The translations under genes and the position numbers were made by a program. The notes under the pieces were generated by a model. The model was not told the DNA's origin. It did not search any database and saw only the letters and a list, made by a program, of their open reading frames with translations. DNA of 64,000 nucleotides from Mesorhizobium sp. B1-1-8. Lineage in GTDB: Bacteria > Pseudomonadota > Alphaproteobacteria > Rhizobiales > Rhizobiaceae. Positions 1-64,000 of this stretch are shown here, in pieces; positions within the stretch are counted from its first letter, which is position 1, and every line of letters starts with the position of its first letter. Location: the NCBI RefSeq assembly GCF_006442795.2, contig NZ_CP083956.1, positions 3,697,501 to 3,761,500 of the forward strand. Direction: 5' to 3'.

Positions 1-151
1 GACGCGACCGAAGCGGTGCGCTCGCCCTCAAGTTGAGCGCGATATCAGGCGCCGCCGCAGAGGTGCTCGGCATCCGGCAAGACCCAGCTGCCCATTGCCG
101 CGGTAGTTTAAGCAAAATCCGGGTGGCACGAAACAGCCCTGTGGCCCGGTG
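1..151. other. window edge, no assignable gene
   Basis: About 150 bases before the first recognisable gene. One forward frame stays open from the window edge to about base 180, where it overlaps the end of the convergent gene. Its translation shows no family I recognise, so it could be the tail of an upstream gene or chance coding potential in GC-rich DNA. Confidence 0.3.
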
Positions 152-406
152 CTACTTGGATTCCCCGGTCACCGGATCATAGGTGATTTGAACCTTGGCC
201 TTGTCGGTGGTGTAATAGGTTACGGTATAGCCGTCGCTGTCCCAGTCGACCTCCTTCACATAACGGAAGTCCTTTCGCTGCTCGACCTTGGCGATGATTT
301 CGGAAAGCTTCTTGGCTTTTTCCGGCGGCAGCGGTTGCTCTTCCGCCGCCAATGCCGGGCCGAAAAAAAGAACCGCAACAGCGGTTGCCAAAACAACAGT
401 ACGCAT
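152..406 (-). CDS. small exported PepSY-like protein
   Basis: Encodes 84 residues. Residues 1-20 form a signal peptide with a hydrophobic core and a cleavage site after ALA, so the mature protein should be periplasmic. The rest has the PepSY-like pattern: a helical stretch (KLSEIIAKVEQR) followed by beta strands with a tryptophan-aspartate turn (VDWDSDGYTVTYYTT) and a final strand ending in YDPVTGE. Such domains are usually small inhibitory or binding modules; no partner is adjacent. The start at 406 has GAGGG five bases upstream and places the signal peptide at the N-terminus; a longer reading frame upstream would bury it. Confidence 0.7.
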   Translation of the reverse strand: MRTVVLATAVAVLFFGPALAAEEQPLPPEKAKKLSEIIAKVEQRKDFRYVKEVDWDSDGYTVTYYTTDKAKVQITYDPVTGESK

Positions 407-825
407 GACCGCCCTCAATCTCGTATTGGCATGGGTGCGCTGGAAAACTCGCATGCCTGCCCGTTGGTTCCGCCAGGAGCGCACAACGCCTGCTCCAGAG
501 CCAACTCGGCAGGGTCGATGTCAAGCCCGGCAGCGTGTTCATTCGCGAAAGCTGAAATGAACAAAGCGGCGAGATTCCAATACGTAAGGACGTCGCTGCG
601 ATCTGGTGCTTCAGGTAACGAACAGCTAACCATGCGTGCGGCGACGCGCTGCGCTCTATTAGCGGATCGTGGTAGAGCTTTTGGCGAGACCCTGTTAGAG
701 TTCTGCACATAACAAGGTGGCAACGGCACGCTGTGCCTGCCGAGGACTTTTCCTCGGCAAACGGCGAAGTGTTCAAGAGCGGAGTCGCCTGTTCTGGACC
801 GAAAACAGGGACCGGGGGCTCGATC
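407..825. other. intergenic, no gene supported
   Basis: About 420 bases between the divergent PepSY-like gene and the cyclase gene. Several frames are open, but none has a convincing ribosome-binding site or a recognisable product. It presumably carries the promoters of both flanking genes; no clear operator is visible. Confidence 0.5.
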
Positions 826-2673
826 ATGGCTGAACGGAATTATACCCGTCAGCTTGCGACGATCATTTCGATCGATGCCGTAGGCTTTTCACGGCTGATG
901 GGCATCGACGACGAACTTGCCGTCGCTGCCTTCGAGGAAAGGCGCGACATCATCGCCGACAGCTGCGGCGCCTTTGGCGGGCGCACCTTCGGCGACGCAG
1001 GCGACAGCGTGATGGCCGAATTCGGCAATCCGATTGAAGCCCTGCGGGCGGCTTTCGACTTCCAGGACCGGATCGTGGCGCTGAATGCCTCGGTCGCCGA
1101 GGAGATGCGCATGCCGTTTCGGGCCGGCATCAACACCGGCGACGTCATCGTCCGCGAGGGCCGCCTTTATGGCGACGACGTCAATATCGCCGCCAGGATC
1201 CAGGAATTCGCCCCGCGTGACGGTCTCGCCCTTTCGGAGACGACATGGCATCACGTGAAGGACAAGACGGCGGCGGCTTTCACCGATCTCGGCGAATTCA
1301 TGTTGAAGAACATCGCCTTGCCGGTGCGCGTCCTGATTGCCGGCCGCAACGCCAATGGCGCCTCGACGACGGCAGCGCCGCTGGCAGCAATTCCGGTCGC
1401 TCCCGCGCACAGCCGGCCAGCTCCCAAGGGTCCGCCGGCGATCGCGGTGCTGCCGTTCCAGGGCGACGGAAGCGAAGCCGATGTCGGTTATATGGCCGAC
1501 GGCATTGCCGAGGACATCATCTACGGCCTCTCCAACACCCGTTGGCTTTCGGTTATCGCCAAGGGCTCCAGCTTCCAGTTTCGCGACGACAGCCTGGGAA
1601 CCAGGGTCATCGGCAATGCGCTCGGCGCCCGCTACATCGTCGGCGGCACGCTGACCGGCTATGGCGGGCAGATCCGCCTCAACGCCTCGCTCACCGATAC
1701 ATCCAACGGGCGGCTCGTATGGTCGCAGCGCTTCGACCGCGCCCTCGGCGACATCTTCAGCCTGCGCGACCAGGTCGGCAGCGAGATCGTTTCCATCCTC
1801 GACAAGGAAGTCGACCGGGCCGAGCAGGCGCGGACCTTCCAGGTGCCATGGGAGAGCCTTGAAACCTGGCAATTGGTGCGGCGCGGCCGCTGGCACATGA
1901 ACCGGCGCACCCGCAGCGACACCGAACTTGCGCTCGAATTCTTCGAAAAGGCCTATCGGGAGGACCCGAATTCCAGCGCGGTGCTGAACGAGCTGGCCTG
2001 GTGGTATTTCTGGCGGGCGTGGCTGCGTTTCGGCGACAGCGACGATCTGGACAAGGTCGAAACGTTCGCGCGCAAGGCGCTGCTTATGGACAGCCTCGAT
2101 GCACGTCCACATGCGCATCTCGGCGTCGCCGACATCATGCGCGGACGGCCGGCATCGGCGGTCGAGCATCTCGAGGAAGCTATACACATCAATCCGAGCT
2201 TTGCCTTCGCACGCTCGGCGATGGGCAGCGCCCTCCTGTTGCTCGGCGATGCCGCCGGCGCGATACCGTTCTTCCTCGACACCGAGCGGTTGAGCCCGTT
2301 CGACCTCTACCGCTTCCACAATCTGGGCGAACTTGCCGCCGCCTACTGCTTCGTCGAGGACTGGCCGGCGGCAATCGCCAACGCCAACCGTTCGCTCAAC
2401 CTGTCGCCAGGCTATTTTTACGCTAGGTTCCTGAAGATCGGCGCCCTGATGCGAAGCGGCCGTCGCGAGGAGGCGACGCGCGAACTTGCCATTTTCGCGA
2501 CCAGGCATCCCGATTTTTCGGAGCAGAGGATTCGCTGGATACCGTTCACCGACACGGCCAAGAACGATTTTCTGATCGCGAATTTCGATCAGGCCAAGTC
2601 CGCTGCAACATTACCCGCCGAACATGGAACGACTGTGAAAAAATTCACATACGCCGGACCGACGGAAACCTAG
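826..2673 (+). CDS. class III adenylate/guanylate cyclase with TolB-like and TPR regions
   Basis: Encodes 615 residues. Residues about 9-175 are a class III nucleotide cyclase domain with metal-binding aspartates at D17 (IDAVGFS) and D60 (GDSVMAEF) and the transition-state pair N120 and R124 in VNIAARI. Residues about 205-360 match the TolB-like region common in rhizobial cyclases (AIAVLPF, then YMADGIAEDIIYGL). Residues about 380-600 are helical TPR repeats. The family makes a cyclic nucleotide, usually cAMP; the lysine that normally selects adenine is replaced by G56, so the product is uncertain. GGGGG lies eight bases before the chosen ATG. The P450-DyP fusion gene follows 55 bases downstream on the same strand, so co-transcription is likely. 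Confidence 0.88.
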   Translation: MAERNYTRQLATIISIDAVGFSRLMGIDDELAVAAFEERRDIIADSCGAFGGRTFGDAGDSVMAEFGNPIEALRAAFDFQDRIVALNASVAEEMRMPFRAGINTGDVIVREGRLYGDDVNIAARIQEFAPRDGLALSETTWHHVKDKTAAAFTDLGEFMLKNIALPVRVLIAGRNANGASTTAAPLAAIPVAPAHSRPAPKGPPAIAVLPFQGDGSEADVGYMADGIAEDIIYGLSNTRWLSVIAKGSSFQFRDDSLGTRVIGNALGARYIVGGTLTGYGGQIRLNASLTDTSNGRLVWSQRFDRALGDIFSLRDQVGSEIVSILDKEVDRAEQARTFQVPWESLETWQLVRRGRWHMNRRTRSDTELALEFFEKAYREDPNSSAVLNELAWWYFWRAWLRFGDSDDLDKVETFARKALLMDSLDARPHAHLGVADIMRGRPASAVEHLEEAIHINPSFAFARSAMGSALLLLGDAAGAIPFFLDTERLSPFDLYRFHNLGELAAAYCFVEDWPAAIANANRSLNLSPGYFYARFLKIGALMRSGRREEATRELAIFATRHPDFSEQRIRWIPFTDTAKNDFLIANFDQAKSAATLPAEHGTTVKKFTYAGPTET

Positions 2674-2728
2674 GCCATGAGGTTGCCGGCATCGCATTGA
2701 CGTGGACAGCCGGGGGGCTCGAACGCGC

Positions 2729-5700
2729 ATGATCAAGATCAAATATTTCGCCGCTGTGCGGGCAGCCCAGAAAAGCCAACGCCCTATCGCCGAAATGCCG
2801 CCGTTCGACATCAACCGGCTTCGTTCCAAGGACGGCCTTGCGTCCCGCATCGCAGGCTTCTTTCTCAGCGATCCGCGCTGGCTGCTGGCGCTGCTGCGCC
2901 GTTTCTGGCCGAACCTTGCATTCGGCAATTTCCTGCTCGTCACCAAGGGCGCCGACGTGCGCGACATACTGGAGCGCGGCGATGAATTCGAAACGCCCTA
3001 TGGGCCGGAAATGGCGGAACTGGCAAGAGGGTCGAACTTCATTCTCGGCATGCAGGACGGCGCCGCGTACCGGCAGATGAAATCGGCAGTGCTGAGTGCG
3101 TTTCCGCCGGCGGAAGTCGAAAGCGCCGTCAGGCCGATCGCCGAGCGGCATTCGCGCGACATCATGACCCGCGCCAGTCCCGGCTTCGACGCCATTGCCG
3201 GACTGATGAAGATCGTGCCGGTGCGCATCTGCCGCGACTATTTCGGCCTCGAGATCGACGACGAGACCGAGTTCGCCGACTGGTCGATCTCGCTCAGCGC
3301 GCTGTTCTTTTCCGACCCGACGGCCAGCGCCACCACGCGCCAGCTGGCGATCGTCGGCGGTGACCGGCTGATCAAGGTCATCGACCGCTCCATCGCCGCG
3401 ATCAGGGACAAAGGCGGCAAGGACGACCGGTCTCTGGGCCGTCTCGTCGCGCTTATGGACCAGGGGCGCCTATCGCTGGCCGATCTCCACTCCATCATGC
3501 TCGGCATGATCGCCGGCTTTGTTCCGACCAATGTGCTTGCCGGCGGCAATTGCCTGGAGGTGATCCTGTCGCGGCCCGATGCGCGTCAGGCTGTCGATGC
3601 GGCGCTTGCCGCAAACAGCACCGAGAAGCTCGACCGGGCGGTGCTCGAGGCCATGCGTTTCAAGCCGATCTGGGTCGGCCCATGGCGTTATACCGCGCGC
3701 GACGCGACCATCGGCAAGGGGACGCGTCGCGAGCGGCTGGTGAAGGCCGGAACGGTGGTGATGCCGGCGACGCTCTCGGCCATGTTCGATCCTGAAATCG
3801 TGCAAAGGCCAAACGAGTTCGATACGTCGCGTCCGCATCGCGACTATATGGTTTTCGGCCACGGCATTCATCTGTGCATCGGCGCCGAGATTGCCCGCAT
3901 CCAGATCGGCGAATGCATTCGCGCCCTGTTCAGCAAGCCGAAACTCAGCCGCATGCGCGGCAGGGCCGGAAAAATGGTCAATGTCGGCGCCTATCCGGCG
4001 AGCCTCAAGGTCGATTTCGAACGCTCGAAGTTCAGCCGCACGGTCGATCAGTCCATGGTGACTGTGGTCTGCCCGGTCAGGCGCGGGGTGCCGCTCGATG
4101 CCGCGCGCGACAAGGTCGAAGCGCTCGGCAATCCGGCAATCGACGAGCTTGGCCAGGCGCTCGACACGGTCGGCTCAATCCATTTCACCAGCCTGGCCGT
4201 CGCCGCCACCGGCAAGGACGAGGCGTCGGGCCTCGAATCCGGAGCGCTGGTATTTGAAATCTCCGGCGACGGCAGCGCCGATGACGTCATTGCAGCGCTC
4301 ACGCATGCCATCGGGCAGCGGCTGAGGCCGATCTTCAGGGACGTGTGCGGCCTGCCCGACGGCGACTCGCTGGAGGACTTCCTGAAGAAGCACCACATCG
4401 AGATATCGCCGTCCTTCGGCAGCACTGCCGGGCTGGTTTTTTCGGGTACGCCGGGGCACTCGGTGCAGCGCATCAGGGCCGAGGCCAAGCTTGCCGACAG
4501 CGTGCGCGATATCGCCGAAAGGCCGCGCACCGGCACCGGCGACGCTCCAGCGGTGCTCGCCGAGGCGCGCCGCCATGTCCAGGCGCTGGGGACGTTCCCC
4601 TGGGCTTTCGAGCCGGCCGAGAGTCTCCTGGAAAGGCCGCCGGGGCGGTGGTGGAACGCCTTTAAGACGACGCTGCTGGTCCCGCCGGTTCTCGCGACGC
4701 TGGCGATACTCCTGGCTGCCGGCTGGTATATGACTTACCACCTGGTATTCGGGAGGGTTGTCGACATAAGCTCGATCTCGGTCACCGGCATAGCCATCGC
4801 CGTGACTTCTCTTGTGCTGGCACTGGCCGGATTGTTGATTTTCGCGATGCTGTTGGCGCTTCTGGGCCTATGGCTGCTGCAACGCCTCGATGACCGGGAC
4901 CAGCCGCAAAACACCTCGATCGGGATAGAGGCGCTGGACAGGATCCTCGCCCATGAGGACCACGCCGCCCAAAACCATCTGACGGCGATCTCGACGATGA
5001 AGGCCGGCATCCTGCGGCGGCTGGCGCTCAGGTTTTCCTTCTACCTGATCTCGATAGCAGCGCAGAAAGTGTTCAAGCCGGGCTTTCTCGCTACCATCAA
5101 CACCATCCATTTCGCCCGCTGGGTGCTGCTCCCCGGCTCCAATAAGCTGATGTTTTTCTCCAACTATGGCGGCAGCTGGGAAAGCTATCTGGAGGACTTC
5201 ATCGCCAAGGCATCCGAAGGCCTGACCGGCGTGTGGAGCAACACCGAGGGCTATCCGCGCACACGCTTGCTCTTTCTCGACGGCGCGCGCGACGGCGACC
5301 GCTTCAAGCGCTGGGCGCGGCGCCAGCAGGTGCCGACCCTGTTCTGGTACTCCGCCTACCCGGATCTCAACACCACGCGCATCCGCATCAACTCCAGGAT
5401 CAGGCGCGGCATTGCATCGGCCACCGGCAATGAGGCGCGCGACTGGCTGAGCCTGTTCGGCTCCTTGCCGCGTCCGCAGGCGAGGGCCGCGGACGCGGCA
5501 AGTCCCTCCACGCCACGTGCTTGGCCGGTTGAAGAGCTGGAATCCGGCGAGATCCAGTCGATCTTCTTTGGCCCTTTCGGCGCGCTGGGTTATGCGCATA
5601 TGCTGGCCATCCAAGTGCCCGAGAACCTGCCGAAAACCAAGCGCAAGGCCTGGCTGGATTTCGTCATCGCGCAAACGAGTTTCGGCGACGGCGTGCCTGC

Positions 5701-7039
5701 CGAACGAGCCATGACGGTGGCCTTCGGCCCTAAAGGACTCAAGCGGCTGGGGCTGGAAGGCGGCGTCGACGACGATCCGCTGGACACGTTCCCCGTCGCC
5801 TTTCGCCACGGCATGGGCAATCCCGAGCGCAGCCGCATCCTCGACGAAACCGGCCCCGACGCACCCGACAAATGGCAGTGGGGCTCGCTTGAAAAGCCGG
5901 TGGACGCGGTCATCGTCTGCTATGCGGGCAGGCCGGATAGCCTGAAGACCGAGATTGCCGCGGCGAAGCGGCAGACGACCGGGGCGGGGATGAAAATCGT
6001 CGCTGAACTGCCGCTCGTCATAAACCGTGAACCGCCAAAGGACGGCGCGAAAGCTCCTCAGACTGCAAAGGGTGACGAAGCCGCAAGGCATAGCGGCAAG
6101 CCAGAGCGCCCCCGCGCGTACGAGCATTTCGGCTTTGTCGATGGCGTCTCGCAGCCGGTCGTGCGGGGCACGGCGCGCGCCAACAAGGGTGCGGCGCCCA
6201 TGCATCTGGTCGCGCCGGGCGAATTCCTGTTCGGCTATCGCGACGAGCACGGCTTCTATCCGGCTTCGCCCTCGGTGCGGGCAGCGCAGGACCGCACCGG
6301 CATCCTGTCGCAGGTGCGGCGCAACCGGCAGGTTCCCGGCCAGCCGCCGCCGCCGCGCGACTTCGGACGCAACGGCTCCTTCCTTGTCGTGCGGCAGTTC
6401 GAACAGCATGTCGAATTGTTCGACAGTTATTGCAGGCAGGCGGCGGCGCGGGCCGCCCGCGAGACCGCCGATCCGGCCATCACACCCCACTGGGTCGCCG
6501 CCAAGATGCTCGGCCGCTGGCAGGACGGCAGCTCGCTGGTACGCAATCCCGACGGTCGTCAGGGCCGCGGCGCGGACAACGACTTCGCCTTCGGCGCCGA
6601 GGATCCGCAAGGGCATCGCTGCCCGCTCGGTTCGCATATACGCCGTTCCAACCCGCGCGATTCGCTTGGCGAGGACCGCGAGACGCAGATCGCGATCGGC
6701 AAGCGCCACCGCATCCTGCGCGTCGGCCGCACCTATGAGAAGAAGGGCAAGGACGGGAAGGTCGAGAAAGGCCTTCTCTTCATGTGCCTCAACGCCGACA
6801 TCGAGCGTCAGTACGAATTCATGCAGCAGACCTGGGTTTCGTCGAGCTCGTTCCAGGGCCTTGTCGGCGAAAAGGACCCGATGATCGGCGCACGCAACGG
6901 CGATGGCCGGTTCTCGATCCCGTCTTGGGAGAAGGTCACGGTGCTGAAGGATATGCCGCAGTTCGTCACCACAAAGGGCGGCGGCTATTTCTTCATGCCG
7001 AGCCGCTCGGCACTGCGCTACCTGATTTCACGGCTTTGA
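2729..7039 (+). CDS. cytochrome P450 - membrane linker - DyP-type peroxidase fusion
   Basis: Encodes 1436 residues. Residues 1 to about 430 are a cytochrome P450: ExxR at E307-R310 and the heme-thiolate motif FGHGIHLCIG with ligand C383. The I-helix motif reads GFVPTN (263-268) without the usual acid-threonine pair. Residues about 430-630 are unassigned. Two hydrophobic helices lie near 641-675 and 681-716. An unassigned region (about 720-1000) contains HFARWVLLPGSNKLMFFSNY. The C-terminal part is a DyP-type heme peroxidase with GFVDG (catalytic D1138) and proximal heme histidine H1303 in GSHIRR. Two heme enzymes in one membrane-tethered chain suggest a peroxide- or hydroperoxide-linked oxidation; the substrate is unknown. 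A GTG at 2702 is possible, but the ATG at 2729 has GGGGGG about 11 bases upstream. Confidence 0.88.
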   Translation: MIKIKYFAAVRAAQKSQRPIAEMPPFDINRLRSKDGLASRIAGFFLSDPRWLLALLRRFWPNLAFGNFLLVTKGADVRDILERGDEFETPYGPEMAELARGSNFILGMQDGAAYRQMKSAVLSAFPPAEVESAVRPIAERHSRDIMTRASPGFDAIAGLMKIVPVRICRDYFGLEIDDETEFADWSISLSALFFSDPTASATTRQLAIVGGDRLIKVIDRSIAAIRDKGGKDDRSLGRLVALMDQGRLSLADLHSIMLGMIAGFVPTNVLAGGNCLEVILSRPDARQAVDAALAANSTEKLDRAVLEAMRFKPIWVGPWRYTARDATIGKGTRRERLVKAGTVVMPATLSAMFDPEIVQRPNEFDTSRPHRDYMVFGHGIHLCIGAEIARIQIGECIRALFSKPKLSRMRGRAGKMVNVGAYPASLKVDFERSKFSRTVDQSMVTVVCPVRRGVPLDAARDKVEALGNPAIDELGQALDTVGSIHFTSLAVAATGKDEASGLESGALVFEISGDGSADDVIAALTHAIGQRLRPIFRDVCGLPDGDSLEDFLKKHHIEISPSFGSTAGLVFSGTPGHSVQRIRAEAKLADSVRDIAERPRTGTGDAPAVLAEARRHVQALGTFPWAFEPAESLLERPPGRWWNAFKTTLLVPPVLATLAILLAAGWYMTYHLVFGRVVDISSISVTGIAIAVTSLVLALAGLLIFAMLLALLGLWLLQRLDDRDQPQNTSIGIEALDRILAHEDHAAQNHLTAISTMKAGILRRLALRFSFYLISIAAQKVFKPGFLATINTIHFARWVLLPGSNKLMFFSNYGGSWESYLEDFIAKASEGLTGVWSNTEGYPRTRLLFLDGARDGDRFKRWARRQQVPTLFWYSAYPDLNTTRIRINSRIRRGIASATGNEARDWLSLFGSLPRPQARAADAASPSTPRAWPVEELESGEIQSIFFGPFGALGYAHMLAIQVPENLPKTKRKAWLDFVIAQTSFGDGVPAERAMTVAFGPKGLKRLGLEGGVDDDPLDTFPVAFRHGMGNPERSRILDETGPDAPDKWQWGSLEKPVDAVIVCYAGRPDSLKTEIAAAKRQTTGAGMKIVAELPLVINREPPKDGAKAPQTAKGDEAARHSGKPERPRAYEHFGFVDGVSQPVVRGTARANKGAAPMHLVAPGEFLFGYRDEHGFYPASPSVRAAQDRTGILSQVRRNRQVPGQPPPPRDFGRNGSFLVVRQFEQHVELFDSYCRQAAARAARETADPAITPHWVAAKMLGRWQDGSSLVRNPDGRQGRGADNDFAFGAEDPQGHRCPLGSHIRRSNPRDSLGEDRETQIAIGKRHRILRVGRTYEKKGKDGKVEKGLLFMCLNADIERQYEFMQQTWVSSSSFQGLVGEKDPMIGARNGDGRFSIPSWEKVTVLKDMPQFVTTKGGGYFFMPSRSALRYLISRL

Positions 7040-7058
7040 TTCGGGGTCTGGAAATTGG

Positions 7059-7745
7059 TCAACCGTCGTCCTGCGAATCGGCGATCTGGTTCAAGGCGGC
7101 GGCGTTGGTTATGCGCAGTCCGCCGCGCTTGATGGCGATCATCTGCCGGTTGCGCCAGTCGTTGAGCGCCTTGTTGACCGATTCGCGCGTCGCGCCGAGG
7201 AACTCGCCGAGCTCCGACTGGGAAATCGGAATCCAGCCGGCAGGATCAGCCATGACACCGCTCAGGAATACCAGCCGCTTCGCCAGCCTGGCTTCGATGC
7301 CGAAAAAGGCCTGGTCGCCCAGTTCGCCGCTGACCCAGCGCAGCCGGGCGCACAGCAACCCGATCATGGCGCGCGCGAGCGGCGGGTTTTTCTCAATGCG
7401 ATCAAATAGTTGAGCGCGACTGAGGGAAACCAGCTCGCAGGCTGTGAGGCAGATCGCGGTCGCCGTTCGCGGTCGTCCGTCGAGCGCGCCGATCTCGCCG
7501 ACAAGGCTGCGCGAGAGCTCGATATTGGCCACCAGCTTCTGGCCGCCCGGCGAATAGATCGAGATTTCGACGTTGCCGTTCAACACACCGTAGATGCGGT
7601 CGGCGGCATCTTCCTGGACGAACAGATGCTGGCCGGCGGCATAACGTTCGACCTTGCAGCCGGCAAAAAGCAGGTCGAAGTGACCGGGATCGATCCGCGC
7701 CAGGCGCGACAATGCGCTCCGGTCATCCGCGCCGGCTGTGGACAT
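7059..7745 (-). CDS. Crp/Fnr-family transcriptional regulator
   Basis: Encodes 228 residues: an N-terminal cyclic-nucleotide-binding beta barrel and a C-terminal winged helix-turn-helix (about residues 165-215, ISQSELGEFLGATRESVNKAL). The phosphate-binding cassette reads GEIGALDGRPRTATA, which fits cAMP-binding Crp-like proteins (GE, then R-T/S-A). There is no N-terminal cysteine cluster, so it is not an oxygen-sensing Fe-S FNR. The gene converges on the P450-DyP gene with only 19 bases between stops, and a cyclase lies beyond, which suggests but does not prove a local cAMP circuit. The start was taken at MSTAGADD because upstream sequence shows no family character. Confidence 0.85.
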   Translation of the reverse strand: MSTAGADDRSALSRLARIDPGHFDLLFAGCKVERYAAGQHLFVQEDAADRIYGVLNGNVEISIYSPGGQKLVANIELSRSLVGEIGALDGRPRTATAICLTACELVSLSRAQLFDRIEKNPPLARAMIGLLCARLRWVSGELGDQAFFGIEARLAKRLVFLSGVMADPAGWIPISQSELGEFLGATRESVNKALNDWRNRQMIAIKRGGLRITNAAALNQIADSQDDG

Positions 7746-8300
7746 GATGCGATTCCGCCTCTCTTCGAGGGGGAATTGTAGGACAAGTGCGTGCTCGATC
7801 AAAGCTTCCTCTCCTTCGTGACGGCATTGCGGATGCAATGCCTCTCGGCCGGTCACGAAACAGTCGTGGGCGCTTCGTGAGCCGGCAAATTTCAGCGAAC
7901 GAAAGGCAGGTCTGGCGGAACCATGCCCAAATATTCGAAACGCCATCCGCGCGCGTGGCGGGAGGTGGCCATCGCACGCGGACAGCAAAACTGAAAATGG
8001 TTAGGTGCTCGATAGCCCCTGTCGAGGAACGACCCCATTTTCAGGTTCGGGAAGCCCATCTCAGAACCTGTGCATCGCGCAAAGGGTCATCGCCACCCGG
8101 GTGCGGTTATCTGTGCGCGTTTCTCCCGCGCCGTATGTGAAGGCATTCACAGAAGTGCGTCCCGCGCGGCGCGATTGTCATTTTAGCAGCGAGGGCACTT
8201 TGTTCATATTCCGCGGCCAATTGTCGAAACTCGAAAACTGCTTTATGGAGCGATCGGCTGATTGAGGGCGGCCATCCATCCTGTTTGCGTAGGTTGCCCC
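7746..8300. other. intergenic region with one inverted repeat
   Basis: About 555 bases between the divergent Crp-family gene and a small membrane-protein gene. No convincing coding frame is visible. It carries a perfect 10-base inverted repeat, CTGAAAATGG (7991-8000) and CCATTTTCAG (8035-8044), separated by 34 bases. I see no consensus Crp or FNR site. Confidence 0.5.
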
Positions 8301-8471
8301 ATGCCCGATGAATTCTCGCGCATAATCGCATTTCTTGCTGTGGTCATGGCCCTGCTGTTCGCCGGGATTCATTTTCATCACGGCAACATCTTGGCCACCC
8401 TCTACTTCATGACCGGCGCCATCCTGGTGACGGCCGTGACGCATCTGAATGTGCGCAGAGGTCTGATTTAA
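8301..8471 (+). CDS. small hydrophobic membrane protein, function unknown
   Basis: Encodes 56 residues. After a short polar start (MPDEFSR) there are two hydrophobic stretches, about residues 8-24 and 30-47, separated by FHHGN, so a two-helix inner-membrane protein is likely. AGGTTG lies about eight bases before the ATG. I recognise no family. The gene stands alone, about 200 bases before the paoABC operon. Confidence 0.5.
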   Translation: MPDEFSRIIAFLAVVMALLFAGIHFHHGNILATLYFMTGAILVTAVTHLNVRRGLI

Positions 8472-8617
8472 CAGCCACGCCAGTGTGGACGGCTCCAGTG
8501 TCAAATCGCGGCAGGGCAAAGCTGTCGCGTTCGAGCCTGCGTGTCCGGACTAGAAGTCGGTGTGCGCGCACAGAGTCAAACTTTTGTGAGATACCGGGAT
8601 TCTGCACGGGGACGTTC

Positions 8618-8642
8618 GGAACAATGCTCCGGCTGGATGGTT
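8618..8642 (+). promoter_or_regulatory. EcfG-like (general stress response) promoter
   Basis: GGAAC (8618-8622), a 16-base spacer and GGTT (8639-8642) match the alphaproteobacterial EcfG consensus GGAAC-N16/17-cGTT except for the first base of the -10 box. Predicted transcription would start about 25 bases before the paoA ATG. No EcfG, PhyR or NepR gene is in the window. Confidence 0.45.
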
Positions 8643-8675
8643 AGCGCCAATGATCAGCCAGCCATGGAGCGAGCC

Positions 8676-9296
8676 ATGTCCCAGTCTTCCGCCTCTAGCG
8701 CCAATGGCCTCAGCCGACGAAGCTTCATGACCGGCACTGTTTCGGTCGCCGCCGCGGCGCCGATGCTCGCCTCCGCGGCGCAGGCCGAAACGCCGGCAGC
8801 ATCCCCGTCAAAGCTCAGGGAAACCGTCGTCACATCGCTGCGGATCAACAAGCAGCCCTACGAGCTTTCGCTCGATCCAAGGACGAGTCTGCTCGACGCC
8901 CTGCGCGATCATGTCGGCCTGACCGGGACGAAGAAGGGCTGCGACCACGGCCAGTGCGGCGCCTGCACGGTTCTCGTCGACGGCAAGCGCGCGCTCTCCT
9001 GTCTCAGCTTCGCGGTGATGAACCGGGGCAAGGAAGTAACGACGGTGGAAGGACTGGCCTCGAGCGACGGTAAATTGCATCCGATGCAGCAGGCCTTCAT
9101 CGATCACGATGCCTTTCAGTGCGGCTATTGCACGCCGGGCCAGATCATGTCGGCGATCGGCTGCGTCAATGAAGGTCACGCCGGTTCCGAGGATGATATT
9201 CGCGACTATATGAGCGGCAACATCTGCCGCTGCGCGGCCTATCCGAACATCGTCGCGGCAATCATGCAGGCGCGCGATGAGACAAGGGGGGCTTGA
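8676..9296 (+). CDS. paoA: periplasmic aldehyde oxidoreductase, 2Fe-2S subunit
   Basis: Encodes 206 residues, the small iron-sulfur subunit of a xanthine-oxidase-family molybdoenzyme of the E. coli PaoABC type. A twin-arginine signal (SRRSFMTG, about residues 13-20) followed by an alanine-rich stretch predicts Tat export of the folded complex. The plant-ferredoxin cluster motif C89-x4-C94-x2-C97 (CDHGQCGAC) and the second cluster motif CGYC...CRC (about 149-186) are intact. The start at 8676 has GGAG six bases upstream; ATGs at 8637 and 8664 are possible alternatives. The paoB ATG begins one base after this stop, so the three subunits form an operon. Confidence 0.9.
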   Translation: MSQSSASSANGLSRRSFMTGTVSVAAAAPMLASAAQAETPAASPSKLRETVVTSLRINKQPYELSLDPRTSLLDALRDHVGLTGTKKGCDHGQCGACTVLVDGKRALSCLSFAVMNRGKEVTTVEGLASSDGKLHPMQQAFIDHDAFQCGYCTPGQIMSAIGCVNEGHAGSEDDIRDYMSGNICRCAAYPNIVAAIMQARDETRGA

Positions 9297-9297
9297 G

Positions 9298-10320
9298 ATG
9301 CGTCCCTTCGTTTACGAGCAGCCAACGAACGTATCCGCCGCTGTTGCGGCTGCATCCCGATTTACTTCCGCCGACGACCAGCCGACACAAGCGAACGCGC
9401 AGTTCATTGCCGGCGGCACCAACCTTGCCGATTACATGAAGCTCGGTGTCGCACAGCCGAACAGACTGCTGGACCTCAACCGGCTCGCCGAGCCGGCACT
9501 CCGGCAGATCAGGATTACCGATGACGGCATCCGCTTCGGTGCGCTGGTGCGGATGGGGGAGGCCGCAGACAACAGCGAGGTCAAACGCCGCTATCCGGTG
9601 ATCGCCGACAGCTTGCGGCTGGCGGCAAGCGGTCAGATACGCAACATGGCCAGTCTTGCCGGAAACATCCTGCAGCGCACGCGCTGCGAATATTTCCGCG
9701 AGACCTCCTGGCCTTGCAACAAGCGCGCGCCGGGCTCCGGCTGCGCGGCGATGGAGGGCTTCAACAGGCAGCATGCGGTGCTTGGGACCAGCGATGCCTG
9801 CATCGCCACCTATCATGGCGACTTCGCCCAGGCGCTCATCGCGCTCGATGCCGTGGTTCATGCGGAAGGCTCACGCGGCGCGCGGAAAATTTCATTCGCC
9901 AAGCTGCATCGGCAACCCGGCGCCACGCCGCATATCGAGACCGAGCTGGCGGCCGACGAGATCATCACTGCCATCGAAGTGCCGGCCATTTCATGGGCTC
10001 GCCGTTCGCTCTACCTGAAAATCCGCGATCGCGAATCCTATGCCTTTGCGCTGGCCTCGGCGGCCGTCGCGCTCGACCTCGACGGTGACAGCGTGCGCGA
10101 AGCCCGCATCGCGCTTGGCGGCGTGGCGACGGTCCCGTGGCGCGCCCGAGCGGCTGAGGAGGCCTTGCAAGGCAAGACGCTCGACGAGGCGTCCGCCAAG
10201 ACAGCTGCTGATGCTGCCTTTGCCGACGCCGAACCGCGCCAGCACAACGGATTCAAAATAGAGCTCGGCAAGCGAACGCTGGTGCGGGCGTTACTCGAAA
10301 CCCGCGACATCAAGGTGTGA
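9298..10320 (+). CDS. paoB: aldehyde oxidoreductase, FAD-binding subunit
   Basis: Encodes 340 residues of the CO-dehydrogenase flavoprotein medium-subunit fold. The FAD pyrophosphate loop appears as AGGTN near residue 40 and the second FAD contact as SLAGNILQRTRC near 118-130. The cysteines in RCEYF, WPCNK and GSGC (about 130-150) match the additional 4Fe-4S cluster insertion found in PaoB, which ordinary xanthine dehydrogenase FAD subunits lack. The subunit carries electrons between molybdenum and an external acceptor. A GGGGGG run precedes the ATG by several bases. It has no signal peptide of its own and probably exports with PaoA. Confidence 0.9.
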   Translation: MRPFVYEQPTNVSAAVAAASRFTSADDQPTQANAQFIAGGTNLADYMKLGVAQPNRLLDLNRLAEPALRQIRITDDGIRFGALVRMGEAADNSEVKRRYPVIADSLRLAASGQIRNMASLAGNILQRTRCEYFRETSWPCNKRAPGSGCAAMEGFNRQHAVLGTSDACIATYHGDFAQALIALDAVVHAEGSRGARKISFAKLHRQPGATPHIETELAADEIITAIEVPAISWARRSLYLKIRDRESYAFALASAAVALDLDGDSVREARIALGGVATVPWRARAAEEALQGKTLDEASAKTAADAAFADAEPRQHNGFKIELGKRTLVRALLETRDIKV

Positions 10321-10322
10321 CC

Positions 10323-12602
10323 ATGGACGCAGCCGCTCCAAGACCCAAGGACAATCAAGGCGAACCGCTGCCGCGTATCGATGGGCGGTTGAAGGTTACT
10401 GGCCAAGCTCACTATCCGGCAGATCTGCCGACGGCCAACATAGCCTATGGCGTACTTGCAACGAGCAGCATCGCCAAGGGCAGGGTGACCAGGCTTCATC
10501 TCGATGAGGCTCGCGCAGTGCCGGGCCTGCTCGATATCGTGACATACGGTGACATGGACAAGGTCGACAGGCCGAAGTTTGGCAACGGCAGTGCAACCTC
10601 GGTCGGACCGCTGCACGACCGGGCGATCTTCCACGATGGCCAGATCATCGCGCTCGCCGTTGCCGAGACTTTCGAGGCGGCCGAGGAGGCAGCGCAACTG
10701 ATCCGCGCGGAATACGAGGAGCAAGAACCGACAGCGAGCTTCGATAGCCCCGGAACGAAGACCATTCCCGCTGCCGGCAAAAGCCCGCTGTTCAAGGAAG
10801 ACGTCAAGGCCGGCGATTTCGATGCCGCCTATGCCGCCGCTCCGGTCAAGATCGACGCACGCTATTCGACCCCGACGCAGCATCACAATCCGATCGAGCT
10901 GTTCTCGACGACGGCGATGTGGCAAGGCGATCAACTCATCGTCCACGAGCCGTCCCAGAATGTCACCGGCTGGAAGGTCGAACTTGCCAGGCAATTGAAG
11001 ATCGATCCGGCGAAAGTGCGGATCGTCAGTCCCTATATCGGAGGCGCATTCGGCTCGAAGGGACCGATGACATCGCGCACAGCGATCGTCGCTGTTGCCG
11101 CCAGGCGTCTCGGCCGGCCGGTGCGTTGCGTGACGAGCCGCATGCAGGCCTTCGGCACCCAGACCTACCGGGCCGAAACCCGGCATCGAGTCCGGATCGG
11201 CGCCGGCAAGGACGGTCGCATCACCGCCTTCGCGCATGAAGGCTGGGAAATGACGTCTCGTACGGACGATTATGTCGTCGGCGGCACTTCGGCTACCGGC
11301 CGCATGTATGACTACGGCTCGGTGCTGACGCATGTCTCGCTGGTCCAGGCCGACCGCAACACGCCGGGCTATATGCGTTCGCCGCCAGAGACGCCCTACG
11401 TCTTCGCCCTGGAGAACGCCATGGACGAGATGGCGGTGGCGCTCGGCATGGACCCTGTCGAATTTCGCCGGATCAATGAACCGAAGCAGGAGCCGATCGG
11501 AAAGAAGCCCTTCTCCAGCCGCTCGCTGGTCCAATGTTATGACCAGGCGGCGGATGCGTTCGGCTGGGCGAAGCGCGATCCTAAGATTGGTGCGATGCGC
11601 GAGGGCGACTGGCTAATCGGCGTGGGCTGCGCCACAGCCATCTATCCAACCGCCGCGGCGCCTTGCGCGGCGCGCGTTCGCCTCTCCGTCGAGGGCGATG
11701 TGCGCGTGCAGTGCGGTTCGCATGAAATCGGCACCGGCGTGCGCACCGTCGCCGGCCAGATGGCCGCGGAGCGTCTTGGCGTCGGCATCGACCGGGTGAA
11801 TGTGGAGATGGGCGACAGCAGCCTGCCGCCGGCGCCGGTATCGGGCGGCTCGATTTCCACCGCGAGCGTGTGTTCGGCAGTGCTCAAGGCCTGCGACGCG
11901 ATACGGACCAAACTCTATGCCGCCGCAACGGCCGAAGGCGGCCCGCTGGCCGCTTCCCATAATGAGGAACTGGACCTTCGGGGCGGCAAGATCGTGGCGA
12001 AAAGCGGCGCATCGGCCAAGGTCGAGGATGTTTTCAAGACCATGCAGGCGGGGGCGATCGAGGAATATGCCGAGTTCGCGCCCAAGGGCGCGACGCCCGA
12101 GGCGCTGAAGAAGCTCTATGCCGGCCTGCCGGAATTCCATGGCGGCGAGTACGACGAGGATTCGGTGAAATACGCCTTCGGCGCCGAATTCGTGGAGGTT
12201 CGCATCAACAATTATACAAAGGAAATCCGCGTGCCGCGTATCGTCGGCGCGTTCGCCGCCGGCCGCATCATGAACACGCGCACAGCGCGCAGCCAACTGA
12301 TGGGCGGCATGATCTGGGGCATCGGCCAAGCGCTGCACGAGGCGACGGAGGTCGACAGACGCTATGCCCGCTATGTGAACCGCGACCTCCAGGATTACCT
12401 TGTACCGGTCAATGCCGACATCAAGGATTTGCAGGTCATCCTGGTTCCGGAGATCGACCATGCGGTCAATCCGGCCGGCGTCAAGGGATTGGGAGAACTG
12501 GGCAATGTCGGCACGGCAGCCGCGGTTGCAAGCGCTGTCTATCACGCGACAGGCAAGCGCATCCGCGACCTGCCGATCAGGATAGAGCAGCTGATCGCCT
12601 GA
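10323..12602 (+). CDS. paoC: aldehyde oxidoreductase, molybdenum-binding catalytic subunit
   Basis: Encodes 759 residues, the large molybdopterin subunit of the xanthine oxidase family. Visible landmarks are YIGGAFGSKG (about 238-247), EIGTGVRTVAGQ near 470 and the C-terminal GLGELG whose E725 corresponds to the catalytic glutamate. The subunit hydroxylates aldehydes to carboxylic acids; E. coli PaoC prefers aromatic aldehydes, but the substrate here is not determined by sequence. The ATG follows the paoB stop by two bases. The PaoD/XdhC-type maturation chaperone that such enzymes need is not in the window. Confidence 0.9.
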   Translation: MDAAAPRPKDNQGEPLPRIDGRLKVTGQAHYPADLPTANIAYGVLATSSIAKGRVTRLHLDEARAVPGLLDIVTYGDMDKVDRPKFGNGSATSVGPLHDRAIFHDGQIIALAVAETFEAAEEAAQLIRAEYEEQEPTASFDSPGTKTIPAAGKSPLFKEDVKAGDFDAAYAAAPVKIDARYSTPTQHHNPIELFSTTAMWQGDQLIVHEPSQNVTGWKVELARQLKIDPAKVRIVSPYIGGAFGSKGPMTSRTAIVAVAARRLGRPVRCVTSRMQAFGTQTYRAETRHRVRIGAGKDGRITAFAHEGWEMTSRTDDYVVGGTSATGRMYDYGSVLTHVSLVQADRNTPGYMRSPPETPYVFALENAMDEMAVALGMDPVEFRRINEPKQEPIGKKPFSSRSLVQCYDQAADAFGWAKRDPKIGAMREGDWLIGVGCATAIYPTAAAPCAARVRLSVEGDVRVQCGSHEIGTGVRTVAGQMAAERLGVGIDRVNVEMGDSSLPPAPVSGGSISTASVCSAVLKACDAIRTKLYAAATAEGGPLAASHNEELDLRGGKIVAKSGASAKVEDVFKTMQAGAIEEYAEFAPKGATPEALKKLYAGLPEFHGGEYDEDSVKYAFGAEFVEVRINNYTKEIRVPRIVGAFAAGRIMNTRTARSQLMGGMIWGIGQALHEATEVDRRYARYVNRDLQDYLVPVNADIKDLQVILVPEIDHAVNPAGVKGLGELGNVGTAAAVASAVYHATGKRIRDLPIRIEQLIA

Positions 12603-12645
12603 CAAGCCGGCCGCGGGGCTCGGTAACCGTTATCAGGAAGGCAGA

Positions 12646-12720
12646 TGGTGGGCGATGCAGGGATTGAACCTGCGACCCCACCCGTGTGAAGGGTGTGCTC
12701 TCCCGCTGAGCTAATCGCCC
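12646..12720 (-). tRNA. tRNA-Val (anticodon CAC)
   Basis: Reading the minus strand from 12720, a 7-bp acceptor stem (GGGCGAT / ATCGCCC) encloses a D arm (GCTC...GAGC), an anticodon arm CACCC-TTCACAC-GGGTG with anticodon CAC, and a T arm GCAGG-TTCAATC-CCTGC. Discriminator A and an encoded CCA (12646-12648) follow. Length is 75 bases. Confidence 0.95.
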
Positions 12721-12847
12721 GCTCGTTGCCCGAAGGCCAAGCGAGCCGCGATATAAGGGAGGCGGGCTCTCGAAGTCAAGGCAATGTGGGGGGCGATCTG
12801 CAGGGACTGAATTGCGCCGGCTTCAGCAGATTTAGGTATGGCGAGGC

Positions 12848-13528
12848 TCAGCGCGCGGCGGCGATCAGCCGGTCCGCCAGCCCGGTTGTCAGCGTGTCGA
12901 AATGCGAGATCACCAGCGTCGGCTCGAACTCGCGCACATGGCGGTCCGTATAGCCGAAATCGACCGCCACTACCGGAATGCCGGCCGCCTTGGCGGTGTC
13001 GATGTCGGTCTGCGAATCGCCCACCATCAGCGCGTTGTGCGGATCGCCGCCGGCCAGCTTGATCGTCTCGGTGAGATGGCGCGGGTCAGGCTTGCGGAAG
13101 GCAAAAGTATCCTGGCCGCAGATCGCCGCGAAATACTTTGACATGCCGAGCGCGCCGATCAACGTCGCCGAATTGGCTTCATATTTGTTGGTGCAGACCG
13201 CCATCAGATAGCCGGCAGCCTGAAAACGGTCCAGGGCGGCAAGAACGCCAGGGTAGGGACGGGACTTTCCGGGGATGTTCACCGAATAATGATCGAGGAA
13301 AATCTTCAGCAGCCGGTCGTGCTCTTCGGCCATCAGCGCCTTGTTCTGGGCGGCATGCGCGCGCTCGATCATGACGCGGCCGCCATGGCCGACGAAGCGT
13401 CTGAAGCCGGCTTCGTCGACGGCGGCGACATTGCCGGCCGCCAGGCTGTGGTTGAGGCTGTCGAGCAGGTCCGGCGCCGTGTCGATCAGCGTCCCGTCGA
13501 GGTCGAACACGATGATCGGTGGGGTCAT
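12848..13528 (-). CDS. gph: phosphoglycolate phosphatase (HAD family)
   Basis: Encodes 226 residues with the HAD nucleophile motif [14 protein letters not shown] at residues 7-20, a helical cap, the motif II threonine in VCTNK near 115, the motif III lysine in RKPDPRH near 149 and motif IV acidic residues in [11 protein letters not shown] near 170. These fit Gph, which dephosphorylates the 2-phosphoglycolate made during DNA repair or by Rubisco oxygenation. The ATG at 13528 was chosen because upstream codons show no family match. It is transcribed divergently from rpiA. Confidence 0.9.
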
Positions 13529-13674
13529 GGCCAGTCCTGCGGCAAATTGAATTGCCGCAGCCGATACAGGCTGCGTTGGGTTCAAGCAAGCGAGCTGCAT
13601 CGGTTCACAGAACCTTTGACGGGCGAGGCAAAAATGCTAGGACGCGCGCCAAACCAGCGAATTGCGGGTGGGGC

Positions 13675-14406
13675 ATGGACGCAAGGCAGTTGAAGGTCGA
13701 GGCAGCGCGGGCAGCGCTCGCCCATGTCGGCAGCGGCATGCGGCTCGGCATCGGCAGCGGCACGACGGCGGAAGAGTTCGTGCGGCTGCTGGCCGAGAAG
13801 GTCGCAACCGGCCTCACCATCGTCGGCGTGCCCACCTCCGAGCGCACTGCATCACTTTGCCGCGAGCTCGGCGTGCCCCTGTCTACCCTGGAGGAAACCC
13901 CCGAGCTCGACCTTACCGTCGACGGCGCCGATGAGGTCGATCCGGCGCTGACGCTGATCAAGGGTGGCGGCGGCGCGTTGCTGCGCGAAAAGATCGTCGC
14001 TGCCGCCTCCGAGCGCATGATCGTCATTGCCGACCAGTCCAAGATGGTCGAAACCCTCGGCCGCTTTCCGCTGCCGATCGAGGTCAACAAGTTCGGCCTG
14101 CGCGCCACCGAGATCGCGGTCCGCGCGGCTGCGGCAAGCCTCGGCCTTTCCGGGCCGATTACATTGAGGATGACGGGCAGCCAGCCATTTGTTACAGACG
14201 GCGGCCATTTTATCCTCGATGCATCTTTTGGCCGCATTCCGGATACAAGAGCGCTTTCGAATGTTCTCCACGCCATTCCAGGCGTGGTCGAGCACGGTCT
14301 TTTCATCGGGCTGGCGTCAACGGCCATCATCGCCGGCGGCGACGGCATCCACACCGTCCATGCCGCCCGAAAACCAGGGAGTTCTATCGACCATGATGTT
14401 GCATAA
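13675..14406 (+). CDS. rpiA: ribose-5-phosphate isomerase A
   Basis: Encodes 243 residues, near the usual RpiA length. It interconverts ribose 5-phosphate and ribulose 5-phosphate in the pentose phosphate pathway. Diagnostic motifs are [12 protein letters not shown] (about 24-35), the active-site DGADEVDP (about 82-89), [12 protein letters not shown] (about 94-105) and VEVNKFG-like residues near 140. GGGTGGGG lies just before the ATG. The last 14 bases overlap the DUF2059 gene in another frame, which suggests translational coupling. Confidence 0.95.
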
Positions 14407-15022
14407 ACGGGTTCGCCGTCTGTCGGCCATTCTGGCGGCTTCCGCCGTTCTTGCGCTGTCGTCGCCGGCGTTTTCGCAGGATGTCAGCGAATCGCACCTC
14501 AAGGCGGCGCGCGCCGCGGTTGCCGCTATCCACGCCACCGACCCGTTCGACAATATCCTGCCGCAGGCCGCCGCCGCGCTCGAAAACCAGCTGATCCAGA
14601 AGAACCCCGACATGCAGGAGCTGATCGGCAAGACCGTCACCGAGAAGGCGATGGCGCTGGCGGCGCGCCGCTCCGACCTCGAGAAGGAGGCGGCACTCGC
14701 CTACGCCAAGGTGTTCTCCGAGAAGGATCTCAACGATATCGCCGCCTTCTACAGCTCCGATGCCGGCAAGAAGCTGCTGGACAGCGGTCCGGCGGTAACG
14801 CGCGACCTCGTGAAGGCCGCCGACATCTGGCAGAACGGCGTTGCCCGCGATCTCGCCCAACAGGTCGGCGAAACGCTGGCAGCGGCTGCGAAGGCGGCTG
14901 CGCCGGCCGCGCCCGCTGCTCCGGCGGATGCCACTGCCCCTGCCGATGGCTCCGCCCCTGCGGATGGCTCAGCCCCTGCGGATGACTCGGCACCGGCCGA
15001 CGGATCGGCTCCACAGAACTGA
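14393..15022 (+). CDS. exported DUF2059-family protein
   Basis: Encodes 209 residues. Residues 1-30 form a signal peptide ending ALSSPAFSQ. Residues about 35-160 match the DUF2059 fold, with the signature [19 protein letters not shown]. The C-terminal 45 residues are a low-complexity Ala-Pro tail with four APADGS-type repeats, probably a flexible periplasmic extension. The family's function is unknown. The start overlaps the rpiA stop by 14 bases; AGGGAG lies about 11 bases upstream. A strong intrinsic terminator follows. Confidence 0.8.
14936..15007 (+). repeat. four tandem 18-base coding repeats (APADGS)
   Basis: Four consecutive 18-base units, each starting GCnCC and encoding APADGS or APADDS, make up the tail of the DUF2059 protein. 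The first three units are nearly identical and the fourth is diverged. Unit number could vary by slippage. Confidence 0.8.
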
Positions 15023-15062
15023 TCCGCATCTCGACCAGTCTGCACGGTCGCTGGACCACAGA

Positions 15063-15088
15063 AGCCCGGGTTTCCCGGGCTTTTCTTT
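15063..15088 (+). terminator. intrinsic terminator after rpiA-DUF2059
   Basis: An 8-bp perfect stem, AGCCCGGG (15063-15070) and CCCGGGCT (15074-15081), with a TTT loop and a T-rich run to 15088. It separates this pair from gor. Confidence 0.85.
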
Positions 15089-15142
15089 TGGTCTTTTGCA
15101 GCCTACCTCTGAGGTCCCTTTGTTTCGCAGGAGCCCATCCCG

Positions 15143-16531
15143 ATGGCTGGATACGACTATGATCTTTTCGTCATCGGCGGCGGCTCGGGCGGGGTGCGGG
15201 CGGCCCGTCTGGCGGCAGCGCTCGGCAAGCGCGTCGCCATCGCCGAGGAATACCGCTATGGCGGCACCTGCGTCATCCGCGGCTGCGTGCCGAAGAAACT
15301 CTATGTCTACGCCTCGCAATTCCCAGAGCATTTCGCCGACGCGGCCGGCTATGGCTGGACGGTGCCCGAGGCAAGCTTCGACTGGCCGACGCTGGTCGCC
15401 AACAAGGACAAGGAGATCGCGCGGCTGGAGGCGATCTACAAAAGGAACGTCGAGGGCGCCGGCGGCGAGACGTTTCATTCGCGCGCAGTGCTGGTCGATC
15501 CGCACAGCGTTTATCTCGTTGCCGAGGATCGCACCGTCACCGCCGACCAGATCCTGATCGCCACCGGCGGCCGGCCGGCGCCGCACCCGGCGCTTGCCGG
15601 CCACGAATACTGCATCTTCTCCAACGAGGCCTTCGATCTCAAGCAGCTGCCGAAGGCGATCATGATCGAGGGCGGCGGCTACATCGCCGTCGAATTCGCC
15701 AATATTTTTCATGGGCTCGGCGTGGAGACCACGCTCGTCTACCGCGGCAAGGAGATCCTGTCGCGCTTCGACATGGATCTGCGCCGCTCGCTACACGAAA
15801 CCATGGAGAAGAAAGGCATCAGAATCCTTTGCCACGCGGTTTCGGAATGGGTGCGCAAAAACCCCGACGGCAGGCTGGACGTGCTGCTCTCCAGCGGCCA
15901 GATGCTGACGGCCGACCAGGTGATGCTCGCCATCGGCCGCATTCCCAACACCGAGAATATGGGGCTCGAAGGTGTCGGAGTGGAGCTCGGCAAGACCGGC
16001 GCGATCGTCGTCGACGACTATTCGCGCACCAGCATCGACAACATCTGGGCGATCGGCGACGTCACCCATCGCGTGCAGCTGACGCCGGTCGCCATCCATG
16101 AGGCGATCTGCTTCGTCGAGACCGCGTTCAGGGGCAATCCCACTTCGCCAGACCACGACACCATTCCGACAGCGGTGTTTTCGCAGCCGGAGATCGGCAC
16201 CGTCGGCCTGTCTGAGGACGAGGCGGTCAAGCGCTTCCCCGATATCGAAATCTATCGCGCCTCTTTCCGCCCGATGCGGCACACGCTGTCGGGACGCGAC
16301 GAGAAGATGCTGATGAAGCTGGTGGTCGACGGCGTTTCGAGGAAGGTGCTCGGCGCCCATATCCTTGGACCGGACGCCGGCGAGATGGCGCAGCTTCTCG
16401 GCATTCCGCTCAAGGCCGGACTGACCAAGGACGATTTCGACCGCACCATGGCCGTGCATCCGACCGCGGCTGAAGAACTGGTGACCATGTACAAGCCGAC
16501 CTACCGGGTGAAGGACGGCGAACGCGTGTGA
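15143..16531 (+). CDS. gor: glutathione-disulfide reductase
   Basis: Encodes 462 residues. This FAD/NADPH enzyme reduces oxidised glutathione in the cytoplasm. The FAD loop GGGSGG is at 12-17 and the redox disulfide is C43 and C48 in GTCVIRGC. The NADPH domain has GGGYIAVEFA near 176 with a downstream arginine in YRGKEIL that favours NADPH. The C-terminal interface carries the catalytic VHPTAAEE near 440. AGGAG lies nine bases upstream of the ATG. It stands between the terminator and convergent mgtE. Confidence 0.95.
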   Translation: MAGYDYDLFVIGGGSGGVRAARLAAALGKRVAIAEEYRYGGTCVIRGCVPKKLYVYASQFPEHFADAAGYGWTVPEASFDWPTLVANKDKEIARLEAIYKRNVEGAGGETFHSRAVLVDPHSVYLVAEDRTVTADQILIATGGRPAPHPALAGHEYCIFSNEAFDLKQLPKAIMIEGGGYIAVEFANIFHGLGVETTLVYRGKEILSRFDMDLRRSLHETMEKKGIRILCHAVSEWVRKNPDGRLDVLLSSGQMLTADQVMLAIGRIPNTENMGLEGVGVELGKTGAIVVDDYSRTSIDNIWAIGDVTHRVQLTPVAIHEAICFVETAFRGNPTSPDHDTIPTAVFSQPEIGTVGLSEDEAVKRFPDIEIYRASFRPMRHTLSGRDEKMLMKLVVDGVSRKVLGAHILGPDAGEMAQLLGIPLKAGLTKDDFDRTMAVHPTAAEELVTMYKPTYRVKDGERV

Positions 16532-16571
16532 GTTCCGCCGCCGGCAAGGCCGGCAGCGATGAATAATGCGG

Positions 16572-17936
16572 TCAAAGCAGCGTGCCGCGCAGGATCACCA
16601 GCGCCACCGAAAAGTAGATCACCAGTCCGGTGACGTCGACCAGCGTGGCGACGAACGGCGCCGAGGCGCTCGCCGGATCGAAGCCGATGCGTTTCAGCGC
16701 AAAGGGCAGCATCGATCCTGACAGCGAGCCGAAGGTGACGATGCCGACCAACGCGGCACCCACCGTCGCCGCAATCAGCATCCAGTGCGCACCGTAATCG
16801 TAGAGGCCGAAATACTGCCAGAGCGCGATGCGGCAGATGCCGACGACGCCGAGAATCGAGCCGAGCACAAGGCCGGTCGGCAGCTCGCGCAAGGCAACCC
16901 GCCACCAGTCGCCAAGGCCGATCTCGCGCAGCGCCAGCGCGCGGATGACCAGCGAGGTCGCCTGTGAGCCGGAATTGCCGCCTGAGCTCATGATCAGCGG
17001 GATGAACAGGGTGAGCACGATCGCCTTCTCCAACTCGCCCTCGTAGCTCTGCATGGCGTTGGCCGTCAGCATCTCGCTGAGGAACAGCGCGCAGAGCCAG
17101 CCGCCCCGCTTCTGGATCATCGCAAGGAAGCTCATCTTCATATAGGGCTCGTCGAGCGCCTCCATGCCGCCGAAACGATGCACGTCCTCGGTCGTCTCCT
17201 CGATCATCGTGTCGATGATATCGTCGATGGTGACGATGCCGATGATCTTGCCGTGGTCGACCACCGGCAGGGCAAGCAGGTCGTATTTGGAGATCGTCTG
17301 CGCCAGGGTTTCGCGATCGGTCAGCGGGGTGACCGTCACCGGAACGCGATCCGGCGCCACCGACAGGATCGAGTCGTCCGGTTCGCCGGTGATGAGACGG
17401 CGCAAGCCGGTCGAACGCAGCAGGAGCTGCGTTTCGGGGTCGACGATGTAGATCGCGTAGACGGTTTCGCGCGTCCGCTCGACCTTGCGGATGTAGTCGA
17501 GCGTGCGGCCGACGGTCCAGTCCGAGGGCACGCTGAGATACTCGGTCGTCATGATCGAGGCCGCGCTGCCTTCTGGATAGCCCAGAATGGCAAGCAGCTC
17601 CGTGCGCAGCGGCGGCGCCAGCGCGGCGAGCAGTTCGGAGCGGGCCGGTTGGTCCAGATCGCGCAGAATATCGGCGGCGCGGTCGACCGACATGGCGGTC
17701 AACAGCTTGCTCGCCTTAGCGCGCGGCAAGGCTTGCGCGAGTTCCGGGGCGCTGTCGAGCTCCGGCTGATCGAAGATCTCGACCAGCCGCTCGAACGGCA
17801 CCGCGCAAAGCAGCTCGATGGCCGTCTCGCGCGGCTCGCGATTAAGCGCCTCGACGACGTCGGCGACGTGATCGTTGGCGAGAACACGGGCAATGGCGAC
17901 GGCTTCGTCGTCCAATACGGGGGCAAATTCGTTCAT
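16572..17936 (-). CDS. mgtE: magnesium transporter MgtE
   Basis: Encodes 454 residues with the standard MgtE order: an N-terminal helical superhelix (about 1-130), two CBS domains (about 130-255, including VPSDWTVGRTLDYIRK and DHGKIIGIVTIDDIID) and five membrane helices (about 285-454). The pore motif PLIMSSGGNSGSQ and the acidic RIGFDPASASAPF stretch are present. MgtE is a Mg2+ channel that the N and CBS domains close when cytoplasmic Mg2+ is high. AAGGAG lies directly upstream of the ATG. A 45-base hairpin abuts that ribosome-binding site. Confidence 0.95.
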   Translation of the reverse strand: MNEFAPVLDDEAVAIARVLANDHVADVVEALNREPRETAIELLCAVPFERLVEIFDQPELDSAPELAQALPRAKASKLLTAMSVDRAADILRDLDQPARSELLAALAPPLRTELLAILGYPEGSAASIMTTEYLSVPSDWTVGRTLDYIRKVERTRETVYAIYIVDPETQLLLRSTGLRRLITGEPDDSILSVAPDRVPVTVTPLTDRETLAQTISKYDLLALPVVDHGKIIGIVTIDDIIDTMIEETTEDVHRFGGMEALDEPYMKMSFLAMIQKRGGWLCALFLSEMLTANAMQSYEGELEKAIVLTLFIPLIMSSGGNSGSQATSLVIRALALREIGLGDWWRVALRELPTGLVLGSILGVVGICRIALWQYFGLYDYGAHWMLIAATVGAALVGIVTFGSLSGSMLPFALKRIGFDPASASAPFVATLVDVTGLVIYFSVALVILRGTLL

Positions 17937-17949
17937 GGCTCACTCCTTG

Positions 17950-17994
17950 CCGTCCGGCAGGACGTGAGCCGTCAGGTCACGTCAGGGCGGACGG
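17950..17994 (-). promoter_or_regulatory. leader hairpin abutting the mgtE ribosome-binding site
   Basis: On the mgtE mRNA this 45-base stretch folds as a 7-bp outer stem (CCGTCCG / CGGACGG), a symmetrical 4x4 internal loop, a 7-bp inner stem (GACGTGA / TCACGTC) and a 9-base loop. It ends one or two bases before the AAGGAG at 17943-17948. Both stems are perfect. No T-run follows, so it is not a terminator. It may control translation; I do not recognise it as a known riboswitch. Confidence 0.5.
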
Positions 17995-18217
17995 CGGTTG
18001 CGTTCGACTGTGACTGTCGCCAGGCATGGCGGTTAGACCTTTCTGCTCGCGGGTTTCGGGTTCCAAATTCAGCGAGCCGGCGCAACATAGGAGGGCTTCC
18101 TGGCGAGTCAATCGCAAGGAGTCGGGAAAACGGGCGTGGAGAGGCCGGATCGCGAGACTGTGATCGACGGCGGCTGTCCTCACGCCGCACGCTTCGAGCA
18201 ACCGCTTGGCGCGGCTG

Positions 18218-20212
18218 CTATTTCTGCTTCAGCCGGCGCGAGAAGCGCAGCCATTTGTCCTCCGCCGGCTTTGGCTGCGCGAGGATCGTCGTGAGCTCGC
18301 GGGGCAGGGTGGGAACGAGCGGCTTCTTGGTCGCGACGCCATCGGCGATGGCGACGACGCTGTGGTAGAATTCTTCGCCCGAGAGCGAGCGCGGCGGCAC
18401 CGCCTCGTGCATCACGCTGATCACCGTGACATCCGGGCAATTGTCCTTGATCGCCTGGTGGAAGGCGATCTTGCCTTCGGGGTCGAGCGCGCCGGTCGCT
18501 TCGTCGAGGAACAAAAGTCCTGGCTGCTGCAGGATGATGCGGGCGACCACCAGCTTCTGCTTTTGGCCGCCGGACAGAACCTGGTCCCAGATCTTGCCCT
18601 CGCGGCTCTCGTCGGCCAGATGCTCGATGAAGTCGCCAAGGCCGGCCTTGTGCAAGGCCGATGCCACCTGCGCGTCGCTGTGATCGTTCTCGGAGCCTGG
18701 GAGGCAGACCAGCTGCTTCAGCGAAACCTGCTGCAGCTTGACCTCCTGGGCGGCGTAGAAGCTGGTGATCCCTTCCGGGAACACGACGGTGCCGCGGCCG
18801 TAAGGCCAAAGCCCGTTGATCGCCTTGATCAGCGAGGTCTTGCCGCAGCCCGACTCGCCCTTGAGGAAGGTCCACTCGCCGCGGCGGAAGCGCAGATTTG
18901 CGGCGCTGAGGAAGGGCGTGGCGTCCTCGCCCTGATGCGCCAGTTCCAGCTTCTGGATGGTCAGGCCGAACACCGGATTCTGGCTGCTGTAAACGAAATC
19001 CGAGCGACCGGTCTGACGGTAGAACTCCTGCGGCTGCTGGACGTTTTCAATCGCGTTGGCGAGCTCGGTCACGCGCTGGCTGTTGGCCCTGAGTGCCGCA
19101 ATGGCCGGCATCACATGGATGAACCACGAGCACTGGCTGATAAGCTGGGCTACCATTTCGGAGCCGGTAATGTAGCCTTTATAATCCAGGCGGTTATGGA
19201 TGAACGACACCAGGCCTGGCCCGTAAGCAACAATGCGGCCCCCGATGAAATTGTAGATCAGCTCGAATGACGTGTAGCTGTTGTTTACGATATTGAGCCG
19301 GCCCCAGGTTTTGTCGATATCGACATAGAGCCTGTCGTGCATCGACTTTTGCACGTTCTCGCCATGCGAGGCGGCGACATGGAAGCTGCGGCGCAGGAAC
19401 GTCGTCAACTCACTGCGGTAGCTGCCCTCGGCTTTCTGCATGCGGATGTTGAGACGCTCCAGCATGCTGCCGAGCTTGACGGCGATCCAGGTGTTGAGCG
19501 GCACGTAGACGGCAACCGCCAGAAAGGAGAGGACGGCGCTGCCATAGCTGCCAAGAAATTCCAAACCTTTGACCTCTACTGACGACTGCAGCAGGTTCTG
19601 GCCGATGAAGTAGAGCGAAGTCGCAACGCCAAACACGCCCATGGCGAGGCCGATCGCGCCGCCGGTCATATCCTTGATCGATTCCTGAATGCGCTGGTCG
19701 ATGTTGTCGGGTGCCACGATGCCGCCAGCCGCCGAACCATTCTGGGCATGGAAATGGGTATGGTTGCCGTCGAGCAGAGCCTGGTTGAACTGGCTGTTCA
19801 GCCAGCCACGCCATTTTCGGTGCAAGGTTGCAGAGACAAGACCTCGCACGCCGGTGAAGCCGGCATCCTTGAGCACGACCAGCAGCACCAATATGCCGGC
19901 ATTGGTCAGAATTGCCTGCAGTGGGTGGGTATTGGCGGCATCGTGGAGGAAGGCGATCGAATTGCCCAACTCGCCCAATGCTACGGCAAACCATACGCCC
20001 GCCTTGCTGGACAGCGCCGTGAGCAGCGCGATGACGAGGGTGAGGGTCCAGGCTTCCTTCCAGCGGTCGGAGAACCAGTAAGCCCGCATCAGCCCCCAGA
20101 AGGTGCGCATTGACGAAACCGGCGTCAGGGGCGAGGGCTTGGGTGCCTCGCCGGGTAGTTCTGCCGGTATTGTACGTCCTGGTCTGTCGACCCGAATCAC
20201 TATCCCGCCCAA
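18218..20212 (-). CDS. BacA/SbmA-like ABC transporter, fused permease and ATPase
   Basis: Encodes up to 664 residues. The N-terminal two thirds is an SbmA/BacA-type membrane domain with several helices and the family-typical stretch DNIDQRIQESIKD near residue 170. The C-terminal third is an ABC ATPase with Walker A GESGCGKTS, signature LSGGQKQK and Walker B LLFLDEATGAL. This architecture (YddA/BclA type) imports peptides; the related BacA and BclA proteins protect rhizobia from plant NCR peptides. The specific substrate here is not shown. The start is uncertain: TTG at 20212 gives a 34-residue polar extension, and ATG at 20110 is an alternative; neither has a strong ribosome-binding site. An operator-like palindrome lies just upstream. 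Confidence 0.85.
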   Translation of the reverse strand: MGGIVIRVDRPGRTIPAELPGEAPKPSPLTPVSSMRTFWGLMRAYWFSDRWKEAWTLTLVIALLTALSSKAGVWFAVALGELGNSIAFLHDAANTHPLQAILTNAGILVLLVVLKDAGFTGVRGLVSATLHRKWRGWLNSQFNQALLDGNHTHFHAQNGSAAGGIVAPDNIDQRIQESIKDMTGGAIGLAMGVFGVATSLYFIGQNLLQSSVEVKGLEFLGSYGSAVLSFLAVAVYVPLNTWIAVKLGSMLERLNIRMQKAEGSYRSELTTFLRRSFHVAASHGENVQKSMHDRLYVDIDKTWGRLNIVNNSYTSFELIYNFIGGRIVAYGPGLVSFIHNRLDYKGYITGSEMVAQLISQCSWFIHVMPAIAALRANSQRVTELANAIENVQQPQEFYRQTGRSDFVYSSQNPVFGLTIQKLELAHQGEDATPFLSAANLRFRRGEWTFLKGESGCGKTSLIKAINGLWPYGRGTVVFPEGITSFYAAQEVKLQQVSLKQLVCLPGSENDHSDAQVASALHKAGLGDFIEHLADESREGKIWDQVLSGGQKQKLVVARIILQQPGLLFLDEATGALDPEGKIAFHQAIKDNCPDVTVISVMHEAVPPRSLSGEEFYHSVVAIADGVATKKPLVPTLPRELTTILAQPKPAEDKWLRFSRRLKQK

Positions 20213-20226
20213 ACCTTTTTTAGTTT

Positions 20227-20243
20227 TGTTACACAGAGTAACA
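20227..20243. promoter_or_regulatory. operator-like palindrome upstream of the BacA/SbmA-like gene
   Basis: TGTTAC-N5-GTAACA is a perfect 6+6 palindrome with a 5-base spacer. On the minus strand it falls between a possible -35 (TTGGTG) and a weak -10 (ACTAAA) 17 bases apart, where a repressor would block transcription. The regulator is unknown. Confidence 0.4.
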
Positions 20244-20403
20244 CCAATTGATCATTTTCTATTAATTTTTCTGCCCCCCGACTGTGAACCGGGCCACGCG
20301 CCGTTGCAGCAAGGCAACAGAGGGCTTCGACCGGCCTGATGCTGCCGACCGGAATTGGCGCTTTATTTCATAAGGTTAAATAGCGTGCGCGGCGTGACAT
20401 GAT

Positions 20404-20420
20404 GCTTCCCTAAGGGAAGC
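20404..20420. repeat. perfect 8+8 inverted repeat
   Basis: GCTTCCCT-A-AGGGAAGC forms a near-continuous palindrome in the gap between the ABC transporter and the DsbA-like gene. The one-base centre suits a dimeric DNA-binding protein better than an RNA hairpin. No T-run follows on either strand. Confidence 0.45.
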
Positions 20421-20608
20421 TGAAAACACGGTTTTGTGAACAAAAATCTACTGCCAGCGATGCGAATTTCCCACTGCACGCCGGCCGGGACGGCCGAAAA
20501 AGTGCCGTCCATGATCTCTTCCGGCTTGCCCGAATCGTCCTCCCGGGGCCGCGAAGTGACCGGAACTTGGGGGTGCCGGCGGCGTCGTGTCTGTCGGTGA
20601 CGATCCGT

Positions 20609-21289
20609 TCAATCCACCGTTTCCAGCTCTCCGCGCGCCTTGGCCTGAGCGACCTGCCGAATGGCGTCGGCGAGCGTGTCGGCATCCTGGGCGCCCATCA
20701 CCGCATATTTGCCTTCGAGCAGGAAGCAAGGCACGCCGGTGATGCCCATGCGCGATGCGGTCGCGATCTCGGTGCGAACGGCATCGACATCGGCATCCGT
20801 CGGCAGCAGCGTCTCGACCACCGTGGCATCCATGCCCGCCTCGCGGGCTGCCTCGACCAGCACGACGTGATCGCCGAGATCAGCGCCTTCCTCGAAATTC
20901 AGCTGGAACAGGCGGCGCACCAGCCGGTTCTGCACGTCCTCGCCGGCCGCGCCTGCCCAGCGGATGACGCGGTGCGCGTCGAGCGTGTTGGGCGCGACCT
21001 TGATGGCGCCGAAGGCAAAGCCGATTCCTTCGGCTTCGCCGAGCGGCTCGATGCGGGCATGGATCTGGCGGATACGCTCCTCGCTGCCGAATTTGCCCAG
21101 CATGTATTCGCGACGGTCCATGCCTTTAGGCGGAATGGTCGGGTCGAGCTGGAACGGCCGCCAGCGCACATGCACGTCGACGTCACTGGCGGCGGCAATC
21201 GCCTTGTCCAGCCGCTTCTGACCGATGAAGCACCAGGGACAGACGACATCGGACACGACATCAACGGTGATCGAGTTCTCGGCGCTCAT
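20609..21289 (-). CDS. DsbA-family oxidoreductase (FrnE type)
   Basis: Encodes 226 residues. A thioredoxin-fold DsbA domain opens with DVVSDVVCPWC, active-site C17-x-x-C20, and has the cis-proline loop in GITGVPCF near 180. The length and the inserted helical domain fit the FrnE/YwbO-like branch. There is no signal peptide, so it is a cytoplasmic disulfide or polyketide-type oxidoreductase rather than periplasmic DsbA. It lies 39 bases downstream of the YejA-like gene on the same strand, so the two may share a transcript. Confidence 0.85.
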   Translation of the reverse strand: MSAENSITVDVVSDVVCPWCFIGQKRLDKAIAAASDVDVHVRWRPFQLDPTIPPKGMDRREYMLGKFGSEERIRQIHARIEPLGEAEGIGFAFGAIKVAPNTLDAHRVIRWAGAAGEDVQNRLVRRLFQLNFEEGADLGDHVVLVEAAREAGMDATVVETLLPTDADVDAVRTEIATASRMGITGVPCFLLEGKYAVMGAQDADTLADAIRQVAQAKARGELETVD

Positions 21290-21328
21290 AAATCGTCTCC
21301 TTGTCCTGGGATCGATTGGGCCCTGGGA

Positions 21329-23149
21329 TCAGTTGGGCTTTCGCCACCAGGCCGGCAGCTGATAGCCGAATATGGGGGTCTTTTGCGGATGGTCCAGATA
21401 ATTCCAGTAAGCGACCCATTGCTGGGTGTTGTACTGCATCGGCACCATGTAGTTGCCCGAGATCAGCAACCGGTCGAGGACACGCACGGCCGCGACATAG
21501 TCTTGCTTGGTTCGCGCCCTCAGCATGGCGTCCATAGCGGCATCTATCGCGGGATCGGCAACACCGGCCAGGTTAAAGGAGCCTTCCCTTTTGGCTTCCG
21601 AAGATCCCCAGCGAAAGGTCTGCTCGATGCCGGGAGACAGTGAATTGCTGAAGCCGCTGGATCCGACCAGCACTTCGAAGTCGAACCGCTGCTTGCGCGA
21701 CTGGATCTGGTCGCCGTCGAGGCTGCGGATTGAGACGTTGATGCCGATTTTCTCCAGGGTGCGCTGGTAGATGGCGGCGAGCCGCTCTTCATCCTGCGAG
21801 GAGGTCAGTATCTCGAAGCCGAAGGGGTTTCCCTGCGGATCGCGCATGGTCCCGTCCTCAATGCGGTAGCCAGCGCTTTTCAGCAGCCCGAAGGCCGCTT
21901 TCAGGACCTTGCGGTCCTGGCCGGAGCCGTCGGTGACCGGCGGCCGCCAGGTTCCGTCCATGACGTCGGCGGGCACGCGGCCGGGATAGGGGGCAAGCAA
22001 TGCCTTTTCCCGGTCGTCGGCCGGATGGCCGAGCGCTGAAAGCTCGGAATTCTGCCAATAGCTCATGGTGCGGTTGAACTTGCCGCCGAAAAGATTCTTG
22101 TTCGCCCATTCGAAGTCGTAGAGCATGCCGAGCGCGCGCCGCACGAGCGGATTGGAAAATTTCGGCAACCTGGTATTGAACAGGAAACCAGTCACCACCG
22201 GCGGAATGCCGGTGTCGAAGTTTTCCGCCTTCACCTCGCCCCTGTGGAAAGCCGGAAAGTCGATATCGCGCTCGCGCTTGACCGGATCGGTTTCCTCGTC
22301 GGTGGAGCAGATGCCTTTCTTGAACGCTTCCGTCCTGGCGTTGGCGTTGAGGAAATATTCGATGGTGATCTGGTCGAAATTGTCGAAGCCGCGCTTGGCG
22401 GGCATGTCCTTGCCCCAATAGTCGGGATTGCGCTTGAAGACGATGCGCTGCCCGGGCTGTATCTTGTCCACGGTATAGGGACCGCTGCCAATCAAAGGCT
22501 TCAGCGTGGTCTTGTCGAAGGTCTCCTTGTCGAAGGCATGTTTCGGGATGATCGGCGTCAGCGCGATGATCAACGGGAATTCGCGATTGGCTTTGTCGTT
22601 GAAGGTGAACTTCACGCTGTGCTCGCCGGTCTTCTCCAGCTTGGCGATCAGGCTCATGCGGTCGCTGTAGGGCGGGCGGCCCTTGTCGGTGAAGACATCA
22701 TAGGTGAATAGCACGTCGTCCGGTGTGACGGGCTGCCCGTCCGACCACTTTGCGTTGGGGTTGAGATGGAACTCGATGCTCTTGCGCTCCGGATCCATGT
22801 CGGCGCTGTCGGCAAGCAGGCCGTAGAGGCTGAAGGGCTCGTCGTAATTGCGCTGCATCAGCGGCTCGAAGACGAGGTTGCCGTAGACCGTGTCGATCAT
22901 GCCGCGCGCCGTGGTGCGCAGGCTTTTCAAGATGAACGGGTTCAAATTGTCGAAGCTGCCGACGACGCAATAGGTGATGCTGCCGCCTTTCGGCGCGTCG
23001 GGATTGACGTAATCGAAATGCGCATAGTCAGCCGGCAGCGCCGGCTCGCCCTGCATGGCAATGCCGTACTTCGGCTCCGACTGGGCCGGAAGCAGCGAAA
23101 GGGCCAGAAACGAGGTCGCGGCAATCAGCCGAACGAGAACGCGGTCCAT
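21329..23149 (-). CDS. YejA-like peptide ABC transporter substrate-binding protein
   Basis: Encodes 606 residues. An N-terminal signal peptide (about 1-24, ending AQSEP) directs it to the periplasm, and the rest is a family 5 solute-binding protein. Features fitting YejA are HFDYVNPDAPKGG (about 44-56), NPNAKWSDGQPVTPDDVLF near 135 and PLIGSGPYTV near 220. YejABEF imports peptides such as microcin C and affects peptide resistance in rhizobia. No yejBEF permease or ATPase gene is adjacent, so this is an orphan binding protein. GGAGACGG lies immediately before the ATG. Confidence 0.85.
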   Translation of the reverse strand: MDRVLVRLIAATSFLALSLLPAQSEPKYGIAMQGEPALPADYAHFDYVNPDAPKGGSITYCVVGSFDNLNPFILKSLRTTARGMIDTVYGNLVFEPLMQRNYDEPFSLYGLLADSADMDPERKSIEFHLNPNAKWSDGQPVTPDDVLFTYDVFTDKGRPPYSDRMSLIAKLEKTGEHSVKFTFNDKANREFPLIIALTPIIPKHAFDKETFDKTTLKPLIGSGPYTVDKIQPGQRIVFKRNPDYWGKDMPAKRGFDNFDQITIEYFLNANARTEAFKKGICSTDEETDPVKRERDIDFPAFHRGEVKAENFDTGIPPVVTGFLFNTRLPKFSNPLVRRALGMLYDFEWANKNLFGGKFNRTMSYWQNSELSALGHPADDREKALLAPYPGRVPADVMDGTWRPPVTDGSGQDRKVLKAAFGLLKSAGYRIEDGTMRDPQGNPFGFEILTSSQDEERLAAIYQRTLEKIGINVSIRSLDGDQIQSRKQRFDFEVLVGSSGFSNSLSPGIEQTFRWGSSEAKREGSFNLAGVADPAIDAAMDAMLRARTKQDYVAAVRVLDRLLISGNYMVPMQYNTQQWVAYWNYLDHPQKTPIFGYQLPAWWRKPN

Positions 23150-23206
23150 GACCGTCTCCTTGCCGGGCGGTTTTGTGATTCGCCATGCACCCTAGAGCAT
23201 TTCGCC

Positions 23207-23223
23207 CGCCGATTGAATCGGCG
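23207..23223. repeat. short inverted repeat after CTAGAGCATTT
   Basis: CGCCGAT-TGA-ATCGGCG, a perfect 7+7 hairpin about 15 bases after CTAGAGC, a string that often opens short intergenic repeats in rhizobia. It lies in a 290-base divergent gap between the YejA-like and IalB-family genes with no other visible feature. Confidence 0.35.
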
Positions 23224-23441
23224 CGCCCAAGGAGTCGCTGTCCAGGCAGACCGCTGCCAGCGGAAGCGTGCCTGCGACACGAGCCCGTCAAGAATCGCGG
23301 AGAGCGGGCTGGATTCGGCATCGCCGGCAGTGTAACACGCGCACCGAAGTCATGCTGTTGCCTCATTTCGGCAACAGGTAGCGGGACCACACGGCGCGAA
23401 GAAGCCGGTCTCCGGGATCATTTGAGAGGAAAGTGCACCAT

Positions 23442-24062
23442 ATGACGATCAACGCGTACCGCCTTTCGGTGCTGGCCGCAGGCGTGGTCGGCTTCCTGGG
23501 CGCCGGGCTTTTCACCGCCTCGGCGCAGCAGCAGCCGCAGATTCCGCAGGGCTGGTTCAAGGCCTGCACCAAGCAGGAAGACGTCGACATCTGCAATGTG
23601 CAGAACATCGTCACCGCCGGCAACGGCCAGCTCGTCACCGGCATCAGCCTGATCGAGCTGAAGGGCAAGGTGAACCGCAAGGTGTTCCAGGTCACGGTTC
23701 CGACCGGCCGCCTCGTTCCTCCCGGCATCGCTTTGCAGATCGACACCGGCAAGGCGCAGAAGCTCGACTATGTGATCTGCTTCCCCGACCGTTGCGTCGC
23801 CGAAGTGCCGCTGAGCGACCAGCTCGTTGCGTCTTTCAAGAAGGGCCAGGCGATCACGCTGACTTCCATCAACTTCCAGAACCAGCCGAACCCGATCAAG
23901 GTCGCGCTGACCGGCTTCAGCGGTGCCTTTGACGGCCCGCCGCTGCAGCAATCGGACATCGAGGACCGCCAGAAGAAGCTGCAGGACTTCGTCGCCAAGA
24001 ATAACCAGGATTTTGCCAAGAAGCTCAAGGAAGAGCAGGACAAGGCGAAGACGGCCAACTGA
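23442..24062 (+). CDS. invasion-associated locus B (IalB) family protein
   Basis: Encodes 206 residues. A signal peptide (about 1-27, ending TASAQQ) predicts periplasmic or outer-membrane location. The core has the IalB pattern with paired cysteines: GWFKACTKQEDVDICNVQ near 36-53 and VICFPDRC near 108-115. A charged coiled-coil-prone tail (about 165-206) is rich in lysine and glutamine. Bartonella IalB promotes erythrocyte invasion, but the family is widespread in free-living Rhizobiales, where its role is unclear. GAGAGGA lies 11 bases before the ATG at 23442; a GTG at 23433 is too close to it. Confidence 0.85.
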   Translation: MTINAYRLSVLAAGVVGFLGAGLFTASAQQQPQIPQGWFKACTKQEDVDICNVQNIVTAGNGQLVTGISLIELKGKVNRKVFQVTVPTGRLVPPGIALQIDTGKAQKLDYVICFPDRCVAEVPLSDQLVASFKKGQAITLTSINFQNQPNPIKVALTGFSGAFDGPPLQQSDIEDRQKKLQDFVAKNNQDFAKKLKEEQDKAKTAN

Positions 24063-24090
24063 TCGTTCGAAGAAATTTCTCCGGACTGCA

Positions 24091-24119
24091 AAAAGCGGGG
24101 CAAAATCCCCGCTTTTTTT
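24091..24119. terminator. bidirectional intrinsic terminator
   Basis: AGCGGGG (24094-24100) pairs with CCCCGCT (24107-24113), with A's before and a seven-base T run after. It lies between the convergent IalB-family and hspQ genes and could end transcription from both. Confidence 0.85.
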
Positions 24120-24142
24120 GCGATTTTTTCAGTGCGCCGGCT

Positions 24143-24466
24143 TCAGTGCTTCAATTGGCGCTTCGGCTCGTAGCGGCCGTCCGGCAGCTTGTCGAACATC
24201 TCGCCGATCTGCGGATGCCGGACCGGCTCGCCCGTCCGGTCCTCGAGCAGGTTCTGCTCGGACACATAGGCAACGTATTCGGTTTCGGAATTCTCGGCGA
24301 GCAAATGGTAGAAAGGCTGGTCCTTGCGCGGACGCACGTCCGCGGGGATGGCTTCGTACCATTCTTCGGAGTTGGCGAACTGCGGATCGACATCGAAGAT
24401 GATGCCACGGAACGGGAACAGCCGGTGGCGAACCACCTGTCCGATCGCGAATTTGGCTGTTTTCAT
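24143..24466 (-). CDS. hspQ: heat shock protein HspQ (YccV-like)
   Basis: Encodes 107 residues, the usual HspQ length. The signature FAIGQVVRHRLFPFRGIIFDVDP spans about residues 5-27 and the second conserved block is QPFYHLLAENSETEYVAYVSEQNL near 50-73. The family binds hemimethylated DNA in vitro and acts as an adaptor or enhancer of Lon proteolysis in enteric bacteria. Two adjacent ATGs exist; the second, giving MKTAKF, has better spacing to GGTGAG. It is a single gene converging on the IalB-family gene. Confidence 0.88.
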   Translation of the reverse strand: MKTAKFAIGQVVRHRLFPFRGIIFDVDPQFANSEEWYEAIPADVRPRKDQPFYHLLAENSETEYVAYVSEQNLLEDRTGEPVRHPQIGEMFDKLPDGRYEPKRQLKH

Positions 24467-24673
24467 CATACTCACCACTTGGGGCTTTCGCTGCGAGCGA
24501 AACGCCCTAACACCTTGAAATTACGCGTTACGCCACCAAAAATCGACCCCGACTTTTGGGTTGGTGCCCATTTGGCGTAGACGCTGCCGCAATTCAATGC
24601 CGGGCGGCCCGACTTGCCCGAGTTGCGGATCGGGTGCCGCAAGGATTTCGCAATCGCAAACTGAAACCGCGTC

Positions 24674-25885
24674 TTACCGCCCGGCTTGCCGCCTGAAACC
24701 GCCGGCGAGCGCCTGGAAGCCGCTGCCTGGCCTTAGCCCCTCGCGCATGAAGAAGGCGCGCAGCGGCGCGAAGCTGCCCAGCACATTGAGGCCTGCGCTA
24801 CGCACCAGCTGAGCGGGCAGCATGTCGGACAGCAACGACATGTTGAGCAGGTTTACGGCGCTGCTGCGCACAAATACATCCGGCCGGCGCCTGGTGTCGT
24901 AGGCGGCCAGACTTGTCCTCGATCCCGGATCGTTACGGTTTTCGTCAGCGATTCCAATCAAGTCGTCGATATCCCTGATGCCGAGGTTGAGGCCCTGCGC
25001 GCCGATCGGCGGGAACACATGGGCGGCTTCGCCGACAAGCGCGACACGATTTTGCGCAAAGCGCACTGGCGAAGCCGCGGAAAGCGGATAGATCTGGCGG
25101 CCGGGCTCGACCGAGATCCGGCCTAGCATCGATTGCATCTGTTCCTCGACCCGCGCCGACAGCGAGGCATCATCGAGCGCGGCCAATTCCTTCGCCGTTT
25201 CCGGCTTTACGACCCAGACCAGGCTGGAGCGTTTGCCGGGCAGCGGCACCTGCGTGAACGGCCCGGTTTCCGTGTGGAATTCGGTCGAGATAAAGCCATG
25301 CTCGCTGCGGTGGCCGAAATTGAGAACGAGCGCCGACTGCGGATAAGACCGCGCGGAAGCGCGTATGCCGGCCGCCTCGCGGGCCGGCGACAGGCGCCCG
25401 TCGGCCGCAACCGCCAGCGACGCCGAAACCTCACTGCCGTCGGCCAGGCTGGCATGGGCCTGGTCTGCCTCGAGGCGCCAGGCCTCGACCATCGACTTGC
25501 GCCATTCGATGCCGGCACGGGCCGAAACGGCCTTGGCGAGAACCGGGATCAGAATCGTGTTCGGCAGATTGATCCCGAACTGCTCCTCGCCGATCTCGCT
25601 GGCGCGGAAAGTGACGGTCGGGCTGCGGATCAGCCTGCGGGTGGCGTCGACGATGCGCATTACCTTCAGCGGCGCCGCCTGCGACCTGAGCTCGTCAAGC
25701 ACGCCCAGGCGATCGAGCATCTTGAGGGCAGGGTTCATCAGGGCGGTGGTGCGGCCGTCGTCGCTTGCAGCCTTGGGGCCTGCCAGCGTCACGGTAAAGC
25801 CGGCCTTGGCAAAACCGAGTGCCGCGATGAGGCCGGCCGGACCGCTGCCGGCAACCAATATGCGGGCTTTGTCGTTCTGCTCCAC
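24674..25885 (-). CDS. UbiH/UbiF-type FAD-dependent hydroxylase
   Basis: Encodes 403 residues of a flavoprotein monooxygenase. The FAD-binding GSGPAG is near residue 14, the DG motif is AADGRLSPARE near 164 and the second FAD motif is VALVGEAAHVFPPIGAQG near 285, where the usual GD is GE. The C-terminal half fits the UbiH/UbiF/VisC family that hydroxylates ubiquinone precursors, although the exact ring position cannot be read from sequence. GTG at 25885 is preferred because GGAAG lies six bases upstream; TTG at 25900 has no ribosome-binding site. It is divergent from the DUF2182 gene. Confidence 0.8.
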   Translation of the reverse strand: MEQNDKARILVAGSGPAGLIAALGFAKAGFTVTLAGPKAASDDGRTTALMNPALKMLDRLGVLDELRSQAAPLKVMRIVDATRRLIRSPTVTFRASEIGEEQFGINLPNTILIPVLAKAVSARAGIEWRKSMVEAWRLEADQAHASLADGSEVSASLAVAADGRLSPAREAAGIRASARSYPQSALVLNFGHRSEHGFISTEFHTETGPFTQVPLPGKRSSLVWVVKPETAKELAALDDASLSARVEEQMQSMLGRISVEPGRQIYPLSAASPVRFAQNRVALVGEAAHVFPPIGAQGLNLGIRDIDDLIGIADENRNDPGSRTSLAAYDTRRRPDVFVRSSAVNLLNMSLLSDMLPAQLVRSAGLNVLGSFAPLRAFFMREGLRPGSGFQALAGGFRRQAGR

Positions 25886-25986
25886 GCGAGGCTTCCACAA
25901 TGAAGGGCGATCCGTCGGCCCTGTATGCGGATATAGGTCAGATCGGCCGGCTTGATCAACACGGCGATTCGGCCCATTCGAATGCC

Positions 25987-26877
25987 ATGAGCGCCCAGGA
26001 TCATGATTTCAGCCATCTCGACCGAGCCGGCCGCGCGACGGCAGGCCTTGCGCGCAGCCCGCGCCCGACGGTGACGCTCGCCATTGGCATGGCTATCGTC
26101 CTTGCCTGGTATGTGCTGGCTGCGATGGCGATCCGCGGCACCGAGAGCCGCCTTGCCGGCGCTCCAGGCGATGCGCTGCTCCGACACTTGCCGCAATTGC
26201 CGTTGCCCGAGTTTCTCGATCGCTTTTTCGCGCTCTGCCTGGTCCCGGCGCCGCTCGCGGGCTCGATCGTCACGCAAGCCTGCGCTCTCGTCCTGATGTG
26301 GTTCCTGATGGCGGTGGCGGCGATGCTGCCTTCGGCGGCGCCAATGATCCATACCTATTGCGAGATTGCCGACACCGCCAGGATCAAAGGCGAGCCGGTC
26401 GTCCATCCGCTGGTGCTGGTTGCCGGATATCTGACGACCTGGCTCGGCGCTTCAGTGCCGTTCGCCGCGCTGACGATGGCGATCTATGCTTTCGCCGGCT
26501 CGGGGCAGGTGCTCGATCCCGTTGCCGGATTTGCCGGGGCCGCCGCCCTGCTGATTGCCGGCCTTTATCAGTTCAGCGGCCTGAAGCAGGCCTGCCTGAA
26601 CAAATGCCGCAATCCGTTCTCGATCCTGTTTGCCAACTGGAGCGCGAATCCCCGGCGCATCTTCCGGCTTGGCCTCAGGCAAGGCATCTGGTGCCTGGGC
26701 TGTTGCTGGGCCTTGATGCTGGTGATGTTCGCGGTCGGTGCGATGAACATCTTCTGGATGGCGCTGATCGGCCTGTTCACCCTGATCGAAAAACAGACGC
26801 AAGGCAGGATGGCAAGCCGGGTGGCGGGTGCGATACTGCTTGTGTGGGCTGGCGCCCTGCTATTAATTTCGGCGTGA
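25987..26877 (+). CDS. DUF2182 membrane protein (predicted metal-binding)
   Basis: Encodes 296 residues with about seven hydrophobic helices. The family signature is MWFLMAVAAMLPSAAPMI near 105-122, followed by a hydrophilic segment. A cysteine pair occurs in CLNKC (about 200). The function is not established. The DUF1326 gene begins 11 bases downstream, a pairing I recognise from many alphaproteobacteria and consistent with a shared membrane or metal-related role. An ATG at 25900 would extend the protein by 29 polar residues and has a weak GAGG upstream, so the start is not certain. Confidence 0.75.
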   Translation: MSAQDHDFSHLDRAGRATAGLARSPRPTVTLAIGMAIVLAWYVLAAMAIRGTESRLAGAPGDALLRHLPQLPLPEFLDRFFALCLVPAPLAGSIVTQACALVLMWFLMAVAAMLPSAAPMIHTYCEIADTARIKGEPVVHPLVLVAGYLTTWLGASVPFAALTMAIYAFAGSGQVLDPVAGFAGAAALLIAGLYQFSGLKQACLNKCRNPFSILFANWSANPRRIFRLGLRQGIWCLGCCWALMLVMFAVGAMNIFWMALIGLFTLIEKQTQGRMASRVAGAILLVWAGALLLISA

Positions 26878-26888
26878 GGGAGAATTCG

Positions 26889-27503
26889 ATGACGGATCGG
26901 AGCTGGGCGATGAAGGGAGAGCTGGTGCTTTCCTGCAATTGCACGGTTTTCTGCCCGTGCGTGCTGTCGCTCGGCAGCCATCCGCCGACCGAGGGCTATT
27001 GCCAGACCTGGGCAGGTTTCCGCATCGATGCCGGCCATTTCGGCGAGGTCGATCTGTCCGGCCTCAATCTCGGCCTGGTCATGGAAATCCCGGGCTATAT
27101 GAGCCGCGGCAACTGGACCGCCGGCCTGTTCATCGACAAGCGCGCCTCGGTCTACGCGGTGAAGGCGCTGACCAGGATTTTTGCCGGCAAGGCCGGCGGC
27201 ACCACCGCGCTGCTCTCGATCCTGGTCGGAAAATTCCTCGGCGTCGAGCAGGTGCCGATCACCTATGAGACGCGCGACAGGACGCGTGTCTTCCAGATAC
27301 CGAAAATCATCGATGGCGCGGTGACGCCTGTTCCCGGAAAGGATCGCGATAAAGACACGGTGATCTCGAATTCCGAATACTGGATCGCGCCGGAAATCAT
27401 CGTGGCGAAGTCGGACAAGAGCAAGATGCGCGCCTTCGGCCGCAACTGGAATTTCGCCGGCCGCTCGGCCGAAATCTGTAAGCTGGACTGGCGAGGCCCG
27501 TGA
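26889..27503 (+). CDS. DUF1326-family protein with CxCx3CxC motif
   Basis: Encodes 204 residues. The N-terminal cluster C16-N-C18-TVF-C22-P-C24 is the family hallmark and looks like a soft-metal site. The remainder is a compact alpha-beta domain with GYMSRGNWTAGLFID near 75 and EYWIAPEI near 160. There is no signal peptide or membrane helix, so it is cytoplasmic or associated with its DUF2182 membrane partner. GGGAG precedes the ATG. Its stop overlaps the pcs start (GTGA), so the DUF2182-DUF1326-pcs genes are probably co-transcribed. Confidence 0.8.
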   Translation: MTDRSWAMKGELVLSCNCTVFCPCVLSLGSHPPTEGYCQTWAGFRIDAGHFGEVDLSGLNLGLVMEIPGYMSRGNWTAGLFIDKRASVYAVKALTRIFAGKAGGTTALLSILVGKFLGVEQVPITYETRDRTRVFQIPKIIDGAVTPVPGKDRDKDTVISNSEYWIAPEIIVAKSDKSKMRAFGRNWNFAGRSAEICKLDWRGP

Positions 27504-28321
27504 GCAAGAACACAACGGCGGCGAGGAAAGCGGCCAAGAAGATCGCCGATCGGATTCCGCGACCGAAGAAGAAGGTGACGTGGCCGCAGGCACGCGCCTT
27601 CTCGGTGCACCTGCTGACCGCCTCGGGTTCGTTCCTGGCTTTCCTGTCGCTGGTGGCGGCCAGCGAGCAGCGCTGGACGGCGATGTTCTGGTGGCTGGGG
27701 CTGGCGCTGTTCGTCGACGGCATCGACGGGCCGATCGCCAGGAAGCTGGAGGTCAAGGAAATCCTGCCGACATGGTCGGGCGAGCTGCTCGACAACATCA
27801 TCGATTACGTCACCTACGTGCTCATCCCGGCCTTCGCGCTCTACCAGCGCGGCTTCATGGGCGAGAGGCTGTCGTTCCTGTCGGCGGCCATCATCGTGGT
27901 GTCGAGCGCGATCTATTATGCCGACACCGGAATGAAGACGAAGGAGAACTTCTTCAAGGGCTTTCCGGTGGTCTGGAACATGGTGGTGTTCACGCTTTTC
28001 GTCATCGAGCCCGGCCAATGGGTTTCCTTCGGCGTCGTGGTTACGGCGGGCATCCTGACCTTCCTGCCGATCAATTTCATCCATCCGGTGCGGGTGGTGC
28101 GGCTGAGGCCGCTCAATCTCGGCATGACGCTTTTATGGTGCGCCTTCGGCGCGCTGGCGCTGGCGCAGGCCGCGCTTGCCGCCTTCTACGACCAGATCGG
28201 CGTGCTCGGCGAGCAGGTCGGCATCTTCACCAAGGTCGGCATCACGGTAACCGGCCTCTATCTCGCCTGCATCGGCGGCGTCATGCAGGCGTTCCCCAAC
28301 CTTGGCGCCAAGAAGTCCTGA
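27500..28321 (+). CDS. pcs: phosphatidylcholine synthase
   Basis: Encodes 273 residues with a basic N-terminus and about seven membrane helices. The CDP-alcohol phosphatidyltransferase motif is present as DGIDGPIAR (about 74-82), then G and two aspartates in SGELLDNIIDYV. The enzyme condenses CDP-diacylglycerol with choline to make phosphatidylcholine, the choline-salvage route of rhizobia and relatives that supports symbiosis. Translation starts with GTG inside the DUF1326 stop, a 4-base overlap indicating coupling. Confidence 0.92.
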   Translation: MSKNTTAARKAAKKIADRIPRPKKKVTWPQARAFSVHLLTASGSFLAFLSLVAASEQRWTAMFWWLGLALFVDGIDGPIARKLEVKEILPTWSGELLDNIIDYVTYVLIPAFALYQRGFMGERLSFLSAAIIVVSSAIYYADTGMKTKENFFKGFPVVWNMVVFTLFVIEPGQWVSFGVVVTAGILTFLPINFIHPVRVVRLRPLNLGMTLLWCAFGALALAQAALAAFYDQIGVLGEQVGIFTKVGITVTGLYLACIGGVMQAFPNLGAKKS

Positions 28322-28375
28322 CCTAGATTCCGCCTCTGCCCGCCCCTTAAGTCCCGTTTCCAAGAGAGTTGACCG

Positions 28376-29353
28376 ATGTCCAAGGCAATCCGTATCCACG
28401 CCCATGGCGGCCCGGAAGTCCTGACCTACGAGGATGCCGATCCCGGCCAACCAGGCGCCGGACAGATCCTGATCCGCCACACCGCGATCGGCCTCAACTT
28501 CATCGATGTCTATCACCGTTCGGGGCTTTATCCGCCGCCGGGCGGGTTGCCCTTGATCCCCGGCAGCGAGGCGGCCGGCGTGGTGCTGGCGGTCGGCGCC
28601 GGCGTCGACTGGCTGAAGCCCGGCGACCGCATCGCCTATGCCGTCAATGTCGGCGCCTATGCCGATGAGCGGGTGATCGCCGCCGAGCGTGTGGTCAAGG
28701 TGCCGGACGGCATCAGCGACGAACAGGCGGCTGCGATGATGCTGAAGGGCATGACCGCCGAATATCTCTTGCGCCGTACCTTCAAGGTGAAAGCCGGCGA
28801 CACGATCCTCTACCACGCGGCGGCCGGAGGCGTTGGCCTGATCCTCGGCCAATGGGCCAAGCATCTCGGCGCCACAGTGATCGGCACGGCGAGCTCGACC
28901 GGCAAGATCGAGCTCGCCAGCGTGCATGGCTTCGACCATGTCATCAATTACAAGGAGCAGGATTTCGTCGCCGGCGTCGCTGCCATCACCGGCGGCAGGA
29001 AATGCGATGTCGTCTACGACTCGGTCGGCAATGACACCTTTCCCGCTTCGCTCGACTGCCTGAGGCCGCTCGGCATGTTCGTCAGCTTCGGCCAGTCGTC
29101 AGGACCGATCCCGCCCTTTTCGATGTCGCTGCTGGCGCAGAAAGGCTCGCTCTTCGCCACAAGGCCGACGATCTTCGTCTACAACGCCAGGCGCGAGGAT
29201 CTGGTGGCGTCTGCCGCGGCACTCTTCGATGTGGTGCTGAGCGGCGCCGTCGAGATCAAGATCAACCAGCGCTACGCGCTGAAGGACGCCGGCAAGGCGC
29301 AATCCGATCTTGAGGGCCGCAAGACGACCGGTACGACCATCCTCATTCCCTGA
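28376..29353 (+). CDS. quinone oxidoreductase (zinc-independent MDR family)
   Basis: Encodes 325 residues. It opens with IRIHAHGGPEVLTYED, typical of NADPH:quinone oxidoreductase (QOR). It has GLNFIDVYHRSGLYPPP near 40-56, the nucleotide loop AAAGGVGLILGQWAK near 145-160, and no structural zinc cysteine cluster. The family reduces quinones by one electron with NADPH. AAGAGAG precedes the ATG. It lies 54 bases after pcs on the same strand, so read-through is possible. Confidence 0.88.
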   Translation: MSKAIRIHAHGGPEVLTYEDADPGQPGAGQILIRHTAIGLNFIDVYHRSGLYPPPGGLPLIPGSEAAGVVLAVGAGVDWLKPGDRIAYAVNVGAYADERVIAAERVVKVPDGISDEQAAAMMLKGMTAEYLLRRTFKVKAGDTILYHAAAGGVGLILGQWAKHLGATVIGTASSTGKIELASVHGFDHVINYKEQDFVAGVAAITGGRKCDVVYDSVGNDTFPASLDCLRPLGMFVSFGQSSGPIPPFSMSLLAQKGSLFATRPTIFVYNARREDLVASAAALFDVVLSGAVEIKINQRYALKDAGKAQSDLEGRKTTGTTILIP

Positions 29354-29474
29354 GCCGGCTGACTTGTTTTTCAGCGGCTTGCCGTCCTTGAAGGCACAAG
29401 TCTGCGCGAAAAGCTTGCCGGTTTTCTCGCGCTCACAACAGGCCTATCTTACCCCTTGAGTTTCCGCTGAAATT

Positions 29475-29491
29475 CTTGAAGCTCTTTCAAG
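29475..29491. promoter_or_regulatory. operator-like palindrome upstream of the nucleoside ABC operon
   Basis: CTTGAA-N5-TTCAAG, a perfect 6+6 inverted repeat about 90 bases before the first ABC gene. Its position suits a regulator binding site. The regulator is not identified. Confidence 0.35.
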
Positions 29492-29579
29492 TCGGGTGCC
29501 GCTTTCCGACGGGAGCCGGCCGCGCCTACGATATTTGCGGGAACACAGAACATATCCGGAAAGCCGGATGGGAGGCACT

Positions 29580-31141
<1,562 letters not shown>

Positions 31142-31145
<4 letters not shown>

Positions 31146-32269
31146 TGCGCCTCGAACTGGTCAAACGCCCGCAGCGCTCGGTGCTGTTTTCGGTGCTGTC
31201 GCCTTTCATCGCCTTCGCGCTGACGATCATTGCCGGCGCCATCCTGTTCGCGCTGCTCGGTGTCAATCCGCTCAACGCCTTCGAGATCTACTTCATCGAG
31301 CCGATCAGCCAGATCTGGCAGCTGCATGAGCTGGCGATCAAGGCAGCTCCGCTCATCCTGATCGCGGTCGGCCTGTCGGTCTGCTACAAGGCCAACATCT
31401 GGAACATCGGCGCCGAGGGCCAGTTTATCCTGGGCGGCATCTTTGGCTCGATCATACCGGTGCTGTTCCCGCAGTTCGAAGGCCCGCTCGTCCTGCCGCT
31501 GATGCTGCTGTTCGGCATGGTCGGCGGCGCGGCCTATGCGGCGATCCCCGCTTTCCTGAAAACCCGCTTCAATACCAACGAGATCCTGACCAGCCTGATG
31601 CTGGTCTATGTCGCGCAGCTCTTCCTCGACTGGCTGGTGCGCGGACCCTGGCGCGATCCGCAAGGTCACGGCTTCCCGCAAACTATCCAGTTCGGCGACG
31701 CGGCCACCTTGCCGCAGCTGATGCCGGACGCCGGGCGCGCCAATTGGGGCTTCGTCTTCGCGCTGGTCGCCGCCGTGCTGATCTGGCTGATGATGAGCCG
31801 CATGCTGAAGGGTTTCGAGGTCCGCGTCCTCGGCTCCAGTCCGAGGGCAGGGCGCTTCGCCGGCTTCGGCTTCAACCGCATGGTGTTCTTCAGTTTCATG
31901 CTGTCAGGCGCGCTTGCCGGCCTCGCCGGCATTTCGGAAGTGTCCGGCGCCATCGGCCAGCTGCAGCCGGTGATCTCGCCCGGCTATGGCTTCACCGCCA
32001 TCATCGTCGCCTTCCTAGGCCGGCTCAATCCGCTGGGCATCGTGGCGGCCGGTCTGGTGCTGGCGCTGACCTATCTCGGCGGCGAGGCGGTGCAAAGCGC
32101 GCTCGGCATATCCGACAAGGTGGCGCGGGTGTTCCAGGGCATGCTTTTGTTCTTCGTGCTCGGCTGCGACACGCTCATCCACTATCGCATTCGCCTGATC
32201 GGCCTGGCGCTGACGAAGCCGGACGCGGCGAAACTCGAGGCCGCGCCCAAGCTGGAGGAGGCCCGCTGA
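31142..32269 (+). CDS. BmpA-type ABC importer, permease subunit 1
   Basis: Encodes 375 residues with eight to ten hydrophobic helices, in the BPD_transp_2 permease family (YufP-like). The conserved segments NIWNIGAEGQFILGGIFG (about 83-100) and KTRFNTNEILTSLMLVY (about 140-156) are characteristic. It forms half of the membrane channel. The ATG overlaps the ATPase stop by four bases and its own stop overlaps the next ATG, so the operon is tightly coupled. Confidence 0.9.
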
Positions 32270-33189
32270 TGGACATCACCATCAACATCCTTTTGACCGT
32301 CGCGACCGCCGCGACGCCGCTTTTGATCGCGGCGATCGGCGAGCTGGTCGTCGAGCGCTCCGGCGTTCTCAATCTCGGCGTCGAGGGCATGATGATCATG
32401 GGCGCCGTCGGCGGTTTCGGCGCCGGCTACCTGACCGGCTCGCCCTGGATCGGCCTCATTGCCGCAATCATCGTCGGCGCGCTGTTTTCGATGCTGTTCG
32501 CGGTCATGACGCTGTCTTTGGCCACCAACCAGGTCGCGACCGGCCTGTCGCTGACGCTGCTAGGGCTCGGCCTTTCGGGCATGATCGGCACCAGCTTCGT
32601 CGGCCAGCCCGGTGTCAGGCTGCCGAACCTCGATATCCCGGGCCTGAGCTCGATCCCGGTCATCGGCAGGCTCATCTTCGGCCAGGATCCGGTGTTCTAT
32701 ATCTCGATCGCGCTCACCGCCGCGGTGATGTGGTTCCTGTTCAGGACACGCACCGGCCTGACCCTGCGCTCGATCGGCGACAGCCACTCTTCGGCGCACG
32801 CGCTCGGCATCAAGGTCATCCGCTACCGCTACCTGTCGGTGATCTTCGGCGGCGCCTGCGCCGGGCTTGCCGGCGGGCATTTGTCGCTGGTCTACACGCC
32901 GCAATGGGTGGAGAACATGAGCGCGGGCCGCGGCTGGATCGCGCTGGCGCTGGTGGTGTTCGCTTCCTGGCGTCCGTGGCGGGTGCTGGCCGGCGCCTAC
33001 ATCTTCGGCGCGGTCTGGATCGGCCAGCTTCATGCACAGGCTTTTGGCATTCCGGTGCCTTCGCAGTTTCTTTCTTCGCTTCCCTATCTGGCAACCGTCG
33101 TGGTTCTCGTTCTAATCTCGCGCAACAAGCGTCTGACGATGATGAACACGCCGGCTTCTTTGGGGCAGCCATTCGTTCCGGATCGTTGA
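32269..33189 (+). CDS. BmpA-type ABC importer, permease subunit 2
   Basis: Encodes 306 residues, a shorter hydrophobic BPD_transp_2 permease (YufQ-like). Typical features are GELVVERSGVLNLGVEGMM near 22-40, ATNQVATGLSLTLLGLG near 85 and RSIGDSHSSAHALGI near 167. It pairs with the preceding permease. Its ATG shares one base with the upstream stop (TGATG). The substrate-binding protein gene follows 50 bases later. Confidence 0.9.
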   Translation: MDITINILLTVATAATPLLIAAIGELVVERSGVLNLGVEGMMIMGAVGGFGAGYLTGSPWIGLIAAIIVGALFSMLFAVMTLSLATNQVATGLSLTLLGLGLSGMIGTSFVGQPGVRLPNLDIPGLSSIPVIGRLIFGQDPVFYISIALTAAVMWFLFRTRTGLTLRSIGDSHSSAHALGIKVIRYRYLSVIFGGACAGLAGGHLSLVYTPQWVENMSAGRGWIALALVVFASWRPWRVLAGAYIFGAVWIGQLHAQAFGIPVPSQFLSSLPYLATVVVLVLISRNKRLTMMNTPASLGQPFVPDR

Positions 33190-33238
33190 CAACAATAAAA
33201 AACGGAAGCTCCAAGGCTTAACTCAGAGAGGTAACACA

Positions 33239-34306
33239 ATGAAAAAACTGCTTATTGCACTGATGACCACAACCGCGGCCCTGTCGCTGGCGGCGTCCGC
33301 TCAAGCCGCCGACAAGCTGAAGGCATGCTGGGTCTACACCGGTCCGATCGGCGACTTCGGCTATTCCTACCAGCACGACCAGGGCCGGCTCGAAGTCGAG
33401 AAGGCGCTCGGCGACAAGGTCGAGACCGCCTATCTAGAAAACGTTTCGGAAGGCCCAGACGCCGACCGCGCCTTCGAGCGCCTGGCGCGCGAGAAGTGCA
33501 AGATCATCTTCGGCACCTCCTTCGGCTTCATGGACGCCGAAGTGAAGGTCGCCAAGAAATTCCCCAAGGTGATGTTCGAGCACGCCACCGGCTTCAAGAC
33601 CGGCGCCAATCTCGGCATCTACAACGCCCGCTTCTATGAAGGCCGCTACGTGCTCGGTCAGATCGCGGCCAAGGAATCGAAGAAGGGCCTTGCCGGCTAC
33701 ATCGTCTCCTTCCCGATCCCGGAAGTGGTGATGGGCATCAACTCCTTCATGCTCGGCGCGCAGTCGATCAATCCGAACTTCAAGGTCAAGATCGTCTGGG
33801 TGAACTCCTGGTTCGATCCGGGCAAGGAAGCCGATGCCGCCAAGGCGCTGTTCGACCAGGGCGCCGACATCATCGTGCAGCACACCGATTCCACCGCGGC
33901 CCTGCAGGTCGCCGAGGAGCGCAAGCTGCACGGTTTCGGCCAGTCCTCCGACATGATCAAGTTCGCGCCGAACGCGCAGTTGACTTCACTGACCGACGAA
34001 TGGGGCCCGTATTATATCAGCCGCGTCCAGGCCGCCATCGACGGCACCTGGAAACCCGACAATGTCTGGCTCGGCATCAAGGACGGCGCGGTGAAGCTCG
34101 CGCCCTTCACCAACATGCCCGACGACGTGAAGGCGATGGCCGAGGCGACCGAGAAGAAGATCGCCGGCGGCTGGAACCCCTTCACCGGGCCGGTCGCCAA
34201 GCAGGACGGCTCGCCATGGCTGAAGGACGGCGAGGTCGCCGACGACGGCACGCTGCTCGGCATGAATTTTTACGTCAAGGGCGTCGACGACAAGCTGCCG
34301 CAGTGA
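33239..34306 (+). CDS. BMP-family substrate-binding protein of the nucleoside ABC importer
   Basis: Encodes 355 residues. A signal peptide (about 1-23, ending SAQAAD) without a lipobox predicts a soluble periplasmic protein. The body is a Bmp/Med family domain starting KACWVYTGPIGDFGYSYQHD, with GTSFGFMDAE near 98 and DIIVQHTDSTAALQ near 210. Relatives bind purine nucleosides such as guanosine or adenosine; specificity is inferred from the family only. AGAGAGGT lies upstream of the ATG. A strong terminator follows and completes the operon. Confidence 0.9.
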   Translation: MKKLLIALMTTTAALSLAASAQAADKLKACWVYTGPIGDFGYSYQHDQGRLEVEKALGDKVETAYLENVSEGPDADRAFERLAREKCKIIFGTSFGFMDAEVKVAKKFPKVMFEHATGFKTGANLGIYNARFYEGRYVLGQIAAKESKKGLAGYIVSFPIPEVVMGINSFMLGAQSINPNFKVKIVWVNSWFDPGKEADAAKALFDQGADIIVQHTDSTAALQVAEERKLHGFGQSSDMIKFAPNAQLTSLTDEWGPYYISRVQAAIDGTWKPDNVWLGIKDGAVKLAPFTNMPDDVKAMAEATEKKIAGGWNPFTGPVAKQDGSPWLKDGEVADDGTLLGMNFYVKGVDDKLPQ

Positions 34307-34327
34307 ACGGCGCGGATGTCAAAAGGG

Positions 34328-34352
34328 AAGGGCGCCGCGCGGCGCCCTTTTC
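34328..34352 (+). terminator. intrinsic terminator of the nucleoside ABC operon, followed by the intron
   Basis: A 9-bp perfect stem, AAGGGCGCC (34328-34336) and GGCGCCCTT (34341-34349), with a GCGC loop and TTTTC after. The group II intron begins right after this T-run. Confidence 0.85.
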
Positions 34353-34354
34353 GT

Positions 34355-36237
34355 GTGTGCCGAGCATGATCGACAGCTTGGAGGTGTGAGTCCTCTACCC
34401 AGCCTGATGACGGCGAAGGGTTAGCGAAGCGCAAGGGCGTCGTCGTGAGGCGGGGTCTGAAGGAAGCGTGGAGCAAACCCGCGACCCGATGGACAAGAAC
34501 CGGATATGAGGCCTACCCGGCCGGACGAGCGGGCACGTGACCGCGAAGTCCATGGTCATCAAGGGCCGGGGTGGTAAATCCGGCGGGTGTGCGGGGAAGG
34601 CGGTCGATCTTACCTCGGGAGATCTGCGCCGTGTCCGGAATTCCGGACTGAGCCCGCCGTGAGGCGTGCCGATCGCGGCGCAGAAGTCAGCAGAGGGCAT
34701 AGTAGCCGCCGGGCTTGCCCGGAGGCGAAGGCTCGAACGGTTGGAAGGACGAGTAGGACGGAGTTCTCGCATTGGCCATGCGGCGGAAAACCCAGCTTGA
34801 GCTGGCCTTCTCCGAGATGGGAGCGGGTGAAGCCCGCGACCGCTCTGGGGCAGGGACCGAAGCCCGTGCGGCGAACGCCGCCTCCGAAAGCCCGGCGGCG
34901 ATGGCCGGACCGTGCATGGAAGCGATTGTCGAGCGCGACAATCTGAGGAAGGCGCTGGCGCAGGTCCGGCGCAACAAGGGAGCGCCGGGGATCGACGGCA
35001 TGAGTGTCGAGGCCTTGGCGCTGCATCTGAAAGACCACTGGCCCGAACTTCGTGCCCAATTGCTCGAAGGCTCCTACAAGCCGCAACCGGTGCGGCGCGT
35101 CGAAATCCCGAAGGCGTCCGGCGGCACCCGTCCGCTCGGCATCCCGACAGTGCTCGACCGCTTTATCCAGCAGGCGGTGATGCAGGAGCTGCAGGACGCA
35201 TGGGATGACGGGTTCAGCGCGTCGAGCTACGGGTTCCGACCCGCACGCTCGGCACATCAGGCGGTTGCCGCGGCGCAAGCGTTCATCGCGTCGGGCCACC
35301 GCATCGTGGTGGACATCGACCTGGAGAAGTTCTTCGACCGGGTCAACCACGACATCCTGATGGGGCTGGTGGCCAAGCGGGTATCCGATCCGCGCCTCCT
35401 TCGTCTGATCCGGGGCTTTCTGACCTCGGGAGTGCTCGAAGGCGGGCTGGTCGGCCCAATCGATGAGGGAACGCCGCAAGGCGGCCCGCTCTCGCCGCTG
35501 CTGTCGAATCTGATGCTGGACGAACTCGACAAGGAACTGGAGCGACGCAAGCATTGCTTCGTGCGTTACGCCGACGACTGCAACATCTATGTGCGCAGTG
35601 TGCGGGCGGGTGAACGGGTGATGGCCAGCGTCGAACGCTTCCTCGACAGGCGTCTGAAGCTGAAGGTCAACACGCACAAGAGCGCGGTCGCCCCGTCGCA
35701 CCGGCGCAAGTTCCTCGGCTTCAGCTTCACGGACGAGAAGACGCCAAGGCGTCGGATCGCGCCTGAGGCGGTCGCCCGGTTCAAGGAGCGCGTGCGGGTG
35801 CTGACGATGCGGACGCGGGGCGCAAGCCTCGTGCTGATAGCCAAGGAGCTGTCGACCTATCTGAAAGGATGGCGCGGCTACTTCGGCTTTTGCGAAACCC
35901 CGTCGGTGCTGCGCGACCTCGACCGGTGGATCAGGCGAAGGCTGCGATCCATCGCATGGAAACAGTGGACGCGCGGGCGCACCCGCTTCGCGGAGCTGCG
36001 GCGCCGGGGTGTCGGGCGCGAGCTGGCGGCACAAACCGCCGGCAGTGCGCACGGTCCCTGGCGCATCAGCAACAGTCCCGCGCTCGCCATTGCCCTGCCA
36101 AATGCTTTCCTCGCAAGCATCGGCCTCGCTTCCATCGAACCCGCCAAGACCGCATAACCAATCGAACCGCCCTGTACGGACCCGTACGCAGGGTGGTGTG
36201 GGAGGGGAGGAGCCGCGAGGCTTCCCCCTATCCCGAT
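34355..36237 (+). mobile_element. group II intron, likely class C (terminator-targeting)
   Basis: The 5' end begins GTGTG just after the terminator T-run (34353 or 34355 are equally possible) and is followed by about 420 bases of structured RNA. The reverse transcriptase lies in domain IV. Domain V is seen at 36166-36197 as ACCGCCCTG-TACG-GACC-CGTA-CG-CAGGGTGGT with its bulge, and domain VI follows at about 36200-36230. The 3' end is placed after CCCGAT at 36237. Insertion immediately downstream of an intrinsic terminator, a short domain V of this form and the maturase type all fit class C. It looks complete and potentially mobile. Confidence 0.8.
34778..36157 (+). CDS. group II intron reverse transcriptase/maturase
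   Basis: Encodes 459 residues. The reverse transcriptase domain shows IPKASGGTRPLGIPTVLDR near 110, SYGFRPARSAHQAV near 150, the palm aspartate in VVDIDLEKFFDRVNHD near 176, EGTPQGGPLSPLL near 230 and the catalytic YADD with D266 and D267. The maturase domain has LKGWRGYFGF near 367, then RRRLRSIAWKQW. I see no HNH endonuclease after it, as expected for class C. ATG at 34778 gives MRRKTQL; TTG at 34772 is the alternative. The frame is intact, so the intron may be active. Confidence 0.93.
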   Translation: MRRKTQLELAFSEMGAGEARDRSGAGTEARAANAASESPAAMAGPCMEAIVERDNLRKALAQVRRNKGAPGIDGMSVEALALHLKDHWPELRAQLLEGSYKPQPVRRVEIPKASGGTRPLGIPTVLDRFIQQAVMQELQDAWDDGFSASSYGFRPARSAHQAVAAAQAFIASGHRIVVDIDLEKFFDRVNHDILMGLVAKRVSDPRLLRLIRGFLTSGVLEGGLVGPIDEGTPQGGPLSPLLSNLMLDELDKELERRKHCFVRYADDCNIYVRSVRAGERVMASVERFLDRRLKLKVNTHKSAVAPSHRRKFLGFSFTDEKTPRRRIAPEAVARFKERVRVLTMRTRGASLVLIAKELSTYLKGWRGYFGFCETPSVLRDLDRWIRRRLRSIAWKQWTRGRTRFAELRRRGVGRELAAQTAGSAHGPWRISNSPALAIALPNAFLASIGLASIEPAKTA

Positions 36238-36280
36238 TTGAAGCGCCACTGTCTGGAGACGCCTGTCTGTTCGGCAAGTA

Positions 36281-37594
36281 TCAGACGGCCGAGCCGTAAA
36301 GATCATAGGCGTCGGCGCGCTCGACCTTGACGGTGACGATCTCGCCGGCACGCAGCGGCCGGCGCGACTGGATATGCACGGAGCCGTCGATCTCCGGCGC
36401 GTCGTATTTGGTGCGGCCCTTGGCCGAGGTGCCATGCGCCTCGTCGATCAAAACCGGCAGGCGCTTGCCGACCTTTTTGGCGAGCTGCGTCGCCGAAATC
36501 TTCTGCTGGCGCTGCATGAAACGGTGCCAGCGCGCTTCCTTGATCTCTTGCGGCACCTGTTCGAGGCCGAGATCGTTGGAGCGGGCGCCCTTGACCGGCT
36601 CGTATTTGAAACAGCCGGCGCGGTCGATCTTTGCTTCGTCCAGCCAGTCGAGCAGCATCTGGAAATCGTCTTCGGTCTCACCTGGGAAGCCGACGATGAA
36701 GGTCGAGCGGATGGCAAGGTCCGGGCAGACCTCGCGCCAGCCGCGGATGCGGTCCAGCGTCTTTTCGCCATGTGCCGGACGGCGCATGTTCTTCAATACC
36801 TGAGGCGATGCATGCTGGAAGGGGATATCCAGATACGGAAGGATTTTTCCTTCCGCCATCAGCGGGATAACATCGGCGACGTGCGGGTAGGGATACACAT
36901 AATGCATGCGTACCCAGATGCCGAGTTTGCCCAGTTCCTCCGACAGATCGAGGAACTTCGCCCGCACTTCACGGTCGCCGAACGTCGACGTCTGATACTT
37001 GATGTCGATGCCATAGGCACTGGTGTCCTGCGAGATGACCAGGATCTCCTTGACCCCGGCCTTGGCGAGCTTCTCGGCCTCGCGCAGCACGTCCGCCGCC
37101 GGCCGCGAGACGAGGTCGCCGCGCAGCGCCGGGATGATGCAGAAGGTGCAGCGGTTGTTGCAGCCTTCCGAAATCTTCAGATAGGCGTAGTGGCGCGGCG
37201 TCAGCTTGACGCCCTGCGGCGGCAAAAGATCGATATAGGGATCATGGCTTGGCGGCGCGGCCTCATGCACCGCAGCCATGACGCTCTCATAGGCCTGCGG
37301 GCCGGTGATCGCCAGCACGTTGGGGTGCTTTTCGCGGATCACCTCCGGCTCGGCGCCGAGGCAGCCGGTGACGATGACGCGGCCATTTTCCGACAGTGCC
37401 GAGCCGATCGCATCGAGCGACTCTTCGCGCGCGGAATCGAGAAAGCCGCAGGTGTTGACGACGACAAGGTCGGCGCCGTCATGCTTGCGCGCGATCTCAT
37501 AGCCCTCGGCGCGCAGGCGCGTGATGATGCGCTCGGAATCGACGAGCGCCTTCGGGCATCCGAGACTGACGAAACTGACGCGTGGGGCGGACAT
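36281..37594 (-). CDS. rimO: ribosomal protein S12 methylthiotransferase
   Basis: Encodes 437 residues. The N-terminal UPF0004 domain has cysteines in [21 protein letters not shown] and VTGCLG. The radical-SAM cluster motif is CNNRCTFC near 147-154. A C-terminal TRAM domain ends the protein. RimO thiomethylates an aspartate of ribosomal protein S12 using two 4Fe-4S clusters. The [21 protein letters not shown] stretch and the absence of MiaB-specific features support RimO over MiaB. It converges on the nucleoside ABC operon, with the group II intron now between them; its stop lies 44 bases from the intron end. Confidence 0.93.
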
Positions 37595-37771
37595 AAATTT
37601 GTTTTCCAAGAGATGAGGGCGAGATCGAGGAGCCTCAGGCTCCGAAGATCGATCCACGGCGCGCGGCTTTGAGCCATTTCGCGCGGCGCAATAGCACGCT
37701 TCGGCACAGAAGCAAACCTGCCAGCCGGCCATGACAAGAGGCGATGCGGCAGACGCTCGCCTTGAAGAGCG

Positions 37772-38455
37772 TCAGTGGCCGTCCGATCCGAACCAAGGCG
37801 CCAGGAAAGCAAAATGGTCGGGAAACTGCTGCACGGCGCCCCCCAGAAGCATGTTCACCGCGACATAGAGGATGATCAGCAGGCCGATATAGGCGATCCA
37901 GCGGTATTTGTGCAGCAGGCGCGCGACAAAGGAGGCGGCAAAGCCCATCAGCGCGATCGAGAGAACCAGTCCGAAGATCAGCACCGTGGGATGCTTCATG
38001 GCTGCGCCGGCGACGGCGAGCACGTTGTCGAGCGACATCGAGACGTCGGCGATGACGATCTGCCAGGCGGCCTGCGAGAAGGTCTTGCGCGGCGACTTGC
38101 CGGCGATTTTGCCATCTATGTAGTCGCCGTTCGACAGCGCTTCCGTCGCGTCGCGCTCATCCTCATGGCTGACGCGCAGCTCGCGCCACATCTTCCAGCA
38201 TACCCAAAGAAGCAGGAGCCCGCCGGCGATGAGCAGCATCGGGCCGATGCTCAGCAGCCATTGCGTGATCAGGGCAAAGACGATGCGCAGGACAGTGGCT
38301 GCCGCGATACCGACCAGGATGGCGCGCTTGCGCTGATCCGCGGGAAGGCCGGCTGCCGCGAGGCCGATCACGATTGCGTTGTCGCCGGCGAGAGCGAGAT
38401 CGATTGCGACGACCTGGAGGAGAGCTGAAAGGCCTGCGGCAGTGAATATTTCCAT
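37772..38455 (-). CDS. TerC-family integral membrane protein
   Basis: Encodes 227 residues with about seven membrane helices. The two TerC acidic motifs are intact: DLALAGDNAIVIGLA (about 19-33) and DVSMSLDNVLAVAGAA (about 137-152). A charged cytoplasmic loop of about 40 residues separates the halves. The family is linked to Mn2+ export and to metallation of exported enzymes. AAGGA lies ten bases before the ATG. I looked for a manganese (yybP-ykoY) riboswitch upstream and did not see its conserved sequence. Confidence 0.88.
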   Translation of the reverse strand: MEIFTAAGLSALLQVVAIDLALAGDNAIVIGLAAAGLPADQRKRAILVGIAAATVLRIVFALITQWLLSIGPMLLIAGGLLLLWVCWKMWRELRVSHEDERDATEALSNGDYIDGKIAGKSPRKTFSQAAWQIVIADVSMSLDNVLAVAGAAMKHPTVLIFGLVLSIALMGFAASFVARLLHKYRWIAYIGLLIILYVAVNMLLGGAVQQFPDHFAFLAPWFGSDGH

Positions 38456-38623
38456 CGACTAGAAATCCTTGCCTGAAAATGAGCGTAGCCCTTTACCCGG
38501 ACGGGCCTAAAGGCATGGTCCATCGGCGTCAAGACGCAGGGTTGGGCATCGCCGGAAAACAAGGCCGGCAGCGCAAGCCCTCAAGGATTTCGGGCGGTTG
38601 CCGGCAAGCGGCAAGGCCGAAAA

Positions 38624-39013
38624 CTAGTCGTAGAGATTGTATTTTGCCCAGTCGGATTCCGGGATTTCGTCGCCGATCTTGTAGCGGAACTGCAGCACCT
38701 CCATGTGGTCCGGCGCGGTCTGGCATTTGTACTTCAGCCGGTACCATTGCCCCTTGCTGCGAAAGGCGGCGCCGGGGCTGCGGATGGCGTCGGCGCTCAT
38801 CTGCGGCGTGGCGAAGGCATAAGCCACCACGCGGTCGGCCTTGTATTTGCGATCGTCGTGGCTGATCCGGTCGAGGACCTCTGCATCGCACCGTTGCTCG
38901 AGACGTGTCTCAGGGTCGAGTTTCAGCAGGCCGGCGCGCAACGCATCGTCCATCGCCTTGGCCGGCCAAGCCAGCGTCAGGGCCGCCAGAACCATCAGGC
39001 AGAGCTTTTTCAT
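38624..39013 (-). CDS. exported DUF930-family protein
   Basis: Encodes 129 residues. A signal peptide (about 1-20, ending PAKAM) is followed by a DUF930 domain. The family signature LDPETRLEQRCDAEVLDRI sits near 32-50, and a second conserved block is WYRLKYKCQTAPDHMEV near 90-106. Two cysteines could form a disulfide in the periplasm. The function is unknown; the family is largely confined to Rhizobiales. The ATG at 39013 was chosen to put the signal peptide at the N-terminus. Confidence 0.82.
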   Translation of the reverse strand: MKKLCLMVLAALTLAWPAKAMDDALRAGLLKLDPETRLEQRCDAEVLDRISHDDRKYKADRVVAYAFATPQMSADAIRSPGAAFRSKGQWYRLKYKCQTAPDHMEVLQFRYKIGDEIPESDWAKYNLYD

Positions 39014-39561
39014 GGGCGCGACAAGCAGCATATTTTGTCTGAGAAATCAACCAAACGCACGCGCTTGTGAGACAGGAGTGAAGCCTCTAACGAGAGCGGA
39101 CGCAGCAATTTCCGCAGCCGGTTTCGGCACCGGCATCGAGGCTGGCCGGCGCCCCGTGCGAACATCAAGGACAGCGCCTGAAGACAAAGGTTGCCTGGGT
39201 CGGCTTGATTGCGATGCGTCTGCCTCCAACCAGGCAATGCCTCGCAAGCTGGCGCTTGCGGACTTCAGCCATTCGGGCGCGAAGAGTTCGCCCGGATCGA
39301 CATGACCAAAGCAGGGGAAAACGAACACTTCATGTTTTGATGCAGGGTTACTAATATTACGATTGCTTCAGCCGATTCGTTAACCCCGAGTCGGTCAGGC
39401 TCGGCGGTCAACCCAACGCCACCCCAACAGACCGTCGGGCCGCTAGACCAGAGCCGCGGGAAGACCCCCATCCATCGATTGAAGGATGAGGCTGTGCCAA
39501 CAATTCTATACTTACGACAGACCGGCAATCGCTTGGTGGGTGGCGTTCCGGGAGGGCAGTG
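39014..39561. other. intergenic, no gene supported
   Basis: About 550 bases with falling GC content towards 39.4 kb. Short frames exist on both strands but have neither good start signals nor family character. No repeat or RNA structure stood out. Confidence 0.5.
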
Positions 39562-39774
39562 ATGCTCAAACGAATTATGGCAGTCAAGGACTGGTCTTGT
39601 GCCATGAGCGACGAGATGGGCCGAGTGGTGTTGATGATCAACCCGACCGAAGGCGAGCCCGTCTTGGCCTTGATGACACTCTTGCAGGCCGCCAAAATGG
39701 GACTTGAGCTGCAGGCGCCAGAACTTGTCGCGCTATCCAGGTCTTCGGCCGCCAGACGGCGGCGCAGCCATTAG
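39562..39774 (+). CDS. hypothetical small protein
   Basis: Encodes 70 residues. A clear GGAGGG lies five bases before the ATG. The middle (VLALMTLLQAAKMGLELQ) is a likely amphipathic or hydrophobic helix, and the C-terminus is basic (SSAARRRRSH). No family is recognised. Its last 42 bases overlap the tail of the convergent zinc-ribbon gene, so at least one of the two ends may be wrong. Confidence 0.45.
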   Translation: MLKRIMAVKDWSCAMSDEMGRVVLMINPTEGEPVLALMTLLQAAKMGLELQAPELVALSRSSAARRRRSH

Positions 39775-39999
39775 GGGCGACCCATCGGGCAACGCATCGA
39801 TGCCTCCGGCGGCCAGGCGCCGGTGGTGTTCAAAGATCGCCAGCTTCTGCCCGTAGGTCATCCGCACCTTCGCGCGGCACCCCTCACATTTGAAGGTTGT
39901 GATGCTCTTGATCCAGGAGCCCCTTCTGATGATCGTCTTGTGACAGTTCGGACACTTGAACATCAGGTTTTTGTCGTGCAAGTCGATTGATAAGGGCAT
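39733..39999 (-). CDS. small zinc-ribbon protein, hypothetical
   Basis: Encodes 88 residues. Two CxxC knuckles, CPNC and CEGC, separated by about 20 residues (KTIIRRGSWIKSITTFK between them), form a zinc-ribbon near residues 15-42. The C-terminal 25 residues are Pro/Gly-rich. Proteins of this type may bind nucleic acid or act as adaptors. GGGGATTGGGG precedes the ATG. It overlaps the neighbouring hypothetical by 42 bases tail to tail. Confidence 0.55.
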   Translation of the reverse strand: MPLSIDLHDKNLMFKCPNCHKTIIRRGSWIKSITTFKCEGCRAKVRMTYGQKLAIFEHHRRLAAGGIDALPDGSPLMAAPPSGGRRPG

Positions 40000-40434
40000 C
40001 CCCAATCCCCCAGGCGAGGAGGCGGTTCACACACCCCTCTCGCAGAAATTACACAAGCGATGTGCCCTGACTGTGAGCAGCATCACATGTCATGGGCCGG
40101 CATCCTTTCCGGACGGCTCGCTCTGGTCCGGCAGGTATACACGCAACAGTTGTTATAGCTAATTTAGCCGCATGCCGGCAACACCGCAGATTCCAGCACT
40201 TCGAATGCGGTTTGGTCGGTCAGAATCGGAAACCCACATTTTCCGGCGCGTTTTGGGCCAAAAGTGTTACCCAGGTGACCCGTGTGTCCGGAACGAACCT
40301 GGGCCGGCCTGGCGGACCGCGAACGATGACATTGTGGGCAACTAAACGTGGAGGCAAAGGGGAGACCCCTAGGCGCACAGAGTTGACCGTGGCAAAAACG
40401 CTAGTCGGAACTTCGGATCTAAACAGTGGCCGCC
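40000..40434. other. intergenic, no gene supported
   Basis: About 435 bases upstream of the Sel1-repeat gene. A long forward frame crosses it but has no family character or start signal. No promoter or repeat could be assigned with confidence. Confidence 0.45.
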
Positions 40435-41391
40435 ATGCAAAGGTTGTCGAAGTTGCTTTGTTTCATAACCGGCCTGCTGATGGCCGGCATCGCCCATGCG
40501 GGACAAGCGGAACAGGCCTATAAAAGTGGAGACTACGCGGCGGCTGTCGAGTTGTGGAAGCTCAAGGCTAACGCAGGTGATGCCCAAGCGCAGGACAATC
40601 TTGGCACTGCTTACGCCGAATGGCACGGTGTCACACAGGATTACGTTCAAGCTGCCGCTTGGTACCGTAAGGCAGCAGACCAGGGTGACGTCCAGGCAGA
40701 GCACAATCTCGCCTATCTTTACGACCGTGGGCTAGGCGTCAAGCAAGACTATGCCGAAGCTGCAATTTGGTTTCGAAAAGCTGCCGATCAAGGATTAGCG
40801 GTCGCTCAGACCGATCTCGGGTTGCTGTACAGAGATGGAAGAGGCGTCCCGCAGGACTATAGAGAAGCTGCCACGTGGTTCCGTGAGGCCGCCGATCAAG
40901 GAACGGCCATTGCCCAATACTTTCTGGGTTTGGCCTACGCCAAAGGTCTAGGAGTCGCCCAGGATTATACCGAGGCAGTCGGATGGTATCGCAAAGCAGC
41001 GGATCAGGGGAATGCCCTCGCCGAGCATGATCTTGGTTTAGCTTATGCGGAGGGTCTCGGCGTTACGCTTGACTATGCCCAAGCCGTCTCATGGTTCCAG
41101 AAGGCTGCGGACCAGGGGGATGCAGGTGCTGAGTACGACCTTGGTATTTCGTACTACGAGGGGCTAGGGGTCCACTTAGACTTTGTGCAGGCCGTTGCCT
41201 GGCTGCGGAAATCTGCCGACCAAGGGTTCGCTAAAGCTGAGAACAGCCTTGGAGTAGCATACCTCGATGGCCATGGTGTGAAGCAGGATACTGCCCAAGC
41301 TCTCATTTTGATTCGCAAGGCTGCTGATCAAGGAGATTCCACTGCTAAGGCCAATCTTATCAAGTTGGAGCCGCCGGCGAAAAAGGCCTAA
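40435..41391 (+). CDS. exported Sel1-repeat protein
   Basis: Encodes 318 residues. A signal peptide (about 1-22, ending GIAHAG) is followed by seven complete 36-residue Sel1 repeats and the start of an eighth. Each repeat has the form G(x)2xAxxxLGxxYxxGxGVxxDYxxAxxWxRKAADQ. Sel1 proteins form a solenoid and act as scaffolds, often at the membrane or in exopolysaccharide regulation; ExoR of rhizobia is one example, but this is not ExoR. Codons are noticeably more AT-rich than in the neighbours, and the repeats are highly regular, suggesting recent acquisition or expansion. No strong ribosome-binding site is visible before the ATG. Confidence 0.85.
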   Translation: MQRLSKLLCFITGLLMAGIAHAGQAEQAYKSGDYAAAVELWKLKANAGDAQAQDNLGTAYAEWHGVTQDYVQAAAWYRKAADQGDVQAEHNLAYLYDRGLGVKQDYAEAAIWFRKAADQGLAVAQTDLGLLYRDGRGVPQDYREAATWFREAADQGTAIAQYFLGLAYAKGLGVAQDYTEAVGWYRKAADQGNALAEHDLGLAYAEGLGVTLDYAQAVSWFQKAADQGDAGAEYDLGISYYEGLGVHLDFVQAVAWLRKSADQGFAKAENSLGVAYLDGHGVKQDTAQALILIRKAADQGDSTAKANLIKLEPPAKKA

Positions 41392-41532
41392 AATTCGCTA
41401 TTTCGTAGAATTTCGACACTCAAAACTGGCGAGCAACACCTGATGAAGGTGGGCAATTCATTCACGCCAAACCGCTTCTCAGCTTTCATGCAGATCGCCA
41501 ACCGCATCCTGTCCTGACCCGATCGCTTGTCG

Positions 41533-41552
41533 CGCAAGTCGCGTGACTTGCG
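41533..41552. repeat. 8+8 inverted repeat upstream of xfp
   Basis: CGCAAGTC-GCGT-GACTTGCG, a perfect hairpin with a four-base loop and no T-run after it. Its right arm overlaps the FNR/FixK-like box. Confidence 0.5.
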
Positions 41553-41561
41553 TTGGATCAA
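41548..41561. promoter_or_regulatory. FNR/FixK-like box (TTGCGTTGGATCAA)
   Basis: The 14-mer fits the anaerobox TTGAT-N4-ATCAA with a perfect right half and TTGCG as left half, a variant used by alphaproteobacterial FNR/FixK proteins. It lies 291 bases before the xfp start, so the leader would be long. It could place xfp-ackA under low-oxygen control. Confidence 0.4.
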
Positions 41562-41852
41562 AGCCGCTCCCTTTTGTCCTGTCTAAAGGCAGTAGATGCG
41601 ATCTGCCGTTAGCTAGTGGCCTTAAAAGCATTTTCGGCTGAGGTTCTGCCGGGCTGAATGCTCGGCGCCGTTACAGGCCGCGACTAGATTGCGGTCAGCG
41701 CGGCGACCGCAGTCCCACAGTGGCAAATTCCTGCGACGGCCTCCGGCAAGCGAACAGTCATGGACCGAATTGAATGCCAAAGCGTTGGACTCCTTATCGG
41801 CTGAAACTCGAGCAACCCGCAGGCATTCGTAACCAACGACGGAACCGACGAA

Positions 41853-44240
41853 ATGAGCGACCTACCGACTACAGCCAGCCCCCGATTGTCGGAAAACGAA
41901 CTGCATAACATCAACGCCTATTGGCGCGCCGCGAATTATCTGACGATCGGCCAGATCTACCTGCTCGACAATCCGCTGCTGCGCGAGCCTCTACGGCTGG
42001 AGCACGTCAAGCCGCGGCTGCTTGGTCATTGGGGAACCTCGCCGGGCCTCAGCTTCATCTACGCGCATCTCAACCGCGCGATCCGGCTGCGCGACGCCAA
42101 TATCATCTATATCTGCGGCCCCGGTCACGGCGGCCCCGCGATGGTGGCGAATAGCTATCTTGAAGGCGTCTACAGCGAGATCAATCCCGATATCTCGCCG
42201 GACGAGAACGGAATGAGGAAGCTGTTCCGGCAATTCTCGTTTCCGGGCGGCATTCCCAGCCATGCCGCACCGGATGTGCCGGGCTCGATCCACGAGGGCG
42301 GCGAGCTCGGCTACGCGCTCTCCCATGCCTACGGCGCGGCCTTCGATAACCCGGATCTCATCGTCGCCTGCGTCGTCGGAGACGGCGAGGCGGAGACCGG
42401 GCCGCTCGCCACCGCTTGGCATTCCAACAAATTCCTCAACCCGGCGCAGGATGGCGCGGTGCTGCCGATCCTCCATCTCAACGGCTACAAGATCGCCAAT
42501 CCGACAATCTTTGCCCGCATTCCGCAAGACGAGTTGCGCGCGCTGTTCGTCGGCTATGGCTATGAGCCGCTATTCGTCGAAGGCCATGAGCCGGCATTGA
42601 TGCATCAGCGGATGGCGGTCGTTCTCGACGAGGCGCTCGATCGCATCAAGGCCATTCAGGATGCGGCTCGCAGCGATGGCGCCGCTGCCCGGGACCGGCC
42701 GAAATGGCCGATGATCGTGCTGCGAAGCCCCAAAGGCTGGACAGGTCCGAAAGAGGTCGACGGGCTGAAGACCGAGGGCTTCTGGCGTGCGCATCAGGTT
42801 CCGCTATCTGGTCTCGCCGAGAACCCGGCGCATCTCAAAATGCTGGAGGAGTGGCTGCGAAGCTATCGGCCAGAGGAATTGTTCGATGCCGGCGGCGCAG
42901 CTGTGGCCACGATCCGTGCCACCGCTCCGCGGGGAACCAGGCGCATGAGCGCCAATCCGCATGCGAATGGCGGCCTGCTGCGCCGATCACTTAGCCTGCC
43001 CAGCCTGCAGGACCACGCGCCGTCGGTCGAACGCCCCGGATCGGTCAAGGCCGAGGCGACCCGGGTGATGGGCAATTTCCTGCGCGACGTCATGATGCTG
43101 AACCAGGACGCCAGGAACTTCCGCATCGTCGGTCCTGACGAGACAGCCTCGAACCGGTTACAGGATGTGTTCGAGGTGACGGAACGTGCCTGGATGGAAA
43201 CGATTCTGCCCGAAGACGTGCATCTCGGCCGCGAGGGCAGGGTGATGGAAATCCTGTCCGAACACACCTGTCAGGGCTGGCTGGAAGGTTACCTGCTAAC
43301 GGGGCGGCATGGTTTGTTCTCGTGCTACGAGGCCTTCACGCACATCGTGGATTCCATGTTCAACCAACACGCCAAATGGCTGGACGCCTGTCGCAAATTA
43401 CCCTGGAGACGGCCGATCGCGTCGCTGAATTACCTTTTGTCCAGCCACGTCTGGCAGCAGGAGCACAATGGTTTCAGCCATCAGGATCCGGGCTTCATCG
43501 ACGTGGCTTTGAACAAGAAGGCCGATGTCGTTCGCGTCTACTTGCCGGCTGACGCCAACAGCCTGCTTTGCGTAACCGACCATGTGCTGCAGACATGGAA
43601 CCGGATCAACGTGATCGTGGCCGGCAAGGCCATGTCCTGGCAATGGCTGTCGATCGAAGAGGCGATCGTCCACTGCCATCAAGGCATCGGCATATGGAAC
43701 TGGGCGTCAACCGATGACGGAGCCGAGCCTGACGTGGTCATGGCATGCGCCGGCGACGTGCCGACGCTTGAGACGCTCGCCGCCGTCCAGATCCTGAAGA
43801 ACAGCATTCCGGAACTCAGGATCAGGGTGGTCAACATCGTCGACCTGATGACCCTGCAGCCAAAGGAACACCACCCTCACGGTCTATCGGATCGCGATTT
43901 CGACGCCCTGTTCACCGGGGATAAGCCGGTCATCTTCGCCTACCATGGCTATCCGTGGACCATCCACCGGCTGACCTATCGGCGAACCAATCACGACAAC
44001 ATCCATGTGCGCGGCTATAACGAGGAAGGGACGACCACGACGCCGTTCGACATGACCGTTCTGAATGGCCTCGATCGGTATCACCTGGTGCTGACTGTTC
44101 TCGACCGCATCCCGGCGCCGACAGGCGCGCATATCCAGTTGAAACAGGCCATGGAAGGCAAGCTGATCGAGCACCATGCCTATATCCGGGAGCACGGGCA
44201 GGACATGCCGGAAATTCTCGGCTGGAAGTGGGAGCAGTAG
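41853..44240 (+). CDS. xfp: xylulose-5-phosphate/fructose-6-phosphate phosphoketolase
   Basis: Encodes 795 residues, the full family length. This thiamine-diphosphate enzyme splits xylulose 5-phosphate (or fructose 6-phosphate) with phosphate to give acetyl phosphate and a shorter sugar phosphate. Typical motifs are [18 protein letters not shown] (about 59-76), [10 protein letters not shown] near 87, [21 protein letters not shown] (about 130) and [11 protein letters not shown] near 182. ackA follows 75 bases later on the same strand, so the pair would turn sugar phosphates into acetate and ATP. The ribosome-binding site is weak. Confidence 0.96.
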
Positions 44241-44315
44241 TCGGTGCGGCCGCCATCCTGGCCCGATCAGCTGAACGACGTCCATTGGCCGGCGGGTGGC
44301 TAAGGTGCTTCAGCC

Positions 44316-45482
44316 ATGAGCGACGCGATCCTTGTCCTCAACGGTGGTTCCTCAAGCCTGAAGTTCGCCCTCTTCCGGGAGGGCGATGAGCTTGCCCCGC
44401 TTCTGCGCGGGAATTTGTCCTCGATGGGGAAGCATCCGCGGCTGCGCGTTGCGGCCACGCAAACGGCAGCGGAAATCGACAGAAGCCTGGGCGATGAAGC
44501 GATCGATACCGCCAAGGCGTTTGCCGCGGTGGCCTCGGTGCTCGCCGATCGCGACATGCTGCGCCGGATAGGCAAGGTCGGGCACCGGATCGTGCACGGC
44601 GGGCGGGATTTTATCGGGGCGGCAATGCTCGACGCCGACAACCTCAAAGCCCTGCATCGCCTGGAGCCGCTCGCTCCGATTCACCAGGCCATCAACCTCG
44701 AGATCGTCGCGCTGGCTGCCGAACTCCTGCCAAAGGCGATCCAGGTCGGCTGCTTCGATACTACCTTCCACACGGCGCGACCGGAGCTGGCCAGGATCTA
44801 CGGCCTGCCGCGCGAACTCACGGAAGCGGGCATCGTTTCCTACGGGTTCCATGGACTTTCCTACAGCCACATTGCCGGGAAGCTTCGCGGACGTTACGGC
44901 GCTGCCGCCGGCGGGCGGGCGATTGTCGCCCATCTCGGCAGCGGCGCGAGCCTTTGCGCCATGCGGGGAGGGGCAAGCGTCGCCACCACGATGGGATTTT
45001 CGACGCTCGACGGCCTTGTGATGAGTACGCGTTGCGGCGCTGTGGATCCGGGGGCTATCCTGTACCTTCTCCAGGACAAAAAGCTTTCTTCCGAAGAACT
45101 TACGAACCTGCTTTACGAGAAATCCGGCCTGTTGGGCGTGTCCGCCATTTCGGGGGATATGCAGACGCTGCTTGGCTCGAGTGATCCTGCAGCGGCCCGT
45201 GCCGTCGACCTCTTCGTCTATCGTATCGGGCGTGAAATCGGTTCGCTCGCCGCTGCGCTTGGCGGACTGGACACGCTGGTTTTCACCGCCGGCATTGGCG
45301 AGCACGCAGCTGTGGTCCGGCAAAGGATCTGCGAAGCAGCGGAATGGCTTGGCGTTGCGCTCGACAATGATTTGAACCAGGGCGGCGAAGAACTGGTCAA
45401 CGCGCCGAACTCCCGCGTCGACGTTCTTGTCATCCCAGCCGACGAGGAAAGTGCCATGGCCAGGGAACTGCTCCAGTTCTGA
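44316..45482 (+). CDS. ackA: acetate kinase
   Basis: Encodes 388 residues. It transfers phosphate from acetyl phosphate to ADP. Family signatures are VLNGGSSSLKFALF near 6-19, VGHRIVHGG near 88-96 and FDTTFH near 148. The phosphate-binding region includes YGFHGLSYSHI near 171, AHLGSGASLCA near 206 and FTAGIGEHAAVVR near 325. It lies downstream of xfp, which supplies its substrate, and no phosphotransacetylase gene is present in the window. A tRNA gene follows on the other strand. Confidence 0.95.
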   Translation: MSDAILVLNGGSSSLKFALFREGDELAPLLRGNLSSMGKHPRLRVAATQTAAEIDRSLGDEAIDTAKAFAAVASVLADRDMLRRIGKVGHRIVHGGRDFIGAAMLDADNLKALHRLEPLAPIHQAINLEIVALAAELLPKAIQVGCFDTTFHTARPELARIYGLPRELTEAGIVSYGFHGLSYSHIAGKLRGRYGAAAGGRAIVAHLGSGASLCAMRGGASVATTMGFSTLDGLVMSTRCGAVDPGAILYLLQDKKLSSEELTNLLYEKSGLLGVSAISGDMQTLLGSSDPAAARAVDLFVYRIGREIGSLAAALGGLDTLVFTAGIGEHAAVVRQRICEAAEWLGVALDNDLNQGGEELVNAPNSRVDVLVIPADEESAMARELLQF

Positions 45483-45549
45483 GCAGACCCGGTGGATCGG
45501 CCCCTTTGTTTTGTTAATCCCTTGATAAAGAAGAAATTTTTTGAACGAC

Positions 45550-45639
45550 TGGCGGAGGGAGTGGGATTCGAACCCACGGTGAACTTGCGCCCACGCCGGT
45601 TTTCAAGACCGGTGCCTTAAACCGCTCGGCCATCCCTCC
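45550..45639 (-). tRNA. tRNA-Ser (anticodon TGA)
   Basis: On the minus strand from 45639: acceptor GGAGGGA / TCCCTCC, D arm, anticodon arm CCGGT-CTTGAAA-ACCGG with anticodon TGA, and a long variable arm (GTGGGCGCAAGTTCAC) typical of class II tRNAs. The T arm is GTGGG-TTCGAAT-CCCAC and the CCA is encoded. Length is 90 bases. Confidence 0.95.
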
Positions 45640-45942
45640 ATGTGATCTCTATCACCGGGTGCTCCGCTTAGATCAGCCGGCAGGACTGTGACGTGTCGCG
45701 AAGCACCCCATTGCTCTAGTGTGCAGCCTAAAGACCTGTCAACCGCGCTGCGTAAGGCGTCGCATAATTGCTGAACGGGACGCATTCGTCCCGCCTCATT
45801 GACGATACGACGCCGCGCCGGCCAGTCTACAGGGTTTTCGGGAAGAGACCGGCGCGAGGCAAAAGCACTTTCGCCGGAACTGTCGGCCATCGCGACCGTT
45901 TCACTCATGCGGGGTTTGGAAGCTGAAAAGAGGAGGACGAAA
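45640..45942. other. intergenic region with one hairpin
   Basis: About 300 bases between tRNA-Ser and a small membrane-protein gene. The only structure seen is the 7-bp hairpin at 45776-45793, CGGGACG-CATT-CGTCCCG, which lacks a T-run. Confidence 0.5.
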
Positions 45943-46206
45943 ATGGCTGTCATCCTCATCGGTGCGCTACTCATAGTCGCCGGCATTGTCTACATGGCAG
46001 GCGCGGCACTCTCACAGGGGCGACTCAGCAATTCGGCGCCGTTCGGCACTCCCGCCGACCGATCGGCCTCAAGGCTGTCAACGCCAGGTCCGACTCTCGA
46101 GCCGCGCCGGCGTGGACTCGGTTTCCTTGGGCTCTCGCGCAACTGGCCAGGCCTGCTGATGATGGGCATCGGCATAATTTTGATGTTGTCGGGGGCAGTG
46201 CCTTAG
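45943..46206 (+). CDS. small membrane protein, function unknown
   Basis: Encodes 87 residues with two hydrophobic helices, about 2-22 (AVILIGALLIVAGIVYMAG) and 68-86 (GLLMMGIGIILMLSG), joined by a polar Ser/Pro/Arg-rich loop. The ATG has an excellent AGGAGGA seven bases upstream, so translation is well supported. No family is recognised. It stands alone between a tRNA and rlpA. Confidence 0.7.
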   Translation: MAVILIGALLIVAGIVYMAGAALSQGRLSNSAPFGTPADRSASRLSTPGPTLEPRRRGLGFLGLSRNWPGLLMMGIGIILMLSGAVP

Positions 46207-46514
46207 GCGCGGCGAGGGCAGGGGCAAGCCTCTTGATGCGCCCCCCATCGAGGCCGAGCACTCCCGTCGTTGCCGCTGCCCCTGGCGCGCAAATCTTTCC
46301 GTCATCCAAGGTACCAAAGATATTGGTCGCAGCCGGCGCACCGAATCCCTTCCGTGTTGGCCACCGCTCCCGCCACATTCTCGCCCGGTTGCTGCCATAA
46401 TCGGTTAATACGCTGATAAGCAATTCCTGCGCACAAAGGGATTGGGATTCAAGGTGTTGCCTGGCGCGGGCCTTCGGCTCCGCAAGGTGGCAGCGAGAGG
46501 GGACAGTCGCAAAC
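46207..46514. other. intergenic, no gene supported
   Basis: About 310 bases before rlpA. A long minus-strand frame crosses it but is compositional. No promoter or repeat assignment is supported. Confidence 0.5.
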
Positions 46515-47750
46515 ATGCAGACTTCGGCGCGCCCGCGTCTTCGTCGCGCTCCTGCTTTGGTTCTGTGCGCCTTATCGGCGGCGCTGCTTGCTGCCTGCAC
46601 ATCAACGCCGCAGCCGAAGGGGATGGTCGACAGGCGGCAGCGCTCCAAGGAGTATTTTGCCGAGACCGAATATGGCGTGAAGGCGAGCCCGCGCGTCGCC
46701 TTCATGCGGCGCGGCGGCGGCCGCGACCAGCTCGGCAAGCCGTATCAGGTGCGCGGCAAGTGGTACTATCCGAAGGAAGAGAAGCACTACGCCAAGGTCG
46801 GCCTGGCCTCCTGGTACGGCGACGCCTTCCACGGCCGGCTGACCGCCAACGGCGAAGTCTACGACACGGCGCAACTGACGGCGGCGCATCCGACCATGCC
46901 GCTGCCGAGCTATGCCCGCGTCACCAATCTTGCGACCGGCAGCTCGGTCATCGTGCGCGTCAACGACCGCGGCCCATACCATGAAGGGCGCATCATCGAC
47001 GTGTCGGAGCGCGCCGCCCAGATGCTCGACTATGCCAACACCGGCACGGCCGAGGTGAAGGTCGAATATATCGGCCGGGCGCCGCTGGACGGCAATGACG
47101 ACCAATATCTGATGGCCTCCTATCGTCCCGGCAACAGGCGGCCGGATCCCTCCGACGGCCTGCCGTCCGGCGTGATGGTGGCCATGAACGGCCCGTCGCC
47201 GAGCATGCCGGTGAGCGCGCCGGCGGCAGCAGTGCCGTTCCCCGGCCAGCTGACCAATTCCGGACAGGCGCTTGCCGCGCAGCCGGCTTCCTTCGAACAG
47301 CCGGTCCAATCGGCGCAGGCGCCGGGCGATGTCGTGCTGCCCGATTTCGGACCGATCGTGCCGGAACGGCCGGGGCTCGGCCTGCCGCCGAATTCGCCCT
47401 TTGCCATGGCCTCGCTGTCCTATGCGGATGAGCGCGTCCAGCGTGCCGATGTCTTTGCCGCGCTGGACGACAGCGGCATGTCGCCGGCCGACATCCTGCA
47501 GTCATGGAAGAAGTCGCAGGCGCCCGTTTCCGACTATGTCGCCGCCGGCTCCTTCGACGATGCCGCCGAGGCAGATCGCGTCGCGGCGGCTCTCAAGCCT
47601 TTCGGCAGGACCGAGATCCAGCGCACCGAGCTCGACGGCAATGACTGGTATGCCGTCAACGTCTATCCGGACGGCCATGGCAGCGTCGACGACCTGCTGC
47701 AGGCGGCCTGGTCGCACGGCGCCCCGGACGCGCTGGCTGTGCGTAACTGA
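46515..47750 (+). CDS. rlpA: septal ring lytic transglycosylase RlpA (lipoprotein)
   Basis: Encodes 411 residues. A lipoprotein signal peptide ends in LLAAC (cysteine near 28), so the mature protein is membrane-anchored. The double-psi beta-barrel domain (about 95-180) shows GLASWYGDAFHGRLTANGE, then VIVRVNDRGPYHEGRIIDVS. A Pro/Ala-rich linker precedes a C-terminal SPOR-like domain (about 335-395, YVAAGSFDDAAEADRVAAAL) that would bind denuded septal peptidoglycan. RlpA cleaves glycan strands lacking stem peptides. GAGAGGGGAC precedes the ATG. A DacF-like gene follows 82 bases downstream, so this is a small cell-wall cluster. Confidence 0.92.
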   Translation: MQTSARPRLRRAPALVLCALSAALLAACTSTPQPKGMVDRRQRSKEYFAETEYGVKASPRVAFMRRGGGRDQLGKPYQVRGKWYYPKEEKHYAKVGLASWYGDAFHGRLTANGEVYDTAQLTAAHPTMPLPSYARVTNLATGSSVIVRVNDRGPYHEGRIIDVSERAAQMLDYANTGTAEVKVEYIGRAPLDGNDDQYLMASYRPGNRRPDPSDGLPSGVMVAMNGPSPSMPVSAPAAAVPFPGQLTNSGQALAAQPASFEQPVQSAQAPGDVVLPDFGPIVPERPGLGLPPNSPFAMASLSYADERVQRADVFAALDDSGMSPADILQSWKKSQAPVSDYVAAGSFDDAAEADRVAAALKPFGRTEIQRTELDGNDWYAVNVYPDGHGSVDDLLQAAWSHGAPDALAVRN

Positions 47751-47832
47751 TCAATTTCGCGCGCGCTGTTGGTCCGGCGGAAAAAACCCTGATAGCCTGA
47801 TGCGGCCAAACCGGCTAAAGGGTCGATATTTC

Positions 47833-48990
47833 ATGCAGTTCCGCGCTGTTTCGCCATTTCTGGGACTGGCCCTTTTGCTCTTGTGCCTCGGCCCGGCTGC
47901 CGCGCAGCTTTTCGAAACCAAGGCCGCCCAGGCCTTCATGATCGATGCCGATACCGGCACCGTGCTGTTCGCCAAGGATGCCGACAAGCCGATCCCGCCG
48001 GCATCGATGGCCAAGCTGATGACGATGGAGATGGTCTTCAACGCCATCAAGTCGAAGCGCATGACGCTCGATGACACTTTCGTCGTCAGCGAGAACGCCT
48101 GGCGCACCGGCGGCGCGCCGTCGGGAACCTCGACGATGTTCGCCAAGCTCAAATCGGCGGTCCGCGTCGAGGACCTGATCCAGGGCGTGACCGTGCAGGC
48201 CGCCAATGACGGCTGCATCGTGCTTGCCGAAGGCATGGCCGGCTCGGAAGCGAATTTCGCCGCGCAGATGACGGAGCGCGCCCGCGAGCTCGGCCTGCGG
48301 AAATCGACCTTCGTCAACTCGACCGGCTTGCCGGCCGACGGCCAGCAGACGACCGTGCGCGAACTGACGCTGCTGGCGCTGCATATCTGGCGCGACTATC
48401 CGGAGTTCTTCCATTATTACGGCCAGCCGGATTTCACCTGGAACAAGATTGCCCAGCGCAACCGCAATCCGCTGCTGGCCATGGGTATCGATGCCGACGG
48501 CTTCGTGGCCGGCGCCAGCGAGCAGGCGGGTTTCGGCATAGTCGGCACTGTCAGCCACAACGGCACGCGGGTGATCGCGGCCCTGAGCGGCCTGGCAAAC
48601 GATCGCGAGCGCTCCGAGGAGGCGCGTAAGCTGCTCGACTGGGGCTCGCATTCGTTCCAGAAGACCGAGATCTTCGCCAAGGACGAAGTGGTCGGCGTAG
48701 CCGAGGTTTTCGGCGGCGCCAAATCCGGCGTGAGCTTGAAAGCCAAGGGTCCGGTGGACATATTTTTGCCGATCGCCAACCGTGACAAGTTGACCGCCAA
48801 GATCGTCTACAGCGGGCCGGTGGCGGCGCCGGTGGAGGAGGGGCAGCCGGTCGGCGAATTGCGCGTCTGGATCGGCGACACGCTCAGTCAGCAGACGCCG
48901 CTGTTCGCCGCCGAGAAGGTTGAGGTCGGCACGCTGCCGCAACGTGCGCTCGATGCGGCCAAGGAACTGGTCGTCGGCTGGCTGCGTTGA
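47833..48990 (+). CDS. D-alanyl-D-alanine carboxypeptidase-like protein with altered motifs
   Basis: Encodes 385 residues. A signal peptide (about 1-24, ending PAAAQ) is followed by a peptidase S11 domain (DacF/PBP5-like) and a C-terminal beta domain with an amphipathic anchor helix (ALDAAKELVVGWLR). The SxxK motif is intact (S58-M-A-K61). The SxN position reads A123-A-N125, and the KTG position reads V225-A-G227 in ADGFVAGASEQAGFG. Loss of the motif serine and of K-T should weaken or change carboxypeptidase activity. It may be a regulator or have shifted substrate. It is probably co-transcribed with rlpA. An ATG at 47800 is possible but would precede the signal peptide. Confidence 0.85.
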   Translation: MQFRAVSPFLGLALLLLCLGPAAAQLFETKAAQAFMIDADTGTVLFAKDADKPIPPASMAKLMTMEMVFNAIKSKRMTLDDTFVVSENAWRTGGAPSGTSTMFAKLKSAVRVEDLIQGVTVQAANDGCIVLAEGMAGSEANFAAQMTERARELGLRKSTFVNSTGLPADGQQTTVRELTLLALHIWRDYPEFFHYYGQPDFTWNKIAQRNRNPLLAMGIDADGFVAGASEQAGFGIVGTVSHNGTRVIAALSGLANDRERSEEARKLLDWGSHSFQKTEIFAKDEVVGVAEVFGGAKSGVSLKAKGPVDIFLPIANRDKLTAKIVYSGPVAAPVEEGQPVGELRVWIGDTLSQQTPLFAAEKVEVGTLPQRALDAAKELVVGWLR

Positions 48991-49036
48991 TGCGTGTCGC
49001 TCAAAAGTGCGTAGCGGTTTTGGGAAATGATATGCA
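48991..49036. repeat. palindromic intergenic repeat, degenerate copy
   Basis: TGCGTGTCG, then TCAAAA, a GC-rich centre, TTTTGGG and TATGCA. The order of blocks matches the repeat at 50908-50952, with mismatches. It begins immediately after the stop of the DacF-like gene. Confidence 0.5.
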
Positions 49037-49108
49037 TGAGAACAGGAAACTTAACGCGCGCAGCCGACGGCGCGGCGGGCCGTTAGAACCAATGTGATCG
49101 GGTAGTTC

Positions 49109-49843
49109 GTGGACCTTTTGTCAGACGACAGCTATGACAGCGGCCAGCACGGGCAAAGGCAGTCTCGATTGGCGAGCGGATTTTTCATCACCTTCGAAGG
49201 CGGCGAAGGAGCGGGCAAGTCGACGCAGATCGAGCGTCTGGCGCGGCGGATGCGCGCCAAGCGCTATGATGTCCTGGTGACACGCGAGCCCGGCGGCTCG
49301 CCGGGCGCCGAGGCGGTCAGGCACGTGCTGCTTTCGGGCGCTGCCGAACCGTTTGGCCCGAAGATGGAGGCGATCCTGTTCGCCGCCGCCCGCTCCGATC
49401 ATGTCGAGCAGGTCATCCGGCCGGCGGTCGAGCACGGCTCGGTCGTGCTTTGCGACCGCTTCGTCGATTCCTCACGCGTTTACCAGGGTGTCACCGGCGG
49501 TCTCGATCCGGCCTTCATGGAGGCGCTGGAAGCGGTCGCCATCAACGGCATGGTTCCCGACATGACGCTGATCTTCGACATCGATCCGGCCGAAGGCCTG
49601 AAACGCGCCGCGCTGCGGCGCGGCGCGGATGATGGGCCGGACCGTTTCGAGAAGGAGACGCTTGCCGTCCATCAGCGGCGGCGTGAGGCCTTCCTGGCAA
49701 TCGCCAAGGCGGAGCCGGAACGCTGCGTCGTCATCGACGCCGCTGCCGATCCCGATGCGGTTGAAAATGTCGTTACCGAGGCCGTGTTCGCGGCGCTGGA
49801 AAATCGTCTTCCGGTACAAAGGAAGCAGACGGCGCCGGCATGA
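49109..49843 (+). CDS. tmk: thymidylate kinase
   Basis: Encodes 244 residues. It phosphorylates dTMP to dTDP. The P-loop GGEGAGKST is near 31-39, the DRx motif appears as [13 protein letters not shown] near 114, and the [11 protein letters not shown] block near 58 is characteristic. The N-terminal 20 residues are polar and unusual for the family; a TTG at 49169, with AAAGG nine bases upstream, would give a start at [11 protein letters not shown] and may be the true one. The stop overlaps the holB ATG by four bases. Confidence 0.93.
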
Positions 49844-50895
49844 TCTTCGAACGCATCGCCCCCGAACAGCACGACACGCTGGACGGCGTTCCTGAGCCGT
49901 CGGAAACGCCGCGCCTGGTCGGCCACGCGCAGGCAGCAGGCATGCTCGCCACCGCCTACCGCTCCGGCAAGCTGCCGCATGCGCTGATCTTCGCCGGGCC
50001 GCTCGGCATCGGCAAGGCGACGCTCGCTTTCCATCTGGCGCACCATCTTCTGAAGAACCCGGATTCCAGGACCGCGCCCGACACGCTTGCCGTCCCCGAT
50101 CCGGCGTCGCCGCTGTTTCGCCAGATCGCCACCGGCGCGCATCCCTCGGTCCTGCACCTGACGCGCCCGGCCAATGACAAGACCAAGAGTTTCAAGACGG
50201 TGCTGACCGTCGACGAGATCCGCAGGGTCAGCCGCTTCCTGTCGATGACCTCGCATGACGGCAGCTACCGGGTGGTGATCGTCGACCCGGCCGACGACAT
50301 GAACATCAATGCCGCCAATGCGTTGCTGAAGAATCTTGAGGAGCCGCCGGCGCGCACATTGTTCGTCCTGATCGTGCACGCGCCGGGCAGCCTGTTGCCG
50401 ACGATCCGCTCTCGCTGCCAGATGGTGCGGCTGACGCCGCTCGGCCCCGACGAGCTGATGGCTGTGCTGGAAGGAATCGAACCGCCGCCGCCCGAGGATC
50501 CAGCGGCGCGCGCCGCACTGGCCGGCCGGGCAGGGGGCAGCGCCCGCAATGCGATCCTTCTGACGCAGTATGGCGGGCTGGAGATAGCGGCCGCGCTCGA
50601 TGCGCTGGTGGCGGCGAAGAAGCCGGAGGTCGCCGGTGCCCACCGCCTCGCCGAGGCCGTCGCCAGCCGCGACCAGTCGATCCAGTTCGATATCTTCAAC
50701 CGCCGCGCGCTCGACCTGTTGTCGTCCGCCGCCAGCGAAGCAGCACTTGCAGGCGATCTCGCCAGGGCCAAGGCGCTGTCGGAGGCTTGGCACGAGGCCA
50801 TGAACACGATATCTGAGGCCGAGACCTACAACCTCGACAAGAAGCAGCACGCCTTGACCATGATCGACCGCCTGAATTCCGCAATGCGAATGTGA
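49840..50895 (+). CDS. holB: DNA polymerase III subunit delta'
   Basis: Encodes 351 residues. This clamp-loader subunit has an AAA+ fold with a degenerate P-loop, GPLGIGKAT, near 47-55. The sensor region includes [25 protein letters not shown] near 145-170 and the conserved SRC motif (TIRSRCQM). The zinc-binding cysteines of the E. coli protein are absent, as in many alphaproteobacteria. The ATG overlaps the tmk stop (ATGA), the usual tmk-holB pairing. The metG-tatD-MBL operon follows. Confidence 0.92.
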
Positions 50896-50907
50896 CGGTT
50901 CGTTTGG

Positions 50908-50952
50908 TGCATGCCGTTGGCCCAAAACCGGGCCACTTTTGGGCGGCATGCA
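50908..50952. repeat. palindromic intergenic repeat
   Basis: Nested palindrome: TGCATGCCG (50908-50916) and CGGCATGCA (50944-50952) enclose CCCAAAA (50921-50927) and TTTTGGG (50937-50943) around a GC-rich centre. It begins 13 bases after the holB stop. It resembles short palindromic repeats scattered in rhizobial genomes, and a degenerate copy is at 48991-49036. Confidence 0.7.
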
Positions 50953-51034
50953 CTGGCCTCGGGATGGCAATCGCTGTCTCGATGCGATATCCACCGCCAC
51001 ACCTTCATTCTGACATTCATGACGGTTTTGATCC

Positions 51035-52582
51035 ATGGCACGCGAAAAATTTTACCTGACTACTCCGATCTTTTATCCGAACGGCAAACCACATATCGGC
51101 CATGCCTATACGGTGATTGCCAGCGATGCGCTGGCCCGCTTCCAACGTCTCGACGGCAAGGATGTGTTGTTCCTCACCGGCACTGACGAGCATGGCCTCA
51201 AGATGCAGCAGACGGCTGAGAAGGAAGGCATCACACCCCTGGCGCTTGCCGACCGCAATTCGGCAATCTTCCGCTCGATGACAGAGACAGTCGGCGGCTC
51301 AAACGATGAATTCATCCGCACGACCGAACAACGCCACTACGCATCCTGCCAGGCGATCTGGAAAGCGATGGCCGCCAACGGCGACATCTATCTGGACCGC
51401 TACAGCGGTTGGTATTCGGTGCGGCAGGAGGCTTATTTCGACGAAAGCGAAACCACGCTTGGAGAGGACGGCGTGCGCCGCGAACCGCTGGGCTCGCCGG
51501 TCGAATGGAACGAGGAGGAAAGCTATTTCTTCCGGCTGTCCGCCTATCAGGACAAATTGCTGGCACTTTATGAGCGCCAGCCCGACTTCGTTGGCCCGGT
51601 TGAGCGGCGCAACGAAGTGATGAGTTTCGTCAAGTCGGGACTGAAGGACCTGTCGATCTCTCGCACCACCTTCGACTGGGGCGTGCCCGTGCCGGGCGAC
51701 GATAAGCATGTGATGTATGTCTGGGTCGATGCCTTGACCAACTATATCACCGCTGCAGGCTATCCCGACACCAAATCCGAGCAATGGCGCTACTGGCCGG
51801 CCACGCACATCATCGGCAAGGATATCGTCCGCTTCCATGCGGTCTACTGGCCAGCTTTTCTGATGTCGGCCGGCATCGAATTGCCGAAGCGTGTCTTCGC
51901 CCACGGCTTCCTGTTCAACCGCGGCGAGAAGATGTCGAAATCGGTCGGCAATGTCGTCGACCCCTTCACCATGGTCGAACACTATGGCCTCGACCAGGTA
52001 CGCTATTTCTTCCTGCGCGAGGTGCCGTTCGGCCAGGACGGCAGCTACAGCCACGAAGCGATCGTCAACCGTACCAATGCCGATCTCGCCAACGGCCTCG
52101 GCAATCTGGCGCAGCGCTCGCTGTCGATGATCGCCAAGAACTGCGGCGGCGCTGTGCCGAAGCGCAGCGAACTGACCGAGGCCGACAGCGCGATCCTCGA
52201 TCAGGCGGTTGAGGCGCTTGGCACGGCGCGCAAGGCGATGGCCGAGCAGGCCATCCACTTGGCGCTGGCGGCGATCTTCGGCGTGGTCGCTGAAGCCGAT
52301 CGCTACTTCGCTTCCCAGGAGCCATGGGCGTTGCGCAAGACCGATCCGGAGCGCATGGAAACGGTGCTGTGGACGACGGCCGAGGTCGTGCGGCGGGTGA
52401 CGGTGCTGTGCCAGCCCTTCATTCCGGGATCGGCCATGAAGCTGCTCGATCTGCTCGCCGTGCCGGCTGACAAGCGCGATTTCGCGCATATCCATGCCGA
52501 CCACGCGCTTCAGTCCGGCATGGCCTTGCCAGCGCCGGAGGGCGTGTTTCCGCGTTACGTCGAGCAGGATGTCAACGCCTGA
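51035..52582 (+). CDS. metG: methionine--tRNA ligase
   Basis: Encodes 515 residues, a class I aminoacyl-tRNA synthetase. The HIGH motif reads HIGH within [10 protein letters not shown] near 18-28, and the KMSKS motif is exact ([10 protein letters not shown] near 297). DEHGLKM near 51 and the WVDALTNYI block near 230 are MetRS-specific. The zinc-knuckle cysteines and the C-terminal EMAP tRNA-binding domain are absent, consistent with the shorter MetRS form of alphaproteobacteria. Its stop overlaps the tatD start, so metG, tatD and the MBL hydrolase form an operon. Confidence 0.95.
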
Positions 52583-53373
52583 TGCTGGTCGACAGCCATT
52601 GCCATCTCGACTTTCCGGATTTCGCCGAGGAGCGGGCGGCCATCGTCGCCCGCGCCCTGGCGGCCGGGATCGGCCGCATGGTGACGATCTCGACGCGTGT
52701 CAGGCGGTTTCAGCAAATACTTGAAATTGCAGAAACTTTTGACGAGGTCTACTGCTCGGTCGGCACCCATCCGCACAATGCAGCGGAAGAGCTCGATGTA
52801 GCCGTCGACGAACTGGTGCGGCTGTCCGCCCACCCAAAGGTGGTGGCGATCGGCGAGGCGGGCCTCGACTATTTCTACGACAAAGCGCCGCGTGATGCGC
52901 AGGCGCAAGGGTTTCGTACGCATATCGCGGCAGCCCGCGCGACCCGTCTGCCGCTGGTCATCCATTCGCGCGACGCCGACGACGACATGGCCGCCATCCT
53001 CGAGGAAGAAACAGGGAAGGGCGCCTTCCCCTTCATCCTGCACTGTTTTTCGTCCGGGCGCAGGCTGGCCGAAGTGGGCGTGTCGCTCGGCGGCTATGTT
53101 TCCTTCTCAGGCATCCTGACCTTCAAGAATTCGACCGAATTGCGCGCCATCGCCGCCGACGTGCCGCGCGACCGGCTGCTGGTCGAGACCGATGCGCCCT
53201 ACCTTGCGCCGGTGCCGTTCCGGGGAAAACGCAACGAGCCGGCCTATGTCGCCAACACCGCAAAGGTGCTGGCCGAGACGATCGGCGTGAGCGAAGCGGA
53301 GATTGCCGACATCACCACCGAAAACGTCTTCCGGCTGTTCACCAGGATGCCGCGCCCTAGGCCTGAGCAATGA
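52582..53373 (+). CDS. TatD-family metal-dependent hydrolase
   Basis: Encodes 263 residues of a TIM-barrel hydrolase. Metal ligands are visible as VDSHCHLDF at the N-terminus, GEAGLDYFYD near 92, HSRD near 131, the histidine of LHCFSS near 153 and ETDAPYLAPVP near 203. TatD proteins are 3'-5' DNA/RNA exonucleases or D-aminoacyl-tRNA deacylases. The position directly after metG (TGATG overlap) and before the MBL hydrolase (ATGA overlap) is the conserved MetG-TatD-MBL order, suggesting a role in tRNA or nucleic acid quality control. Confidence 0.92.
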   Translation: MLVDSHCHLDFPDFAEERAAIVARALAAGIGRMVTISTRVRRFQQILEIAETFDEVYCSVGTHPHNAAEELDVAVDELVRLSAHPKVVAIGEAGLDYFYDKAPRDAQAQGFRTHIAAARATRLPLVIHSRDADDDMAAILEEETGKGAFPFILHCFSSGRRLAEVGVSLGGYVSFSGILTFKNSTELRAIAADVPRDRLLVETDAPYLAPVPFRGKRNEPAYVANTAKVLAETIGVSEAEIADITTENVFRLFTRMPRPRPEQ

Positions 53374-54188
53374 GCGACCGGCTGCGCCTTACCATTCTCG
53401 GCTGCGGCTCGTCGCCCGGCACGCCGCGCATCACCGGCGACTGGGGCAATTGTGATCCGAGCAATCCGAGGAACCGGCGGATGCGCACGGCGGCGCTGGT
53501 CGAGCGGATCGCGGCCAATGGCGGGCGTACCACGGTGGTCATCGACACGGGCCCGGATTTCCGCGCGCAGATGCTGCTCGCCTCGGTCAGGCGCATCGAC
53601 GCGGTCGTCTACACGCATCCGCATGCCGACCATATCCACGGCATCGACGATTTGCGCGGTTATGTGCTGGAACAGCGCCACCGGATCGACATCCATGCAG
53701 ACGAGCCGACTATGCGGCGAATGCGCCAGGCCTTCGGCTATTGCTTCGAGACGCCGGCGGGCAGCTCCTATCCGCCGATCGTCCAGGCCCACATCATCGA
53801 TCATGCCAGGCCGGTGGTGATCGAAGGCGAGGGGGGTGCCCTCACCCTTGAACCGCTGCCGCAGATCCACGGCGACATCATCTCGCTTGGTTTTCGCATC
53901 GGCGGGCTCGCCTATTGCCCCGATATCAGCGACTTTCCGGACGCCACCGCCGAGCGGCTGCGCGGTCTCGACACACTGGTCATCGACGCATTGCAATACA
54001 ACACGCATCCGAGCCATCTGTCGCTCGGCGAGGCGCTGGGCTGGATCGAGAAGCTTGCGCCCAAAAACGCCGTGCTGACGCATATGCATGTGCCGCTCGA
54101 CTACGCCGCCGTGATGGCCGAGACGCCTGATAATGTGGTGCCGGCCTATGACGGCATGGTGATCGAAATCCCTGCTGAATCAGCGTGA
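53370..54188 (+). CDS. MBL-fold metallo-hydrolase (PhnP-like)
   Basis: Encodes 272 residues. The metallo-beta-lactamase zinc motif is THPHADHIHGIDDLR near 80-94, and further ligands appear in DISDF near 187 and HMHV near 230. The opening ILGCGSSPGTPR is typical of the PhnP/phosphodiesterase branch. PhnP hydrolyses cyclic ribose phosphates, but this metG-tatD-linked branch has no settled substrate. The ATG overlaps the tatD stop by four bases and has no separate promoter. Confidence 0.9.
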   Translation: MSDRLRLTILGCGSSPGTPRITGDWGNCDPSNPRNRRMRTAALVERIAANGGRTTVVIDTGPDFRAQMLLASVRRIDAVVYTHPHADHIHGIDDLRGYVLEQRHRIDIHADEPTMRRMRQAFGYCFETPAGSSYPPIVQAHIIDHARPVVIEGEGGALTLEPLPQIHGDIISLGFRIGGLAYCPDISDFPDATAERLRGLDTLVIDALQYNTHPSHLSLGEALGWIEKLAPKNAVLTHMHVPLDYAAVMAETPDNVVPAYDGMVIEIPAESA

Positions 54189-54201
54189 TATAAACAGACT
54201 T

Positions 54202-54963
54202 TCATAATGGCGTTCGGCTCTTTGGCCCGAAGATCAGCAACGTGCCCATTCGCTCGTAGCCCATGCCGGGATAGAGCAGCGCTCCGCTATGCGTCGCGGC
54301 AAGCACCGAGCACCTCGAGCCACGAGCCAGATCGTCGCGCAGCATCTTCGACAGCAGCGCCTGGCCAATGCCGCGACGCCGGTGCGAAGGCTCGACATAC
54401 ATGGCTTCGCACCAGGTCGCGCCGACAGCATCCACGCTGCGCACGCGCCCGACAATGGCGTCGCCGTCGACCGCCACATATTGGCGGAAAGGCGCGCCAT
54501 CGCCGAGCAGATCGCCCGCGATCGGCCGCCTGCATGTGATCTTTCCCAACTGCGCAGCCCTCTCGGCCGTGCGCACGCGTTCGATCGAGACGACGACCGG
54601 CGGGTTTGGAATCTGGCGTAACCGCTGCACAAAGAACGATTCCGTCCGCAGCAGTCGGTAGCCGAGAGCTTTGTACGCGGTTCGCACCGGCGCATCCGGG
54701 TCGTCGTTCCCGATCACCACGGAAATGGCGGAGACCGACCGTGTGTGCTGCCGCACGATCGCATCGGCCTCCTGAGGAGCGACGTCATGGACGACCCATT
54801 CCTCGCTGCGATAGTCGTGAGCGTTCTTGCGCGGAGCATCACGCATCAGCCACAACGGCCCGACGCGGCTGGCCTCGTAGGGAAAGGTGCGGCTCCTGCC
54901 GACGCTGTAGCCATGCACGAACACCTCGATCGCCGATTCGATCTCACGCTTTGCTGTGGTCAT
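54202..54963 (-). CDS. GNAT-family N-acetyltransferase
   Basis: Encodes 253 residues. The C-terminal half is a GNAT domain with the acetyl-CoA loop RRRGIGQALLSKMLRDD near 194-210 and the following LAATHSGALLYPGMGYE. The N-terminal half (about 1-120) is less typical and contains RSRTFPYEASRVGPLW. The acceptor substrate cannot be inferred. It is convergent with the metG operon, with 13 bases between stops. Confidence 0.82.
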   Translation of the reverse strand: MTTAKREIESAIEVFVHGYSVGRSRTFPYEASRVGPLWLMRDAPRKNAHDYRSEEWVVHDVAPQEADAIVRQHTRSVSAISVVIGNDDPDAPVRTAYKALGYRLLRTESFFVQRLRQIPNPPVVVSIERVRTAERAAQLGKITCRRPIAGDLLGDGAPFRQYVAVDGDAIVGRVRSVDAVGATWCEAMYVEPSHRRRGIGQALLSKMLRDDLARGSRCSVLAATHSGALLYPGMGYERMGTLLIFGPKSRTPL

Positions 54964-55125
54964 CCAGGCAGCTTAGCGTTGGCCATCTGCTCAGGGCAAC
55001 ACGCATCGACCGCCGCAAGCCTATGAAAATCGCCAGTAATCTCTGTCTGGCGGCTGCCACGTCAGTTCCATAATCTATCTTATGCGACTTTCCGATATGG
55101 CCGCGGAGATGTCGAGAGCGCGATG

Positions 55126-55528
55126 TCACACAGCCCTGCTCGCCAGCCGCACGGAGCTGTTGCACATCCGCATGCCGTCACCTTCCATTTCAAACACGCC
55201 TTCATCCGCAAGCGCCCGGACCCGCGACCAGAGGACCAGATCTCCGCAGTAAGTGCCATCGTCCCAGAGTGCGCTAAGGCAATTGGCGACGACGCCAGAA
55301 AAGCTCAGCGCCCTTTCGGTGTTCTTCTGACATGTCGAACCCCAATGCATCCTGTACCCATTGGTCGCGAAGATCGGCCGCGGGTGGATCGATTGGACCA
55401 AAGCTAAGGTCATCTGGCAACCCGATGACGGTTTAACGGAGTTTCAACTGCCGGAGAGCCTGACGAAGGCTACCGGCGGCCGACATACTGAAGACGACAT
55501 GAACAACAGGCTTTTGAGGCTTGACCAT
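55126..55528 (-). pseudogene. broken DUF1835/DUF3658 gene
   Basis: From an ATG at 55528 the frame gives HVVFSMSAAGSLRQALRQL, the DUF1835 N-terminus, then an in-frame TAA at 55433-55435. The same frame continues past it with VIGLPDDLSFGPIDPP and DLRDQWV, which are DUF1835 hallmarks. The end of the family's DUF3658 domain (GDLVLWSRVRALADEG) is found in a different frame, ending at 55126. Total coding potential is about 134 residues against roughly 250 for intact relatives, so a nonsense codon, a frameshift and an internal deletion are all implied. A 95-residue frame (55126-55413) survives but probably makes no functional protein. Confidence 0.75.
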
Positions 55529-55543
55529 GGGGCACACACCTTG

Positions 55544-56428
55544 TCAGCCGACACGCGGCGCGCGACCCACATGGATCTGGTAGGTCAGTATGCGCTTGGC
55601 GCCCGGCGCGATCAGCATCGCGCCCGGCTTATCGGTGAACTCGCCATCGAAATCGGCCGGGCTGGCGATGCCGTGCCAAGGCTCGATGCAGAGGAACGGC
55701 GCCCCGCCCGGTTTGGACCAAATGCCCAGTTCCTCGAATCCCTGCCACGACATTTCGATCGCCGGCCCATGGTCGGCAGCGTAGCGGATGCTTTTGCTGG
55801 CAGGCCGATCGAGGATGACGGCGTCATCGTCGAACAGCCGCTCGGAGAGCGCGAGGATCTTGCCGTCGACTGGCGTGGGCTGCGGCGTCGGCAGCAGCAA
55901 GCCTTCCTTCAGCCGGCGGATCGGCGCGGGCTCATTGTCGGCAAAGGTTAGCCTGTAGGCCTCCTTCGATAATTCCGGCAATAGCGGCCAATTGAACGCA
56001 GGATGGGCCCCGATCGAAGCCGGCAACGGCTCGTCGCCGGTGTTGGTGATCTCGAAAGTTATGCCGATTTGCCTGGGGCCAAGGCTGTAGCTTACGGCCA
56101 GCCGAAAGGCGAACGGGTAGTGCGCGCGGGTCTCGGCGTCGTCGGTCAGAAGCAGCGTGCAGGAGGAAGGCCCCTGCTGCGCCCACGCAAAACGCTTGTC
56201 GCGGGCAAAGCCGTGCTGTGTCATCGGATAGAGCCGGCCCTGGTGGCGCAGCTGATCGCCTTTCAGCCGGCCGACGATCGGGAACAGCACCGGGGAATGG
56301 CGTCGCCATTCGGGGCCTGCCTGCCACAAAAGCTCGGTTCCACCGGCATCGCGCAAGGAGGTGAGTTCGGCCCCCTGCCCGACAATGGTCGCCGAGATGC
56401 CGTCGCCGTGAAGCGTCACCTGTTCCAT
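55544..56428 (-). CDS. aldose 1-epimerase family protein
   Basis: Encodes 294 residues of a galactose-mutarotase-like beta-sandwich (LacX/YeaD branch). HSPVLFPIVGRLKGD near 44-58 is characteristic. The catalytic histidine is in GAHPAFNWPL near 146 and the catalytic glutamate in CIEPWHGIA near 250. It should interconvert alpha and beta anomers of a hexose or sugar phosphate; the exact substrate is unknown. It ends 15 bases before the pseudogene. Confidence 0.9.
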   Translation of the reverse strand: MEQVTLHGDGISATIVGQGAELTSLRDAGGTELLWQAGPEWRRHSPVLFPIVGRLKGDQLRHQGRLYPMTQHGFARDKRFAWAQQGPSSCTLLLTDDAETRAHYPFAFRLAVSYSLGPRQIGITFEITNTGDEPLPASIGAHPAFNWPLLPELSKEAYRLTFADNEPAPIRRLKEGLLLPTPQPTPVDGKILALSERLFDDDAVILDRPASKSIRYAADHGPAIEMSWQGFEELGIWSKPGGAPFLCIEPWHGIASPADFDGEFTDKPGAMLIAPGAKRILTYQIHVGRAPRVG

Positions 56429-56521
56429 GCGTCCTCGCGGCGGGCTGTTGCGGGCGGCAGGTTAGCAAAAGCCCGCGGCGACTCAAGGGCGGCCGCCAGG
56501 CAATCCGGCGCGGCGCTGGCG

Positions 56522-56560
56522 AATAAAAACCGCGGCCGAAGCGCTGCCCTGCGACCGCGG
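56522..56560 (-). terminator. possible intrinsic terminator of the ybhL-like gene
   Basis: On the minus strand CCGCGG (56555-56560) and CCGCGG (56530-56535) can pair across a structured GC-rich loop, followed by TTTTTATTC. It lies about 45 bases after the stop of the Bax-inhibitor-like gene. Confidence 0.5.
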
Positions 56561-56603
56561 CGGTAGGCCGGCAAACAAGCCGCCTACACTTTTGGTGAGC
56601 TGA

Positions 56604-57320
56604 CTATTCGCGTTCGCCGGTGAAATTCAGCAACAGCTGGAAGATGTTGATGAAATTCAGATAGAGCGAGAAGGCGCCGAACACGGCAAGCTTCTGCTGC
56701 GATTCCGCGTCGAAATTCTCGGCATACTGCTCCTTGATCGTCTGCGTATCCCAGGCGGTCAGGCCGATGAAGACGGCGATGCCGATCACCGAAATGGCGA
56801 ATTGCAGCGCGGTCGAGCCAAGGAAAAGGTTGACCAGACTGGCGATCACGACGCCGATCAGGCCCATGATCAGGAAGGACGAGAATTGCGTCAGGTCGCG
56901 CCTGGTGGTGTAGCCGTAAAGGCTGGTGGCGCCGAACATGGTGGCGGCGATGAAGAAGGTGCGCGCGATGCTGGTGCCGGTGAAGACCAGGAACACGGAG
57001 GCCAGCGACAGGCCCATGACGGCGCAGAAGGCCCAGAACATCGCCTGCGCGCTGGCCGCCGACATCGTCTGCATCTTGAACGAGAACAATAGAACGAAGG
57101 CGAGCGGCGCCAGCATCACCACCCATTTCAGCGGGCTGGAAAAGATCGGCACGTAGAGCGCCGGCGTCGAGGCCACGGCGAAGGCGACAAGGCCGGTGAC
57201 GACGAGGCCAAGGCCCATGTAGTTGTAGACGCGCAGCATATGCTTGCGCAGGCCCTCGTCATAGACCGCTCCGGCCTGGACGCCGGTGCCCATTCGGTAT
57301 CCCAGATCGGAGTTGTTCAT
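56604..57320 (-). CDS. Bax inhibitor-1/YccA-family membrane protein (YbhL-like)
   Basis: Encodes 238 residues with seven membrane helices and a short cytoplasmic N-terminus (DEGLRKHMLRVYNYMGLGL near 23). The conserved C-terminal part has FIGLTAWDTQTIKEQY near 190, with acidic residues that form the proton/Ca2+ sensor in relatives. BI-1 proteins are Ca2+-leak channels, and YbhL-type proteins are common in Rhizobiales. AAGGAG lies ten bases before the ATG. The upstream anti-sigma gene ends 38 bases away, leaving little room for an independent leader RNA. Confidence 0.9.
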   Translation of the reverse strand: MNNSDLGYRMGTGVQAGAVYDEGLRKHMLRVYNYMGLGLVVTGLVAFAVASTPALYVPIFSSPLKWVVMLAPLAFVLLFSFKMQTMSAASAQAMFWAFCAVMGLSLASVFLVFTGTSIARTFFIAATMFGATSLYGYTTRRDLTQFSSFLIMGLIGVVIASLVNLFLGSTALQFAISVIGIAVFIGLTAWDTQTIKEQYAENFDAESQQKLAVFGAFSLYLNFINIFQLLLNFTGERE

Positions 57321-57358
57321 CTCGGTTCTCCTTGGTTTGGTCGGTTCGGTTGCGTGCT

Positions 57359-58132
57359 TCAGTAGAGCGTTCCGGCAAGCTTTTCGGCGGCACGGTCGAG
57401 ACTGCCGGCATCGCCCCGCCCGACGACGGCGTAAGCGACGTCGCCGATCTGGAAATAGGCCGACGAGATGTCGCCCGAAGGCGCGACCGTCGGCTTCACC
57501 ACGTCGAAAGTGCCCGGCCTGATGGCAAACAGCGACACCAGGCCGAGGTCCTTCGTTTCGAGCGCCATCTCGACGCTCGGACCGAAGCGCGACGGATAGA
57601 CCTGCACATCGCGGATCTTCCAGTCGTCGGGCAGCGAGGGCATGACGATCGCCGTCGCGGCGCGAATCTCGTCGGCATTGTAGGTCGGGGCTTCCCGCTG
57701 CGACGGCATCGTCTCGCGCACCAGCATCGTCCTGTGCGCCGCGATCGCATCGTCGACATAGGCGGGCGGCTGGGTCGAGGCGACCACCTTGGTTATCGTG
57801 ATCGGCCCGAAGATGCCGTTCGCCAGCCAACCGGCCGCCACCAGCACGGCGGCGGCGGCGGCGCGCTGCAGCACGGCAAGGACGCGGCCCCTGGCAAGCC
57901 CCCTCTCCAGCCGCCGCGCTGCGTCCGTCGTTGCCGGGCGCGCCATGCCCCTGGAGCCGGCGAGCGCCACGCGCAGCTCGTCACGCATCCTGAGGTCGGA
58001 CATCACGCGCGCCGCGGCTTCCGGGTGCGCGGACAGGAATGCCTCCACCTCGATACGGCGGGCAACGTCGAGCTGGTCGTCGATATAGGCGTCAAGGTCG
58101 GCATCTATCACAGGGTCGACATTTGCCGTCAT
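57359..58132 (-). CDS. anti-sigma factor, membrane-anchored
   Basis: Encodes 257 residues. The N-terminal 60 residues form an anti-sigma helical domain (DLDAYIDDQLDVARRIEVEA) without the zinc HxxxCxxC motif. One membrane helix lies near 88-105 (AAAAAVLVAAGWLANGIFG). The periplasmic C-terminal domain (about 110-257) has a conserved LPDDWKIRDVQVYPSRFGPSVE block and may sense an extracytoplasmic signal. The ATG overlaps the sigma factor stop (ATGA), the expected order for a cognate pair. Confidence 0.88.
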   Translation of the reverse strand: MTANVDPVIDADLDAYIDDQLDVARRIEVEAFLSAHPEAAARVMSDLRMRDELRVALAGSRGMARPATTDAARRLERGLARGRVLAVLQRAAAAAVLVAAGWLANGIFGPITITKVVASTQPPAYVDDAIAAHRTMLVRETMPSQREAPTYNADEIRAATAIVMPSLPDDWKIRDVQVYPSRFGPSVEMALETKDLGLVSLFAIRPGTFDVVKPTVAPSGDISSAYFQIGDVAYAVVGRGDAGSLDRAAEKLAGTLY

Positions 58133-58662
58133 CGTTCGTCTCCAACGATCCTGAGATTGGGCCAGGCTCTTGCCGGAGCGCCCTCCTCCATCTCGCGCAG
58201 CGCCGCACGAGCGCGGCCGATGCGCGACATCAGGGTTCCAAGCGGCACGCCGCTGACCTCTGCGGCGTGGGCGTAGCCCAGCCCCTCGATAGCGACGAGG
58301 TGCAGCGCCTCGCGCTGCTCGTCCGGCAGCGCGAGGAAGGCCTCCCGTACCTGCGCCAATCGCACGGAATGATCCTGCGAGGCCGGCACGCTGGCGTCGG
58401 CAAGGTGGCCGGCCTGCTCGATGCGGGCCGCTTCAGATCGGCGCGAGCGCATCCGGTCGATGAAGACGTTGTGCATGATCGAAAAGAGCCAGGCGCGCAA
58501 ATTGCCGCCCGTGCGAAAAGTCCCGCGCCGCTCGTATGCACGCACCAGCGCGTCATGCACGAGGTCCTCGGCATCGGCGCCGTCGCGCGTCAGCGAGCGC
58601 GCGTAACGCCTCAGCGAACCCAACTGCGCGACGATATCGAAGCGTGGCATCGATCGTTTCAT
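58129..58662 (-). CDS. ECF-family RNA polymerase sigma factor
   Basis: Encodes 177 residues. Region 2 is about 12-80 (ARSLTRDGADAEDLVHDALVRAYER, then LRAWLFSIMHNVFIDRMRSRR) and region 4 about 105-160 (LPDEQREALHLVAIEGLGYAHAAEVSG, then GTLMSRIGRARAAL). It should direct a stress or envelope regulon under the adjacent anti-sigma factor. MPRFDIVAQLG at residue 5 is an alternative start. The gene is not the general stress factor EcfG, which has a different neighbourhood (NepR, PhyR). Confidence 0.9.
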   Translation of the reverse strand: MKRSMPRFDIVAQLGSLRRYARSLTRDGADAEDLVHDALVRAYERRGTFRTGGNLRAWLFSIMHNVFIDRMRSRRSEAARIEQAGHLADASVPASQDHSVRLAQVREAFLALPDEQREALHLVAIEGLGYAHAAEVSGVPLGTLMSRIGRARAALREMEEGAPARAWPNLRIVGDER

Positions 58663-58736
58663 GCCCTTTATACGGAGCAGATCCGGATCTTAATCCCGCC
58701 GGTGCAGAATTTTTAGACGACGCGGCAAACCGGCGC

Positions 58737-59552
58737 TCAGGGCCTTTCGCCGCGCCGCAACCTGCCCTCGATCTGGGCGATGACCGGCAAGAGATCGGCG
58801 ACGCCGCTGACGACGTAGTGCGCGCCGGCGGCGCTGAGCTTGGCCGAGGCCTCGGCGCGCTTGGTGCGGAACACATCAGGCGGCAGCGCCTGGGTTTCCG
58901 CCAGCGTATAGCCGAAGACATTGCCGGTGACCGACACGCCGACCGTCCAGGCGCCGGCATTGACGCCCTCGGCGATGCCGACCTCGGTGTCGTCGACCTT
59001 GACGGCAAGCGTTGCCGGATAGACGCCGAGCTCGGTCAACGCCTTCCACAGCATGAACGGCGTCGGCCTGCCGTCCGGCGTGTCGCCGGTGCAGACCAGG
59101 CAATCGGGCGCAAATCCCTGCTTTGCCGCGACCGGCAAGATCTCGGCCATGATGTCGCGCGTATAGCCGGTGGTCGAACCAATCTTGAGGCCCCGCGCGC
59201 GCAACGCGGCAACGACCTCGGCGACGCCGGGAATGAGATCGGCATAGCGCGCCGCGACAGCCCGGTTCTTCGGCACGAACACATCGTAGACGGCGTCGAT
59301 ATCGGCTTCGGTCGGCACATGGCCATGCTGCTTTGTCCAGGCCTCGGCGACGCCCGGCAGCGCCATCAGCGCGGCAATGTGCGGACGCTTGGCCATGCCC
59401 ATCGGCCCGCGCGCCTGCTCGATGCTGATCGGCACGCCGAACTCGGCGAAAGCCTCGACGAAAACGCCCATCGGCGCCAGCGACCCGTGGTCGACGACCG
59501 TGCCCGCCCAGTCGAAGACCACGGCGCGAAGCAACCCGTTTGTGGCGGTCAT
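58737..59552 (-). CDS. phnX: phosphonoacetaldehyde hydrolase
   Basis: Encodes 271 residues of the HAD superfamily. It cleaves phosphonoacetaldehyde to acetaldehyde and phosphate. The nucleophile motif is VFDWAGTVVDHGS near 11-23, with tryptophan in the DxAGT form typical of PhnX. The Schiff-base lysine lies in MGMAKRPHIAAL near 54. TGDTPDGRPTPFM and the acidic VKVDDTEVGIAEG complete the active site. Its start overlaps the stop of the FAD oxidoreductase gene by four bases, and no PhnW transaminase is nearby. Confidence 0.93.
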   Translation of the reverse strand: MTATNGLLRAVVFDWAGTVVDHGSLAPMGVFVEAFAEFGVPISIEQARGPMGMAKRPHIAALMALPGVAEAWTKQHGHVPTEADIDAVYDVFVPKNRAVAARYADLIPGVAEVVAALRARGLKIGSTTGYTRDIMAEILPVAAKQGFAPDCLVCTGDTPDGRPTPFMLWKALTELGVYPATLAVKVDDTEVGIAEGVNAGAWTVGVSVTGNVFGYTLAETQALPPDVFRTKRAEASAKLSAAGAHYVVSGVADLLPVIAQIEGRLRRGERP

Positions 59553-60703
59553 GCGATCTTCCTTGTTTCCGAAGCGCCGAATAGATCGTCCATCACTTCC
59601 TCGGCGATGGCGAAGGAGGTGCTGGCGCCGGTGCCGCTGGTGATCATCACCAGCCGCACGTCCTCATGCGGGGCGTCGGCGAACATGGTGCGATCGGAGG
59701 CCGAGGCATAGATGCCGGTCCAACGCTCGAGCACGGCAGGCGGCGGGCCGCCGAACACCGCGCAGAATTCCTCGAGCATGAGCCGCTCCACCTCCTCGGA
59801 GGCAAAAGGATCAGGCGTCGTCGCGTAATGATGCGAGTCGCCTACCACAAGGCTGCGATCGGCGCTCTGCACGACAATCAGGTGCACGCCGTTGTCGAGT
59901 GCATCGCGCTGTTCGGCCTCCAGCCTGCGCCGCAAGACGGCAGCCTCCGGCAAAGCGGCGTAGCCGGCATAACGGGCAAGCCCGAGATCCGACATCAGCG
60001 ACGCCGGCAGCCGGAAACCCGGATCGGCAAGACGCAGCATCTGCAATTTGCAGCGGGTGACGCCGTATTGGGCGACGCGCTCGGGGTAGAGCGTCGCCAA
60101 ATCGTCACCGGGACACACGATCACCTTCGAGGCATGAACGGTGCCGCGGCTTGTCTCGACGACCGGCGGCTCAACCGCCCGCACGGCGGTTTCGCGCCGG
60201 AATTCGACGCCATGACGCCCGCCGAGCCAGGCAGCGAGCTTTGGGATCGCCTGGCGCGATTCGACACGCACCTCATGCGGGCTCCACAGCGCGCCGGCAA
60301 AGTCCTTCGCGGCGAGATTAGGATGGTCGCGCGCCAGCGTCCCGGGTTCGAGCAGGCTGCACCCTTCGCCCATTTCGGTGCGCAGGAAAGCCTCCACCAC
60401 CGCCCTCGCCTCGGGCCGCCTTGCCACCACCACCGCGCCGCGTTGGATGATGTCGATGCCTGCCGGGGCCGCCACTTCCAGCCAGACGTCGCGCGAGCGC
60501 ATGGCGCGCCGCCACACCTGGCCGCGTTCCTGGCCGCTGACAGTGATGAAGCCGAAATTGCGCACCGAAGCGCCATTGGCCTGGGCGTCGCGGTCGATGA
60601 CGACAACGCTCAAGCCGCGGCGAATGGCGGCGAGCGCATGCGCCAAGCCGACAATACCGGCGCCGACAATGGCGAGATCGAACTGTTGGTGGCCGCTGGT
60701 CAT
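59549..60703 (-). CDS. FAD-dependent oxidoreductase linked to PhnX (HpnW/PbfD-like)
   Basis: Encodes 384 residues of the DAO flavoprotein family. FAD binding is seen in VGAGIVGLAHALAA near 13-26 and the C-terminal SGTGASTSFAIAEE near 355. Family members next to phnX are proposed to oxidise 2-aminoethylphosphonate or its N-methyl form to phosphonoacetaldehyde, replacing the PhnW transaminase. The 4-base overlap with phnX supports that pathway role. Direct substrate evidence is lacking from sequence alone. Confidence 0.85.
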   Translation of the reverse strand: MTSGHQQFDLAIVGAGIVGLAHALAAIRRGLSVVVIDRDAQANGASVRNFGFITVSGQERGQVWRRAMRSRDVWLEVAAPAGIDIIQRGAVVVARRPEARAVVEAFLRTEMGEGCSLLEPGTLARDHPNLAAKDFAGALWSPHEVRVESRQAIPKLAAWLGGRHGVEFRRETAVRAVEPPVVETSRGTVHASKVIVCPGDDLATLYPERVAQYGVTRCKLQMLRLADPGFRLPASLMSDLGLARYAGYAALPEAAVLRRRLEAEQRDALDNGVHLIVVQSADRSLVVGDSHHYATTPDPFASEEVERLMLEEFCAVFGGPPPAVLERWTGIYASASDRTMFADAPHEDVRLVMITSGTGASTSFAIAEEVMDDLFGASETRKIA

Positions 60704-60860
60704 CTTGCCTCGCGATTGCGCGTACTTATTCAGACTACGCTGATGTGACAGGAACGTGTAAGCGGCCGCTTCCCGCCGCTCTCAGCTGGTGCACAGGAAA
60801 GCGCTGGCGAAATCCGGCCGATTTGCGTATCACTCCGCCCGCTATTTGGAGCCATCCGGC

Positions 60861-62045
60861 ATGTTTGAAACCCTGCAGCCCGCGCCCGCCGACAAGATCC
60901 TTGCCTTGATCGGCCTCTACCGCGCCGATCCGCGCCCCGGCAAGGTCGATCTTGGTGTCGGCGTCTACAAGGACCGCGACGGCAGGACGCCGGTGATGCG
61001 CGCCGTGCGCGAGGCCGAGAAGCGGCTGCTCGCGAACCAGGACACCAAGACCTATCTCGGCCTTGCCGGCGACACCGGATTCAATGCCGCAATGATCAAG
61101 CTTGCCTTCGGCGAGAAGGCCGATTTCTCGCGCATCCGCGCCGCGCAGGCGCCTGGCGGTTCGGGCGCGCTGCGGCTGGTGGCGGAGCTGTTGAAGCGCA
61201 CGCGCGCCGACGCGACCGTCTGGCTGTCCGACCCGACCTGGCCGAACCACATGCCGGTGATGCGCGCCGCCGGCCTGCAGGTGCGCGAGTATCCCTATTT
61301 CGATGCGGCCTCGGGCGCGGTCCGCTTCGACGATATGCTGGTCGCGCTGAAGACGGCCAGTCGCGGTGACGTGGTGCTGCTGCATGGCTGCTGCCACAAC
61401 CCGACCGGCGCCAATCTGGATGCCGCGCAATGGGTCGAGGTGGCCGAAGTCGTACTGGAGCGGGGTCTGCTGCCTTTTGTCGACATCGCCTATCAGGGCT
61501 TTGGCGAAGGCCTCGATGCCGACGCCGCCGGGCTGCGGCTGCTTGCCGGCAAGGTGCCCGAAATGGTCATCGCTTCGAGCTGCTCGAAGAACTTTGCCGT
61601 CTATCGCGACCGCGTCGGCGCGGCGATGGTCATGGCCAAGGATGGCGCCCAGGCCGATGTGGCGATGAGCCAGATGCTGGCTGCGGCGCGCGCGCTCTAT
61701 TCGATGCCGCCGGACCATGGCGCCGCGGCAGTGCGCATGGTGCTGGAAGACGCTGCGTTGAAGGCGGATTGGGAAGCAGAGCTCGAAGCCATGCGGCTGC
61801 GCATGCTGAGGCTGCGCGTCGCCTTCGCCGAGGCGCTCAGGCGGCAGTCCAATTCGGATCGTTTCGATTTCGTCGCCAGCCATCGCGGCATGTTTTCCCG
61901 CCTCGGTCTGACGGAAGCCCAGGTCGAGCGCCTGCGCACCGACCACGCCGTCTACATGGTCGGCGACAGCCGCATCAACGTGGCAGGCCTGCCGGAAGAC
62001 GGGATGGACGAACTCGCCAAGGCAATCGTCTCGGTGATCGACTGA
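60861..62045 (+). CDS. aromatic/aspartate aminotransferase (class I)
   Basis: Encodes 394 residues of the TyrB/AspC subfamily. It opens MFETLQPAPADKILALIGLY and has DLGVGVYKDRDGRTPVMRAV near 32-51. The pyridoxal lysine is in SSCSKNFAVYRDRVG near 245. Substrate arginines are expected but not verified here. The enzyme exchanges amino groups between 2-oxoglutarate and aspartate or aromatic amino acids. An upstream ATG at 60789 is possible, but GGAG precedes 60861 and the family N-terminus starts there. It is divergent from the FAD oxidoreductase gene. Confidence 0.9.
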   Translation: MFETLQPAPADKILALIGLYRADPRPGKVDLGVGVYKDRDGRTPVMRAVREAEKRLLANQDTKTYLGLAGDTGFNAAMIKLAFGEKADFSRIRAAQAPGGSGALRLVAELLKRTRADATVWLSDPTWPNHMPVMRAAGLQVREYPYFDAASGAVRFDDMLVALKTASRGDVVLLHGCCHNPTGANLDAAQWVEVAEVVLERGLLPFVDIAYQGFGEGLDADAAGLRLLAGKVPEMVIASSCSKNFAVYRDRVGAAMVMAKDGAQADVAMSQMLAAARALYSMPPDHGAAAVRMVLEDAALKADWEAELEAMRLRMLRLRVAFAEALRRQSNSDRFDFVASHRGMFSRLGLTEAQVERLRTDHAVYMVGDSRINVAGLPEDGMDELAKAIVSVID

Positions 62046-62134
62046 CGCGACGCGCCTCGGATGGCTGTGAACAAACTCCCCTCGCCGGCCGGCACTGTTG
62101 TCCGCGCCTCTCAACGCAAGATAGCATCGGGCCG

Positions 62135-62959
62135 ATGAAACCCTCGCAAGACATTTCCCGGCTGATCGAGATCATGGCGGCGCTGCGCGCGCCAAAGACC
62201 GGTTGTCCTTGGGATATCGAGCAGAATTTCTCGACCATCGCGCCCTACACGATCGAGGAAGCCTATGAGGTGGCGGACGCGATCGCGCGCGGCGATTTTG
62301 ACGATCTGCGCGAGGAATTGGGAGACCTGCTGCTGCAGGTCGTCTACCATGCGCAGATGGCTGAAGAAGCCGGTGAATTCGCTTTCGGCGACGTCGTCGA
62401 GGCCATCACCACTAAGATGATCCGCCGCCACCCGCATGTCTTCGGCGACGAGAAAGCGCGCAGCGCCGGCATGGCCAAGGGCATGTGGGAGAAGATCAAG
62501 GCGGCGGAGAAGGCCGACAAGCGCAATTCCCGCATCGCGCGCGGTCTCGATCCTGAAGACAATGGCAGCGGCTATCTCGACAGCGTTCCGGTCGCCCTGC
62601 CCGCGCTGACGCGGGCGCTGAAACTGCAGGAGAAGGCGGCGCGCGTCGGCTTCGACTGGAGCGAGGCAGCGTCCATCCTCGACAAGATCGAGGAAGAGAT
62701 CGGCGAATTGCGCGAGGCGCTTGCCAACGGCGATGCCGCGCCGATCAAGGACGAGTTCGGCGACATGCTGTTTGCCGTCGTCAATCTCGGCCGCCACCTG
62801 AAGCTTGATGCCGAAGCAGCGCTCAGCGGCACCAACGATAAATTCCGCTCGCGCTTCCATTATGTCGAGCGGGAACTCGTGGCTTCGGGCAGTTCGCCGG
62901 AAAAGGCGACGCTGGATGAGATGGAAGCGCTCTGGCAGCAGGCAAAAAGCGCGAAGTAA
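62135..62959 (+). CDS. mazG: nucleoside triphosphate pyrophosphohydrolase MazG
   Basis: Encodes 274 residues with two MazG domains, as in E. coli. The first has CPWDIEQNFSTIAPYTIEEAYE near 24-46 and EELGDLLLQVVYHAQMAEE near 60, with the metal-binding ExxE...ExxD pattern. The second has EEIGELREALANGDAAPIKDEFGDMLFAVVN near 188. MazG hydrolyses NTPs to NMP and pyrophosphate, cleaning abnormal nucleotides. The linker KMIRRHPHVFGDEKA is characteristic. It converges on hflX, with six bases between stops. Confidence 0.93.
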   Translation: MKPSQDISRLIEIMAALRAPKTGCPWDIEQNFSTIAPYTIEEAYEVADAIARGDFDDLREELGDLLLQVVYHAQMAEEAGEFAFGDVVEAITTKMIRRHPHVFGDEKARSAGMAKGMWEKIKAAEKADKRNSRIARGLDPEDNGSGYLDSVPVALPALTRALKLQEKAARVGFDWSEAASILDKIEEEIGELREALANGDAAPIKDEFGDMLFAVVNLGRHLKLDAEAALSGTNDKFRSRFHYVERELVASGSSPEKATLDEMEALWQQAKSAK

Positions 62960-62965
62960 CCGGCC

Positions 62966-64000
62966 TTAGTCTTTGCTTTTCCGGTGCAATCTGGTCGCGA
63001 TGTCCTGCCTTGCGCTGTGCGTGGCCATCAGCGAAAGGGTGACGCTTCCGTCCTCATTGTCGGTCCGGGAAGTGACGTCGCCATTGCGGTAGAGCCAGTC
63101 GACGAGGCCGAGCTGCGCTGGGCTCAGCGTCACCGTCATCATTTCCAGTTCGCCCGACATTCGCGTCTCGATGATCGCCTTCAGCGCCTCGATGCCCTCG
63201 CCGGTGGCCGCGGATATCGCTACCGGCGGCGCCTTGGCGGCGGCGCCGTCGGCAAGCAGCCGCTCCCGGTTGCCTTCGTCGAGCAGGTCGATCTTGTTCC
63301 ACACCTCGATGACACGCTTGTCGTCGGTCGCGTCGACGCCGAGATCGGCGAGGATGCGCTCCACGTCCTCGGCCTGCGCTGCCGTGTCAGGGTCGGAGAT
63401 ATCGCGCAGATGCAGCACGAGATCGGCTTCGACCACCTCCTCCAGCGTCGCCCGGAAGGCCGCGACCAGATGCGTCGGCAGGTCCGAGATGAAGCCGACC
63501 GTATCCGACAGGATGATCGGCGTGCCGTGCGGCAACCGCACGCGGCGCAGCGTCGGGTCGAGCGTGGCAAACAGCATGTCCTCGGCCAGCACCCCTGCCC
63601 CGGTCAAACGGTTGAACAGCGTCGATTTCCCGGCATTGGTGTAGCCGACGATCGCCACCACCGGGAACGGCACCTTCTTGCGCTTGGCGCGGTGCAGGTC
63701 GCGGGTGCGGCGGACCGTCTCCAGCTCATGCTTCAGCTTTGTGATCTTGTCCTGCAGGATGCGGCGATCCGATTCGATCTGGGTTTCGCCGGGACCGCCG
63801 AGGAAACCGGCGCCGCCGCGCTGCCGTTCAAGGTGGGTCCAGCTGCGCACCAGCCGGCCCTTCTGGTAGTTGAGATGGGCAAGCTCGACCTGCAGCGTGC
63901 CTTCCTTGGTCCGCGCCCGCTCGCCGAAGATCTCCAGGATCAGCCCGGTGCGGTCGAGCACCTTGGCGTTCAGTTCCTTTTCGAGATTGCGCTGCTGCAC
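62966..64000 (-). CDS. hflX: GTPase HflX (N-terminus beyond the window)
   Basis: The 344 residues present cover the end of the HflX N-terminal domain (LAHLNYQKGRLVRSW, then GGAGFLGGPGETQIE), a coiled coil and the G domain. The G motifs are GYTNAGKST (G1), DPTLRR (switch I), DTVGFISDLP (G3) and NKIDLL (G4). HflX splits stalled or stressed ribosomes. The gene begins beyond base 64000, so the GTG-like codon at the edge is not the true start. It is often found next to hfq. Confidence 0.93.
   Translation of the reverse strand: MQQRNLEKELNAKVLDRTGLILEIFGERARTKEGTLQVELAHLNYQKGRLVRSWTHLERQRGGAGFLGGPGETQIESDRRILQDKITKLKHELETVRRTRDLHRAKRKKVPFPVVAIVGYTNAGKSTLFNRLTGAGVLAEDMLFATLDPTLRRVRLPHGTPIILSDTVGFISDLPTHLVAAFRATLEEVVEADLVLHLRDISDPDTAAQAEDVERILADLGVDATDDKRVIEVWNKIDLLDEGNRERLLADGAAAKAPPVAISAATGEGIEALKAIIETRMSGELEMMTVTLSPAQLGLVDWLYRNGDVTSRTDNEDGSVTLSLMATHSARQDIATRLHRKSKD

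What the first reader, a model, noticed from the sequence alone, without database searches (positions are those of the whole stretch)
2729..7039. Cytochrome P450 and DyP-type peroxidase fused in one membrane-tethered protein
The frame is intact for 1436 codons and contains a full P450 heme motif (C383), two hydrophobic helices (about 641-716) and a C-terminal DyP peroxidase with GFVDG and a heme histidine (H1303). Bifunctional fusions of a heme peroxidase/dioxygenase with a P450 are known from fungal oxylipin synthases, but those use a different peroxidase fold and the opposite order. A bacterial P450-DyP chain suggests a channelled reaction in which one heme centre makes or uses a peroxide for the other, perhaps on a lipid.
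Basis: partly seen in the sequence, partly recalled or inferred. Interest (0 to 1): 0.85.

Follow-up and report, generated by a model that had tools for sequence, protein, structure and literature searches.

The report
Bacterial P450–DyP two-heme fusion enzyme
Soil and symbiotic bacteria carry one long membrane-anchored protein that joins a cytochrome P450 to an unrelated kind of heme peroxidase, kept intact over long evolution and usually next to a signalling gene; it looks like a bacterial counterpart of fungal enzymes that make oxidised-lipid signals, but its reaction has not been tested.

Summary
The frame at 2729-7039 encodes a P450, an unknown domain (M1), a membrane hairpin, a second unknown domain (M2) and a complete DyP peroxidase. 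In 56 fusions below 90% identity the P450 cysteine and the DyP Asp are invariant; the proximal His is missing only in one cut off by a contig end. The fusion is in 22 of 37 Mesorhizobium-group genomes and on plasmids of Pararhizobium, Novosphingobium and Sulfitobacter. Elsewhere the parts are neighbouring genes in several orders, and one genome has a reversed DyP-P450 chain, which argues that the pairing is selected. The P450 lacks the proton-delivery acid (93 of 93 fused rows). In three loci no P450 was found and a weak homologue of coral allene oxide synthase stands there. A TPR regulator gene precedes the fusion in 51 of 53 relatives. Best reading: a peroxide- or hydroperoxide-using two-heme enzyme, perhaps acting on lipid. 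The chemistry is inferred. Against it: two partner P450s keep the acid. No description was found in the papers searched.

The parts
733..2673 (+). Upstream partner gene: class III cyclase domain + TPR (646 aa from GTG 733; ATG 826 is a likelier start)
   Evidence: Guanylate_cyc E 3.2e-5 and TPR matches; homologue directly upstream in 51 of 53 scorable non-redundant relatives; D48, D91, N151, R155 kept in 32 of 32, the usual Lys is Gly in 32 of 32 (residue roles recalled)
2729..7039 (+). P450-M1-TM-M2-DyP fusion gene, 1436 aa
2729..4018 (+). Cytochrome P450 domain (residues 1-430); heme Cys C383, ExxR E307-R310
   Evidence: Pfam; profile against PDB E 1.9e-34; C383, E307, R310 in 56 of 56
3524..3529 (+). 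I-helix Pro266-Thr267 where ordinary P450s have the acid-alcohol pair (GFxPT motif)
   Evidence: 56 of 56 non-redundant fusions; 93 of 93 fused rows, against D/E in 15 of 18 ordinary P450s; register uncertain by one residue
4034..4618 (+). M1 domain (residues 436-630), no family; its first part is predicted as beta-alpha-alpha-beta-beta-alpha, ferredoxin-like by my reading
   Evidence: no Pfam match up to E 5; AlphaFold2 blocks of 67-91 pLDDT over model residues 11-120; no fold search could be run
4667..4867 (+). Membrane hairpin (about residues 647-713)
   Evidence: two hydrophobic windows in 51 of 56 relatives, four in two, one in two, three in this protein
4892..5608 (+). M2 domain (residues 722-960), motif IHxARWV...SNYxGxWESYLEDF, no family; also found as a short gene beside DyP genes
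   Evidence: no convincing PDB match
5624..7036 (+). DyP peroxidase domain (residues 966-1436): D1138 (GFVDG), proximal H1303
   Evidence: profile against PDB 8re3 E 1.1e-74 over both halves; D1138 56 of 56, H1303 55 of 56, the one gap being L169, cut off by a contig end
7059..7988 (-). Crp/Fnr-family regulator, convergent
   Evidence: cNMP_binding E 2.8e-17, HTH_Crp_2 E 3.9e-14; present in 42 of 53 scorable relatives

Best explanation
It is a two-heme oxidoreductase anchored to the inner membrane by a hydrophobic hairpin, with both heme domains on the cytosolic side. The P450 domain, which lacks the acid used for normal O2 activation and has no redox-partner domain in its chain, most likely works on a peroxide: either H2O2 as a peroxygenase, or an organic hydroperoxide as an isomerase or lyase. 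The M-DyP module handles the same peroxide or substrate next to it, either making an oxidised or hydroperoxide intermediate by radical chemistry or controlling the peroxide, so that the two hemes act in sequence. A membrane lipid is the likeliest substrate class. The upstream cyclase/TPR regulator and the Crp gene form its control circuit. Shown by sequence: the domains, the conserved heme residues, the hydrophobic helices, the conserved neighbours, the repeated association and the missing P450 acid. Inferred: peroxide use, order of steps, lipid substrate, cytosolic topology and the regulatory role.
For: Heme residues of both domains invariant in 56 non-redundant fusions, apart from one row cut off before H1303. 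P450 and DyP genes are also neighbours as separate genes in several orders: P450|M-DyP (L068, L095), M|DyP|P450 (L081, L096, L186), P450|M|DyP (L190, L191), M2|DyP|P450 (L099), DyP|P450 (L067, L193), divergent (L098); L100 has a reversed DyP-P450 chain of 1007 aa with both Pfam domains. DyP-linked P450s lie on one side of a branch against 15 control P450s, 100/100 (with a long-branch warning). The acid column is Pro in 93 of 93 fused rows, against D/E in 15 of 18 controls. Peroxygenase P450s that have replaced the acid-alcohol pair are known (PMC5377825, passages), and self-sufficient P450s that convert hydroperoxides are the fusion partners of fungal dioxygenases (PMC13049297, passages). In L187, L188 and L189 no P450 match lies in the 15-16 kb read and a catalase-like protein is next to DyP, or fused to it in L188; its three-sequence profile has coral allene oxide synthase-lipoxygenase as best PDB match, E 2.1e-4. 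A GMC oxidoreductase (a family with H2O2-making members, recalled) lies upstream in L187 and L189. A di-heme cytochrome c peroxidase lies near DyP in L192; fatty-acid dioxygenases of that family are known in Pseudomonas (PMC4496055, abstract).
Against: No substrate or activity is known. Two partner P450s in unfused versions, L099 and L095, keep a canonical acid (GAVDTT, GAIDTT), so the association is not restricted to acid-less P450s. The column of the missing residue depends on the alignment: MAFFT puts Pro on the acid, HMMER against CYP113A1 puts it on the following Thr. CYP113A1, the best solved relative, itself reads AGHITT there and is a hydroxylase by its PDB name, so acid loss alone does not prove peroxide use; most named hits in that list are hydroxylases or monooxygenases. 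The coral AOS link covers about 60 residues; the L188 piece alone finds nothing in PDB up to E 1 and the L187 protein alone only E 0.0035. M-DyP occurs without P450 in Rhizobium loci (L080, L083, L085, L162). The P450 of L191 is weak (Pfam E 0.0011, under the cut-off). The reversed fusion is seen in one genome. The placement of the two hemes could not be modelled.
Confidence: 0.45

Rival explanations
1. The P450 is an ordinary monooxygenase served by cellular ferredoxins, and the DyP domain only removes H2O2 leaked by uncoupled turnover.
For: The closest solved P450s are mostly O2-dependent hydroxylases, and the best one also lacks the acid; two partner P450s keep the acid; Thr267 is kept in 56 of 56.
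Against: No acid in any of 93 fused rows; no ferredoxin or ferredoxin reductase gene is listed within 8 kb in three annotated fusion loci (that annotation is incomplete, and in the window a 2Fe-2S subunit of a Mo-hydroxylase lies at 8541-9296); a catalase-like protein stands where the P450 is missing in three loci, which protection of a P450 does not explain.
Confidence: 0.2
2. It breaks down aromatic or other soil compounds: DyP oxidises the compound and the P450 finishes, for example by demethylation.
For: DyPs oxidise dyes and lignin models (PMC8230527, abstract in listing, and passages); relatives occur in Novosphingobium aromaticivorans and in Skermanella from oil-polluted desert; a Mo aldehyde oxidoreductase operon lies near in the window.
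Against: A membrane hairpin, and the conserved neighbours found are regulators of cyclase/TPR, SARP-like and Crp type. Catabolic neighbours were not searched for systematically; the window's Mo operon was not found beside other fusions, many of which were read with short flanks.
Confidence: 0.17
3. It is mainly a sensor: the hemes read peroxide, O2 or lipid state at the membrane and pass the signal through the cyclase/TPR protein to Crp.
For: Upstream TPR regulator in 51 of 53, Crp in 42 of 53, and a swap of the cyclase head for a SARP-like head in loci without Crp.
Against: Catalytic residues of both enzymes are kept in all fusions apart from one truncated row. Seven scanned Novosphingobium/Sulfitobacter-type relatives have no cyclase match upstream, and the window's cyclase has no homologue in several unfused versions, although L068 and L191 have another cyclase type.
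Confidence: 0.1
4. Assembly or sequencing error joining two genes.
For: None found; split versions exist in other genomes (L068, L095).
Against: 46 of 49 matching genomes of the family have one open frame of at least 1330 aa, from many separate assemblies.
Confidence: 0.01

Closest known systems
Fungal dioxygenase-P450 fusions (linoleate diol, allene oxide and epoxy alcohol synthases)
   Same: One chain with a heme peroxidase-type domain and a P450 without reductase domain; two hemes acting in sequence is known there and inferred here
   Different: The fungal enzymes have a cyclooxygenase-like heme domain at the N-terminus; here the peroxidase is a DyP at the C-terminus, with M1/M2 domains and a membrane hairpin between
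Coral allene oxide synthase-lipoxygenase fusion
   Same: A heme hydroperoxide-converting domain joined to an oxidising enzyme; a weak homologue of that domain lies beside or is fused to DyP in three loci
   Different: No lipoxygenase; the window protein has a P450 instead of the catalase-like domain
CYP152 peroxygenases (P450BSbeta, OleT)
   Same: Acid-alcohol pair replaced, with a proline in or next to its place; peroxide use is inferred here
   Different: No Arg before the Pro (V, A, T, G or I in 93 of 93 rows); no CYP152 model among the listed NCBIfam matches of the window protein
C/D-type DyP peroxidases and relatives (8re3, 7anv, DyP2, Alr1585 protein)
   Same: Both halves of the DyP fold, GxxDG Asp and proximal His
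   Different: Here fused to a P450 and M domains, with a membrane hairpin
Self-sufficient P450s CYP102 and CYP116
   Same: P450 as part of a multidomain chain (recalled)
   Different: No flavin or iron-sulphur reductase domain found here

Membership tests
Cytochrome P450 superfamily | Heme-thiolate Cys in FGxGxHxCxG and ExxR | tested here: met
   C383, E307, R310 in 56 of 56; Pfam p450
P450 monooxygenase (O2-activating) | Acid-alcohol pair in the I-helix (found in most, not all, monooxygenases) | tested here: not met
   Pro at the acid column in 93 of 93 fused rows; in the alternative register V, A, G, T or I, so no acid in either
CYP152 peroxygenase | Arg-Pro pair replacing acid-alcohol | tested here: not met
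   Residue before Pro is V, A, G, T or I in 93 of 93 rows; definition from PMC5377825
CYP152 peroxygenase | H2O2-driven turnover | not testable with these tools
   needs biochemistry
DyP-type peroxidase | GxxDG motif with distal Asp | tested here: met
   D1138 in 56 of 56
DyP-type peroxidase | Proximal His and both halves of the fold | tested here: met
   H1303 in 55 of 56, the other cut off; both halves aligned to 8re3
DyP-type peroxidase | Distal Arg | tested here: inconclusive
   R1310, R1326, R1328 and R1331 are kept in 55 or 56 of 56; which one is distal needs a structure
Fungal DOX-P450 oxylipin synthase | N-terminal cyclooxygenase-like heme domain | tested here: not met
   Pfam finds only p450 and Dyp_perox_C up to E 0.01
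Fungal DOX-P450 oxylipin synthase | Fatty-acid dioxygenation and hydroperoxide isomerisation | not testable with these tools
   needs enzyme assay
Self-sufficient P450 (CYP102/CYP116) | Fused reductase domain | tested here: not met
   No flavin or Fe-S domain in the chain up to E 0.01

The most novel reading that the evidence does not exclude
A bacterial oxylipin synthase evolved independently of fungi, plants and corals: the M-DyP module works as a membrane lipid dioxygenase that makes a hydroperoxide, and the fused P450 (or, elsewhere, a catalase-like protein) rearranges it into a signal that the neighbouring TPR-cyclase or SARP-like regulator detects. This would be a new role for DyP and would define two new domain families.
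Probability: 0.2. Interest if true: 0.92.

Novelty: new variant of a known kind. Interest (0 to 1): 0.74.

Why it matters
P450s coupled to a peroxide-handling heme in one chain are known from fungal oxylipin enzymes. This would be a separate bacterial invention using another peroxidase fold, present in legume symbionts and many relatives. It offers a candidate for a natural peroxide-coupled P450 without a reductase, two undescribed domains, and a possible function for DyP peroxidases, whose natural substrates are mostly unknown (my general knowledge). The cyclase/Crp linkage suggests that its product or activity feeds a signalling circuit.

Tried and rejected
M1 and M2 looked alike by eye (both carry an IHF stretch); HHalign between their profiles gave no support, so an internal duplication is not claimed. 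Crp-like boxes upstream of the cyclase gene: 13 of 80 sequences with at most 2 mismatches, FNR-like 3 of 80, the window not among them; by my own rough arithmetic chance gives nearly as many, so this is not used. Fusion history: the P450 tree puts the split pair L068 outside all fusions, the DyP tree puts L068, L095 and the P450-less Rhizobium proteins inside them, so fusion-then-fission and fusion-after-pairing are both open. The Mo-hydroxylase genes downstream (8541-12602) were considered as partners: among the 85 loci, many with short flanks, its Fer2 subunit matched only in L082 and L084, which have no P450. The whole chain exceeds the 1200-residue limit for structure prediction. The one model obtained (A1, residues 436-965) has mean pLDDT 53.3 and pTM 0.32, and M2 is mostly below 50, so no fold is claimed for M2. 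The hydropathy scan also gives 17 hydrophobic windows outside the M1-M2 gap in the 56 proteins, not followed up. Literature: the listings showed no title or abstract start describing a P450-DyP fusion; in PMC8197338, a survey of alphaproteobacterial P450s, the main text has no occurrence of peroxidase, fused or fusion (passages). The library holds open-licence papers only.
Full report
OBSERVATION. The frame 2729-7039 is open and encodes 1436 aa. Pfam and NCBIfam find a P450 and a DyP (the NCBIfam DyP score is just under its cut-off). With profiles of the family the P450 part matches CYP113A1 (E 1.9e-34) and the DyP part matches 8re3 over both halves (E 1.1e-74). Between them lie about 530 residues with no Pfam match up to E 5 and no convincing PDB match: M1, a hydrophobic hairpin, and M2. 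The window lies in a Mesorhizobium-like genome (the genus is inferred from the named relatives).

DISTRIBUTION. Full-length matches occur in 22 of 37 genomes of the genus, the window's own included. With the middle region as query, 49 of 394 genomes of the family match, in 24 of 109 genera; 46 of the 49 have the match in one open frame of at least 1330 aa. In the class 8 of 385 genomes match and in the phylum 16 of 398. Of the 11 phylum genomes outside the family, two (L184, L185) have the fusion and nine do not. Nine of 378 matching plasmid records hold at least 80% of the chain: one Pararhizobium, one Novosphingobium aromaticivorans (pNL2), seven Sulfitobacter; they are annotated as cytochrome P450, Dyp-type peroxidase domain-containing protein or hypothetical protein.

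CONSERVED ACTIVE SITES. In 56 full fusions below 90% identity, P266, T267, E307, R310, C383 and D1138 are invariant, and H1303 is present in 55; the other, L169, is cut off by a contig end. The I-helix reads GF-x-P-T-N/T/D in most fused rows. In 93 of 93 fused rows (86 distinct sequences) the column that holds D/E in 15 of 18 hand-picked ordinary P450s holds Pro. The register may be one residue off: HMMER places Pro on the Thr of CYP113A1. Within the family, GAVDTT (L099) against GAVPTT (L193) favours acid-to-Pro; in the other register the residue is V, A, G, T or I, so no acid either way. Separate partner P450s lack the acid in 11 of 12 rows, two of these rows being L168 and L075, close to the fusions; L099 is the exception, and L095, left out there as a fragment, also keeps it.

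ASSOCIATION OF THE PARTS. The same parts occur as P450|M-DyP (L068; L095, whose P450 is cut near a contig end), M|DyP|P450 with overlapping genes (L081 Skermanella, L096, L186), P450|M|DyP (L190; L191, whose P450 is a weak match), M2|DyP|P450 (L099), DyP|P450 (L067, L193), and P450 divergent from M|DyP (L098). L100 has a single 1007-aa chain in the reverse order, DyP then P450, with the Pfam domains of both and a separate M2 gene; this is one genome. In a tree the DyP-linked P450s lie on one side of a branch against 15 controls with 100/100 support, and the fusions with L068 and the lone P450 L075 form one group, 98/96. The tool warns of long branches (L191, L100 and several controls), so the placing of these is unsure. 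M-DyP without P450 also exists in Rhizobium loci (L080, L083, L085, L162).

THE CATALASE-LIKE SUBSTITUTE. In L187 and L189 the gene after DyP, and in L188 the C-terminal 400 residues of the DyP chain itself, encode homologous proteins (46-50% identity) without Pfam match up to E 0.01 or NCBIfam match up to E 1; no P450 match lies in the 15-16 kb read. Their three-sequence profile has as best PDB hits the coral allene oxide synthase-lipoxygenase (E 2.1e-4) and its full fusion entry (E 1.2e-3), over about 60 residues. Single-sequence searches gave E 0.0035 for L187 and nothing up to E 1 for L188. The link is suggestive only. The DyPs of these three loci group together, 94/84. A GMC oxidoreductase lies upstream in the same direction in L187 and L189; L188 has a nitroreductase downstream. 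In L192 a di-heme cytochrome c peroxidase follows DyP after one small frame. Hydroperoxide-converting or fatty-acid-oxidising members are known among P450s (PMC13049297, passages), catalase-related proteins (PMC5617202, abstract start in a listing) and di-heme peroxidases (PMC4496055, abstract). That is why I favour hydroperoxide chemistry, without having shown it.

NEIGHBOURS AND CONTROL. A homologue of the window's cyclase/TPR protein lies directly upstream in 51 of 53 scorable non-redundant relatives; a convergent Crp gene follows in 42 of 53. Of the 11 without Crp, eight (L078, L079, L131, L136, L145, L163, L184, L185) have the more distant type of upstream gene; in the seven of these that were scanned (all but L145) Pfam finds TPRs but no cyclase, and the N-terminus reads like a SARP-type DNA-binding domain (the SARP label is from the record annotation and my reading). 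The other three without Crp at this distance are L054, L154 and L167. In L068 and L191 another cyclase, with AAA and TPR parts, lies directly upstream of the P450. In the window-type cyclases D48, D91, N151 and R155 are invariant in 32 of 32, while the usual Lys is Gly in 32 of 32 (roles recalled), so cyclase activity is possible but not certain.

MECHANISM. Even numbers of hydrophobic helices (two in 51, four in two of 56; three in the window protein and one in two others by the crude scan) suggest that both heme domains face the same side, which I take to be the cytosol. With no reductase domain in the chain, no ferredoxin or ferredoxin reductase gene listed around three annotated loci (incomplete annotation) and no I-helix acid, the P450 most simply uses a peroxide or hydroperoxide. 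The DyP domain keeps its conserved residues and is therefore probably active. I commit to sequential peroxide chemistry on one substrate (0.45); whether DyP makes the hydroperoxide or only manages H2O2 is open.

LIMITS. Only the middle region could be modelled, poorly: in M1, model residues 11-120 have blocks of 67-91 pLDDT and look ferredoxin-like by their order of strands and helices; M2 is mostly below 50. Fold searches and the DyP-containing model could not be run. I found no biochemical data for any member in the papers searched.

Noticed in passing
window 8541-12602: Three-gene molybdenum aldehyde oxidoreductase operon (PaoABC-like: Fer2, FAD and Mo subunits) just beyond the Crp gene; its Fer2 subunit matched beside no other fusion among the loci read, many with short flanks.
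   Followed up: partly
L187:9833-11029, L189:4847-6118, L188:9128-10390: Catalase-like proteins tied to M-DyP; at the place where I recall the distal His of catalases they have Asn (ERxGNTKT).
   Followed up: partly
L070, L082, L084, L101: Stand-alone M2 genes (200-334 aa), one to three copies, beside DyP genes without P450; some of these loci also have DUF4331, c-type cytochrome or Mo-hydroxylase genes.
   Followed up: partly
L131, L136, L145, L163, L184, L185, L078, L079: The regulator upstream of the fusion appears to have a SARP-like head instead of a cyclase (seven of eight scanned), and in these loci no convergent Crp gene follows.
   Followed up: partly
L066, L155: Fusion proteins with four instead of two hydrophobic helices between M1 and M2.
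   Followed up: no
L168: A fusion gene read as two overlapping frames (1185 and 673 aa), apparently a frameshift.
   Followed up: no
window 41853-45482: Phosphoketolase gene followed by an acetate kinase gene.
   Followed up: no
window 149-712: Open frame of 187 aa upstream of the cyclase gene, with matches at a similar place in many Mesorhizobium loci, without Pfam family.
   Followed up: no
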